This document shows, one piece after another, positions 1 to 42,204 of a stretch of DNA of 42,204 nucleotides. The stretch is from a virus. Position 1 is the stretch's first letter; each line of letters starts with the position of its first letter. The position numbers and the translations under genes were made by a program. The notes under the pieces were generated by a model. It was not told the origin of the DNA. It ran no database searches and saw only the letters and a list, made by a program, of their open reading frames with translations. The stretch lies in the IMG/VR virus record IMGVR_UViG_3300045051_000101, positions 1 through 42,204 of that record; one strand, given 5' to 3'.

Positions 1-127
1 ATCCCAACGCCGCCAGGAACCGTAGGAGGTGCTACGCCTTGGCCAAGACCAGCAGGCTGACCGCCCTCTTCGGATCCTTTTTCTCCATTGCCGCCAAGCA
101 AAAGTCCAATGGTTTTGAGAATCGGGC
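1..127. repeat. 127-bp terminal direct repeat, copy 1
   Basis: Bases 1-127 are identical to bases 42078-42204, the last bases of the window. An exact repeat of 127 bases is what a de Bruijn assembler with k=127 leaves at the ends of a circular contig. The repeat lies inside one coding gene that reads through the join. It therefore most likely marks circularity (a circularly permuted or circular molecule) and is not a biological terminal repeat. Confidence 0.95.
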
Positions 128-221
128 TTTTGCCACCAATAATGGTTTCGCTGATGGATGGCACGTTCTGCCACCGCATGAACTCCAACCCAAGATTTGC
201 AAATGGACTTTCTGTTGCCAT
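1..221 (-). CDS. Small virion-region protein, N-terminal part (gene crosses the circular join)
   Basis: ATG at 221-219 opens a frame that runs to base 1 and continues at base 42077 down to a TGA at 41921, giving 125 residues when the window is circularised. It begins MATESPFANLGLEFMRW. The middle is rich in Gly, Pro and Gln, and the C-terminus carries an Asp-rich GVDVDGDGQIDNFWG stretch that resembles a calcium-binding dockerin/EF-hand-like loop. It lies 9 bases after the stop of the 236-residue internal-virion-like gene and its stop overlaps the next start as ATGA. The function is unknown; from its position it is probably a minor virion protein. Confidence 0.8.
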   Translation of the reverse strand, partial: MATESPFANLGLEFMRWQNVPSISETIIGGKSPILKTIGLLLGGNGEKGSEEGGQPAGLGQGVAPPTVPGGVG

Positions 222-230
222 GATTGATCC

Positions 231-941
231 TTACAAGCGGAAGCCCATGCTCTTGCCCTGGCTGCTCTGGCCTTGAGTGCCTTGGAACTGGGGCGTGGTA
301 GAGGCCTGGGGCACACCAAACACAACCTGAGCGTACTTGGCATAGATGTCCTGAGGCGTCTGAGCGTACCCAATACGGCTTGCGGCAGCTTGTTGAGCGG
401 CAGACAGGCCTTGTTGGCCAGCACCCAGGAGGGTTTCTGCAGCCTTTTGACGCTGGGATTCAATGCCAGCAGACGTCTGTGCAGCAACAGAGCCCATACG
501 CTGTTCAGCAAGCGAAGCAAGGTTCCGAGATGCCAGAGCTTGGCGGGAAGATCCCAAAGCACCAGAACCACCAAACAGGGCAGCTTGCTGGTTCATCTGC
601 TCACGGGTTTCTTCACGGGCAGGCTGCAGAGCAGCTTGGATCTGCTGTTCCTTGTACTCAGGGCTGAACAACTGCTGAAGGCCTTGCATGCCACGCAAGT
701 AGGACTGGACACCGCCAGCTTCTTGTAAGGCACCCGCACGTTGGCCAACATCCATAGCTGTCTGAGCAGCACTAATTGCAGCAGGAGCCGTTTGCCCCAG
801 AGCAGTACCCGCACCACCAATTGTCTGCTTGTAAGCAGGCAGGAAGGTGCTGGTTAGCGCTTCAGTTTGAGCGGCCAAAGCCTGCCGCTGTTCAGGGGTG
901 AGTTGTACCGTAGTGGTACTAGAACCTTTTCCGCCGCCCAT
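231..941 (-). CDS. Putative internal virion / DNA-ejection protein
   Basis: This 236-residue protein is rich in Ala, Gln and Gly and is predicted mostly helical. After a short MGGGKGSSTTT leader there is a helical region (about residues 15-125), a GGSGALGSSRQALASRNLA motif near 125-140, another Ala/Gln-rich helix, and a C-terminal part with the sequence YAQTPQDIYAKYAQVVFG. This composition is typical of small podoviral internal virion proteins (T7 gp14-like or P22 ejection proteins) that leave the capsid with the DNA and insert into the envelope. It sits between tail-fibre genes and two larger putative internal proteins across the join, which fits that role. The assignment rests on composition and context, not on a recognised catalytic motif. 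Confidence 0.6.
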   Translation of the reverse strand: MGGGKGSSTTTVQLTPEQRQALAAQTEALTSTFLPAYKQTIGGAGTALGQTAPAAISAAQTAMDVGQRAGALQEAGGVQSYLRGMQGLQQLFSPEYKEQQIQAALQPAREETREQMNQQAALFGGSGALGSSRQALASRNLASLAEQRMGSVAAQTSAGIESQRQKAAETLLGAGQQGLSAAQQAAASRIGYAQTPQDIYAKYAQVVFGVPQASTTPQFQGTQGQSSQGKSMGFRL

Positions 942-943
942 TT

Positions 944-1243
944 TTAGGCTCCTTTACCTTTGCCAGACCTCAAAATCTGCCTCAGATCCACAGATCTGTT
1001 TTGCTGAGGTGCTGTTGGTTGCTGAAACGTTTGAATCTGTTGATTACCAATGGAAGCATTATCCCACGGACCGACAGTATTTGAATACTGATTTGGTTGG
1101 CCCATTTGGGGTTGGCCAGATTGGCCAGGATAGGTGATGCTGCCTCCTTTGCCCTGGGGCTGGCCAAAAGGATCGGGCGTTTGCTGTACGTTCCGGTTTT
1201 GGTTTAGCGGTTGTTGCGTGACTTGAGCAATTGGAGAGCCCAT
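944..1243 (-). CDS. Gln/Pro-rich hypothetical protein
   Basis: This 99-residue protein is strongly enriched in Gln, Pro, Asn and Gly and is likely disordered, ending in a basic RQILRSGKGKGA tail. It lies 2 bases before the internal-virion-like gene and 11 bases after a putative tail protein, so it is co-transcribed with virion genes. I recognise no domain. It could be a small structural or assembly factor. Confidence 0.65.
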   Translation of the reverse strand: MGSPIAQVTQQPLNQNRNVQQTPDPFGQPQGKGGSITYPGQSGQPQMGQPNQYSNTVGPWDNASIGNQQIQTFQQPTAPQQNRSVDLRQILRSGKGKGA

Positions 1244-1254
1244 GATCTGTCCTT

Positions 1255-2334
1255 TTAAACGTATTGACTGATGTCGATTGCAAATATTCTAGGCGTAAAA
1301 CCCATGTTTGTGCCCAGTGGGAATCCGGCCAAGTTGTAAATGTCTTGATCCCAATCCCGACAAACCCAGCCTGAATAAAATTGATTGCCAGTTCGTTTAA
1401 TGCCAACAAAGAAAAGTTTAAAAATCAAATATCCAGTAGGGCTATTTACACTCTGATAATAAGCCGATGTGGACATGCTGCATGTTGCCGATGTCGCGGG
1501 AAATGTCCCACTGGTGGACAGCAAATTGGTGCTGGGCATTACATAATCATAGTAATTTGACCCAATGCTTCCGCTCCAATTGGTTGCTGGCACTGTTTGT
1601 ACAGCATAAATTTTGGGGTTTACAACGTTATTCGATGTGTCAAACAACACTGCTCCAGAAGGACTTCTGACAGATAATCCGTATCCAGATGGAGCAACTG
1701 TTGGCCTTTCAAAAACAAAAACTCTGGGTATTGCATTGGAGTTTTTCAAAATCCTAATCTGGTAATTTGACCCGGATGTGTTTACAACCGAATAAATATT
1801 CGCCAGTTGATCATTAAGATTTTCAACAAAAACAATTGGCCTGCCATTTGTGCTGATGTTGTATGTCGCCAAAGACCCAACATTAAATGAGTTGACCGTT
1901 GTTTGTGATGAATATGTGGCCAGACCAGCAAATTTATAATTTGAAGAAATGTAAGAGTTTAAACACTCATTATCATTATTAACTGCATTAAATCCGAATG
2001 TGTTTACAGCCGGAGCGGTTTTAATAAACACATAAATGGTTCTTCTCTGATAAGAGAGATATGGGTTTGATGGAATGTTTCTGTTCCATATAACCCGAGG
2101 ATATCCAAGAGCGTAATCAACGGACATGTCATACACGGCATCTCCGCCCCAAACGTAGTTGGTGAAGTTGCCTACGACCTGAATGTCAATGGTGTATCCA
2201 GCAAGCTCTGGGAAAACCGCAGATCCCGCCGTATTCTGAGCGGTGTCAATGCTGGTGTAAAACGAAAAAGTCTTTGACGCAGAGTCAAAAATCGTTCGTC
2301 CAGTTGCATCTTTGACCAGTATTCCGTAAGACAT
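1255..2334 (-). CDS. Putative tail protein with two similar beta modules
   Basis: This 359-residue protein begins MSYGILVKDATGRTIFDS. A related segment, YGLSVRSPSGAVLFDTSNN, occurs again near residue 218, which suggests two copies of one beta-rich module. The pattern YG(L/I).V....G..(L/I)FD(S/T) is common at the start of small phage tail proteins (DUF6453-like). It follows the 667-residue tail protein with a 2-base gap. It is probably an external tail or fibre component. The family assignment is from memory of the N-terminal pattern and is tentative. Confidence 0.6.
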   Translation of the reverse strand: MSYGILVKDATGRTIFDSASKTFSFYTSIDTAQNTAGSAVFPELAGYTIDIQVVGNFTNYVWGGDAVYDMSVDYALGYPRVIWNRNIPSNPYLSYQRRTIYVFIKTAPAVNTFGFNAVNNDNECLNSYISSNYKFAGLATYSSQTTVNSFNVGSLATYNISTNGRPIVFVENLNDQLANIYSVVNTSGSNYQIRILKNSNAIPRVFVFERPTVAPSGYGLSVRSPSGAVLFDTSNNVVNPKIYAVQTVPATNWSGSIGSNYYDYVMPSTNLLSTSGTFPATSATCSMSTSAYYQSVNSPTGYLIFKLFFVGIKRTGNQFYSGWVCRDWDQDIYNLAGFPLGTNMGFTPRIFAIDISQYV

Positions 2335-2336
2335 GT

Positions 2337-4340
2337 TTACGCCAACAGATCGCCAATTTGTACTCGCAGATTGCCAGATGCATCAAACACCTTGATGACG
2401 TTGTTGGCAATAAACAGACGAGCGCCAGTGGTAGCATTTTGAATGGTCGTATTGCCGGATGAATCAACGATAAACCGATTGTTGATATTCAAAGAGCCAG
2501 CAGTAATGGACCCCATATTGGCGGTGATTGCAGACAACTGAGTAACACTCATCTTGTCGGCAGTAATCGTGTTGCCCGCAATGTTGGTGCCGGTAATCGT
2601 GTTGGCAGCTACTTTGTCGCCAGTAATCGTATTGCTGACAATCAGACTGCCAGTGATGTACGTCTGGAACAGTGCCCAACTGGTGGTGAACCGATAAACC
2701 ACTGCGTTGTTGGATGCGTTGTAGCTGACCGTGGCAATGTCACCAGCCACAGGATTTCTGCCCAGCAAAGCACTGACTTCGGCATTTGTCGGGGCAGAGC
2801 TGTCATTAGCTGCGCGGGTAATCACATAGGTGGCAGCACCGTTTGTACCGTTCGTTCCGTTCGTACCGTTTGTGCCATTAGCACCGTTTGCGCCGTTGTA
2901 AGCAATCGCCCGGATTGGATAGGCCACATTGGTCCAGTCCAGGGTGGAAGTTGCCGTAGTTGCAGACGTATTGAGCGGAACCGTGATGGCCCAAAGATAG
3001 TTGCCAGCGGTAGTGTTGCTAGGAGCCTCAGAAAACCAACCAGAAGGCGCTGAATACGCTCCGGTGGCCCAAGTGTAGGTCGAGGTCGTTGAAGGCCTTG
3101 TAGGGGGCACAGACGAGCCGGTCCAAATGTAGATGGTCGGGAATGCCGACATCAGGCCGTTGGCACCAGCAGCACCTGGAGCGCCATCGTAGACCACGGG
3201 CAAGGTGACGATCTTGGTAATCGGGCTGATCAGGTTAGAACCGTTAACCGTCAAGGAAACGGTCACACCGACAGACGAGCTGGTGGGGGTGACAATAACC
3301 GAGGGGGCGGTAGAACTGGTCGGTGTAGCACCACTAATCGTCCAGCTATACGTTGGCGACGTAATGTTCTGAATAACCGCAGATAGGGTGGCGTTGGCCG
3401 GGGTATATGCACCGCCAGCATTCTGGACAAAGGCGGTATACCCATTGATGTCCACAGAAGATCCTTGCTGGCCAACAGCACCAGGATCAACGTAGACAAG
3501 CTGCAAGGTGGCCACACCAGCCTGGGTGACGTTGCCAAGGTTATTCTTGTACCGGACGGGAACCGTGATGTATGCCGGGCTGTTCGGCATAGCCGATGGA
3601 TTGGGCCACTGAGCATAATCACCAGCATCCGTCGGGTTGCCAATCGTAATATTGGTGTAAGAGATATCCCCAAACCCGGTGGTCGAGCTGTTGCCGATCC
3701 TCCAGGTGTTATTGGTAAATCCAACAGCAGTATCTGTCTGGGCATCCACAAAAGGAATAACTTCTCCCTTATCTGTGGCGTACATAACAGGAACAATGCC
3801 TGTCAAGTCAGGTGCCAGGGGAGATCCAGTGCGGGGTACTTGCAGGATGGTCGGCGTGAAATACGCAACAAATGTTTCTGCAATAACCGGGATATTCCCG
3901 GATGTGACCACATCCAGATCAATTGCTGATCCCGGATCAATTAGCCAACCAGCATCAGGAGCCGAGATAGACGCAGCAAACTGGATTTGTCTACCGCCAG
4001 TGGCAATATACCAAAGCGATTTGGTTACTCCAAAACCACCAGAAACCTTGTACCAAAGATAATCTGATGGATTGGACGATTCAGAGGCGTCATTACTGTT
4101 TCTGATGCCAAAATACTCCCGGTTTGTAGGAGTATTTGAGAAATTCACGGATCCGTCAAAACTGTCTGCATATTTAATGGCCATGTATTTATACAAATAG
4201 CCAGAAATTTCCCCTGATGGACCAGTAATCTGGCCCGTATTGGGGTCGGCAGAAATATTTGCACTGAAGTTGGATAGCAGGTAATTAACCGCCTCCGACA
4301 GTTCAGACAGTTCTGGTTTGGAGTCCAGTGCAAATGGCAT
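2337..4340 (-). CDS. Putative tail fibre / tip protein with collagen-like segment
   Basis: This 667-residue protein combines several beta-rich regions: an N-terminal region with YLYKYMAIKYAD, Ig-like repeats around residues 280-400, and a collagen-like GANGANGTNGTNGTNG tract near residues 485-500. Its C-terminus has repeated TITG/TITADK steps ending in GSLNINNRFIVDSSGN and VFDASGNLRVQIGDL. The C-terminal pattern resembles the tip domains of lambda J-type host-specificity proteins. Its ATG overlaps the upstream stop by one base (TAATG). It probably forms or decorates the tail tip and contributes to host recognition. Confidence 0.7.
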   Translation of the reverse strand: MPFALDSKPELSELSEAVNYLLSNFSANISADPNTGQITGPSGEISGYLYKYMAIKYADSFDGSVNFSNTPTNREYFGIRNSNDASESSNPSDYLWYKVSGGFGVTKSLWYIATGGRQIQFAASISAPDAGWLIDPGSAIDLDVVTSGNIPVIAETFVAYFTPTILQVPRTGSPLAPDLTGIVPVMYATDKGEVIPFVDAQTDTAVGFTNNTWRIGNSSTTGFGDISYTNITIGNPTDAGDYAQWPNPSAMPNSPAYITVPVRYKNNLGNVTQAGVATLQLVYVDPGAVGQQGSSVDINGYTAFVQNAGGAYTPANATLSAVIQNITSPTYSWTISGATPTSSTAPSVIVTPTSSSVGVTVSLTVNGSNLISPITKIVTLPVVYDGAPGAAGANGLMSAFPTIYIWTGSSVPPTRPSTTSTYTWATGAYSAPSGWFSEAPSNTTAGNYLWAITVPLNTSATTATSTLDWTNVAYPIRAIAYNGANGANGTNGTNGTNGTNGAATYVITRAANDSSAPTNAEVSALLGRNPVAGDIATVSYNASNNAVVYRFTTSWALFQTYITGSLIVSNTITGDKVAANTITGTNIAGNTITADKMSVTQLSAITANMGSITAGSLNINNRFIVDSSGNTTIQNATTGARLFIANNVIKVFDASGNLRVQIGDLLA

Positions 4341-5953
4341 TAGAAGGCATCCTCAACAATGGTGGTTTGCCAGTTAATCGCTGTCAGATTCCAAGCGTTT
4401 GTGGCGTCATTGGATTCTACTTTTACCGATACGGTGCGTACAGCGTTTTGTTGGGTGGTAATCCAGGGGGTGTTGGTGTTGATTTCAGCAACCCCAGTCT
4501 GGCTGTACACAGCAGGCTGGCCAGTGGAATTAGCACCACCCACCGTGATATTAATCGACCCAGTACCAGCCACCTCAGGCAGCAGACGGTGGACATAGAT
4601 TTTGGAGCTAAAAGGAACCGGGCCTTTTTCGGTCTGCATCACCATGTTGTTGCGCTCAAACAGGCAAGGGATGGGTGCGTTGTTGATGAAGGAGTTGCCG
4701 ATATTGGTCTGAATCAGCTTCCTGGACGTTCCGCTGGCCGAAGCATACGTGACAGTACGGGATGCTGGATTAAACGCTCCAGAGACCAATCTGGGGGCTT
4801 CTGTGCCCATGCATGCGTTCTGGATGTCCTTGGGGGCATTCCAGATCTGCAAGTCATACCGGTAGGACAGCATCTTGTTGCACCACCCGGTAGAGGTCAG
4901 GTCAGGGTAATACACCTCGATCTGGTTTTTCTGGGTGTTGTTGACCATGAAAATCCGGCTGGAGTAAGCAGGATTGATGTTGGCAAAGAAATAATCCTTG
5001 ACCTTTTGGTTGGCCAGGGACGTAAAGTTGGTGCCATCGAACATCCAGATGTCACGAGCATCAACCCCGTAAACACTGGAGTCAGTATTGGTCCAGCAGT
5101 TGTTGTTCAGCAATCCCCTGCCCTGGTTGAGCAGTCGGACACCAAAGATCGGTGCGGTGCTGTTTTGATAGGCAATCGGGGTGAAGACAACAGTGTCCCA
5201 GTACGAGAAGACGTAGAAGTTCCCGCCGAACACAAAGCCATCAATGATCGGGCCACGAATTGGCACCTCTTGTTCGTTGGCCACGTTGGTCAAGGTCGGT
5301 TCCCATGTATCTGGGACGCCTGCAATACCGAAAGCCTGGGACCAGCGAACGGTGGTGGGATAGTTGGTTTCAATCCCGCCAGCAGTCTTGGTCAGGTTGC
5401 CAGCGATCAGGATGTTGCCAACGTTTGGAGAGCAGTAGTTCCGAACAAACCCAGCAGTTGTTTTGGTAACGCCGGGTTCGTAATTCCAGGCCGCATTTGA
5501 AGTGATCGTCATTTCGTTTGCGGTAGGCAGGAAGTACATGGGGTTGTTGAGCGTGTCGTTAGCAAAAAACACCCCGCCAACCCAGGACGAAGTGATATTC
5601 AGCCCCTCAACATACCCGGGAAGGGTAATAGAAGGATTGCCACCAACCCCAGGAGTAATGTTGGTTACCCCAGAAGTTGTGACCATGTACCAGCGACCAT
5701 TGCTGGACGAATCACGGGTTGCAACGATATATACCCAGGTGGCCTCACTTCTGAAGCCTCCTTCCATGTAAATGGCTTGATTTGGTATAGCCGTCAGAAT
5801 TTCCTGTTCGCCAAATATCTTTTTAATCCCACGAACATCGCACTCCACGTTCAGGCCAGAGTTGTATTCGTTTGGACCCAGGGCGTTGCTTGGCACGTCA
5901 GGAGTAAAACTCATTGACGCAAACGGGGTGCGGATGCGGGAATAGTCGCTCAT
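4340..5953 (-). CDS. Tail nozzle / DNA-stabilisation-like tail protein
   Basis: The chosen start gives 537 residues ([11 protein letters not shown]) and overlaps the stop of the preceding 54-residue gene as ATGA; a further upstream start is possible but lacks this coupling. The protein is rich in Trp, Asn and aromatic residues, with repeated blade-like beta stretches and a conserved-looking [17 protein letters not shown] segment near residues 378-394. This resembles the propeller-type nozzle and tail-tube-closing proteins of podoviruses (P22 gp10, T7 gp12, SU10 nozzle). It would cap the portal-adaptor channel and hold the packaged DNA. The fold assignment is inferred from pattern and gene order. 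Confidence 0.6.
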
Positions 5954-6114
5954 GCAGATTGCTCCGGTGTATCTGCGGGAAGTGGTTGATTCCCCTCCTC
6001 CAGCCACTTCAGGTAAGCCTGATAGTCGGTGTTGGCGGGGTCGAATGGGATGAAGGCGTTGTCGGACAGGCGCTGAACAGACGCGTCAAATTCTTGAAGC
6101 TTGTAGTTTTCCAT
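5950..6114 (-). CDS. Small tail-assembly-chaperone-like protein
   Basis: This 54-residue gene starts one base after the stop of the upstream fibre gene, and its TGA overlaps the next ATG (ATGA). The sequence contains [19 protein letters not shown] followed by EEGNQP. The pattern IP.DP.N.DYQ.YL.W...GN.P is typical of the N-terminus of small phage tail-assembly chaperones and XkdW-like proteins. It probably assists assembly of a neighbouring fibre, or is a remnant of a larger chaperone. Confidence 0.65.
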
Positions 6115-7224
6115 TTATAACTCCGCAGATGCCGCAATAACATCCGTGTTTGTCAATCTACTTGTTACAACAGCGTTGGTTGTTAAACCACTAAACCCTG
6201 AAATGTTTGTCCAAATAGCGTTCGTTCCGGCGGTTGTATTTGCCAATGCTGGGCTTGTTGCGTTGTAGTCTCCTCCCGGGCTTCTGATAGACAGAGTCCC
6301 AGACCTAATAGAACACGTAGGCGACGCTCTCATTTGCTGGTAGAAGAACACCGTCACCGCAATACTGGAGGATGTTTCCGCAAACCCCGTAAGAGTTTGC
6401 CCTCCGATGTTTTGATAGTACCGCTGACACATAATCAGCTCACGCCCGTAGTCCCTGCGCTCAAACGGAGTAGCTACGGAGCCTGCTTCAAGCTGGACTC
6501 CGGTGATGTAGAAGGTGGCTCCGTTGGTGGAAATCCACTGTGTCTGCGCGGAGGTTTGGAAGTAAGTTCCAGACTGCCACGAACCAGCGGTAGTGGTGAA
6601 GCTGCTGCCGCCACCAAGCGTAAACCAGAGGCGCAACCCAATACTGTTATCGGTAGCAAGAGCAGACGCAGTGTCACCACTCACGGTAATGGTCTTTTGC
6701 TCCCAAGTGTTAGCCGAGTTGATGGTGTACGTACCAACATAACTCTTGGATGCGTTAGTGTTCCCCGCCCAAACACAGTAAGTGCCTGTGATACTGGAAC
6801 GTACCCAAAACGAAATGGTCACAGGAACTGCGCTTGAGGTTCCATAGGCAAAATCAGCTACGTTGAAGCCCTCAATAAACTGCTGGATACCGTAGTAGTC
6901 ACCGGAGGCAAGTGAAGAATCAGCGGTTGTGACGGTCAAGAAAAGGCTGTTTGTAAAACCTGCTCCCGTGGGGACTGTTGTTGACCGCTGAACACTAAAG
7001 CCACCTCCTCCAGTCAAAGCTGGAACCCATCGGTCAAGGGTATAAGTGCCGTTTACAGCAGTCACACTCGCCCCAGCGTTCCTCTGGTCAATCCGCATGT
7101 CGCCGTTGATGATCCTGTTCCTGAACCCTTGCAGGCTCTGAGCAGTAGGAGTCATGCCGTTGATCTGGGCTGTGTTGCCTCCAGAGGCATCAAGATAGAC
7201 ATTTGCTCGTACAGTGCTGGTCAT
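6115..7224 (-). CDS. Tail fibre / receptor-binding protein with NRIINGDMRIDQRN module
   Basis: This 369-residue protein has an N-terminal attachment segment followed by FRNRIINGDMRIDQRNAG near residues 35-52. That signature is found in many phage fibre proteins with a carbohydrate-binding-module-like jelly-roll fold. The following region (SFWVRSS, LWFTLGGGSSF, FYITGVQLEAGSVATPFE) matches the same family. A C-terminal domain begins after REL..CQRYYQ near residue 270. It is one of several fibres encoded in a row. Its ATG overlaps the upstream stop (ATGA). It is probably a host-surface binding protein. Confidence 0.75.
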   Translation of the reverse strand: MTSTVRANVYLDASGGNTAQINGMTPTAQSLQGFRNRIINGDMRIDQRNAGASVTAVNGTYTLDRWVPALTGGGGFSVQRSTTVPTGAGFTNSLFLTVTTADSSLASGDYYGIQQFIEGFNVADFAYGTSSAVPVTISFWVRSSITGTYCVWAGNTNASKSYVGTYTINSANTWEQKTITVSGDTASALATDNSIGLRLWFTLGGGSSFTTTAGSWQSGTYFQTSAQTQWISTNGATFYITGVQLEAGSVATPFERRDYGRELIMCQRYYQNIGGQTLTGFAETSSSIAVTVFFYQQMRASPTCSIRSGTLSIRSPGGDYNATSPALANTTAGTNAIWTNISGFSGLTTNAVVTSRLTNTDVIAASAEL

Positions 7225-7658
7225 ACGATCTCCCGGTCCAGGGGCCAGTTCATTTGTAATGCTGCAAGCTGATCAACAGACGTGCAGGCAAGAACAGCAG
7301 CCTCGTTTGCATCGCTGGCATCTCGGATTGCTTTGCGCTTATCCAGAGTCTCTGCGTCAACAGGCTTTACGCCCTCAGATGCACGAACAATCTTCCAGTC
7401 CGTTGCCGACAACAGAGATCCAGCAATACTTTTGATCTGGCTGACCATGTTCTGCTTGAGTTGATCCAGGTCTTTGGGATTGTTTGGACCCCAGTAGAAC
7501 CGGTCATCATACGGCTCAGGATCAGCAACTTCAGTGATGCCGATAGCGGCCTTTTCCTCTGCGCTGGCAAGGCGTAGCCAGTTAGCAGGGTACTGAGTAC
7601 CGTCAGCCGTGGTAAACGGCACATCAAGAGCCAGGGGGTTGTTGTTCAGCAAAAACAT
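7221..7658 (-). CDS. Putative tail fibre assembly protein
   Basis: This 145-residue protein begins MFLLNNNPLALDVPF, and continues with GTQYPANWLRLASAEEKAAIGI. That N-terminal pattern is common in phage tail-fibre assembly or chaperone proteins, followed here by a helical domain resembling DUF4376. It lies between two fibre genes, with an ATGA overlap to the downstream one. It probably helps fold or attach a fibre. Confidence 0.6.
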   Translation of the reverse strand: MFLLNNNPLALDVPFTTADGTQYPANWLRLASAEEKAAIGITEVADPEPYDDRFYWGPNNPKDLDQLKQNMVSQIKSIAGSLLSATDWKIVRASEGVKPVDAETLDKRKAIRDASDANEAAVLACTSVDQLAALQMNWPLDREIV

Positions 7659-7661
7659 GGG

Positions 7662-10010
7662 TTACCTCGCAAGGGAGTATTTGAATGGGTTTTCGGCAAA
7701 GGCGGCGTATATGTATGTGCCACCGTTGGCGTTGAAGTCCGACCCGTCAAAACGAAGTTTGAATCCGCCGGACAAGACATCAACTTCGTTGGTGTTGCCG
7801 GCGACCTCAGCCGAAGAAGAATTCGGATATAGGCGCAGGTTGGCGGTGTTTGCCGGATTGCGTGCCGTATCCCACACATACCATCCGTTTACTGACGCAG
7901 CATCCGTCCGCTTAATCATCACCCACCTCGGCCTGAACCCGCAAAACACAAACGGGCCGTCTGTGCTGCCGTTGCCGGTGTAGCTGCCGAAGCGCGAGAA
8001 GCCAGCGACTTCGGAGAACAGGTAGGCGACAAAATCAGTGCCTGAATTATTGACACCTGTGCTTGTTCCAAGAGAGAACACGCTGCTCGTGGGCGCGGTA
8101 TTGTTCCAAACGGTCGAAGCCGTAGTAAAAGCAATCGTGGTGTTGAGCTGCAAAAGGCCGGATGCAGGGCTTGCGTTTGCGCTGGCGTGGTACACCTGCC
8201 AATCACCAGCACCTGAAACTGCCTGACGAGGCTTCACGATCATCATGCGCGGAGCAACACCAAGGCTGTGCGCCACAGTGCGGTTCGCACCCGTCCCCGT
8301 ATACGTCACGATGTCGAAGCCCTGGGTCGCGCCTTCGCGCCATTGCCAGGCGACAAGGTTGTTTCCCGTGGTGTTGCTGTCGAAGGCCACGCCGCTAAAG
8401 CTAAAACCGCTTGACGTAAATCCCGTCATGTTGGCGGAGGTGCTTTCAGCGTTAGTCAGGTTGCTGAACAACGCTTGGCCTGCACCACGCGCAGAGTCCC
8501 AAAGGTTGTGATTGTTGCCAGAAACGTTGCGCGACTTGATCCACACCAAATCTGGTTGGAAGCCGCCTGCATTGGTGACGGTTTGAGATGAACTGTTGCC
8601 GCTATACAGCGACACATCCATAAACCGATTGCCGCGCACAATGTTCGGCTCTGGCAGGTTCTGCGTGTTCAGTGCGCGGAAGCCAGTGGGCGGCGTGTAG
8701 GCGAAGGGGCGCTGGCCGAAGTTGGCGAAGGAAGCAACACCTGCACTTGATGTTGCGCTGTTGACCGCAAACGCATAAACAGCCCCGGTTAAGCCAGTAA
8801 ACGCTGTGCCTTGGCTGACGCCGTTCTTAAAGAAGGCGAGGGTTCCAGCGTCAGCGTCAAACGCCACGCCAATTACATCGCCAGCCGTGTAGGAAGCGCC
8901 GTAAGTGGTAGCGATGTTGTTGTTGTATTTTTGACCAGTGTTGCCCCAGTAATACCAGCCGTTGGCCGTGGAGTATGCTCTGTTCGATGCAGCCGCTGCC
9001 AGATTGCAAACACCGATCATGTTGTTGAGAGCTTGCGCCCCGTCCGGGGTGAACTCGGCGTACCACTTACCGCTGCTCATTCCGATGCTCGCAGCCACAG
9101 TAGCGGAAGCGGAGGCCCCGCAGGTAAGGTACAAGTTGCCTTGGGTAGCCGTGACGAGGTTTTGGTCAAGCGGGTTCAGCACCGCATAGTTGCCCCGCCC
9201 ATTCCCGCCATCAGCCCACGGTGTCGGCACATCCAGCATGGAGTCATAGGTCACCCCAGCAGTCACGCTGATGTTGTTGGGCGTCCAGTTGTTGCCGTTG
9301 CCAGAGTAGTCTCTGCCGATGGCCGCAGCCGTGGCCGCGCTCGGGTCGCTGAAGTTCAGGAAGAACCCGTTGGTGCCGTATGTGCCGGTGTACCTCTTGG
9401 GCTTCCACACGCCAGTGATGGCATCGGTTTCACCGAAGGCAGAGGGCGTGAGGGCTTGGCCGTCGATAAAGTTGACTTCGGTGAGGTAGCCGTCGAAGTA
9501 GTTAGCAGGCGTCCAGTTTTCGTACCCGATTACGTGCGTTTGATTGTTATTGATGTATGGCTGATAATTTTGAGCAACGGTAACTAATGTGGTAAGAGAC
9601 TGCAACACACCGTTTACCCAAAGCTGGAAACGGTTTGCCGCAACCGATTGCGTTGTATCCAGAGAAATAACAACGTGATACCAAGCGGACGGGTCTCGAA
9701 AGACTGCTACCGAAAAATATTCAGCCTGGCCAGTTGTCTCGGCAGAGTAAAAAGCAAGACGGTTGCTTGATTCAAAACCTAAAAACGTTCTATTGCTGCC
9801 TCCTGTGCCCGCCAGAAAAAGCTGCTGGTTTCCTCCAAGAGCGCCACGCTTAACCCAGCCGCTCCACGTCCATGTCCTGCGATTCCCAGCACTCGCAGGA
9901 GTCCTACTGAAGAACGCTGTCGCACTAGACCGCAGCCGCACAGACCGGCTGATCTGGTAAGCGTTTTGGGCTCCGGCCCCAGCAATGATGTTTTGGTTTA
10001 CAAGGCTCAT
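7662..10010 (-). CDS. Large tail fibre with LamG- and SPRY-like domains
   Basis: This 782-residue protein has a concanavalin A/LamG-like domain near residues 25-190 (WTWSGWVKRG, WYHVVISLDTTQ, FQLWVNGVLQ, FDGYLTEVNFIDGQAL). A second lectin-like region near 310-430 has SPRY-like features (GKWYAEFTPDG, GDVIGVAFDADAGTLAFFKNG). A C-terminal region with repeated FVYCGFRPRWVMIKRTD-like units (PDLVWIKSR, PRMMIVKPR, RWVMIKRTD) resembles DUF7483. These are adhesion domains of surface-binding phage fibres. Its start overlaps the stop of the 135-residue upstream gene (ATGA). Confidence 0.75.
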   Translation of the reverse strand: MSLVNQNIIAGAGAQNAYQISRSVRLRSSATAFFSRTPASAGNRRTWTWSGWVKRGALGGNQQLFLAGTGGSNRTFLGFESSNRLAFYSAETTGQAEYFSVAVFRDPSAWYHVVISLDTTQSVAANRFQLWVNGVLQSLTTLVTVAQNYQPYINNNQTHVIGYENWTPANYFDGYLTEVNFIDGQALTPSAFGETDAITGVWKPKRYTGTYGTNGFFLNFSDPSAATAAAIGRDYSGNGNNWTPNNISVTAGVTYDSMLDVPTPWADGGNGRGNYAVLNPLDQNLVTATQGNLYLTCGASASATVAASIGMSSGKWYAEFTPDGAQALNNMIGVCNLAAAASNRAYSTANGWYYWGNTGQKYNNNIATTYGASYTAGDVIGVAFDADAGTLAFFKNGVSQGTAFTGLTGAVYAFAVNSATSSAGVASFANFGQRPFAYTPPTGFRALNTQNLPEPNIVRGNRFMDVSLYSGNSSSQTVTNAGGFQPDLVWIKSRNVSGNNHNLWDSARGAGQALFSNLTNAESTSANMTGFTSSGFSFSGVAFDSNTTGNNLVAWQWREGATQGFDIVTYTGTGANRTVAHSLGVAPRMMIVKPRQAVSGAGDWQVYHASANASPASGLLQLNTTIAFTTASTVWNNTAPTSSVFSLGTSTGVNNSGTDFVAYLFSEVAGFSRFGSYTGNGSTDGPFVFCGFRPRWVMIKRTDAASVNGWYVWDTARNPANTANLRLYPNSSSAEVAGNTNEVDVLSGGFKLRFDGSDFNANGGTYIYAAFAENPFKYSLAR

Positions 10011-10414
10011 GAGTAATTCGCCGTGAACACTGCTTGAATGCTACCGGAATTACGGACAATAAAGTCAACGCGATCAATAGCGTTTGCGGTGGTGGTCAAA
10101 ACAGGCGCTGTGCCATTAGGCCAGTCCCAGGCCGATCCCCAAGACAGGGTACGACTACCAGTTGCATCCTGGATGATGAAGATCGAACCAGACTGGCCAT
10201 CCACTGCGTTTGTCGGGTTTGCCATTGTGCGGTTGCCACCAAGCGTCACGGAAAACGTCAGGTTATCCAGGAAATTGGGCGTGATTGTTGCGGCATCCGT
10301 CAGGGTAGAAACGCCACCTGGGAGAGTCAAGACAAAAGACGAGTTCGTGCTTGGGGATTGCAGGGTAATCTCTCCTGTTCCCGAAGGGTTCCCTCTGATG
10401 GTTATTAGTGACAT
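10007..10414 (-). CDS. Small fibre-associated protein
   Basis: This 135-residue protein is entirely beta-like: after MSLITIRGNPSGTGEITLQSP comes a core with NFLDNLTFSVTLGGNRTM, and a C-terminal ..DRVDFIVRNSGSIQAVFT. This is a familiar stand-alone module next to phage fibres and resembles the C-terminal domain of some fibre proteins. It lies between two large fibre genes. It may be a trimeric fibre tip or decoration. The exact function is unknown. Confidence 0.6.
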   Translation of the reverse strand: MSLITIRGNPSGTGEITLQSPSTNSSFVLTLPGGVSTLTDAATITPNFLDNLTFSVTLGGNRTMANPTNAVDGQSGSIFIIQDATGSRTLSWGSAWDWPNGTAPVLTTTANAIDRVDFIVRNSGSIQAVFTANYS

Positions 10415-10426
10415 GTATTGGCTCCT

Positions 10427-12979
10427 TTAAAGCACTACCCAGACAGAATTAGTAGGAACAGTAACCGTTACACCGCTGCTCAGTGTAATCGGGCCTGCGC
10501 TTGATGCGTTGCTACCAGATGGAACTGTGTAGCTTTGCGTGATCGTTGCCGAATTGACGGAAATACCGTTGTTCGACACCATTGCTGTTGACTGAAATTC
10601 ACCAGTAGAAGGCTTATACAAAAGCCGCGCATTACCTGTAAACAACGTAGATGCAGTGCCAGAAGTGGCATTTGCAAAAGTCGGATACAGGTTGGTTACT
10701 GTGCTGGTGTCGTTTGTCAGCGAGACAGATGTGCCGCCAGATCCACTGCTTGCCAGCGTAATCCGGCCCTTAGAGTCCACCGTGATGTTGGCATTGGTGT
10801 ACGAACCAGGGGTGACAGCGGTATCTGCCAAAGTAGCCGTGCCGCTGACGTTGGCAGTGCCATCAAATGCAGCGCTTGTCCAAGCCACATCCCCAGTCAT
10901 GCCAATGGTTCGACCAGTAGCCAATGCTGTTGCAGTAGAAGCCGTGGAAGCGCTTCCAGAAATATTGATGTTCCAGGTGCCAGAAGCTCCCGTGCCAGTC
11001 GGCGAAGGAACGTCTGTACCAATCACCAGACCAAGGTTGGTCCGGGCACCAGAGGCTGTGGTAGCCCCAGTACCGCCATTAGCAACAGCAACAGTGCCAG
11101 TGACGTTTGCGGCATTACCAGAGATATCCCCAGAGATCTTGGTGCCTGAGAGCGAGGTTATCCAAGTTGGGTCGGCATAAGATACGTTTGTATATACGCC
11201 GTTGGTGACCGTGGCAGCATTGCCAGAGATGTTGATGCCCCAGGTGCCAGTAGCATTTACGCCGGTGGTCGATGGTGCGCCAACATTGGTGTAATCCAGC
11301 ACAACAGTGCCGGTAAAGCCGTTAACCGACGTCACAGCATCGGTGTTGTCTATCTTTTCCCAGGCTGTACCGTTGAATATTGCCCAGTCGCCAATGTTCC
11401 AATCAGTTACGCCGTTCAGGTTGGTGCTGCCAGCCACGCTGACAACGTAGTAATAGCCTTTGGTGCCGACGCTGGAAGTCAGGGTTGGCGTGTTGGTTGA
11501 AGCATTCCAGGTTCCCTGGTAGCTGACGCCGCCTTGGAGGGATGCAGGAATCTGAGATAGAGGAACCGTGCCACCAGCGTCCAGAGTGGCAACACCGTTG
11601 GCCACACCGGCATTCAGGACAGCAGCGCTGCCCAGCCCAAGACTGGTCCTGGCCGTAGCAGGAGCCTCGTTTTGCCAAACCTCTAACGCAGAGTCATAGA
11701 CAAGGAGGCTGTTGTCTGCAACAGGATCGGTAATCCGGACATTGTGCAGCTCATCAAGCTCGTACCCGTTTTGGGTATGGATGTAGATTGATCCTGCGCC
11801 CCCGGAGTTTCCTTTGACCACATATCCGATCCAGACCAAATGCTGGGGCGCAACTGGTTTGGTGGCCGTAAAGCCTCCAGGAACGGTTGGCGACAAATAC
11901 AGCAATGTGCCATCAGCAAAGCCGTTGGTATTGACGTTGTTGACAATACCTTGGGTGGTAATAAAGCCAGAAGAGTTATTGGCGATATTCTCGGTGGCCA
12001 TGCCAAGAATGGTTGCCGAGTTTGGGTCACCATCAGCCTGGGCTAAAGCAACCGTCAAACGCTGACCTTGAGATCCAACAACACGGACAATCTGACCTTC
12101 AGTAATCGTTGCTCCAGTGTTGTTGTAGATGTATGCAACAGTTTCCTGGCCAATCTGAAGGTTAACGTTCCCACCAACCAGACCAACCTGCATACAGCCG
12201 TTGGTAGGATCCCACTGAAGCTTTCCAACACCCACAGCGGGCGTAATGCCGGTGTCAAACTGAACAAAATCAGGCGTGGAAATGCCGCCAGTTACACCAG
12301 ATAGGCTGGTGATGTCGCTGTTTGCACCAGATGCTGCTGCTCCAAGCGCTGTACGGGCCGCAGAAGCCGTTGTAGAGCCTGTGCCGCCATTGGCAATGCC
12401 AACCACACCAGTGACGTTTCCAGCGGTTCCAGACACCGATCCTTGGATCTCGCTGCTAAACGTTTTTGTACCTGCAATCGTCTGATTGCTGGTAAGGTCA
12501 ACATAAACAGTCGATCCGGTCAGGCGTGTCCAGGTGCCAGACTCTTTAAACCAGATGGTGTCTGGGGTTGTATCAAGCTGGATGTAAAGCTGGTCAGATT
12601 GGCCATCTCCAGGGCCAGGAGCGCCGTTCCCAGACAGGATCGGAAGGCCAGAAGCATAAGAGAAAAGGCCGGGAGCAGACCAGTCAAGCGGCGATGTGCT
12701 TTTGCTGTTGACAACGGCAATAGAAACCCAGATCTTGTTGGTCGGGTTTGACGGAGGGACGCTAGACCAGCCAGCAGGAGCAACTCCAGTATTGGTGGAA
12801 AAGTCCCAAGAGCCACCAGTAGGGGTTGCCGGTTGCAGATCAGACTGCTGGAAGATGAACCATTCAAAATATGAGCCGCCAAAGCTCACATTGTTGCCGT
12901 ACAGACCAGTAGATTCAGAACCAGAGGCTGCGGCAACAACACCGGAAGAACTGCTTCCATACAAACCAACAGTTGCCAT
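10427..12979 (-). CDS. Long tail fibre with repeated GGTG(S/A)TTAS modules
   Basis: This 850-residue protein starts with a Gly/Ser-rich leader, followed by a domain seen in many fibres (SGTWTRLTGSTVYVDL). The repeat (I/V)ANGGTG(S/A)TTAS.ART.LG occurs near residues 200 and 640. There is a GQIVRVVGSQGQRLTVALAQ unit near residue 300 and a C-terminal SGVTVTVPTNSVWVV tail. These features are typical of trimeric beta-helical or triple-stranded phage fibres. It is immediately downstream of the adaptor gene, so it may be the fibre that attaches to the tail complex. Confidence 0.75.
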   Translation of the reverse strand: MATVGLYGSSSSGVVAAASGSESTGLYGNNVSFGGSYFEWFIFQQSDLQPATPTGGSWDFSTNTGVAPAGWSSVPPSNPTNKIWVSIAVVNSKSTSPLDWSAPGLFSYASGLPILSGNGAPGPGDGQSDQLYIQLDTTPDTIWFKESGTWTRLTGSTVYVDLTSNQTIAGTKTFSSEIQGSVSGTAGNVTGVVGIANGGTGSTTASAARTALGAAASGANSDITSLSGVTGGISTPDFVQFDTGITPAVGVGKLQWDPTNGCMQVGLVGGNVNLQIGQETVAYIYNNTGATITEGQIVRVVGSQGQRLTVALAQADGDPNSATILGMATENIANNSSGFITTQGIVNNVNTNGFADGTLLYLSPTVPGGFTATKPVAPQHLVWIGYVVKGNSGGAGSIYIHTQNGYELDELHNVRITDPVADNSLLVYDSALEVWQNEAPATARTSLGLGSAAVLNAGVANGVATLDAGGTVPLSQIPASLQGGVSYQGTWNASTNTPTLTSSVGTKGYYYVVSVAGSTNLNGVTDWNIGDWAIFNGTAWEKIDNTDAVTSVNGFTGTVVLDYTNVGAPSTTGVNATGTWGINISGNAATVTNGVYTNVSYADPTWITSLSGTKISGDISGNAANVTGTVAVANGGTGATTASGARTNLGLVIGTDVPSPTGTGASGTWNINISGSASTASTATALATGRTIGMTGDVAWTSAAFDGTANVSGTATLADTAVTPGSYTNANITVDSKGRITLASSGSGGTSVSLTNDTSTVTNLYPTFANATSGTASTLFTGNARLLYKPSTGEFQSTAMVSNNGISVNSATITQSYTVPSGSNASSAGPITLSSGVTVTVPTNSVWVVL

Positions 12980-12988
12980 TTTTAATCC

Positions 12989-13981
12989 TTACTTGAAGCT
13001 GTAACGGTATACGCGAGGCTGGAATTCGCTGGTCAGATGCTGGTCGCCACCCCTCCACTTGCCACGGTAGTTCTGATCCTCGATCAGGCCGTAAGATTCA
13101 TCAAAACGAACTTGCCATTTCTGGGCCTCTTCCACGTTCTTGTTCTTGTCGTAGTAGCACTGCAAAGTGCCGTACAAATAGCCCTCAGGGAAAGACGCTA
13201 GGACGCCGTTGTTTTGCACAACAGGAGTCAGCAAGTCATCGGTGGGGCTGAACAGGAACGGGAAAGTCTTTTGGTAATACGCCTTGATGCTGACGTTTGC
13301 GCCAGGATTCGGGGTGAACACATAGTTCGGCCCCACTTCCGAGAAAGATGCCCGGATAACCCGAGGAACACCAAATGGGCGCACATACAGCTGGTCAATC
13401 ATCCGGCGACGAATGATTTCACGGTCACCAACTCGGTCATAAATGATCCAAGGGCCAAGGCCAGTCGTGCCTGGGGGAGGGTTTGGCGGATTGTTGGGCT
13501 GCGACTCTTGGAAGAACAGGATGGGGAACACCATATCCGTGGGGATAGGTGCCATGCCAGCAGAATTGGTGATCAAGACCGACGGCGCAATTGCGTCGTA
13601 AGGATTGGACCTTAGTGCCGGAAGCTCAAGAGTACGCATCTTGAGTTCGCACATCTGGATGCAGGACTGGATCTCAACAGACGATTGGGTCGGCAGCTTG
13701 AGAATAACCGTCGGCAAAGTTGCGCCGGCCCAGACATTATCCGTTTCAGAAACAGTAATGGTCGTGGAACTGACAGCCAAAACCAGGGTATATGGGCCAG
13801 TCACGCTGGAGCCAATAAAGTCTCCAACATTAATGACAGACGTGGGGTTGGAAGAAACGGTAATGATGCCAGTGTCATCATCAAAACCGGTGGCAGTAAT
13901 GCCGCTGGATGTCGGAATAGCTCCCACCCATTGTGCAACTCGGCTTACCAGTGAATTTGCAGACTGGATGAAAAGAGCCAT
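12989..13981 (-). CDS. Head-tail adaptor protein
   Basis: This 330-residue protein probably forms the ring under the portal that the nozzle and fibres bind. The C-terminal half has FPEGYLYGTLQCYYDKN and AQKWQVRFDESYGLIEDQ, matching podoviral adaptor proteins of the SU10/T7-gp11/P22-gp4 functional class. Residues about 27-100 form a separate beta-rich stretch (ATGFDDDTGIITVSSNP, VGDFIGSSVTGPYTLVLA) between an N-terminal helix and the helical core (IQMCELKMRTLELPALRSN). This looks like an inserted domain. The gene lies 9 bases after a small unknown gene and 9 before the long fibre. Confidence 0.7.
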   Translation of the reverse strand: MALFIQSANSLVSRVAQWVGAIPTSSGITATGFDDDTGIITVSSNPTSVINVGDFIGSSVTGPYTLVLAVSSTTITVSETDNVWAGATLPTVILKLPTQSSVEIQSCIQMCELKMRTLELPALRSNPYDAIAPSVLITNSAGMAPIPTDMVFPILFFQESQPNNPPNPPPGTTGLGPWIIYDRVGDREIIRRRMIDQLYVRPFGVPRVIRASFSEVGPNYVFTPNPGANVSIKAYYQKTFPFLFSPTDDLLTPVVQNNGVLASFPEGYLYGTLQCYYDKNKNVEEAQKWQVRFDESYGLIEDQNYRGKWRGGDQHLTSEFQPRVYRYSFK

Positions 13982-13990
13982 TTCACATCC

Positions 13991-14497
13991 TCATTTGGAT
14001 TCGATAAGTGGATTATACGGAATTGGAATCTTACCGCTAGGGTGGCAGACAAAATCGCTGTAGTACGCATTAACGATGGCGTAAAACTTGATTTTTTCCT
14101 TTTTGTCCTGCTTGATCAGATCCCAGGGGCGGTTGTTAAACCACTTGGAACTGATTTCGTGGGCAAAACACTTGGGCAGGTTCATCATATGAGCCGTGCC
14201 AGCAAAAAACGGGTTTTCCGTACCGTGTTCTTTGTAGAACTCACGCAGGTTCTTGCACTCCTGGCGGATCTGCTCTACGTTGTGCTGTTCATACTGGACG
14301 TATCTGTTGCCGTCCTGGGCACCAATGGTGTATTTCAGGTTTCCAGTATCAAAAGTCTGGGACCAAGTGCCGGATTTGACCTCGTTGTACAGCTTGTCAT
14401 TTTTGCGTAAGGCTCCATCCACACCGGCTTCCAGAATGCCCCCGGTGTAGTAGTCTTCGTTGACAACTGCTTCTTCGTTGTTGGCGTTGAGTCCCAT
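13991..14497 (-). CDS. Hypothetical head-region protein
   Basis: This 168-residue soluble protein lies between the capsid gene and the adaptor. It contains YTIGAQDGNRYVQYEQHN and FFAGTAHMMNLPKCFAHEIS, with many charged and aromatic residues and no transmembrane segment. I do not recognise the family. Its position suggests a head-completion or minor capsid role. It is preceded by tandem hairpins, so it may be expressed less than the capsid protein. Confidence 0.7.
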   Translation of the reverse strand: MGLNANNEEAVVNEDYYTGGILEAGVDGALRKNDKLYNEVKSGTWSQTFDTGNLKYTIGAQDGNRYVQYEQHNVEQIRQECKNLREFYKEHGTENPFFAGTAHMMNLPKCFAHEISSKWFNNRPWDLIKQDKKEKIKFYAIVNAYYSDFVCHPSGKIPIPYNPLIESK

Positions 14498-14520
14498 ACT
14501 TTACCTTTCGTACCTTTCCA

Positions 14521-14562
14521 GAAGCCCCAGAGGAGCTTCCAGAAAAGCCCCGAAGGGCTTTT
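14521..14562 (-). terminator. Tandem hairpins just after the capsid gene (partial terminator)
   Basis: On the minus strand, one base after the capsid stop, there is a perfect hairpin AAAAGCCC-TTCG-GGGCTTTT (14543-14562). A second stem-loop follows, GAAGCTCC-TCT-GGGGCTTC (about 14521-14539) with one wobble pair. The TTCG tetraloop makes the first very stable. The T-run after the first stem is only four bases, so read-through is likely. This would let the capsid gene be transcribed or stabilised more than the downstream genes. Confidence 0.75.
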
Positions 14563-14563
14563 A

Positions 14564-15721
14564 TCAGGCCAGATAGCGCTGGACTTGAGCCGAAGGACGG
14601 GGGCCCGTCACAGCAGCACCAGTCGGGCTAACAGCGGCCAGGACAGCCACACCTGCGGGGTTACGCACAATCAGCGTACCTTCCATGATGTACTGGTCCA
14701 GCGAGGCGTCAGCGTTGCTGAACACTTCGTTGTTCGGGCCCAGTTCACGCAGGCTACCCCACTGGATAACGTCGGGGTTCAGGAACAGAGCGCTGGTGTT
14801 GTCAGCGCCGGTCTGGTCCATAACCCACGAATCGTCGATCTGGTAGGTGTAGTTGAAGTCACCTTCGTAGGTGCTGATGGTGTCGCCCTTATCAGCCGGG
14901 TTGAAACGGTTGATAGAACGGCTGGTGGGCATCATGTCGCTGATGTGGGTACGCATCGACGTCGGGACCACCATGTTGGTGATCTTAGCGTTGAAGCGCT
15001 GTTCAGCCACAGTCACCAGTTGCTTGTACAGGAACGGGCTGAATTGCTGCAGCGTCACACCAGACGAGAAGGTGAAGTAGCCCAGACCAGCGTTAGCCAA
15101 GTTGCCGTTGAAAGGCGTGTTGGTGTTGGTGGCCGAGGTGGTGTCGTTGCTGTCGCTGGTAGCGAGGTTCAGAACAGACGTGCCATCGGTGTCGTTACCA
15201 GAGCGGGTACCGGCAAACGAGTACAGGGAGCCAAAACGACGACCGTTGTTGGGCGACGAACCTTGGGTGGCGGCTTGGCCAGCGTACTTGATAGAAGCGC
15301 CGTCAGCACGAACCATTTGCAGTTCGACGTCAAACATGATTTCGGTCAGCTGTTTGACTTCTTGGTAGGCCTGGGGATCGCCACCAGCCTGTTCCACAGC
15401 ACGGGCAGTACCGGTAGCACCGATAACAGTCGTGAAGATCTGGGTGTAGTTGCCCAGGTTGGAACGGGTGTTGGAAGCAGCGTCAGAAGCCGACACAGCA
15501 GCGCCTTCCAGCTTGGCGTTCAGGCTGGGGGTGCGGAAGTAGTCGTTCGGCCAAATGTGCAGCGTAGAGTTGATCTTGCGCTTTTTGCTCATGGCCATGT
15601 TAGTGATCGGGGTGCGATCTTTAACATAGTTGGACACGGTCATGTCCAGGTCTTTAACGACGATGTCGGTGGTGTAACTGCCGTTGCCGTTACCCAGGTT
15701 TGCAGAGGTGATGGTTGCCAT
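14564..15721 (-). CDS. Major capsid protein (SU10/DUF5309-like)
   Basis: This 385-residue protein forms the icosahedral shell. The N-terminal region (about residues 20-140) shows the pattern of the SU10-type HK97-fold family: DRTPITNMAMSKKRKINST, HIWPNDYFRTPSLNA, LEGAAVSASDAASNTRSN, NYTQIFTTVIGATGTARAV and YQEVKQLTEIMFDVELQMV. The expected mid-region fold continues to PTSMRTHISDM and YEGDFNYTYQIDDSW. It has a good ribosome-binding site (GGAG, 8 bases before the ATG). It lies directly after the scaffold gene and is followed by tandem hairpins, as expected for a highly expressed gene. Confidence 0.85.
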   Translation of the reverse strand: MATITSANLGNGNGSYTTDIVVKDLDMTVSNYVKDRTPITNMAMSKKRKINSTLHIWPNDYFRTPSLNAKLEGAAVSASDAASNTRSNLGNYTQIFTTVIGATGTARAVEQAGGDPQAYQEVKQLTEIMFDVELQMVRADGASIKYAGQAATQGSSPNNGRRFGSLYSFAGTRSGNDTDGTSVLNLATSDSNDTTSATNTNTPFNGNLANAGLGYFTFSSGVTLQQFSPFLYKQLVTVAEQRFNAKITNMVVPTSMRTHISDMMPTSRSINRFNPADKGDTISTYEGDFNYTYQIDDSWVMDQTGADNTSALFLNPDVIQWGSLRELGPNNEVFSNADASLDQYIMEGTLIVRNPAGVAVLAAVSPTGAAVTGPRPSAQVQRYLA

Positions 15722-15739
15722 CTTAAATTCTCCAAAAGA

Positions 15740-16852
15740 TTATCGGCGGCGCTTATTCGCTGCCAACATGGTTGCTAAAAGATCACGCGCAGCATTCTTA
15801 TCGCCAGCCTGTGCCTTCTTTTGAAGCTCAGAGGTCTTGTCCTCAGGAGTGGTCTTAGCCTTGGCAACCACCTTGCTTGCAGCAGCGATGGAACCACCAG
15901 CATTACGCACTTTCGGACCTTCGCGGAACTTCATACCGTCCCGAATCAGTCCAAGCAGGTATTCGTCGCTGGACACCAGATCAATGTTCTGGACTCCAGG
16001 GATGAATGAACCCTGTGCGCCTTTCCATTCCTTGCCCAACTTCTCACGAAGCTCGTTGAAGTTGGCCTTGTTCGCAAGTTCCTTGTCAGAGAACGACTGT
16101 CGAGCCTGTTCCAGTTGTTGCTGTACATACTGACTGCGGATCTCATAGAACTCTTGAACTTTGGGACGGTTCGATTGGATGAACTTGGACTTCTCCTCAA
16201 TCAAACTGGCGTTCTGGCGGATAGCCGCTTCAGCTTCGCTTCGTTCGACCTCAGTAGTAGCCTTTTCGAGGATCTGCTTCCATTGCTGGTTGTATTGCTG
16301 GAGCGTAACCAGTTCATCAGCCGCTTGTTGCAACTGCGGAACAACAGTCAGTTCCAAACCAATCTGCAGACCATCGAGTTCAGCCTTTCGTTTGGCCTCA
16401 TACTCTTCAAATTCAGCACGTTCGGCTTTAAGCCTGCGTGCATTTTCATCAATGTCGCTGGTTTGACCAAGGAGGGTCGCTGCCTTTTTGGCCGAAATCT
16501 CAATAAATCCACCCTCGGCGTTTTTATTGGGAATCCGGATTTTCAGGTCAGGATTTTGATCTGCAAATTCAAAGAAATTGACGGGTTCGTTTACGGCTTC
16601 TTCGCCGGACTCTTCCTCAACTTCCGAATCCTCAGATTCCTGGGACTCACTAACAACATTTTCAGGTTCAGCTTCCTCTAAAGGAGCCGCCTCAGGGGAT
16701 TCGGCTTTCGCCTCTTCTTGTCCTGCTGGTGGCGGGGTACTTCCATCAGGCTGTGGATTGTTACGCCGGTTGGCGGCAATCATTGCAGCGATGGCAGCCT
16801 CGGGACTACCAGTTTGCTCGTTGACGGTCGAATTTTCGATAACGTCTGTCAT
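15740..16852 (-). CDS. Capsid scaffolding protein
   Basis: This 370-residue protein has the typical composition of a phage scaffold. The N-terminal third is acidic and Pro/Ser-rich (ESQESEDSEVEEESGEEA near residues 67-85), a long charged coiled coil spans about 130-280, and the C-terminus is short and basic (DLLATMLAANKRRR) that could bind the capsid shell. It lies between portal and capsid genes. The scaffold directs procapsid assembly and leaves before or during packaging. I see no protease motif. Confidence 0.8.
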   Translation of the reverse strand: MTDVIENSTVNEQTGSPEAAIAAMIAANRRNNPQPDGSTPPPAGQEEAKAESPEAAPLEEAEPENVVSESQESEDSEVEEESGEEAVNEPVNFFEFADQNPDLKIRIPNKNAEGGFIEISAKKAATLLGQTSDIDENARRLKAERAEFEEYEAKRKAELDGLQIGLELTVVPQLQQAADELVTLQQYNQQWKQILEKATTEVERSEAEAAIRQNASLIEEKSKFIQSNRPKVQEFYEIRSQYVQQQLEQARQSFSDKELANKANFNELREKLGKEWKGAQGSFIPGVQNIDLVSSDEYLLGLIRDGMKFREGPKVRNAGGSIAAASKVVAKAKTTPEDKTSELQKKAQAGDKNAARDLLATMLAANKRRR

Positions 16853-16868
16853 GAATATATCCTATCTC

Positions 16869-17189
16869 TCAAGTTTCAGCACGTTTTTGTGCCACTTTTG
16901 CGAGATAAACAGTTCTTTCAACAAAGACCTGAAAATCTCGCACCCCAGCAACATACTGTGCGTTGCGTATTCTTTCTGCATCGTCGCCAGAATCTTCCAG
17001 CGCTGTCAGCAGGTAAAACCTGTACAGGTTAAACATCAGTGCAAAATCTGGATTATTCAGCAATCGTTGCGCTGATTCTCCATTTTCAATAACTAGAGTG
17101 CGTCTTTCAGGGCTTGCTCCTTTCTCGGCGTCTTTTATGGAAGTCCTTCGATTGAAGAACTCCCGAATGCTTTGCAATAAATCTACCAT
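16869..17189 (-). CDS. Hypothetical protein between portal and scaffold
   Basis: This 106-residue, mostly helical and charged protein begins MVDLLQSIREFFNRRTSI. It lies 8 bases after the portal stop and 16 bases before the scaffold start. I do not recognise the family. It may be a portal- or head-associated accessory factor. Confidence 0.7.
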   Translation of the reverse strand: MVDLLQSIREFFNRRTSIKDAEKGASPERRTLVIENGESAQRLLNNPDFALMFNLYRFYLLTALEDSGDDAERIRNAQYVAGVRDFQVFVERTVYLAKVAQKRAET

Positions 17190-17197
17190 GCTATTCC

Positions 17198-19336
17198 TTA
17201 ATCAACTTGGACAGAGGAAAGTTTACCCCTCTTCGCCGCCAAGGTCTCAAACATATTGTCGGTGTCAATATCTTCAGCCTTTTTGACATTCAGGGCAGAA
17301 ACGGTCTGGGATTCTGCGGTCTTGGCCTTGTTCAGCTCGACCTTGGACATGATTTCCTGCTGTTCCGGCCCCGGACCCTGCTCAGCCTTAGCCTGGACGA
17401 TCTTGGCGGCTTCTTCCAGCGTCGGCAGGTAAGAATCCACATCCTTGATGCCCAGAACACGCAGGGTGTCCTCAAACGGCTTACGGATCTTGTTGAACAG
17501 CTCAGGAACGCTGGGGTCCAGGCTCATCATGGCTTGGGCGAACTGCGACTGAGCGGCTGTAATGAGCTGCTGGCGGGTCAGGCGGTTCTCATCCGACATG
17601 AAACCCAGGGCCAGATCAATGTTGATCAGGTTGCGGTCAATGAACTCGTAGTTGTCCATCGAGATCGCATCCATGAACGGCTTACCCTGGGCGCAAGCAC
17701 CGGCCAGTTGCTGGATGTTGTAATCTTCAGCGTACTGGATCAGCGTCTTCCAGGTGATGTAGATCACATCCTTGAGGCCCAGGGCGCAGTTCTTGACCAT
17801 CTCGTCCTGGATCAACTGGTTCGGACCCATAGCCAGTTGCAGCTTAAACCCGCTGTTGCCATCCTTCATCACTTCAGGATTCAGCACATCGTTCGGGCTG
17901 GTCATGCCGATCATGGCCATCTTGTCCGACTCAAAGCGCTGCATGGCCGACTGGACGTATGCCAGATTGCCTTGCATGGGCGAGAACTCGTAAACGTGCT
18001 TGGCAGGATCGAACTTGCGGTCCAGCACAAACATGGCAGACACGCCACGCTGGATCTCTTCAGCGTCCACAAACTCAGGGTTGACGCCAATCCTGGGGGT
18101 GGAGGCCTGCATGGCAAAAGCCATTTCAGCGCGGCTGATAGCGGTGCCGTATTCCTGCATCGGAACCAGACGCTCGGCCATGCTGTAACCAAAGAAGTTG
18201 CCCACGATAGGCTTCGGACACATGTTGGCCAGAGGAATGAAGTCCACTTCCTTGACGTACAGCACATACGATCCGGAGAAGCAGACTTCCACGATCTCTT
18301 CTTCGCCGTCGCCGTCAACGTCCTTGCGAATCCAGGCGGTGGTCAGCATGATCACCCGGCTGTAGCTGTCAGCGCCAGCAGAAGCGATTACGCCTTGACC
18401 GGGAACAGGAGTAGAGTCCCGAGCATGGAGAGCCAGATCGTTCTCCAAAGCCCCTGCTTGATATGCGCCAGCAGGGCCATAAGCAGCATGCTCTGCCAGC
18501 TTTTCAAGATCAACATACGGGAACTGTGCTTTACATTCATGGATGGTCATGGGGTCATAGAACCCCACGAAGTCTTGATCCCGAATCAGGGGAATGGTCG
18601 GGTTGCAGACAAAGTAGTGCTGGGCAACGTGCTTAACCCGGACGGTGGTTTCGTAGCCGGTCAGCTTGTATTTGGCGCGGTAGATGGTGCTGGCGCTGGC
18701 TGCGTCTTCAGCAGCAATACCGGACTCAATGTCCATAGCCATCTGCTCCAGATCGGCGTCAATCCGGCGCATGTTTTCGCGCTTGGGCACCAGACCTTTC
18801 TCGGTGGCCATAATTTCAAAAACCTTCAGTTGGTCTTTGGTCCCCTCTACCTCTTTGTACTGCACGATGGACTTGCGCACAGGCGAAACCATCACGATGC
18901 CGTTCTTGTGCAGCAGCGAATCTTGCACCCAGTCACGGATGATCTGGTACGCATCGTTCTTGCTGTTGAGCATGTACTTGACCATCTCAGTAGCCTGGAT
19001 GGCCTGGATGCTGTCAGCTTCGTTAAAGCGCTCAAACTCAAAGTTGATTTTGCCGTTGGGCATCAAACACTTGGTGACAACAGCAGTCGCATAATCCACG
19101 CCAGGGGCAACAACTGGATGGATGTAATCAATACCTCGGATTGGTTCGGTGGAGTTGCTGACCGCAATATTGAGGTAGTGATAATCTGAAAGTCGATTGA
19201 AGGTGTTTTTTGCCTGCGTAAGCCTCAGGTAATCCACCATTTTCAGGTAGACCTCATGGGCCACCTGGAAAGCCATGCCTTTGTTGCCAACCGGTGCGCC
19301 CGGCTCATCAATAATCAGATTTTGCTTGTCCAGCAT
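17198..19336 (-). CDS. Portal protein
   Basis: This 712-residue protein is the dodecameric portal through which DNA is packaged and ejected. Its size matches large podoviral portals (the P22 portal is 725 residues). Recognisable stretches are an N-terminal helical wing with RGIDYIHPVVAPGVDYATAV and YQIIRDWVQDSLLHKNGIV. There is a middle region VDFIPLANMCPKPIVGNFFG followed by LVPMQEYGTAISRAEMAFA, and a long helical C-terminus (LEEAAKIVQAKAEQGPG, MSKVELNKAKTAESQTV) resembling a barrel domain. It lies directly after the large terminase gene (9-base gap) in the classic order. Confidence 0.85.
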   Translation of the reverse strand: MLDKQNLIIDEPGAPVGNKGMAFQVAHEVYLKMVDYLRLTQAKNTFNRLSDYHYLNIAVSNSTEPIRGIDYIHPVVAPGVDYATAVVTKCLMPNGKINFEFERFNEADSIQAIQATEMVKYMLNSKNDAYQIIRDWVQDSLLHKNGIVMVSPVRKSIVQYKEVEGTKDQLKVFEIMATEKGLVPKRENMRRIDADLEQMAMDIESGIAAEDAASASTIYRAKYKLTGYETTVRVKHVAQHYFVCNPTIPLIRDQDFVGFYDPMTIHECKAQFPYVDLEKLAEHAAYGPAGAYQAGALENDLALHARDSTPVPGQGVIASAGADSYSRVIMLTTAWIRKDVDGDGEEEIVEVCFSGSYVLYVKEVDFIPLANMCPKPIVGNFFGYSMAERLVPMQEYGTAISRAEMAFAMQASTPRIGVNPEFVDAEEIQRGVSAMFVLDRKFDPAKHVYEFSPMQGNLAYVQSAMQRFESDKMAMIGMTSPNDVLNPEVMKDGNSGFKLQLAMGPNQLIQDEMVKNCALGLKDVIYITWKTLIQYAEDYNIQQLAGACAQGKPFMDAISMDNYEFIDRNLINIDLALGFMSDENRLTRQQLITAAQSQFAQAMMSLDPSVPELFNKIRKPFEDTLRVLGIKDVDSYLPTLEEAAKIVQAKAEQGPGPEQQEIMSKVELNKAKTAESQTVSALNVKKAEDIDTDNMFETLAAKRGKLSSVQVD

Positions 19337-19345
19337 GGCTGTTCC

Positions 19346-20938
19346 TTATATACGCTGTGCTTTTCCCTCAATGGGGTTGATCCGTTTGGCGGCAAAGTTA
19401 TTTGCTCTGCTCACAACAGATTCCCCATGACCCTGGATCAAAGCCAAAATGCCGATCCTTGCAGAGTCGATGTGGTCATCAGGATCGCTGAAACGCCCAG
19501 CATCGTCAATAGCATAGTTCCTGGCTTCGTCCAGAAAAGCGGTGCAGGATTCATTTATCATAAATGTACCCCGCTCCATTCCTAGCCGCATTATATTGAT
19601 TCCGTAGGACTTATGGTTGGTTACTTTGCCCTGGTCGTTCGCCGGGTTAAGGATCGCACCACTAATGACGTTGAGGCCGTAGTTATCTTCAAAAACCTCC
19701 CGAACGCTTTGCTCCGTAAGGGTGTATCGTCCCGGCTGTGAACCGTCATGCGGCAAAGCAATCGGGACGCCTCTTGATTCAATATCCAGCAGGTAATGGA
19801 CGTAATCCTCCGGAGTCTCCCCGGAAGGGATTTTGATTTGCCGGTGAAGATAGATGATTTCTTCGACAGGATCACGGAAAAAGAAGGATATGACCGTCGG
19901 ATCATTTTTAATCCCCAAATCGAAGGAAATCAGACGTTCCAGCTTGGGATTATTCTTCAAATCCACATCAATGGACTTGTAAGTCGGCCACTCAAGCAGC
20001 GGAAAAACCACGCCCTTGCCGACCAGCGGAATGCCATTCATCCGGCATTCACGTTCCCAGGGCATAAAGTCTCGAGCCAACTGCTCCCGCTCTTTTTGAG
20101 AGAAAAACTCCTCCCCCCATTCATTCTCAAATGGAACGTCATCCCATGTTACACGCACATGGGTATATCCGTCTACCTGATCCCAGAACTTGCGAACAAG
20201 TCCGGACATGCCTTTGAGCGGGGTGAAAGAACACAGTACCTGCCCGTTGCGTTGGGCAGTACGGACAACAAGTTCCGAGAATGTCTCGTCTGGAGGTTGT
20301 TCGTCCAGGACCACAAGGTCAAGTTCAAAACCCTGCAGATGACGCACTTGCTGAGTGTAGTTGGAGAAGTACAGCTTGGATTTGCCACCAGAAGCATGCC
20401 AGATTTCCACCGCCAGGACGTTCGGACCGTCAGTGCGGATGGATTTTTCGTCAATACATTCACGGGGAATGGAACCCGTGCCCAGCTTGTAGGACTGCTT
20501 GATATCATCACAGCCAAGCAGCTTGCTTTGCAATGTCTTGGCCACCTGTTCCCAAGATTCGCCAGCGGCCATAGCAATGATCGGCTTGTCCCAGACCTTT
20601 CCCTTCCACCCCTTAGGGTAGCGGCCAGTCAGGTGATACGCTGTCTCATACGTGGACGCAATGGTCTTTCCCGCACGGTTGGCAGCAATCATGCCTCGCC
20701 GTGAATGGGTGGCACCAGTCTCAAAGAACTTGGATTGATACTTGAAGGGCCGGAACCACTTCAAGGTGTTAAATTGCATGTCCTTGGCCACCGATTCCGT
20801 GGCCTTCTTCATCTTGAGCAGTTGCTCTCGATCCATGTGCTTGATAGCGGATTTGCCGCCAGCAAGCTTAAGGACATGCTTTAATGCTCTCTCCCGATAG
20901 ATCGGAAGGATGTAGTCACTGGCTTCACTTTTTGCCAT
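19346..20938 (-). CDS. terL: Terminase large subunit (packaging ATPase/nuclease)
   Basis: This is the DNA-packaging motor. From the chosen start (MAKSEASDYI, 530 residues) the Walker A-like motif IAANRAGKT is at residues 84-92 and Walker B LDLVVLDE at 206-213. A coupling motif LCSFTPLKG follows. The nuclease domain starts with LISFDLGIKND near 338 and has a late acidic motif DDHIDSARIGI near 495-505. The start overlaps the upstream 63-residue gene by 14 bases. Order terL-portal-scaffold-capsid follows. The packaging type (headful or other) cannot be decided from sequence alone. Confidence 0.9.
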   Translation of the reverse strand: MAKSEASDYILPIYRERALKHVLKLAGGKSAIKHMDREQLLKMKKATESVAKDMQFNTLKWFRPFKYQSKFFETGATHSRRGMIAANRAGKTIASTYETAYHLTGRYPKGWKGKVWDKPIIAMAAGESWEQVAKTLQSKLLGCDDIKQSYKLGTGSIPRECIDEKSIRTDGPNVLAVEIWHASGGKSKLYFSNYTQQVRHLQGFELDLVVLDEQPPDETFSELVVRTAQRNGQVLCSFTPLKGMSGLVRKFWDQVDGYTHVRVTWDDVPFENEWGEEFFSQKEREQLARDFMPWERECRMNGIPLVGKGVVFPLLEWPTYKSIDVDLKNNPKLERLISFDLGIKNDPTVISFFFRDPVEEIIYLHRQIKIPSGETPEDYVHYLLDIESRGVPIALPHDGSQPGRYTLTEQSVREVFEDNYGLNVISGAILNPANDQGKVTNHKSYGINIMRLGMERGTFMINESCTAFLDEARNYAIDDAGRFSDPDDHIDSARIGILALIQGHGESVVSRANNFAAKRINPIEGKAQRI

Positions 20939-21116
20939 AAGTGTCGCGGATGGCCAGCAAGATTTGAGCAGCATTAGAGAGGTAGTACACCTCCCTGGCC
21001 GTCAATTCTCTTTCCCCTTGAAGATCCTTTTGGAGCCATTCAAGGGTTTTTCTCGCACAAGTTTCAGCTTGGCCCGAGAGCTTTTGACGGAAGATGCTTG
21101 CGTACTCTTCGATCAT
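20925..21116 (-). CDS. Small helical protein next to terL
   Basis: This 63-residue protein starts with an ATG that overlaps the preceding stop (ATGA). It is predicted all-helical with many charged residues (EYASIFRQKLSGQAETCAR, REVYYLSNAAQILLAIRD). It lies directly upstream of the large terminase and could be a packaging accessory. It is shorter than typical small terminases, so I do not call it one. Confidence 0.65.
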   Translation of the reverse strand: MIEEYASIFRQKLSGQAETCARKTLEWLQKDLQGERELTAREVYYLSNAAQILLAIRDTYGKK

Positions 21117-21754
21117 GCCCACGGGTTGGCAATGTTCTTGGCAGAGATGCTGACCTGCTCCCGGTCAATCATTGACCAGATGCCACCACCTTTTTCGCCA
21201 ACACAGTACGTGTACAGGCCACGGCCACGCTCAGTGAACGTGCCATCAGCACGGCGCATGATCTGCTCGGGTGTACGGGGGTCAATCCAAGTGTAGCGCT
21301 CAGGCACACGCTGGCCATACTTGTTGATCCGCTCACCAACCGCGACCTTCTCAAGCGGACCCATCACCTGATAGGTAATGATGCCGTTGTCGTACTTGCG
21401 GAAGTTGATCTGCACCTTGCGGTCAGACTGCGGATCAAGCGGGTGGGGCATGTTCGTTGCCCCGAAGAAATGAACCCGAGCATCTTCTTCCGGCAGATCC
21501 TTATCCCGACCAGGAGCAGGAGGCATCGGGTCTTCAGGGACCAGATCCTTCTTCTCCACGTAGGGGTTGTCATCAGTGACGTACTCCTGCGGGATCTTCT
21601 TGCCCTCCAGAGCATTCTTGGCCACCAAATACTGGTCCTCTTTGGGCTTGCCAATCAGGTCCAGAGAGATGCCCGTTTTGTCGTAAACGAACTGGGCAAG
21701 ATCCTTGGCGTTGGGAAGGTCTGCTTTGAGTGCTTCAATGTCATACGTTGCCAT
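21113..21754 (-). CDS. Hypothetical packaging-region protein
   Basis: This 213-residue protein has a small helical N-terminus (YDIEALKADLPNAKDLAQFV), a Pro/Asp-rich linker (DDNPYVEKKDLVPEDPMPP) and a beta-rich C-terminal part. The latter contains YDNGIITYQVMGPLEKVAVG, RYTWIDPRTPEQIMRR and a Trp. I do not recognise the family. It lies among small genes between the putative small and large terminase genes. Confidence 0.7.
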   Translation of the reverse strand: MATYDIEALKADLPNAKDLAQFVYDKTGISLDLIGKPKEDQYLVAKNALEGKKIPQEYVTDDNPYVEKKDLVPEDPMPPAPGRDKDLPEEDARVHFFGATNMPHPLDPQSDRKVQINFRKYDNGIITYQVMGPLEKVAVGERINKYGQRVPERYTWIDPRTPEQIMRRADGTFTERGRGLYTYCVGEKGGGIWSMIDREQVSISAKNIANPWA

Positions 21755-21768
21755 ACTTTTTCCTTTGG

Positions 21769-21918
21769 TTACTTGGGTTTTTTCGCAGTTTTCGCTGCGT
21801 CCTTAAAATTCTTTGCAGTGGGTGCGCCCTTGGTGCCGGGCTTGCGCATCTTCTCTTTCGAGCCTTCTTTAATCCGTTCGCGCTTGGCGTGGATGTTGGC
21901 ATAGAGTCCTGGTTTCAT
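21769..21918 (-). CDS. Small basic phage protein (49 residues)
   Basis: The ATG at 21918-21916 overlaps the upstream stop by one base (TGATG), and the TAA ends 14 bases before the next gene. The sequence MKPGLYANIHAKRERI, followed by EKMRKPGTKGAPTAKNF, is very basic (many Lys/Arg). This type of small protein is often found beside DUF6321-like genes in phage packaging regions. The function is unknown; nucleic acid binding is plausible from charge. Confidence 0.75.
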   Translation of the reverse strand: MKPGLYANIHAKRERIKEGSKEKMRKPGTKGAPTAKNFKDAAKTAKKPK

Positions 21919-22181
21919 CAGCAATTCCAGTTCTTTAAAGATGCTGCTTTCCGAGTCGGGCGACCTTTCTCGTCCTTCATCGGGCCGGGCATACCAGACA
22001 TACGAGCGCAGAAAGACTTCTTCCGAGCAGCGTCTGCCTTGGTCTTAGGGTTAGGAGCCGGGGGCTTGAGATTGCTCCCCGTCTTCTTGTTGTACGCAGC
22101 ACGACCCTTGGCGGTCATGCCAGCACCCTTTTCGGTAGGGCGGTAATTTGCGCCCTTACCTTTGGTGGTCTTGGGAATCAT
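21918..22181 (-). CDS. DUF6321-like small basic protein
   Basis: This 87-residue Lys-rich protein contains MTAKGRAAYNKKTGSNLKPP, then KSFCARMSGMPGPMKDEKG and RKAASLKNWNC at the end. This matches my recollection of the DUF6321 family, frequent in phages near the terminase and structural genes. It starts in an ATGA overlap with the preceding gene and ends in a TGATG overlap with the next. The biochemical role is not known. Confidence 0.75.
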   Translation of the reverse strand: MIPKTTKGKGANYRPTEKGAGMTAKGRAAYNKKTGSNLKPPAPNPKTKADAARKKSFCARMSGMPGPMKDEKGRPTRKAASLKNWNC

Positions 22182-22411
22182 ACCTTTGCAGGACGAGTCA
22201 CCGAGGTGAACTTCTTGGGCTCAGCCACGTTCACACCAGTGATGCGCGGACCAGCCAAAGGAGCCTTGTCGTTGAACACACCCTTGACAGCGTTGGCCAG
22301 GGTTTCAGAGCGCTTGTGGCTGTCAGCAAAAGCAGTCAGCTTGTCGTTGATGCCCTTGGTCAGGCCCTTGGACATCTGCTTGCCACCGGAGATAACTTTA
22401 CCGTAGGACAT
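22178..22411 (-). CDS. Hypothetical small protein
   Basis: This 77-residue basic protein begins MSYGKVISGGKQMSKGLTKG and has a helical middle and a Pro/Val/Thr-rich end. It is coupled to the following gene by an ATGA overlap. No recognised domain. Confidence 0.7.
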   Translation of the reverse strand: MSYGKVISGGKQMSKGLTKGINDKLTAFADSHKRSETLANAVKGVFNDKAPLAGPRITGVNVAEPKKFTSVTRPAKV

Positions 22412-22418
22412 GATTGCC

Positions 22419-22694
22419 TCACTTCAGGTAAGAGGAAGAACGATAACCATCGTTGTGGCCACAGCTCTCTTTGGGACGGGAGACTTGCACCTTCTGACCA
22501 CGGCCAGCAGTAGGATCGCGGCCAACAGAAGGAACAGCTTGATGACCAGCAGCATAAGAAATGCCACCCTGAGGACGGGTCACAGCAGTAGCACCACCAC
22601 CATGCTTTGCCGGGTCTTTGGATTTATTTCCAACACGATTGGGGGCCTGCGCCATCAGCGTGGGGGCCTTGTTGCCAGAAGTGTAGTTGCTCAT
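22419..22694 (-). CDS. Hypothetical Gly-rich small protein
   Basis: This 91-residue protein is rich in Gly, Ala, Lys and His (AKHGGGATAVTRPQGGISYA, VGRDPTAGRGQKV) and is probably disordered. It lies in the same series of small basic genes, 7 bases upstream of the next. A ribosome-binding sequence AAAGG lies 6 bases before the ATG. No recognised domain. Confidence 0.65.
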   Translation of the reverse strand: MSNYTSGNKAPTLMAQAPNRVGNKSKDPAKHGGGATAVTRPQGGISYAAGHQAVPSVGRDPTAGRGQKVQVSRPKESCGHNDGYRSSSYLK

Positions 22695-22739
22695 TTGTAA
22701 CCTTTCAGGTTTTGAAGGACTTCAGGAGCATATATTACC

Positions 22740-23213
22740 TCAAACTTTCTTCAGCGAGTCAAGAAAATCATCCAGGGCATCGTCAGCGCCCAGCTCCTCG
22801 TCCTTGACGATATTCTGAACATGCTCGATGCTGATTATCGGCGCTCTTGAGCTTTCAAAGGTAGCCAGCTTCTCAGCAATCTTGGCCTTGTCCTTTAGCT
22901 CCAGCTCATCAGACTGCATGGCCTCAATCAGAATGTCCATTGCCGTCTTCAGCGGAGGAAGGCCTTTTTCCAGCCTCTCCTGGTTCAGCTTGTTGAACAG
23001 GGCACCATATTCAGTAACCCGGTTCACAATGGATTTGGGCCGACCAGCAGTATATCTTTCGCCTTTGAATTCTTGCGGCACTTTCTCGCCAGAAGCGATT
23101 TTCATGGCCTTCTTGTTCGCATAATGTGCCCGGGCTCTTGCTTTCTCCTCTTCAGAAGAAACATGCTCACCAGGATCACGAATAGGACCAAAAAGAATAT
23201 CAGCGTCGCTCAT
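22740..23213 (-). CDS. Possible terminase small subunit
   Basis: This 157-residue charged helical protein has a basic N-terminal segment with KGERYTAGRPKSIVNRVTEY and a middle region KTAMDILIEAMQSDELELKD. A C-terminal segment KAKIAEKLATFESSRAPI resembles the multimerisation region of some small terminase subunits (pattern A..LA.YE.PR). It is upstream of terL at the head of the packaging genes, as expected. No DNA-binding helix-turn-helix is obvious. It could instead be an unrelated regulator. Confidence 0.5.
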   Translation of the reverse strand: MSDADILFGPIRDPGEHVSSEEEKARARAHYANKKAMKIASGEKVPQEFKGERYTAGRPKSIVNRVTEYGALFNKLNQERLEKGLPPLKTAMDILIEAMQSDELELKDKAKIAEKLATFESSRAPIISIEHVQNIVKDEELGADDALDDFLDSLKKV

Positions 23214-23928
23214 TCAATAACTCCATAGCCTTTTCGGTGCGAATCCAGGCATAGCTGCCATTAACCACAAACCCGCGCTTTTGGTGAATCCGCATAAACC
23301 CATCATGCTCAGCACGAATACTGGTCGAGCAAATAACCGGAATACCCCAAGTATGTGCCCACAGAATATGCTGGTCAATCATCTCGTTAATCAGCCTGAC
23401 CCGGGTTTTGGCCGGAAGCTTTAAATCAACGTGATGAAACTTGGCATTGCTGATCTCCTCATTTGAGTAAGTCGCATACCCACCCCGGTCAAACCAGCAA
23501 TACCCAAAAAGCTTATCAGGAACAGCCTCATGGTACCACCCACGGTCCATGTACCCCTCACCCCGGCAAACCGCCAGAAACTCCCGCCCCTTGTTGAATA
23601 ACTGCTCCGTAGCAGCCATCGTCACCCGGTGCCGGAATACAGCCCTGTCCCTGGTAAGAATCCCGTCCGCTTCCTTGCCAAATACAGAATCCGCCATCTC
23701 AATGATGTCATCAACATCATGCAACGGATGCGCCAATGTCCATTCCATATACATCTCCAAATAAGTTGGGCACGATTCGGTCTTCAACAAGGCAAGCGAG
23801 AAAGCCAGAAAACCGCCTGCGTCAACATCCTCGTATGCTGGCTTAACACCCAACACGGCTGGGGACTGAGCAGGTCGTGCTGGCCCCCTAGAAAGGCACA
23901 CAATCCCCATGCGTGTTAGCGCCACCAT
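23200..23928 (-). CDS. Putative GNAT-like acetyltransferase, first gene of the late operon
   Basis: The first ATG gives 242 residues (MVALTRMGIV); another ATG 18 bases further in (23910) is also possible, and a TTG lies at 23940. The C-terminal part, with IPVICSTSIRAEHDGFMRIH, then QKRGFVVNGSYAWIR, resembles the end of GNAT-fold acyltransferases. The N-terminal half is soluble and mixed. GNAT-like genes are common near phage terminase genes. It overlaps the next gene by 14 bases and follows a non-coding region of about 700 bases. No acetyl-CoA binding motif is clear, so the call is weak. Confidence 0.5.
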   Translation of the reverse strand: MVALTRMGIVCLSRGPARPAQSPAVLGVKPAYEDVDAGGFLAFSLALLKTESCPTYLEMYMEWTLAHPLHDVDDIIEMADSVFGKEADGILTRDRAVFRHRVTMAATEQLFNKGREFLAVCRGEGYMDRGWYHEAVPDKLFGYCWFDRGGYATYSNEEISNAKFHHVDLKLPAKTRVRLINEMIDQHILWAHTWGIPVICSTSIRAEHDGFMRIHQKRGFVVNGSYAWIRTEKAMELLNERR

Positions 23929-24430
23929 TCTACAACCCAAAACTTTTCAGGCAAAAATTTTTATGCAGGATCCAAGTATTACATTCCTCCTGGATACAAC
24001 CCCGGGATTTCCGGCACTTTCTTCCATTTAAGAATACCTGCGTTCTATCGTAGCTGTGATTGTGTGGACTGGTAAGGGAAAGTTTTTGGGAAAAATTTGG
24101 GAATGGGTGACCGGGCCCCCGCTATTTCACCCGGTTCCAGGGGTACCCCCTCCCCTTATCCTGCCCCCAAATAGCCAGGGGGGTTCTTTCTAAGTCATTG
24201 AGGGCATTGGATTTTCCCTCTGTAGGGGCCCGATCTCTTTTGGGTTTTCCAGTGTGATGCTTTCTCAGGCGCTGGCACTGGCGCTGGCAGGGAATGGATG
24301 TCTCTCTCTTGTCTCTTTCCCTTGTAGATCAAGGGTTCCAAGCTGATCAGGGTGTTTTTTCTTTTTCTTTTCATCCGTTCACCGGAGGCAAAATTCCCCC
24401 ATCTTTCCCCTGCCAGTCACCCAGGCAAAC

Positions 24431-24449
24431 TGTCCACAAGTTATCCACA
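24431..24449 (+). promoter_or_regulatory. Pair of DnaA-box-like sites
   Basis: TGTCCACA (24431-24438) is followed two bases later by TTATCCACA (24441-24449), which is the consensus DnaA box. Host DnaA could bind here. A similar pair lies at 27010-27029 on the far side of the plus-strand cassette. Confidence 0.6.
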
Positions 24450-24512
24450 GTCTACGTGTATTTGATTCCTGAAAAAATCAAGTACAAACTGAGCGCCAGG
24501 GTTCTAGTGGAT

Positions 24513-24527
24513 AACCCTATTAGGGTT
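24513..24527. promoter_or_regulatory. Perfect inverted repeat AACCCTA-T-TAGGGTT
   Basis: Two 7-bp arms flank a single T, 15 bases before the shared 23-bp element. Such a site could bind a dimeric regulator of the downstream plus-strand cassette. The protein that would bind is unknown. Confidence 0.5.
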
Positions 24528-24541
24528 TTTGAATGCCGATC

Positions 24542-24564
24542 CTAGGGTAAACACCTATGGTTTT
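24542..24564 (+). promoter_or_regulatory. Shared plus-operon promoter/operator element, copy 1
   Basis: The sequence CTAGGGTAAACACCTATGG followed by TTTT matches 21 of 23 bases at 33922-33944. Each copy lies upstream of the first gene of a plus-strand operon (71 bases before the ATG here). TATGGT inside it could serve as a -10 box, with an activator binding at CTAGGG..AAACAC. This is inference from conservation and position. Confidence 0.6.
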
Positions 24565-24635
24565 GGGGGTTGACATGCCGCATCATTGGCCTGCCTTCGG
24601 GCACCAGGTAAACGCGTTAAACGAAAGGTAATGAA

Positions 24636-24866
24636 ATGAACGCACCGATCAAATACATCACTGGTCGCACCTATGACACCCCTCAGGTGCTGGAAATCAC
24701 TATAGAGGCACGCACCGAAGATGAATTCGGTATTGAAGATGTGACCGCGACATTCAAAGACGCAAGCCGCAATATTCAAGGGCGGGTAAGTGTCGCCGTC
24801 TTTGCTGACGGTATCGGTGCCGCAGTGCTGGCCGCATACGATGCTGGCCGCTATCAATCCATCTAA
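24636..24866 (+). CDS. Hypothetical early protein
   Basis: This 76-residue protein (MNAPIKYITGRTYDTPQVLE) alternates beta-like and short helical stretches: VLEITIEARTEDEFGIEDV, RVSVAVFADGIGAAVLAAYD. It is the first gene of the plus-strand cassette, preceded by a modest AAAGG ribosome-binding site. Similar small proteins occur in betaproteobacterial phages by recollection, but I know no function. Confidence 0.75.
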   Translation: MNAPIKYITGRTYDTPQVLEITIEARTEDEFGIEDVTATFKDASRNIQGRVSVAVFADGIGAAVLAAYDAGRYQSI

Positions 24867-24876
24867 GGGGCAAACC

Positions 24877-25089
24877 ATGACACTAGATCAAGATCTCCAC
24901 GAGTACACCACCACGCTAAATAGCGGCACTGTTCAGGTGTATCTCAATATCAGCATGCCCTCATGGACTGAGCGCCTTGATTCGGTATGGTATGAGGGCG
25001 CAAACGTAACCAGCATCCTAGACGCCCAAACACTGCAGGCCCTCAGCATGGAAGCTGAACACGCCTATTCTGGCGACATTCGGGAGTAA
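24877..25089 (+). CDS. Hypothetical protein
   Basis: This 70-residue acidic protein starts MTLDQDLHEYTTTLNSGTV. AAGGGG lies 6 bases before the chosen ATG; a longer frame extends upstream but would overlap the previous gene. It contains YLNISMPSWTERLDSVWYEG. No recognised domain. Confidence 0.65.
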   Translation: MTLDQDLHEYTTTLNSGTVQVYLNISMPSWTERLDSVWYEGANVTSILDAQTLQALSMEAEHAYSGDIRE

Positions 25090-25091
25090 AT

Positions 25092-25448
25092 ATGAAAACA
25101 TCCGAATTGTCTGGCCTTGCGCTCGACTGGGCGGTGGCGAAGTGCGAAGGCTTCAAAGTCTCTAGACGTGGGCCCGGAAACAAGATCGGCGTTTATCGTA
25201 TTGACGGTGAAAGCTGGTATGAAACCCGAAAGCCTTACAACCCCTCAACAGAATGGGAGCAAGGCGGGCCGATCATTCAGCGGGAGAATCTGGAAATTGT
25301 GCCACTGTGCCCAGGCACTTGGAGGGCGCTTGCAATGTCCCGCGATTGGTATAACGGGCGCACCCCGTTGGAGGCAGCTATGCGTTGCTATGTTGCATCC
25401 AAGCTGGGCGAAGATATTGATGTTCCCTCTGAATTGATTGGAAAATAA
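25092..25448 (+). CDS. NinX-like protein (DUF2591)
   Basis: This 118-residue protein begins MKTSELSGLALDWAVAKCEG and has YNPSTEWEQGGPIIQREN in the middle and TPLEAAMRCYVASKLGED near the end. This matches the DUF2591/NinX family of lambdoid nin regions. The biochemical role is unresolved; the family accompanies early or delayed-early genes. It has a GGGAG ribosome-binding site and lies 2 bases after the preceding gene. Confidence 0.85.
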   Translation: MKTSELSGLALDWAVAKCEGFKVSRRGPGNKIGVYRIDGESWYETRKPYNPSTEWEQGGPIIQRENLEIVPLCPGTWRALAMSRDWYNGRTPLEAAMRCYVASKLGEDIDVPSELIGK

Positions 25449-25452
25449 AACC

Positions 25453-25548
25453 ATGAAAGCATTTTTTGTTGACCTTGCCCATGCTGCTATCTTCGCTGGC
25501 GTAATTGGCTTTCCGTTTTTTCTTTATTTCGTGATTTATGGGGCCTGA
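25453..25548 (+). CDS. Single-pass membrane microprotein (31 residues)
   Basis: ATG at 25453 encodes a short peptide with one hydrophobic helix (AIFAGVIGFPFFLYFVIYG). It lies 4 bases after the NinX-like gene and one base before the next start. The packing and membrane character support a real gene; no family is recognised. Tiny membrane proteins in phage early operons often modulate host membrane proteins, but that is only a possibility here. Confidence 0.55.
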   Translation: MKAFFVDLAHAAIFAGVIGFPFFLYFVIYGA

Positions 25549-25549
25549 T

Positions 25550-25762
25550 ATGTTCCAAATTGAATACAAAAACAAACCCAGCATTTCCACGATTAACAGT
25601 GCAATTAAAAAAGCAATTGCCAATAATCAAAACTGGATTCAGTTAATCTGGGGCGAAAACCAGATATTAATCGAAAAGGACCGATATGGTTGGACTGGTT
25701 ACGGTTGGATCGGCAAACATGGGGGCCATGATATAGCGCACAAATTGAATCACAGTAAATAA
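25550..25762 (+). CDS. Hypothetical protein
   Basis: This 70-residue protein starts MFQIEYKNKPSISTINSAIK and contains NWIQLIWGENQILIEKDRYG. It is likely soluble with a beta sheet. The start was chosen because it follows the membrane microprotein's stop by one base; an ATG 12 bases earlier would overlap. No recognised domain. Confidence 0.65.
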   Translation: MFQIEYKNKPSISTINSAIKKAIANNQNWIQLIWGENQILIEKDRYGWTGYGWIGKHGGHDIAHKLNHSK

Positions 25763-25768
25763 TCAGAT

Positions 25769-25792
25769 AATGCCCATTTAATCGTGGGCATT
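25769..25792 (+). promoter_or_regulatory. Hairpin upstream of the GP88-like gene
   Basis: AATGCCCA and TGGGCATT form perfect 8-bp arms around an 8-base loop. There is no following T-run. A second weak hairpin (CGGG...CCCG, 25795-25810) follows. The element could attenuate or stabilise the transcript in front of the GP88-like gene. Confidence 0.55.
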
Positions 25793-25835
25793 GTCGGGTT
25801 ATTTTGCCCGGATTGTGCAATTAATGGAATTTAAA

Positions 25836-26489
25836 ATGGCACCAAAAATCAGCATTACTTCAAAGCTTGACGGCATCCGCTCATGGTCACTTCAGGCAAT
25901 AGAAACATGCCCCGGATCAATTGAGTCTCCCGGCGTTTTGGTTGACGCATGCAAGGGATGTTACGCTACTACGGGTAACTATAACTATCCAAACGTTAAA
26001 GCACCACGCCAGCATAATAAGCAGGACTGGCAGCGCCTGGAATGGGTTGATGATATGGTGCGCGAACTAGATTCGGATCGTTATTTCCGCTGGTTTGATT
26101 CTGGCGACATTTACACCCTTGCATTGGCCGAAAAAATTCTGGAAGTCATGATCCGGACCCCTTGGTGCCGTCATTGGTTGCCCACACGCATGCATAAATT
26201 CCCCAAATTCCGCGAAGTGCTGCAGCGCATGCAGGAATTGCCGAACGTAATGGTCCGGTTTTCCTCTGATAGCGTTATCGGGGAATACATTCCCGGCTTG
26301 CATGGGTCCGTGATTGGTCCGGATACCGATTCATTCCAAGCTAGTGCTGGCGTTTCCCTTTGCCGCGCATATGAGCATGATGGCAAATGCTCAGGGTGCA
26401 GGGCATGCTGGGACAAAACAATCCCGCTTATTGCTTACCCAGCACATGGGAAAAAGATGAATAAAGTCATTATGCTAAAGAGGGGTTAA
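25836..26489 (+). CDS. GP88-family (gene product 88-like) cysteine-rich protein
   Basis: With the chosen start (MAPKISITSKLDGIRSWSL) this is 217 residues. An alternative ATG at 25824 adds MEFK. Conserved features are CPGSIE...ACKGCYA (Cys25, Cys39, Cys42), then YFRWFDSGDIYTLALAEKI and WCRHWLPTRMHKFPKF. A C-terminal cluster has CRAYEHDGKCSGCRACWD. These match the GP88 family of mycobacteriophage and proteobacterial phage proteins, which resembles radical-SAM-like Cys-cluster proteins. The reaction is unknown. It probably binds a metal or iron-sulphur cluster. Confidence 0.8.
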   Translation: MAPKISITSKLDGIRSWSLQAIETCPGSIESPGVLVDACKGCYATTGNYNYPNVKAPRQHNKQDWQRLEWVDDMVRELDSDRYFRWFDSGDIYTLALAEKILEVMIRTPWCRHWLPTRMHKFPKFREVLQRMQELPNVMVRFSSDSVIGEYIPGLHGSVIGPDTDSFQASAGVSLCRAYEHDGKCSGCRACWDKTIPLIAYPAHGKKMNKVIMLKRG

Positions 26490-26491
26490 AC

Positions 26492-26674
26492 ATGAAACCA
26501 GATGCAGGAATACAGATCGGGGCTTATGGGTCAATCCTGACCATTGACTGTCCCAATTTTTGGATTGTCACCGGGGTGCATGCCCTGAATTTGATTGTCA
26601 CCAGTACGGACAATCCCAGGAAATGGCGTGCGGTACATCCTGACGATTTTTGGGTACTGGTTGACCGTATCTAG
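26492..26674 (+). CDS. Hypothetical protein, last gene of the plus cassette
   Basis: This 60-residue protein (MKPDAGIQIGAYGSILTID) contains NFWIVTGVHALNLIVT and HPDDFWVLVDRI, giving a likely small beta fold. It lies 2 bases after the GP88-like gene and is followed at once by a strong terminator. No recognised domain. Confidence 0.7.
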   Translation: MKPDAGIQIGAYGSILTIDCPNFWIVTGVHALNLIVTSTDNPRKWRAVHPDDFWVLVDRI

Positions 26675-26682
26675 CTGCCAAA

Positions 26683-26719
26683 CCCAAACCGGCCCGGATT
26701 CTTTCCGGGTTTTTTTGGG
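26683..26719 (+). terminator. Rho-independent terminator of the plus cassette
   Basis: CCCGGA (26693-26698) and TCCGGG (26704-26709) form a 6-bp stem with a 5-base loop, followed by seven T's. Outer arms CCCAAA (26683-26688) and TTTGGG (26714-26719) can extend it. It starts a few bases after the last stop codon. Confidence 0.9.
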
Positions 26720-27070
26720 CTTGCTAAGTTAGTAAGCACTCACTATCAGTCCGCATGCTGGCACTGGTTTGACGGGTCAAAACGGCCAAATAATGGCAGG
26801 GGCAAAAACGGGCTTATAAGCGCTTTTCATGCGCTAGGGTGCATTGGTATGGGTTGACCAGAAAAAACGATTGTGGGCGGTTCTAGGGGCATTGGTGCGC
26901 CGTTGGGATTGTCCGCATCATGCTGGCTGTGCCGCTCAGTCGGTCCGACACCCCTTGCTTATTAATAACGAGGGGGTGATATAGCCTTGCTTCCCAGTAG
27001 GACATTGGGTTATCCACAGGTTTTCCACAGGAAAAGACCCCCCCCTCCCCAAAAAAATTTGACCCCTCCC
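26720..27070. other. Non-coding region between two convergent terminators
   Basis: About 350 bases lie between the plus-strand and minus-strand terminators with no gene. The region contains a near-palindrome TAGTAAGCACTCACTA (26730-26745) and two imperfect copies of GTCCGCAT(CAT)GCTGGC (26749-26762 and 26911-26927). There are two imperfect copies of CTAGGG(T)GCATTGGT (26834-26848 and 26883-26896), and two DnaA-box-like sites (27010-27029). C- and A-runs follow to 27070. Its repeats and DnaA boxes make it a candidate replication origin. Confidence 0.75.
27010..27029 (+). promoter_or_regulatory. Pair of DnaA-box-like sites
   Basis: TTATCCACA (27010-27018), the consensus DnaA box, is followed two bases later by TTTTCCACA (27021-27029). 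Both point the same way as the pair at 24431-24449, and the spacing is near-identical. Host DnaA is the likely ligand. Confidence 0.6.
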
Positions 27071-27102
27071 AAAAAAAATGGCCCTCTTGTGACGGAGGGC
27101 CA
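27071..27102 (-). terminator. Rho-independent terminator of the minus replication operon
   Basis: On the minus strand TGGCCCTC-(8-base loop)-GAGGGCCA forms an 8-bp perfect stem followed by eight T's. It lies 22 bases after the stop of the last gene of the operon (27125). Confidence 0.92.
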
Positions 27103-27124
27103 AAGACCACGGAGTGACGACTGC

Positions 27125-27484
27125 TTACTTCAAGAATCTGAGTTTATACAGGGTGCTGTTAATGAGTTCTGCGATTGTGTCTGTTGCGTTTTGGATCTCG
27201 CTGTCCTGGGGGATGTTCTTTCTTTCTTCCCGGACATACTCTTGAAGATCTTCAAGCTCTTGAATGGCTGTGTCTGCGGGTTGATAGTAGTCTGCCGGGT
27301 ACTCCAGCAGCTCTCCTGTCAAGCCTTGAATGGATTCGGCCAGGGCATCAACCAGATCAGGCAGCTCTTCGTAAAACGCACCGAGCGCCATGTGTTCGGC
27401 ATAGGACCGGCTTTTCAGGTGCAGTAAATGGGCATTGGTAGCCGCATGGAGCAGCGTCAGGACAAAGGAACCGGCTTCATTCAT
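27125..27484 (-). CDS. DUF5856-like helical protein
   Basis: The ATG at 27484 is preceded by GGAG at a 6-base spacing, giving 119 residues. The N-terminal sequence (SFVLTLLHAATNAHLLHLK, then YAEHMALGAFYEELPDLVD) has the look of a Dps/ferritin-like four-helix bundle, with His and Glu/Asp spaced as in metal-binding helices. It matches my memory of DUF5856 in phages. A role in DNA protection or metal binding is possible but unproven. It is the last gene before the terminator. Confidence 0.65.
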   Translation of the reverse strand: MNEAGSFVLTLLHAATNAHLLHLKSRSYAEHMALGAFYEELPDLVDALAESIQGLTGELLEYPADYYQPADTAIQELEDLQEYVREERKNIPQDSEIQNATDTIAELINSTLYKLRFLK

Positions 27485-27839
27485 ATGGGACTCCAATATG
27501 GTCCAGGACTTTTCGAGCGGCTTGCACCTTCCAAGGCCTTAAACAGGGATTTGTGGCGATTTTAAGCCACTCCTGCACCTGTCGTATATAGCCATCGTGG
27601 AAAGCTCTTTGGCGCTCTTCGTACTCCATGTTGCCCTGGTCCAGCAATGTATGGCACCAGTAACACCCCCAGACGGATCTGCTGTCATCTGCCTTGAGCG
27701 CCATTCCTTTACCTGATTGCAGGCTGTTGTCATGGCATGCCACCGTGGTGGAGCCCTCTATGGTCAGACACCTGCTGGAGATGTTCAGCAGGCATTCCTC
27801 ACCCTGGGCCAGATTAAGCAGATCCTTGTCTCGGTACAT
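27477..27839 (-). CDS. YbcO/DUF1364-like HNH-type nuclease
   Basis: This 120-residue protein has the zinc-binding Cys/His pattern of the DUF1364/YbcO family: C16, C24, then TTVACHDN (C35, H36), GKGMALKADD, and CYWCHTLLD (C59, C62, H63). The family is a nuclease-like HNH relative in prophage nin regions, associated with recombination or junction processing. It overlaps the next gene by a few bases and is in the same operon as RusA. Confidence 0.85.
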   Translation of the reverse strand: MYRDKDLLNLAQGEECLLNISSRCLTIEGSTTVACHDNSLQSGKGMALKADDSRSVWGCYWCHTLLDQGNMEYEERQRAFHDGYIRQVQEWLKIATNPCLRPWKVQAARKVLDHIGVPYE

Positions 27840-28024
27840 TATTTGGACCTTACGGCTTTGCTGTAAATGGTAAATGGCTTGCTGTCATACGACCTTGTCG
27901 TGGCCTTTCTGGAGTTATTGATATTGGTTAACTCGGTGTTTCTCATGACCAGACTTTCTTGTCCATGCCAATCAAAAGCATTTCCCCGGCTCTTGGGGAT
28001 TTTGGTTCCTGGCCAATAACTCAT
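27839..28024 (-). CDS. Hypothetical small protein
   Basis: This 61-residue basic protein starts MSYWPGTKIPKSRGNAFDWH. Its start overlaps the preceding stop (ATGA), and its stop overlaps the YbcO-like start (TAATG), which support the choice. No recognised domain. Confidence 0.7.
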   Translation of the reverse strand: MSYWPGTKIPKSRGNAFDWHGQESLVMRNTELTNINNSRKATTRSYDSKPFTIYSKAVRSK

Positions 28025-28341
28025 AGCTGTTTTAGCTCCTGTCTTTTTGTGTACTCGGTTGTTTTCCATACTTCAATCCTGGCTTGAGCAGCAGAGAGCA
28101 TGTATTTCAGCCGCTCTTCCTCTTCTGTGGCGATTTTCAGTGCTTCAAGCTGAGCAACGTAATCAGGGTGGGCATATGCATATGCCTCCTTGTTACCCAG
28201 TGTTCCTGTCTCTTCATTCATCAGACGGCTTTTTACCGTCCGCAGGTAGTTCTCCACAAACACCCTGTTGGCCTTGGCTTGGGCGAACAAGGGCGCATTC
28301 TCGACGATGTACCGGATTGCTTTCTCGGGATTGATTTCCAT
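28021..28341 (-). CDS. Hypothetical coiled protein
   Basis: This 106-residue helical protein (MEINPEKAIRYIVENAPLFA) contains KSRLMNEETGTLGNKEAYAY and a C-terminal helix with many charges. A GGAAAG ribosome-binding site lies 8 bases before the ATG. The pattern is familiar from other phages (an accessory of recombination genes by position only), but I know no function. Confidence 0.7.
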   Translation of the reverse strand: MEINPEKAIRYIVENAPLFAQAKANRVFVENYLRTVKSRLMNEETGTLGNKEAYAYAHPDYVAQLEALKIATEEEERLKYMLSAAQARIEVWKTTEYTKRQELKQL

Positions 28342-28429
28342 TACTTTTCTTTCCAAAAATTTGATTCCATGCTTTACCAAAATCTTCGTGCGATACGCTG
28401 AAAGGCCGTGGGGCTGATCCTTTACCCAT
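28214..28429 (-). CDS. Small MGKGSxPRPFSV protein with odd C-terminal extension
   Basis: ATG at 28429 with a GAGGA ribosome-binding site encodes MGKGSAPRPFSVSHEDFGKA followed by WNQIFGKK, a small phage protein that elsewhere usually ends soon after FGKKK. Here the frame runs on for about 40 residues over the next gene (128 bases of overlap). Adding one A to the AAAA run near 28347 would give FGKKK followed by TAA, overlapping the next ATG as TAATG. This suggests a one-base deletion or sequence error at the run. Confidence 0.6.
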   Translation of the reverse strand: MGKGSAPRPFSVSHEDFGKAWNQIFGKKSNGNQSRESNPVHRRECALVRPSQGQQGVCGELPADGKKPSDE

Positions 28430-28437
28430 ATTGTTCC

Positions 28438-28710
28438 TCAAATGTGTTGATTGATTAATGCAACCAGACCGGCTGATAAGTCACCGTTACCCATCTCTCG
28501 CAAGACCTGCTCCTGGATTCGGTTGATATTGATTCCAACCATATGATCGTAGGTTCTGACTCGTTTTCGCCCAGCACCTTTACGATAACCTCCCCATTTT
28601 CCAATAGGACGGCCCAACCTACGCTCTCTGGCGGCTCTTCGTTTTTCACGCTCTTTCTCCACAAGCCATTGCGGCTTTTCATATTGGAATGGATCTTCAA
28701 GCTCAATCAT
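28438..28710 (-). CDS. Basic putative DNA-binding protein
   Basis: This 90-residue protein has a Lys/Arg-rich middle (KEREKRRAARERRLGRPIG, GYRKGAGRKR). A C-terminal segment (VGININRIQEQVLREMGNG, LSAGLVALINQHI) resembles a ribbon-helix-helix. It could regulate early transcription or bind DNA. The start overlaps the preceding stop as ATGA. Confidence 0.6.
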   Translation of the reverse strand: MIELEDPFQYEKPQWLVEKEREKRRAARERRLGRPIGKWGGYRKGAGRKRVRTYDHMVGININRIQEQVLREMGNGDLSAGLVALINQHI

Positions 28711-29414
28711 GACTGCCCTTTTATTTGATAGTCATGGAAAACCGTGCCTTTACTTGCATCGCCGACTTTGTGAGGTTTTACCCAACAGGTTTTGCCGTTT
28801 TGTAGTCGGCGCAAATGCCCTCTGCGATCGTGCAAACGTGGACTTGCGTGTGTGCCACCTTTGTCCTCCTGGCGAGCTTTTACAGGCTCAATAATCACCG
28901 TTGTCCAGTCGTATGTAGGCATTTTGCCTTGTGCGATCTTGCGGCGATTTGTGAAGGTTTTTTGCACAACAGGCGCATAAGCCTCATTTTTCAACGATAG
29001 CGATTCAAGCCAATTGCCAACGTAAGCCAACATCAATTCAGCAACATCTTTTTCAAGCTCCACGCCGTCATCCATAGACCCATAACGAAGCATTTCTGCA
29101 TCAGCTACATAAACCATTGCGGGAAACCTTTGAGGCCTTATGCCGGTTGGACCTTTCCACATAGTCACCAGAATGCCCTCTTGCGGATCATTTCCCACAA
29201 CCATAAAAATGGTGTCGTAAGATTCATGGTTTCGGGTTTTGCCGCGCCAAACCACAAGATTTTTTTCAAATGGTGGACGGTGAGTCATTAATGGCTCAGT
29301 AATGGCTCGGCTTTGGTCATTAACGTAATAAGACAAATCAAACCATTGAAATTCAGTTGGATCAATATCTCCAGCAGATAAAGTTTTGATTGTTTCTTTG
29401 ATGAGTGGTGTCAT
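28707..29414 (-). CDS. Hypothetical protein with RRGHxRxLxxGKxxWV motif
   Basis: This 235-residue protein starts MTPLIKETIKTLSAGDIDPT and carries a C-terminal motif SPRLHDRRGHLRRLQNGKT, then CWVKPHKVGDAS and VFHDY. This HxRRGHxRxLxxGKxxWVxxxxVG pattern is found in many phage early proteins, with an unknown role. The start choice is supported by ATGA overlaps on both sides. Confidence 0.65.
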   Translation of the reverse strand: MTPLIKETIKTLSAGDIDPTEFQWFDLSYYVNDQSRAITEPLMTHRPPFEKNLVVWRGKTRNHESYDTIFMVVGNDPQEGILVTMWKGPTGIRPQRFPAMVYVADAEMLRYGSMDDGVELEKDVAELMLAYVGNWLESLSLKNEAYAPVVQKTFTNRRKIAQGKMPTYDWTTVIIEPVKARQEDKGGTHASPRLHDRRGHLRRLQNGKTCWVKPHKVGDASKGTVFHDYQIKGQS

Positions 29415-29887
29415 GCTTTCTCCAATATCGGTCGGGCTTGCTTGTTCTGGATAACCGTAGCCACCAGATCCAGACCCTGCTCCATCTCTTTTACCGTGCA
29501 TTCATCAAGCTGGGCATCATGGATTTCCATTCCCAGCCTGACGGCCATCATCTCAGGGCCAGTAAATGCAATCTTCCCGGTCTTGAGAAACCGCTTGCCA
29601 AGGGCATAAATGGCGTCCTGAGCGTCCTTGATCTCTTTGGCGTATTCCTTGCCCAACATTGGGTTGATGCGATACAGAGCTTCTGCCACGTTGAATGCGG
29701 CAATTAGCTCGTCAATCGAATCCCTTGTGCCCTCGCCTTTCATGATGGCGTCCAGGGCAATGTGATTTTTTACTTTGAGACCAACACCGGCTTTGGGCAG
29801 TGTTCCCACCTTTTGAAAGCCAGCCTTGATCCATGACAGATTGTCCAGACGGACACCTTTGGGGCGGTATGAGGATCGTTTACGCAT
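29411..29887 (-). CDS. Hypothetical early protein (MRKRSSYRPKGVRLD)
   Basis: This 158-residue protein begins MRKRSSYRPKGVRLDNLSW and contains LIAAFNVAEALYRINPMLG and GPEMMAVRLGMEIHDAQLD. It is mostly helical. I have seen similar N-termini in early genes of betaproteobacterial phages. The function is unknown. GGGA lies about 10 bases before the ATG; an upstream GTG start is less likely. Confidence 0.65.
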   Translation of the reverse strand: MRKRSSYRPKGVRLDNLSWIKAGFQKVGTLPKAGVGLKVKNHIALDAIMKGEGTRDSIDELIAAFNVAEALYRINPMLGKEYAKEIKDAQDAIYALGKRFLKTGKIAFTGPEMMAVRLGMEIHDAQLDECTVKEMEQGLDLVATVIQNKQARPILEKA

Positions 29888-29935
29888 AGATTCAGTATCC
29901 CACACTTGATTACATTTGATTCTAGGGGCTTACCC

Positions 29936-30358
29936 TTACAGGTCAAGCTCTTCCCTGACGCAGACATGGACACTGGCAACAGCGTCATAACGTTTGGTGA
30001 CATGCAGGCTGACCACCTGGGAATCGTCCTTATAGACAATCCCGTTCATGGCATCACAGAATGCTTTTGCAATGTTGTCCAGGTCTGGCTTCTTGCAAGG
30101 CCTCTCAGAGCCCTTTAAACAGGCCTCAGAGCGTTTTTTTGAATAGGACTGGGGGATAGGGAAGTTGCAGTACACATAAACGGCTACGGGCGTTTCCAGG
30201 ATTTCTGTGGTTCCCATTGCTGCTTTGGCCATCAGACGGATCTCGTCTTCGTAGTCTGCGGTTTTTTTTGGGGTGTAGGCCCTGCCCTGGCGGGTGAACC
30301 TGGGACGGCCTTTCCCTTGTGGCTCACCGTAGACGGAATAGATCAACTGAAAGGTCAT
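29936..30358 (-). CDS. rusA: RusA-like Holliday junction resolvase
   Basis: This 140-residue endonuclease resolves Holliday junctions or branched DNA during recombination-linked replication and before packaging. It has the family pattern: GEPQGKGRPRF near residues 11-21, then the catalytic acidic cluster KPDLDNIAKAFCDAMNG (Asp92, Asp94) and IVYKDDSQVV (Asp111, Asp112). The start overlaps the preceding stop as ATGA; one gene upstream is a DUF-type small protein. Confidence 0.95.
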   Translation of the reverse strand: MTFQLIYSVYGEPQGKGRPRFTRQGRAYTPKKTADYEDEIRLMAKAAMGTTEILETPVAVYVYCNFPIPQSYSKKRSEACLKGSERPCKKPDLDNIAKAFCDAMNGIVYKDDSQVVSLHVTKRYDAVASVHVCVREELDL

Positions 30359-30705
30359 GCGTTCTTCTCCCACAGCTTGGCTTCAGTAGCTCTGATGATG
30401 TTGTCCACGTAGGCATGGTGTCTGCCAATTGCGTTGCGCTCCTCATCCGTCAGCCCCACCCACGGCTTGCTTGCTGGTGGGGATGTGCGAAACACGCATT
30501 TGTCAGCGCCAGAGCAGGCCATCGGCGCTGCACACGCCACCGGCTCCTGCTGCTGTGCTGGCTGTTCGGCCAGTGCTTCGGTGGCTGAGGTAATGGCGTA
30601 AAGGTTTTTTGCCCAAATGTCATCAGGCGCGTCAGACTCAAGCCATGCCCTATCTTCACGCAACGCCTCCAGCGCCAGCTTCAGCGCCTCGTCTTTCTTG
30701 CTCAT
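30355..30705 (-). CDS. Hypothetical early protein
   Basis: This 116-residue protein starts MSKKDEALKLALEALREDRA with a helical N-terminus, an Ala/Gln-rich linker (EQPAQQQEPVACAAPM) and a C-terminal WVGLTDEERNAIG, then HHAYVDNIIRATEAKL. This architecture is common in betaproteobacterial phages. The function is unknown. ATGA overlaps on both sides support the start and stop. Confidence 0.7.
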   Translation of the reverse strand: MSKKDEALKLALEALREDRAWLESDAPDDIWAKNLYAITSATEALAEQPAQQQEPVACAAPMACSGADKCVFRTSPPASKPWVGLTDEERNAIGRHHAYVDNIIRATEAKLWEKNA

Positions 30706-30917
30706 GTCAAGTCCTTCCACTTCCAGCCGAATATGGCTTCGGTGTTCTTGATCTGCTCGTCCGTTGGTTTGCTGTACATCGCAATCTGCGAGTGCCAAGC
30801 ACCTTGTGGGTCAAGAATCCACGCTCCAACAGGCTTTGGCGGGGTGATGAGGGTGTACTCTGGCGCACTTTTGCCCGGGTTCTGTTTACGCCACTGTTCA
30901 AGCGAATCAGTAGTCAT
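30702..30917 (-). CDS. Hypothetical small protein
   Basis: This 71-residue protein (MTTDSLEQWRKQNPGKSAPE) contains LITPPKPVGAWILDPQ and DEQIKNTEAIFGWKW. It is soluble. ATGA overlaps with both neighbours define its boundaries. No recognised domain. Confidence 0.65.
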   Translation of the reverse strand: MTTDSLEQWRKQNPGKSAPEYTLITPPKPVGAWILDPQGAWHSQIAMYSKPTDEQIKNTEAIFGWKWKDLT

Positions 30918-31237
30918 AGGTTCTGCCCCCTCTGTGCGCACGGCCAGACGTTTTTCAGCACATGGTTGACGATGCGGTCTGCGGTGTTGTGGCGGTTTGC
31001 TGGGTTGTTTTCCAGATACAGCTTTACCATGTCGTATATCTGCCCAGCATTGACGTTTGGTGGTGTGCAGAAAGTGATGCCCATCAAGGCATCTGCCACC
31101 CCTGTAACGTAGCCAAGGGCGTTCATCTGGTTTATCGGTGTACTGTTCATGTCGTTCAGCAACATATTGCCGGTCTTGAATTCAGCATGGGCCGATCCAG
31201 CAAGCAAGGCGGCACAAAGGAAAATCTGCTTCACCAT
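30914..31237 (-). CDS. Rap1a/Tai-like secreted protein
   Basis: This 107-residue protein has an N-terminal signal peptide (MVKQIFLCAALLAGSAHA, likely cleavage after AHA). The mature part contains FKTGNMLLNDMNS, GYVTGVADALMGITFC and a C-terminal cysteine in VWPCAQ. This matches the Rap1a/Tai family of small periplasmic proteins, known from type VI secretion immunity proteins in Serratia and also present in phages. Two cysteines could form a disulphide. Its location among replication genes is odd; it may protect the infected cell or alter the envelope. Confidence 0.75.
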   Translation of the reverse strand: MVKQIFLCAALLAGSAHAEFKTGNMLLNDMNSTPINQMNALGYVTGVADALMGITFCTPPNVNAGQIYDMVKLYLENNPANRHNTADRIVNHVLKNVWPCAQRGQNL

Positions 31238-31419
31238 AATGCCTCCTCGGCGTCGGCCAGTTGGGAGTTTTTGTAGGCTTTACGCTGTTTGGCGTTCCAG
31301 ACCTTCAGTTGTCCGTTGATGGGGAAAGGCCAATTCGGTCCAAATCGGTCTTGTACATCTCCAGCATCATTGCCTGTATCCGGTCCGCTGCTCCGGCTCC
31401 GTAAGTTCTGTTGATCCAT
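31231..31419 (-). CDS. Possible small overlapping gene
   Basis: This frame of 62 residues overlaps the preceding gene by 115 bases in another frame and ends just inside the Rap1a/Tai-like start. Its last part (PINGQLKVWNAKQRKAYKNS, LADAEEALW) looks protein-like and contains the ribosome-binding region of the next gene. It could be a real overlapping gene, or only its C-terminal part may be expressed. Confidence 0.35.
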   Translation of the reverse strand: MDQQNLRSRSSGPDTGNDAGDVQDRFGPNWPFPINGQLKVWNAKQRKAYKNSQLADAEEALW

Positions 31420-31517
31420 GCTTTTCTTTCCTCGGTCATTACTTTGCTTTGAGTCACTTTCCAGGTGCAGTACAGCACCCTGGCTTCGCCTTCTTCCAAC
31501 AGTTTCCTGTCGCTCAT
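31305..31517 (-). CDS. Hypothetical small helical protein
   Basis: This 70-residue protein (MSDRKLLEEGEARVLYCTWK) contains MTEERKAWINRTYGAGAADR. It is coupled to the helicase stop by ATGA. No recognised domain. Confidence 0.65.
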   Translation of the reverse strand: MSDRKLLEEGEARVLYCTWKVTQSKVMTEERKAWINRTYGAGAADRIQAMMLEMYKTDLDRIGLSPSTDN

Positions 31518-32491
31518 GATGCTACATGGGGCCAGTTGTAGAACGCCATCGGGTTATCCCTAGGATTCTCGATATATTGCTGGGCATCCCGATGGAACCA
31601 CAGCTTGATGGTCGGCTCACCCTCACCCGAGCCGTCATAGTTCCGCTGCTTTCTGCACAGCAGGAAATGGTCAGGATCGTCCTTTTTGGTGCCATAAGGG
31701 CCATTGGCCTTCATGTCATCCTCTTTAACTTTGTTGCGCCAAACCAACATCACATTGTCCACTTGGTCCGTAATGGACCCTGAACCCTTGTTGTCGTGCT
31801 TGTCAGGGACGGCATTTTCGTTGGCCGGTTTCTTCAAATGGTGGACCAGATGGATGTGAATGGCATAGTCCCTGGCCACAGAGGTCAGTTCATCAACGAA
31901 CACTTTCTGGCCGTTGTAGTCATCCTCGCCCTTGACGCACTTGGCAAGGTTGTCAACGAAGATGTGGGTGATCCCCAGTTCCTTGGCACAGTACCGGCAC
32001 ATACCGATCACATCCTCGGTTTGGGCAGTTCCACGCTGGTCGTACATCCACATCCGGCCCTTGGTCCAGTCGTCGAACTGGTCGTATAGGTCTTCCAGGG
32101 CTTTAATGCCCTCTTCCTGCTGAAATTCTGGCAAGTTAGGGTTCAGGCCCATCCACTGCCTTGCCATGCGTTGTAGGGTCGTTTCTGGCTTCATCTCAAA
32201 AGATGCCACGCAGACCTTCTGGCCTTGGCCAACCAGGGACAGGGCAATCTCACCGGTCATCAGGGATTTACCGTGACCGTTCTGGCCAGACCATAGGGTC
32301 ACCTCACCCTTGCGGAAGGCGAAGTTGTCACGGGTACGCTGCCAGGGAAGGTAGCAGACCGGTTCCTTGTCCTTCTGGCGCAGACGTTCCTTGAGGAAAT
32401 GGATGTAGTCAGATGCCTGTTTGACCTTGGTCTGGGCATCGGTTTCCTTCAGGTACAGGCTGAAGTCAATGGTGTCAGGGATAAATTCCAT
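31514..32491 (-). CDS. DnaB-like replicative helicase
   Basis: This 325-residue protein contains a RecA-fold helicase domain with Walker A SGQNGHGKS (residues 68-76) and Walker B HIFVDNLAKC (about 175-185). VHHLKKPANEN and a conserved GSGSITDQVDNVMLVWR follow, as in DnaB/Twinkle-type helicases. It lacks a primase domain. It is probably the replicative helicase. The upstream DUF1376 gene could be its loader. Confidence 0.85.
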   Translation of the reverse strand: MEFIPDTIDFSLYLKETDAQTKVKQASDYIHFLKERLRQKDKEPVCYLPWQRTRDNFAFRKGEVTLWSGQNGHGKSLMTGEIALSLVGQGQKVCVASFEMKPETTLQRMARQWMGLNPNLPEFQQEEGIKALEDLYDQFDDWTKGRMWMYDQRGTAQTEDVIGMCRYCAKELGITHIFVDNLAKCVKGEDDYNGQKVFVDELTSVARDYAIHIHLVHHLKKPANENAVPDKHDNKGSGSITDQVDNVMLVWRNKVKEDDMKANGPYGTKKDDPDHFLLCRKQRNYDGSGEGEPTIKLWFHRDAQQYIENPRDNPMAFYNWPHVAS

Positions 32492-32494
32492 GCT

Positions 32495-32770
32495 TTACTC
32501 GTAATACTTGCGGTAGATGCCAGCAGCAATCTGTCTGGCTCCGTGCTTTTGGCAGGTCTGGGTCAACCAGTCCAGGCGGTTTTGATCTTCGCATGAAATG
32601 GTCACCAAGCACCCTAGGACAAACCTTAGGTCCAGGTCGATTAACCGGTCACCGTGGACAACCACCTCTGTCGGCTCCAGTTCCAGGGTAAACGGGCGGT
32701 CAATGATGTTGATGACCGCTGGCCTAATGCCACGTTTGCGGGCCTGGATGATGTGGTCATGGCCTCTCAT
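32495..32770 (-). CDS. Hypothetical protein
   Basis: This 91-residue protein starts MRGHDHIIQARKRGIRPAVI and contains DRLIDLDLRFVLGCLVTIS and GARQIAAGIYRKYYE. It starts with an ATGA overlap after the DUF1376 protein and ends 3 bases before the helicase ATG. No recognised domain. Confidence 0.65.
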   Translation of the reverse strand: MRGHDHIIQARKRGIRPAVINIIDRPFTLELEPTEVVVHGDRLIDLDLRFVLGCLVTISCEDQNRLDWLTQTCQKHGARQIAAGIYRKYYE

Positions 32771-33429
32771 GAGCCACCCATCAGGAAGTCGTAGGAGTTT
32801 TTGGGACTGACGGTCTGCTTTCCAGCAACCCATTCAGCCTTGAAGGATTGCCAGCCACGAACCACACATTCCTTCAGAACGTCCTCCAGCGACCAGTTTG
32901 CCAACTGAGCCTGTTTGGCAAGACCGTCGATAACCAACTGGGTGATCGGAGCTTTCCGGGACTTGCGGAACGCAACGAAATCTTTCCAGACCAGATCAGA
33001 TACGCCTTCAGGCGCTTGGATGTTGGTCTTATCTTTTGGTATTGGTATTGGTGTTGGTATTGGTAGCTCAACCTTCGCTGAGCGTTCGTTTAACGTCCGT
33101 TGAGCGTTCGTTCTACGAGCGTTGACCGATGCTTGAGCAGACGCTTGCGCTTTAACCCTTTTTTCTTTCATTTTGGCAAGCTCTTCATCACAGCGCAGAT
33201 GCCGCCAACAGTCATCTTCCTGGATAAAAAACTCGTTCAGGACGTCCCGAACCACTGCGGCATGGTCAGGCATCCTGATCAGCTTGGCCAGTTTGGTGAC
33301 ATCCTTGGGAAGCGGACTTTCGTGGAGGTAGTAGAAGTCCAAGCACCTGCGATATGCAAGGTCTTCCAGCAGGTCCAAATGGCCTGTGTGGACGGCATAA
33401 TCGCCCATGTGAAAGGGGTAGTAATTCAT
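32767..33429 (-). CDS. DUF1376-containing replication protein (helicase loader/initiator-like)
   Basis: This 220-residue protein has an N-terminal DUF1376 (YdaU-type) domain (MNYYPFHMGDYAVHTGHLDL, then LAYRRCLDFYYLHESPLP) and a basic linker with repeated NAQRTLNERS. A Pro/Ile-rich PIPTPIPIPK hinge precedes a C-terminal helical domain (WKDFVAFRKSRKAPITQLVI, WQSFKAEW). DUF1376 proteins sit next to replication helicases or DnaC-like loaders in many prophages. It may recruit the DnaB-like helicase two genes downstream. Its ATG overlaps a 24-residue ORF. Confidence 0.8.
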   Translation of the reverse strand: MNYYPFHMGDYAVHTGHLDLLEDLAYRRCLDFYYLHESPLPKDVTKLAKLIRMPDHAAVVRDVLNEFFIQEDDCWRHLRCDEELAKMKEKRVKAQASAQASVNARRTNAQRTLNERSAKVELPIPTPIPIPKDKTNIQAPEGVSDLVWKDFVAFRKSRKAPITQLVIDGLAKQAQLANWSLEDVLKECVVRGWQSFKAEWVAGKQTVSPKNSYDFLMGGS

Positions 33430-33500
33430 CGCAGAACCCTAATCCGACCCTGGAGAAAGTCACCGGCAGGTGGGGTCTGAACACTTTTCCCGAGGCTCAT
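33426..33500 (-). CDS. Possible 24-residue leader-like protein
   Basis: An ATG at 33500 with GAGG 5 bases upstream encodes MSLGKSVQTPPAGDFLQG followed by RIRVLR, and its TGA overlaps the DUF1376 ATG (ATGA). The strong start site and coupling suggest translation and perhaps translational coupling to the replication gene. It is otherwise unrecognised. The remaining intergenic DNA here is about 40 bases. Confidence 0.5.
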   Translation of the reverse strand: MSLGKSVQTPPAGDFLQGRIRVLR

Positions 33501-33540
33501 GACTTCCTCGGTAGCCGGGCTTTCGTAACACTGTATCACA

Positions 33541-33723
33541 TCAGAACGGATCGTCAAACCCCCGCATGGGCTGATTGATCCACCGGTTCATTTCCTCGTC
33601 TTGCTGACGCTGGAATTCCATCCTGGCGGCTTCTGCCGGTCCCATTCGGAACTCGTTGCGCTCAGCATCGTAGGGCACACCTGACCGGAAAGCCAAGTTG
33701 AAAAGATCATTGAAAAAGCTCAT
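33541..33723 (-). CDS. Hypothetical small protein
   Basis: This 60-residue protein (MSFFNDLFNLAFRSGVPYDA) ends in QPMRGFDDPF, is acidic at the end and rich in Arg/Gln in the middle. GAGG lies 7 bases before the ATG. It overlaps the preceding gene by 17 bases. No recognised domain. Confidence 0.6.
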   Translation of the reverse strand: MSFFNDLFNLAFRSGVPYDAERNEFRMGPAEAARMEFQRQQDEEMNRWINQPMRGFDDPF

Positions 33724-33886
33724 GGATAGGCCTCAATCTACGTTCGCTGGCAATTTCAAGGGCGCATGCCAGCACTGCGACAACGGCAGCTTCCAGGTCA
33801 TCAGGCTCATGGTGATGTTCCATGATCCCGACGGCTATGGCCACCAGCTCATATGCGGTTTCAAACTCAAGATGCTGTAAGTTCAT
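33707..33886 (-). CDS. Hypothetical small helical protein, first gene of the replication operon
   Basis: From the first ATG (33886) the protein has 59 residues (MNLQHLEFETAYELVAIAVG). It is acidic and helical (EPDDLEAAVVAVLACALEIA) and has a HHH cluster. An upstream GTG would start inside the conserved 23-bp element at 33922-33944, so I rejected it. No strong ribosome-binding site is visible for the ATG. Confidence 0.55.
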   Translation of the reverse strand: MNLQHLEFETAYELVAIAVGIMEHHHEPDDLEAAVVAVLACALEIASERRLRPIHELFQ

Positions 33887-33921
33887 GGCCGAGAGGCTAT
33901 CAGGTTGATCAGTAATCCGTA

Positions 33922-33944
33922 CTAGGGAAAACACCTATGTTTTT
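33922..33944 (+). promoter_or_regulatory. Shared plus-operon promoter/operator element, copy 2
   Basis: CTAGGGAAAACACCTATGT followed by TTTT matches 21 of 23 bases of the copy at 24542-24564. It lies in the intergenic region between divergent early operons, 57 bases before the plus-strand ATG at 34002. TATGTT inside it could act as a -10 box, with the conserved upstream part bound by an activator. Confidence 0.6.
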
Positions 33945-34001
33945 TCCGTTGTGGTGCAACTACATTTACCGAACTGCATGTGCAGGACTTAGGAGAAATC
34001 A

Positions 34002-34154
34002 ATGGAAATCAAATGCTCTAAGCGTACAATGCCTTGGGTTCCTGTTGGCCACCCAGACTTCAAGTGGACACCAGGGGCAGACGTCCAAGCGCTTTGGATG
34101 AAATATGGATGGACACCCCCTCGCGGTGACCAGAATGTAAAGGACAAGAAATGA
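34002..34154 (+). CDS. Small basic early protein
   Basis: This 50-residue protein (MEIKCSKRTMPWVPVGHPDF) contains YGWTPPRGDQN. AGGAGA lies 6 bases before the ATG and the stop overlaps the next start (ATGA). It is the first gene of the plus-strand early operon. No recognised domain. Confidence 0.65.
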   Translation: MEIKCSKRTMPWVPVGHPDFKWTPGADVQALWMKYGWTPPRGDQNVKDKK

Positions 34155-34405
34155 GTCAAGAACAGTTTTATCAAACGGTTCAAATGGAACAAGAATGGAG
34201 AGAACAGCAAATGAAAACTTGGCTTGAGCAATACATCGACGAAGAGGCAAACACCGAATACTGCCCCTACTGCATGAACCCCCGTGGCGGCAAACGTGTC
34301 TGCTGTGGCGAGGTCCACTTCATGCCATTCAAAGACTTTGACCTGCAAGAGCAGATGGATATTGCCCATCAGGAATGGGAAATGGCACACAAGGAAATGA
34401 AATGA
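34151..34405 (+). CDS. Zinc-ribbon-like small protein
   Basis: This 84-residue protein has a Gln/Glu-rich helical N-terminus. A cysteine cluster CPYCMNPRGGKRVCCG (residues about 38-53) suggests a zinc ribbon, and the C-terminal helix is acidic. It lies directly upstream of the annealing protein and overlaps it as ATGA. Nucleic-acid or protein binding is plausible. Confidence 0.7.
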   Translation: MSQEQFYQTVQMEQEWREQQMKTWLEQYIDEEANTEYCPYCMNPRGGKRVCCGEVHFMPFKDFDLQEQMDIAHQEWEMAHKEMK

Positions 34406-35055
34406 CTATTGCAAAGCTGCTTCAGACCAACGTAAACGAGCATACAGAGAAGAAAAACGGCCTTACATACCTGTCATGGGCCTGGGCCTGGGCGGAGGCT
34501 CTAAAGGCCGATCCTGCGGCTTCTTACAAGGTCGAGACATACGACGAATTAGGTGAAAACGGTCGCCGTCGTACCGTGCCCTACATGAGCATCAACGGCA
34601 CCTGCATGGTGTTCGTGACTGTCACCCTGTTTGGCAAGCCCCTGACATGCCAATTGCCGGTGATGGATTACCGCAACAAGGCCATCCCTGACCCAGACGC
34701 ATTCGCTGTCAATACCGCCATCATGCGCTGCTTGACCAAGGCGCTGTCCCTGCATGGCCTGGGCCTGTACATCTACGCTGGTGAAGATCTGCCAGAAGAA
34801 GGGGAGGTGGCCAAAAAAGGTGATGCCCCCGTCATTACGCCAAGGGGCGGCATTGGTGACGATCTTTCCAGCGAAATCAAAACATACCTTGAGGATCTTG
34901 CAGAAAAGGTTAAAGACCTGATCCAGCAAGAGCGTCCAAAAGAGGCCCTATTCGCCCTGGAAAGCGAAAACCTGGAGGCAGATCAAAAGGTCTGGCTCTT
35001 CAATCAATTGGACTCCAAAGTCCGCTCCGCTCTCAAAAAAGCAAAAGGAAATTAA
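34402..35055 (+). CDS. Sak3-type ssDNA annealing protein (DUF1071)
   Basis: This 217-residue recombinase promotes annealing of complementary single strands. The DUF1071/Sak3 core contains LTYLSWAWAWAEALKADPA, GTCMVFVTVTLFGKPLTCQ and a conserved NKAIPDPDAFAVNTAIMRC, followed by TKALSLHGLGLYIYAGEDLP. The C-terminal third is an acidic helical tail. The start overlaps the zinc-ribbon gene stop (ATGA), and a candidate ssDNA-binding protein follows, which is the usual partnership. Confidence 0.85.
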   Translation: MTIAKLLQTNVNEHTEKKNGLTYLSWAWAWAEALKADPAASYKVETYDELGENGRRRTVPYMSINGTCMVFVTVTLFGKPLTCQLPVMDYRNKAIPDPDAFAVNTAIMRCLTKALSLHGLGLYIYAGEDLPEEGEVAKKGDAPVITPRGGIGDDLSSEIKTYLEDLAEKVKDLIQQERPKEALFALESENLEADQKVWLFNQLDSKVRSALKKAKGN

Positions 35056-35313
35056 ATGAACCAACAATACGATCCCACTAACCGTGGTTCCATGTTCGTC
35101 AACGACAAAAAGACGGAAGAAAAGCACCCTGACTGGAACGGCAGTCTCAACGTCAATGGCGTGGATTACTGGATCTCTGGATGGAAAAAGATGAGCAAGG
35201 GAAACAAGCCTTTCTTGAGCATCTCCATCCGTGAGAAGCAAGAGCAGACCCGGCAGGTCAGCCAGCCGACCAGGAAAGCAAAAGAGGATTTCCCGGACGA
35301 CATCCCCTGGTAA
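35056..35313 (+). CDS. Putative ssDNA-binding-like protein
   Basis: This 85-residue protein (MNQQYDPTNRGSMFVNDKKT) has a compact core (NGSLNVNGVDYWISGWKKM) and an acidic C-terminal tail DFPDDIPW. That tail resembles the SSB C-terminal peptide that binds partner proteins. It starts directly after the annealing protein's stop. I infer a ssDNA-binding or accessory role from the tail and context. Confidence 0.6.
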   Translation: MNQQYDPTNRGSMFVNDKKTEEKHPDWNGSLNVNGVDYWISGWKKMSKGNKPFLSISIREKQEQTRQVSQPTRKAKEDFPDDIPW

Positions 35314-35319
35314 TGATTA

Positions 35320-35390
35320 CGGGCCGAAAGCGGATGCTGGTCAATGGGGGTGTTCACAGCATGCCCGACCAGACGTAGCGAGTAGGCCCA
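35320..35390 (+). ncRNA. Candidate structured RNA element between SSB-like and DUF7303 genes
   Basis: Nested complementary arms are visible: GGGCC (35321-35325) with GGCCC (35385-35389), and inside it CTGGTC (35337-35342) with GACCAG (35367-35372). A competing pairing ATGCT (35334-35338) with AGCAT (35358-35362) is also possible. The loop contains GGGGGTGTTCACAGC. No terminator T-run follows. It could be a cis-regulatory RNA for DUF7303 or a small RNA. The 71-residue gene starts 30 bases after it. Confidence 0.5.
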
Positions 35391-35419
35391 CCTTAACCCA
35401 ACCAAACAAAGGATTTGAA

Positions 35420-35635
35420 ATGTATACCATTGAAAAAAACATTCCCGCACCTGATTCGCGTTCCAAGTACCCCTTCCCTCAAATGGAAGTTGGCGATTCC
35501 TTCTTTGTTCCCGGCAACGAAATCGTCGGCAGCAGGGTTTCTGTGGCCATGAACTACTACAAGAAAAAGAATCCCAAGAAAACGTTTATCAGTCGCAAAA
35601 GCGCTGATGGCATGCGGATCTGGCGCACCAAGTAA
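35420..35635 (+). CDS. DUF7303-like protein
   Basis: This 71-residue protein (MYTIEKNIPAPDSRSKYPFP) contains MEVGDSFFVPGNE and a C-terminal FISRKSADGMRIWRTK. This matches the DUF7303 family of small phage proteins with pattern VGDSFFVP...R....GxRIWR. Its frame is open upstream through the intergenic region, but the ATG with a nearby AAAGG is the best start. The function is unknown. Confidence 0.7.
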   Translation: MYTIEKNIPAPDSRSKYPFPQMEVGDSFFVPGNEIVGSRVSVAMNYYKKKNPKKTFISRKSADGMRIWRTK

Positions 35636-35644
35636 GGAGCAGAA

Positions 35645-35953
35645 ATGGCGACCTATGCAGCAATTGAATCAGAGGTTATTCGCTGGGCTGAAGCCCGGAA
35701 AATCATCCCGAACTCGACCCCCCAGGCACAGCTTATCAAGGCGGTTTCTGAGATGGGTGAACTGGCCGATGCTACGATCAAGGGCAATCGAGAGGACGCG
35801 ATGGACGCTGTTGGTGACGTACTTGTATGCCTCATTAACTATTGCGCTCTACAAGACTTCAATCTGGTGGACTGCCTAGAACTTGCCTACGACCAGATCA
35901 AACACCGTAAAGGCACCCTGTTGCCCAGCGGCGTCTTCGTGAAGGAATCATAA
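35645..35953 (+). CDS. MazG-like nucleotide pyrophosphohydrolase
   Basis: This 102-residue protein matches all-alpha NTP pyrophosphatases of the MazG superfamily: KAVSEMGELADATIK (Glu36, Glu39) and DAMDAVGDVLVCLINYC (Asp54, Asp58) form the metal-binding acidic set. It would hydrolyse an NTP or a ppGpp-like substrate, affecting nucleotide pools or the stringent response. The stop overlaps the next gene start. Confidence 0.85.
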   Translation: MATYAAIESEVIRWAEARKIIPNSTPQAQLIKAVSEMGELADATIKGNREDAMDAVGDVLVCLINYCALQDFNLVDCLELAYDQIKHRKGTLLPSGVFVKES

Positions 35954-36306
35954 TGGAACGTGCCTGCGTAAGCTGTGTTCGTGGCCACATGAATGCCGGC
36001 AATGAAACTTGCAAAGCATGCCTCAGCGATCTTGATAGACCTTTTTGGCAATCGCGGTATGGACCTGTTGAAAAGGACGCATTGAAAACGCAGGTAAATG
36101 GCGACCATTACAAGAACAGCCCAATCCAACCCGTTGAATACATCCATGCAAACGCACTTGGTTTTTGCGAGGGTAATGTTGTTAAATACGTTACCCGGTG
36201 GAAATTCAAAGGGGGGGTGGGTGATCTTGAAAAAGCCAGACATTACCTGGACATTCTGATTCAACTGGAGAGCAGAAGTGATTCAACCGGAAATAGTAAG
36301 GTGTGA
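35953..36306 (+). CDS. DUF3310 protein with N-terminal Cys cluster
   Basis: This 117-residue protein has four Cys in an N-terminal CVSCVRGHM and CKACLSD (zinc-finger-like). A C-terminal DUF3310 domain follows: GDHYKNSPIQPVEYIHAN, then CEGNVVKYVTRWKFKGGVGD and LEKARHYLDILIQ. DUF3310 occurs in T7 gp1.7, a nucleotide kinase. A related nucleotide-processing function is possible, which would suit the neighbouring MazG-like gene. Confidence 0.8.
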   Translation: MERACVSCVRGHMNAGNETCKACLSDLDRPFWQSRYGPVEKDALKTQVNGDHYKNSPIQPVEYIHANALGFCEGNVVKYVTRWKFKGGVGDLEKARHYLDILIQLESRSDSTGNSKV

Positions 36307-36469
36307 TCCAGAGTACCCGGATCACTATTGCTGGAACTGCAAGCGGTTTATCAAACAGACGAAAGAGCAGACCGGCGAAACCAGGGCAGTAGTGTCTGTG
36401 GAGACAAGCAGGTCAGAGGCCTGCCTGTACATGCCTATCAGCCTTTTAGGACTTGTAAGGCGTGGTTGA
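36278..36469 (+). CDS. Small Cys-containing protein, last gene of the plus operon
   Basis: A GTG at 36278 with GGAG 7 bases upstream gives 63 residues (MIQPEIVRCDPEYPDHYCWN). Cys residues (CWNCKRF, EACLYMP) suggest a small metal-binding protein. It overlaps the end of the DUF3310 gene by 29 bases and the end of the opposite-strand endolysin gene by 32 bases. The overlaps are unusual but in line with tight packing. Confidence 0.5.
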   Translation: MIQPEIVRCDPEYPDHYCWNCKRFIKQTKEQTGETRAVVSVETSRSEACLYMPISLLGLVRRG

Positions 36470-37037
36470 TGTGATTGATCCTGTCCTGGAGGCCAATGGT
36501 TCCGCCATTGATCTTCCGGGTCAGGCCAGTCCAGTCAGACGCATCAGCAAGGGTGTTGCACTTGTGCGTATCCCAAAACCATCCAGCAGTTAAGGCGGCA
36601 TATTGTGGCGTGGCAACCAGATCCGGCTCCTTCACAAAATCAACCCCCAGTGCTTTTCCGGCATGGAAATAGTTCGCATGTCCAGTTAGCTGGATACACC
36701 CCCTCCCCCGAAAACGATAGCCGTCCCCAGAGGCCTCATCTCGATTGCCCATCCGGGAGGCATAGACCTTATTGGCAATCTTCTTCGGATTCCGAGCGTA
36801 TTCATTGGCTACTTCAAGAGTAGGGAACCTTTTGGGCCAAAGCTTCATCAGCGTTTCAGCACGGTAGTTCAGGTTCTCCTCCAGGATTCGGAAGTTCCCG
36901 CACTCATGGCCACACTGGCCGATGAAAGCCGCCTGTCGAATGGGCGTGTTAATGTTGAAACGGCTGAAAGTAGAGTTCAGTGCATCAACCCATTCAGGGC
37001 CGATCTTGAGCTTTTGAAGTTGCTCAACGGTTACCAT
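36438..37037 (-). CDS. Endolysin, GH19 (chitinase-like) lysozyme
   Basis: This 199-residue enzyme cleaves peptidoglycan glycan strands for lysis. It has the GH19 pattern: AAFIGQCGHECGNFRILEEN with the likely catalytic Glu45. The active-site region GYRFRGRGCIQLTGHANY (about residues 106-123) follows, with a tail LTRKINGGTIGLQDRINHIN. There is no signal peptide, so release depends on the phage holin. It overlaps the Rz gene by 14 bases. It is the last gene of the minus late operon. Confidence 0.9.
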   Translation of the reverse strand: MVTVEQLQKLKIGPEWVDALNSTFSRFNINTPIRQAAFIGQCGHECGNFRILEENLNYRAETLMKLWPKRFPTLEVANEYARNPKKIANKVYASRMGNRDEASGDGYRFRGRGCIQLTGHANYFHAGKALGVDFVKEPDLVATPQYAALTAGWFWDTHKCNTLADASDWTGLTRKINGGTIGLQDRINHINHALQVLKG

Positions 37038-37515
37038 TGATTTGCTCCCTTACAGCGTTATACGCATCAATACATGCGTTTAACTGGTTTATTGCTTTGT
37101 CGCCGTCTGCTGCGATTTGGGCGATGAGCCGGAGGGTTTCTCGCTCGGCATCAGAAGCTGCGTCAGTCTGTCGGTCAGGTTCGGCTGCTGCTTGCTGATT
37201 GACGGCGGGAGCGGGGGCATTTGCGGGGGCTTGTACACAACTGGCGGCGGGGAGGCGCACCCGGCCAGCACGGATAGCGCGATCAAGGGCAGACTGTTTT
37301 TCATCGACGGCATTGTTGGCCTCCTGGAGTTGAGCAGTAGTGGAGTTGAGCTTCTCGTTCATGGTCCGTTCAAGCTCTCGGGACTTTTCGTTTGCTTTGG
37401 CAATCTCGCTTTGCATCTCAGCATCACGGGTGGACCAGCCATTATGGTAGCCCCAGCGATACAGCCCCAGGACCACCAGAAGAGTAACAGCGCCAGCGAT
37501 CAGATACTTGTTCAT
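37024..37515 (-). CDS. Rz-like inner-membrane spanin
   Basis: This 163-residue protein has an N-terminal transmembrane helix (YLIAGAVTLLVVLGLYRWG) and a long periplasmic coiled coil (residues about 35-90), then RAGRVRLPAASC and an Ala/Pro-rich segment. It forms the inner part of a two-component spanin that fuses the membranes after peptidoglycan is digested. The Rz1 partner is embedded in another frame within it. It starts in an ATGA overlap with the upstream holin-like gene. Confidence 0.85.
   Translation of the reverse strand: MNKYLIAGAVTLLVVLGLYRWGYHNGWSTRDAEMQSEIAKANEKSRELERTMNEKLNSTTAQLQEANNAVDEKQSALDRAIRAGRVRLPAASCVQAPANAPAPAVNQQAAAEPDRQTDAASDAERETLRLIAQIAADGDKAINQLNACIDAYNAVREQINGNR
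37089..37313 (-). CDS. Rz1-like outer-membrane spanin lipoprotein, embedded in Rz
   Basis: This 74-residue frame lies completely inside the Rz gene in a different frame. It has a lipoprotein signal peptide (MPSMKNSLPLIALSVLAGC) with lipobox LAGC, then a Pro-rich ASPPPVVYKPPQMPPLPP typical of Rz1. A perfect AGGAGG lies 6 bases before its ATG. The product anchors in the outer membrane and pairs with Rz. Confidence 0.88.
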   Translation of the reverse strand: MPSMKNSLPLIALSVLAGCASPPPVVYKPPQMPPLPPSISKQQPNLTDRLTQLLMPSEKPSGSSPKSQQTATKQ

Positions 37516-38048
37516 GACTCACCCCTTGCTGCTGCACGTTCTTCGGCAATCTCTCGGGCCGCAGGATCAATGTGATCAGGCGGTGTGGTGGGAGGAGGCG
37601 GAGGAACCCAGGACTCATCCAGCTCAGGGTTCTTGAATCCCATCCAGTTCCAGTCAGGAGTTCCGCTTGTCTGCCCCTGGAATGTCGGCGACTGAGGTTG
37701 GGCTACCACAGCCGCCACTGGCTTTGGGGGTTCAGGAGCCATCGTCTTGGCCACAGATCCCACAGCACGTTTGCTGATCACCCCACCAATACCGCCAACG
37801 ATCAACAGCACGATGTCGTTGAGCATCTTGGTGTAGGCCTGATCAATCGGTGCCATTGACTTGATGGGCTGGGTAACGAAGGTCACCGAGTACAGCAAGG
37901 CGATCACGATGAATGCCAGGATCATGGTGACCACGATAACCACAAACCCCCAGATCCTTGCCTCCAGGATCTCGACGTAGTTGTCGGTGCGGCCCTCACT
38001 TGCCAGCGTTTGGTTCGGAGGCGCTTTGGTTAGGTTGTTGAATGGCAT
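37512..38048 (-). CDS. Putative holin (two-transmembrane protein)
   Basis: This 178-residue protein has two hydrophobic segments (WGFVVIVVTMILAFIVIALL near 33-52 and DIVLLIVGGIGGVISKRA near 78-95). A long Pro-rich hydrophilic C-terminal tail with PPPPPTTPPDHIDP follows. Its place between a lipoprotein gene and the spanin/endolysin genes suggests a holin. The tail is longer than in typical holins. GGAG lies 10 bases before the ATG, and it overlaps the upstream gene by 53 bases. Confidence 0.6.
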   Translation of the reverse strand: MPFNNLTKAPPNQTLASEGRTDNYVEILEARIWGFVVIVVTMILAFIVIALLYSVTFVTQPIKSMAPIDQAYTKMLNDIVLLIVGGIGGVISKRAVGSVAKTMAPEPPKPVAAVVAQPQSPTFQGQTSGTPDWNWMGFKNPELDESWVPPPPPTTPPDHIDPAAREIAEERAAARGES

Positions 38049-38223
38049 TTACTTGTTTCTCCAGGATGGGTGCAACGAGATATTCCGGGCAAGTCTGGGT
38101 GAATAGGCACTTGGGCTTTTGGCACTCTGCCTTGTAGAAGTTGTCCGGGTTCTGGCAGGCATACCTGTATTGATCCTGACATCCAGCAAGACCAACGAGT
38201 ATCGCAAAAAAGATATATCTCAT
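37996..38223 (-). CDS. Cys-rich lipoprotein
   Basis: This 75-residue protein has a lipoprotein signal (MRYIFFAILVGLAGC, lipobox GLAGC) followed by several Cys (CQNPDNFYKAECQKPKC, TQTCPEYLV). It is secreted and probably disulphide-bonded. Similar short Cys-rich lipoproteins occur near lysis genes in some phages. Its start is coupled to the preceding gene by ATGA. It could be an extra lysis or superinfection factor. Confidence 0.7.
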   Translation of the reverse strand: MRYIFFAILVGLAGCQDQYRYACQNPDNFYKAECQKPKCLFTQTCPEYLVAPILEKQVNAIQQPNQSASEPNAGK

Positions 38224-38405
38224 TCTCCAAGCCCCAGCATGTTCATGACCTTGTCAACAATCTTCTTTGCGATGTGGTCGGGCAGGTGCGGAAGCACATC
38301 GCAGAGCCAGTACAGAAACAGAAGGGCGTGAATCTTCGGGTTCTTGATGAAGCGCTGAAGCCTTGCATCTAGCTCCCGACCACCGGCCTTCCAGTTCCAA
38401 GACAT
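38220..38405 (-). CDS. Hypothetical small protein in the lysis region
   Basis: This 61-residue protein (MSWNWKAGGRELDARLQRFI) contains a hydrophobic HALLFLYWLCDVLPHL stretch and a helical end (IAKKIVDKVMNMLGLG). It is possibly membrane-associated. The ATG overlaps the upstream stop by one base (TGATG), and the stop overlaps the lipoprotein start. No recognised domain. Confidence 0.6.
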   Translation of the reverse strand: MSWNWKAGGRELDARLQRFIKNPKIHALLFLYWLCDVLPHLPDHIAKKIVDKVMNMLGLGE

Positions 38406-38902
38406 CACCCACAGCGATGTGCTTTGCACCACATCAGCAGCTCCCAGCCGCCCCAGACCATGACGCCAAGCAGCACGACTGCCAACGTCACGCCGATGGC
38501 AATCTCGATCATCTCGTCCTGTTCCTGCTTCTTACGCTTGGCAAGAGCTTTGGCTTTGGCAGCAGCCTTAGCCGCCTCGACGTTCATCTGTGCTTCACGG
38601 GCCTTGATGCGCTGCCACACATCCATCTTGTTAGCGGCCCAAAACAGATCCTTGAGCTGATTCTCAAATTCCTTTTGAGCCTCGATGGCAAGCTCGATCT
38701 CCATTGCCTTGCCCATGCTGGAGCCGGAAGCTTTGGCGGCTTGAGCAGAAGCAACGGCCTGGGCCTTGGCGTCGAAATACTTGCCTAGGACAGGGCCAAG
38801 TGACTCGACGTTATCAACCGTCTTGCTGGCCTTTTTGACCAGCTCTACGGCCTTATTTACGGCATCTAGTGCCTTGTCTGGATCGAGTAGTAGGTCGATC
38901 AT
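38405..38902 (-). CDS. Coiled-coil protein with C-terminal membrane helix
   Basis: This 165-residue protein has an Ala/Lys-rich coiled coil (MNVEAAKAAAKAKALAKRKK) and a C-terminal transmembrane helix (IAIGVTLAVVLLGVMVWGG) followed by LLMWCKAHRCG. I have seen similar proteins in other podoviral genomes. It may be a lysis- or virion-associated membrane protein. The start is coupled by ATGA to a 30-residue microprotein. Confidence 0.65.
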   Translation of the reverse strand: MIDLLLDPDKALDAVNKAVELVKKASKTVDNVESLGPVLGKYFDAKAQAVASAQAAKASGSSMGKAMEIELAIEAQKEFENQLKDLFWAANKMDVWQRIKAREAQMNVEAAKAAAKAKALAKRKKQEQDEMIEIAIGVTLAVVLLGVMVWGGWELLMWCKAHRCG

Positions 38903-38991
38903 ATGAGTACCCTAACGACAACATGAATGGTCCACAATACGATGCCTACCAATGAGGCCGCTGCGATGAAAGCAACAGCCCAATCCTTCAT
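38899..38991 (-). CDS. Membrane microprotein (30 residues)
   Basis: An ATG at 38991 encodes a single hydrophobic helix (WAVAFIAAASLVGIVLWTIH). Both ends overlap neighbouring start/stop codons as ATGA (38899-38902 and 38988-38991), which is strong evidence of translation. The product could be a holin or antiholin-like peptide. It is shorter than the usual gene-calling cut-off, so it may be missing from automatic annotation. Confidence 0.7.
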   Translation of the reverse strand: MKDWAVAFIAAASLVGIVLWTIHVVVRVLI

Positions 38992-39170
38992 TTTGGGAGA
39001 TGGACAACAGTTGCCCAGATAACCCCAGCCATGCTGACGATCATAACGCCAGCAGACTTGAGCAATATCCCTTCCAAGCGTTTGAGTCGAGCATTGATCT
39101 GCTCATAACGCATTGCACAGACTGCTTCGTGAGAGTTCAGCCTTGCTTCTGTCTCGTTGATCGTTCCCAT
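38988..39170 (-). CDS. XhlA-like membrane protein (possible holin accessory)
   Basis: This 60-residue protein has a short coiled coil with ARLNSHEAVCAMRYEQINA, then a transmembrane helix with SAGVMIVSMAGVIWATVVHL near the C-terminus. The arrangement resembles hemolysin XhlA-like phage proteins that act with holins. It is coupled to the next gene by ATGA. Confidence 0.65.
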   Translation of the reverse strand: MGTINETEARLNSHEAVCAMRYEQINARLKRLEGILLKSAGVMIVSMAGVIWATVVHLPK

Positions 39171-39178
39171 CTACTGCC

Positions 39179-40282
39179 TCAATCAATCGTTGGAGCCATT
39201 CTGCGCCGCTTCGCAAGTTCTTTTTGCTCACCAGCACCAAGTTCAGGAGCGTATGTTCCCAGGTTGAACGCAGAAGCGATACCAGGGATCATGCCCAACA
39301 AGTTAAAACCAAACTCACGGGCAGCACTGTAGTCGCCTTGCTGAGCTTGTTGTGCGGCTTGCGCCAATTGTGCGGCAGTCAGGCCAAGACCAGCAACACC
39401 GGCAACCTTCACGGCCTTGCCAAGCTTGCCGTAGTTGGTTTCCGGAGGAGCAATACCACGCTCCTTAGCCACATCACGGGGAATGGCAGGACCAACACGC
39501 TCTTGTTGCAACAGTTGGCTCAGTTCCTTGGCACGTTCGTAGCTTACAGCTGGCTTACCTTCATTGAACTGCGCCAGGATAGCTTTGCGGCCTTCGGGCC
39601 CATAGGTGTTGTACAGCCAGTTGTCACCAGGACCAAGATCGGCACGGAAGGACATGCCCTCGGGCAGCTTCTCTGGGGACTTGAACGTCACCGGGGTTTT
39701 GGCTGCACGTTTTTTGATGCCACCTTCAGCAGGGGCTTCTGCAGGAGGAACCATTGGGGTGGCCTCGATCTGCTTGGCAACATCCATCTGGATAGCTTTA
39801 GCAGGACTCTGATTGGTTGCTACCGCATCAGCAATAGCAGGAGCAGCCGGTTCAGGGACTGCTGGAGCCATCGGGGGTTGTACGGGTGCAGCAACTGTTG
39901 GAGCTGCAGGAGCAGGCGGTACAGCACCTTGAGGAGCATTTTGCTGGACCCCTTCTATGATCTGGCGTTTGCGCTCTTGAAGGATCTCCATTGGAGATGC
40001 AGCTTTTGCAGGCTCAACAATGGTTTCTTGGGTGAATGTCGGCTCGACCCGAACGGTATCAGTCGGCTTGTTCTTGGAAGAGAACCAGTCGTAGACAGCT
40101 TTACCGGCAAGGCCAAGACCAACACCGCCAATCGTGGCAGCAGGCAAATGCCACCAATCATTGCCGACTCGCTCTTTCAAATCATCCTGAGTGCCAACCT
40201 GGAACCCAGAACTATCTTTTTTGAAAGGCTCATCCTTTTTGCTTTCGGTGATGATCTCGCCGGAGTATTCGACAAAAGCCAT
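39179..40282 (-). CDS. Putative internal virion protein with membrane-like segments
   Basis: This 367-residue protein has a Gly-rich hydrophobic helix (LPAATIGGVGLGLAGKAVYD near 47-66) and a long Ala/Pro-rich linker (residues about 110-180). A second hydrophobic Gly/Ala stretch (VKVAGVAGLGLTAAQLAQAA near 290-310) lies near the C-terminus. A middle block has RADLGPGDNWLYNTYGPEGR. This fits an internal ejection protein that enters the envelope. It lies directly after the 546-residue putative internal protein (1-base gap). Confidence 0.55.
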   Translation of the reverse strand: MAFVEYSGEIITESKKDEPFKKDSSGFQVGTQDDLKERVGNDWWHLPAATIGGVGLGLAGKAVYDWFSSKNKPTDTVRVEPTFTQETIVEPAKAASPMEILQERKRQIIEGVQQNAPQGAVPPAPAAPTVAAPVQPPMAPAVPEPAAPAIADAVATNQSPAKAIQMDVAKQIEATPMVPPAEAPAEGGIKKRAAKTPVTFKSPEKLPEGMSFRADLGPGDNWLYNTYGPEGRKAILAQFNEGKPAVSYERAKELSQLLQQERVGPAIPRDVAKERGIAPPETNYGKLGKAVKVAGVAGLGLTAAQLAQAAQQAQQGDYSAAREFGFNLLGMIPGIASAFNLGTYAPELGAGEQKELAKRRRMAPTID

Positions 40283-40283
40283 A

Positions 40284-41924
40284 TCACTGCCTCACTACTT
40301 GTTTGCCTTCGGGGGTGCGATATACGGTCTTGCCATCAGGAGTCTTTCCGACAGGTGTATATCCCTTGGGTATGGCAGGCTCAGATTCCTTCACAGAGCG
40401 TGTTTTAACGCCCTTGGCAGGCTCTTCAACCGCCTTGATTTCGATGCCAACGTCCCAGGAAGGAGCGCCAGTTTTCTTTGACTCGCGTTCAGGGGTGGGG
40501 CGTTTCAGAATTTCACGGTTCTTCTCAGCATAGTCCTGGCGAAGACGCTGGAACTCTTCCGTCTTGGCAAATGCCGCCTCAAGTTCACCAGCATTGGGGA
40601 CTTGGCCATTGCGCTTGAAGTTCTCAAGCTGACGGCTGCGCCACTTGCTGAACATATCGACAGCGTCTTGGTTGAACTCGCCAATCAAGGCCAAGGCCTC
40701 ACCACGGGCAAATTCATCACCAAGCTGATACGACTTGGGATTGATCAAGAAAGGCAGATTGCCATGCTTGCCAGTCAGATCCAAGTTGTTCTTTTCAATC
40801 ATGCCCTGGAGGTCAAGAATGCGGCCAAGATTTTTCATCTCAGCTTCACCCAGATTCTTGAACACTTCGCTGCGGATGAAATCATCCTTGCTCTGATTGA
40901 AGCCCTTCTCGAATTGACTGCCGCTTGTCAGGCTGTCTTGCGCCTGATCTAGGTCAGTTTTCGTGACTGCTTCACCATTGCGTTTGGTGATGTTGCCAGA
41001 AGCGCCAACCTTAAAACCAAGCTTATCCAGCACTGAATCCAGAGCAGTCTGCTCCTGACGCGACAGGCTGACGTTCTTGTTGTCCACCTTTTGGCGCAGA
41101 GCATTTAGACCTTGGGAGATGGTCTGAGAATAGCCCATCGAGCGATTGGTAAAGCTGCCAATAGCCTCACGTTGCTCAGGCGTCAGATCAGCGCCAAGCA
41201 GGTTTTGTAGACGCTGACGCATCTCGCCGTACAGTTGCTTTTGTACCGGGGCCTTGGCAGCAAAATCTGCCACTGCTTCATTGGCCTTGGAGAAAGCTTT
41301 GGCGTTGAAAGTGGAAATCTCTTTTTGCTGCTGGAAGCCAAGGGCATTGTCCAAAGACGTCAGGAAACCACCACGGTCAGCAAGCTGTTTGCGGTCCAAA
41401 GAAGCGCCAGTTTCTGCATCAACAACAGAGATGGTCTGGCCAAGCTCATTGATTGTCTTTTCCAGTTGCTTGCCGTTGCGGTCATAACCGACAGTGGTTG
41501 TTTGGTTGCCACCAGTGACAAAGGTGCGCCACTTGGGGTTGCCCATCAGCATCTCGACAAAAGCCCTCATTTTCTGGGGCTTGTCTGCCATGGTCTGGAA
41601 GGTCTTCGAAGCAGCCATGCGGCCTTCAGGAGTGCCAGCACCACCAGCATCCATGACAGGCTTAACGTCGTTTTCGAACTCTTTGATGTTCCGCTGCATG
41701 ATTTCAGCAGAACGTTTGACAGCAGACTCGTAAGGGGTTCCCTTGACCCGGCTGGTCAAAGAATACATAGACACCGGATCACCATTCGATGCGGCATCTT
41801 CGTACAGAGAGTGCAGATCAACCTTTGCCGGTTCAACAGCATCAACAGGTGCCGGATTGGCAACATCCGGGGGCGCAACAGGACCAGCCACTTCTTCGGG
41901 TTTAGTAGGTGCAATCGGAGTCAT
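40284..41924 (-). CDS. Putative internal virion / ejection protein
   Basis: This 546-residue, mostly helical and charged protein starts with an acidic Pro/Ala-rich segment. It has a helical middle with FQQQKEISTFNAKAFSKANE and NLLGADLTPEQREAIGSFTN, and a disordered C-terminal tail (KGYTPVGKTPDGKTVYRTPE). It has no transglycosylase motif that I can see. Its position after the fibre/ejection genes and before lysis suggests an internal protein. It overlaps the upstream gene stop as ATGA. Confidence 0.6.
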   Translation of the reverse strand: MTPIAPTKPEEVAGPVAPPDVANPAPVDAVEPAKVDLHSLYEDAASNGDPVSMYSLTSRVKGTPYESAVKRSAEIMQRNIKEFENDVKPVMDAGGAGTPEGRMAASKTFQTMADKPQKMRAFVEMLMGNPKWRTFVTGGNQTTTVGYDRNGKQLEKTINELGQTISVVDAETGASLDRKQLADRGGFLTSLDNALGFQQQKEISTFNAKAFSKANEAVADFAAKAPVQKQLYGEMRQRLQNLLGADLTPEQREAIGSFTNRSMGYSQTISQGLNALRQKVDNKNVSLSRQEQTALDSVLDKLGFKVGASGNITKRNGEAVTKTDLDQAQDSLTSGSQFEKGFNQSKDDFIRSEVFKNLGEAEMKNLGRILDLQGMIEKNNLDLTGKHGNLPFLINPKSYQLGDEFARGEALALIGEFNQDAVDMFSKWRSRQLENFKRNGQVPNAGELEAAFAKTEEFQRLRQDYAEKNREILKRPTPERESKKTGAPSWDVGIEIKAVEEPAKGVKTRSVKESEPAIPKGYTPVGKTPDGKTVYRTPEGKQVVRQ

Positions 41925-42204
41925 TTCTTGATTCCCCAGAAGTTGTCGATTTGACCGTCGCCATCAACGTCAACACCGGGTTGTGCAGATGGAGCGGTTC
42001 CAAGTTGCGGCAACGTCATGCCTGGAAGCTTGAATTGAGAAGGAGGAATGCCAACTCCAGACGGAGCATTTGGGTTCATCCCAACGCCGCCAGGAACCGT
42101 AGGAGGTGCTACGCCTTGGCCAAGACCAGCAGGCTGACCGCCCTCTTCGGATCCTTTTTCTCCATTGCCGCCAAGCAAAAGTCCAATGGTTTTGAGAATC
42201 GGGC
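41921..42204 (-). CDS. Small virion-region protein, C-terminal part (gene crosses the circular join)
   Basis: This is the downstream part of the 125-residue gene that starts at base 221 and passes through the circular join. Bases 42078-42204 duplicate 1-127. Unique coding bases here are 41921-42077, encoding the end of the protein with GVDVDGDGQIDNFWG and KK. An apparent TTG start inside the repeat (42178) is only an effect of cutting the circle. Confidence 0.8.
   Translation of the reverse strand, partial: PILKTIGLLLGGNGEKGSEEGGQPAGLGQGVAPPTVPGGVGMNPNAPSGVGIPPSQFKLPGMTLPQLGTAPSAQPGVDVDGDGQIDNFWGIKK
42078..42204. repeat. 127-bp terminal direct repeat, copy 2
   Basis: Identical to bases 1-127; see that entry. 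Removing one copy closes a circle of about 42,077 bp with an intact gene at the join. Confidence 0.95.

Follow-up and report, generated by a model that had tools for sequence, protein, structure and literature searches.

The nearest published parallel to the RNA considered here is STAXI (RF01728), a tandem pseudoknot with UUCG tetraloops that occurs in Enterobacteriales near genes for ssDNA-binding and DNA-handling proteins and is suspected to act as RNA rather than DNA (Weinberg et al. 2010, PMC2864571). Both are SSB-associated structured motifs of unknown function; the present RNA differs in having a loop-E-like frame with exchangeable heads and gives no match to RF01728. The 'Burkholderiales-1' motif has no Rfam number in the table of PMC2864571 and hence lies outside the Rfam comparison. 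The C4 antisense RNA of P1/P7-like phages (RF01695) is likewise a small phage RNA of the early region. However, C4 RNA pairs with its own transcript, whereas the present heads show no excess of long complementary matches to the flanking parts of their own genomes, and there is no C4 match in the window (the whole stretch of 42,204 nt that was analyzed, IMG/VR record IMGVR_UViG_3300045051_000101). Phage tRNA arrays are likewise built of tandem units, 70-90 nt each, that A/U-rich spacers separate, and the likeness extends to an acceptor-like end helix, a 3' ACC, and in some cases real tRNAs alongside. The RNA does not fold as a tRNA, however: ARAGORN detects none in the window, and the fourth base at the 3' end is usually U, giving a consensus of ACCU rather than ACCA in 207 members. 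Small ribozymes of the hammerhead kind also combine an internal-loop core that does not vary with peripheral loops that differ widely, but there is no ribozyme family match, and cousins without the core keep the frame. Finally, integron attC sites fold into hairpins with a conserved base and variable terminal structure, as this element does; the excess of G-U pairs nevertheless shows that it is RNA, no attC consensus was seen by eye, and there are no cassette genes.

In the window, 106 nt separate the stop codon of a small SSB-like gene (TAA, 35311-35313) from the ATG of a DUF7303 gene, and the structured RNA occupies most of this interval (Table 1). A preliminary description of this DNA had placed a candidate structured RNA in a gap of about 105 bases here, with nested stems GGGCC/GGCCC and CTGGTC/GACCAG and a G-rich loop; these are present, and the two stems correspond to the covarying helices P1 and P2. 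Between them lies the internal loop GAAAGCGGAUG / ACGUAGCGAGUA. An ATGCT/AGCAT pairing had also been suggested as a switch; both of its strands are present in the window, but one of them, AGCAT, falls in the hypervariable head, and so the switch cannot be conserved. As had been noted, no terminator-like site is found on the + strand here. The SSB-like gene itself gives no Pfam match, but BLAST places it in one cluster together with 17 other genes that precede the RNA in the family, and a member of this cluster (L095) has a match to phrog_7364, annotated as 'single strand DNA binding protein'.

Table 1. Parts of the RNA and its neighbours in the window
Feature	Position	Strand	Basis
Sak-type single-strand annealing protein gene, same operon, upstream	34375..35055	+	Pfam SSAP_Sak, E 1.4e-40
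Small ssDNA-binding-protein-like gene; stop 7 nt 5' of P1	35056..35313	+	BLAST cluster
5' flank TTAC; consensus (U/A)3-C ahead of P1	35317..35320	+	composition in 207 members
Structured RNA, whole	35321..35392	+	
P1, 5' strand GGGCC (partner 35385-35389)	35321..35325	+	inner pairs C-G, G-C, U-G, U-A among relatives
Invariant core, 5' side GAAAGCGGAUG; GAA opposite AGUA, loop-E-like	35326..35336	+	kept in 82 relatives, partly by search design
P2, 5' strand CUGGUC (partner 35367-35372)	35337..35342	+	two-sided changes, 6/7 pairs of helix 3
Exchangeable head (apical domain) AAUGGGGGUGUUCACAGCAUGCCC, 24 nt, G-rich	35343..35366	+	head clustering; swaps between near-identical phages
P2, 3' strand GACCAG	35367..35372	+	covariation in relatives
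Invariant core, 3' side ACGUAGCGAGUA	35373..35384	+	conserved in relatives
P1, 3' strand GGCCC	35385..35389	+	covariation in relatives
Conserved 3' ACC, then a nearly G-free U/A-rich stretch	35390..35392	+	A 71%, C 86%, C 81% in 207 members
DUF7303 gene, downstream neighbour	35420..35635	+	Pfam PF23978, E 5.7e-7

Folded as a single sequence, the RNA of the window is modestly better than its shuffles (z -1.25, with 18 of 200 shuffles as good). Thermodynamics by itself is thus weak support, and it is the comparison with relatives that is decisive. Among 82 relatives, 86% of the cells of P1 and P2 are paired, compared with at most 42% when the partners are slid, and the covariation score of the two helices is reached by none of 500 shuffles. 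Compensatory changes in relatives, which the preliminary description had named as the test of its RNA, are therefore found. A covariance model (R1), built from 82 sequences that include the window's own, scores the window at 71 bits (E 7.8e-17), while the next best place has 10.5 bits; compared with this model, the window has P1, the GAAAGCGGAUG core, P2, the YGCAGCGAGUA core, and the ACC. When a search pattern left P1 free, the innermost P1 pair was C-G in 115 cases, G-C in 73, U-G in 20, and U-A in 7, and the second-innermost was C-G in 116 and G-C in 91. Furthermore, G-U combinations far outnumber A-C combinations: 27 to 6 in P1 pairs 1-4, 73 to 0 at the G-Y pair adjacent to P2, and 38 to 8 in P2 pairs 1-3. 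Such a skew, which would be unexpected for folded DNA or for an RNA of the opposite strand, argues for function as RNA from the + strand. Judged by these sequence comparisons, the conserved element is a structured, noncoding RNA of the + strand. The downstream reading frame is indeed open through the gap, as had been pointed out, but the coding explanation raised by this is ruled out by base-pair compensation together with length differences at the same site that are not multiples of three. For example, the RNA is 73 nt in L099 and 72 nt in L111 between the same flanks, a change that breaks the frame.

The first relative came from phage MW202710 (Manatee Spring), where the RNA (79% over 82 nt) lies between annotated SSB and MazG-like genes. 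A pattern made of the two core strands matches at least 119 IMG/VR contigs compared with ~10 expected by chance (our estimate), and two further patterns enlarged the collection to at least 229 distinct occurrences. The strict frame, a letter-identical 44 nt, is present in 25 IMG/VR contigs, listed in full, and accounts for 10 of the 119 among the matches listed for the two-core-strand pattern. From these two figures, that pattern alone implies ~300 contigs, and a lineage with a G-rich P1 adds others. From these counts, the family extends to several hundred phage contigs of IMG/VR; a few cultured Burkholderiales phages carry it too. These are Bordetella phages IFTN6 and PHB04 and Alcaligenes phage CASP1, the last with a copy that is divergent and matches in part; judged from named records, the hosts are mainly Burkholderiales. 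A scan of GTDB genomes returned 38 matches against ~60 expected by chance (again our estimate), of which only a few prophage-like loci are real, and the plasmids and E. coli genomes searched contain no match to the family. Of 48 large phage records, 46 carry exactly one copy, as does each of the five annotated phage records.

No Rfam 15 family matches the whole window at the gathering threshold or the interval 35200-35480 up to E 10, and none matches the motif in relatives, which agrees with the earlier failure to name a family for it. In addition, a search of the open-access literature, which leaves aside subscription journals and most preprints, turned up no relevant paper that gives the core sequence; one 10-mer of the core appears in two unrelated papers. 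Within the reach of Rfam and of that search the family is undescribed, so that priority is not certain. On a stricter view, this would be a new class of RNA and not a new kind of system.

The constant part can be written as (U/A)3-C-P1-GAA-AGC-GGAUG-P2-head-P2'-(A)Y-GCA-GCG-AGUA-P1'-ACC-U/A-rich, or in short as C-P1-GAA.AGCGGAUG-P2 ... P2'-(A)YGCAGCG.AGUA-P1'-ACC. Its internal loop sets ~20 near-invariant bases between helices that vary freely, an invariance that is partly imposed by the search patterns; CGGAUG is kept, nonetheless, by most of the 93 sequences obtained with a pattern that left CGGAUG free. The GAA that faces AGUA beside a helix is, from its sequence, what we take to be the textbook loop-E (sarcin-ricin) bulged-G arrangement. 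In CASP1, a helix GAAGC/GCUUC stands in place of the GAA/AGUA joint, and this substitution also supports the inner GC/GC pairs of the frame.

What the frame carries is far less constant. The apical domain is 20-50 nt long across the family, and the 222 distinct heads in the 229 occurrences fall into ~141 unrelated clusters by local alignment, with the cut-off set at a score reached by none of 3,000 shuffled pairs. Even the contigs with the letter-identical frame have 23 heads in 22 clusters. There are 20 pairs of loci in which both flanks are more than 80% identical, and in 16 of these the heads are unrelated. L099 and L111, which align over 5.1 kb at 96.7%, have flanks of 98.7-100% and a core of 100% identity, but their heads are only 25% identical; the heads of L252 and L296 (flanks 98.7-100%) are 35% identical and those of L059 and L067 (flanks 91-100%) 43%, and values of 25-43% are the chance level for unrelated sequences forced into one alignment. 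Where phages agree at 97-99% in the sequence surrounding the RNA, replacement is confined to the tip. Conversely, one type of head (type A, 17 members) occurs with various flanking genes and in both P1 lineages, as well as on a second kind of neck (L345), and another (type B, five members) occurs in different gene contexts. The larger groups of heads covary within themselves: the type A hairpin is maintained through compensatory changes, and type E consists of two hairpins with compensatory changes in both, which indicates that these heads are maintained structures and not junk. On average, the folding energy of heads is modestly below that of shuffles (mean z -0.88). Among the heads, no universal motif and no Rfam match was found. 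The wholesale replacement of the head on a constant stem suggests a small RNA tool in which pressure from hosts or rivals drives exchange of the working end. To our knowledge, there is no other noncoding RNA family in which a fixed frame bears heads that are exchanged as cassettes between near-identical genomes.

The position of the RNA is also very constant. P1 begins within ~12 nt of a same-strand stop codon (ORFs of at least 30 codons) in 184 of 229 loci, compared with 9.3% of random positions; the spacing from stop to P1 is 4-10 nt in most loci (mode 4-8 nt), and that from P1 to the next ATG is ~7-30 nt in most. Among 98 representatives, ~28-30 of the upstream genes code for SSBs or annealing proteins, which come from unrelated families (phrog_7364-type SSB, 11; DUF669 SSB, 9; Enc34/gp2.5, 4; PF00436, 4), and RecT and Gp157 also occur upstream. 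There is no such excess among the downstream families listed, which are as diverse as DNA polymerase A, primase, Cas4 exonuclease, MazG, HNH, Xis, and DUF7303. Autoregulation of SSB is disfavored, since the upstream genes belong to unrelated SSB/annealing families and to others besides, and since two SSB relatives (L018 and L024) lack the RNA, the gene running straight into the next; the RNA is therefore not an obligate SSB autoregulator. A specific tie to DUF7303 translation, which had been proposed as one option, is disfavored as well, because DUF7303 relatives (L004-L013) have no such RNA ahead of them, and elsewhere the downstream gene differs widely.

Related units also occur in tandem arrays of 2-4, in which the frame is common (P1, GAAAGC, GUGAGUA, ACC) and the GGAUG core is missing. 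In L208 (minus strand, ~6370-6690 of the reverse complement), four tandem units of ~70-80 nt each, with A/U spacers, directly follow an SSB-like gene and differ in core and head. tRNAs adjoin the RNA in Bordetella and Alcaligenes phages and at two prophage-like loci. Adjacency to tRNA is not general, as ARAGORN places a tRNA within 400 nt in only 2 of 229 loci; it is found mainly in a divergent subclass located within clusters of RNA genes that include tRNAs and, in the case of PHB04, a permuted tmRNA.

Taken together, these results have led us to prefer, tentatively, a model in which a constant handle carries an exchangeable structured head, the whole being a modular RNA that acts mainly in trans. 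The handle would comprise P1, the loop-E-like GAA/AGUA joint, the GGAUG/YGCA internal loop, and the 3' ACC. In this model, the RNA would be transcribed with the early replication/recombination operon and would then either be excised or fold into a stable RNA. A constant partner, such as a host or phage protein, would hold the handle, as the constancy of the handle itself implies. The head would bind, decoy, or recruit a molecule that is not the same in all hosts or competing phages; that structured heads are replaced as blocks in otherwise near-identical phages argues that the head meets something variable. Replacement could proceed by recombination through the short identical arms of the handle, possibly performed by the SSAP, RecT, or SSB proteins encoded next door. 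The preliminary description had left the choice between a cis regulator and a small trans-acting RNA undecided. Copy number, tandem arrays, and neighboring tRNAs lean towards trans, and with the unrelated downstream genes they favor action away from the neighbors.

The chief alternative is a cis-acting operon element between stop and start, which would couple translation of the flanking genes or govern the processing or stability of their transcript, for example giving a high output of SSB and a lower output of the gene downstream. We regard this as unlikely on balance, yet as a serious competitor. The position directly behind a stop codon is what would be expected of a 3'UTR element and counts against the trans reading, and the tight spacing to the next ATG and the one-sided enrichment of SSB/annealing genes likewise favor the cis element. 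In addition, the start codon that follows P1 is no more than 12 nt away in 29 of 182 loci, with no Shine-Dalgarno sequence between, so that the RNA lies on the ribosome's landing site; a role in translation in cis accounts for this better than a free trans-acting RNA would. However, nothing is common among the genes downstream, there is a single copy per genome, and units occur in tandem arrays and adjoin tRNAs or terminator-like hairpins. Furthermore, a cis element leaves unexplained why whole heads are replaced between near-identical phages.

It is improbable that the RNA is a self-cleaving ribozyme or ligand-sensing riboswitch, in which catalysis or ligand binding would reside in the invariant loop and the head would serve as a peripheral domain for tertiary contacts with many solutions, as in hammerhead ribozymes. 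The near-invariant loop between variable helices and the structured but sequence-diverse heads would fit such a molecule. Nevertheless, cousins in tandem arrays and similar contexts keep the frame without the GGAUG/YGCA core, a plain helix replaces the GAA/AGUA joint in CASP1, and drift in tertiary contacts would not swap the whole head between phages that are 97-99% identical. The functionally related downstream genes by which a riboswitch is recognized are not seen either, the genes there being diverse and unrelated. A DNA-level element that folds as a single strand (a replication origin, an attC-like recombination site, or a substrate for SSB or annealing proteins) would suit the replication/recombination operons and the cassette-like replacement between constant arms, but is very improbable given that G-T far exceeds A-C on the + strand in the conserved helices, as for RNA and for neither DNA strand, that the attC-type GTTRRRY consensus was not seen by eye, and that there is one element per genome in varied contexts.

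A broader version of the handle-and-head model would be that of a general phage RNA platform, in which one constant handle presents any of hundreds of interchangeable structured heads, each fitted to a particular host factor or defense and serving as decoy, inhibitor, or adaptor. Heads would be traded as cassettes by way of the handle arms, and units would at times be stockpiled in arrays. Such a platform is rather doubtful. If true, it would be an RNA analogue of exchangeable anti-defense genes. Block-wise replacement of the tip, with nearly all the rest of the unit constant, is as expected where diversifying pressure acts on recognition parts. Named head/flank pairs and a few cultured phages allow a direct test of whether RNA modules are employed by phages against host factors or on their behalf.

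Several minor features accompany the family. Some of the genes that lack a Shine-Dalgarno sequence behind P1 (L062, L103, L218, L326, and L356 among the 29 loci, with the ATG 6-12 nt after P1) can be named, and several of this kind are of DNA-polymerase size (~640-650 aa). Cys-rich proteins of 48-50 aa with a signal-peptide-like start are encoded immediately 5' of the RNA in at least 11 loci (L040, L059, L067, L108, L134, L209, L252, L278, L292, L296, and L319). Genes for Acb2/Tad1 and Tad2-like anti-defense proteins adjoin the RNA in two cases each among the 98 upstream representatives, one listed example being L078 (4362-4595). In L015 (3252-3340), behind an SSB gene product 73% identical to that of the window, a different long hairpin, UUUUC-GGGGUGUUG...CAACACCCC-AUC, fills the same slot, as if the slot behind SSB could accept other RNAs. 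In PHB04 (L194), the permuted tmRNA at 2131-2372 (RF04321, 104.5 bits; ARAGORN tag ANDDYIRAAA*) and three tRNAs at 1149, 1300, and 1532 lie upstream of the RNA copy. Finally, six loci of the divergent subclass (L048, L147, L174, L193, L176, and L194) have in common a stretch 3' of the motif, around CGGUGGAAGUCCG...GGAGACGUAACC, which suggests that the motif there may be part of a larger unnamed noncoding RNA.
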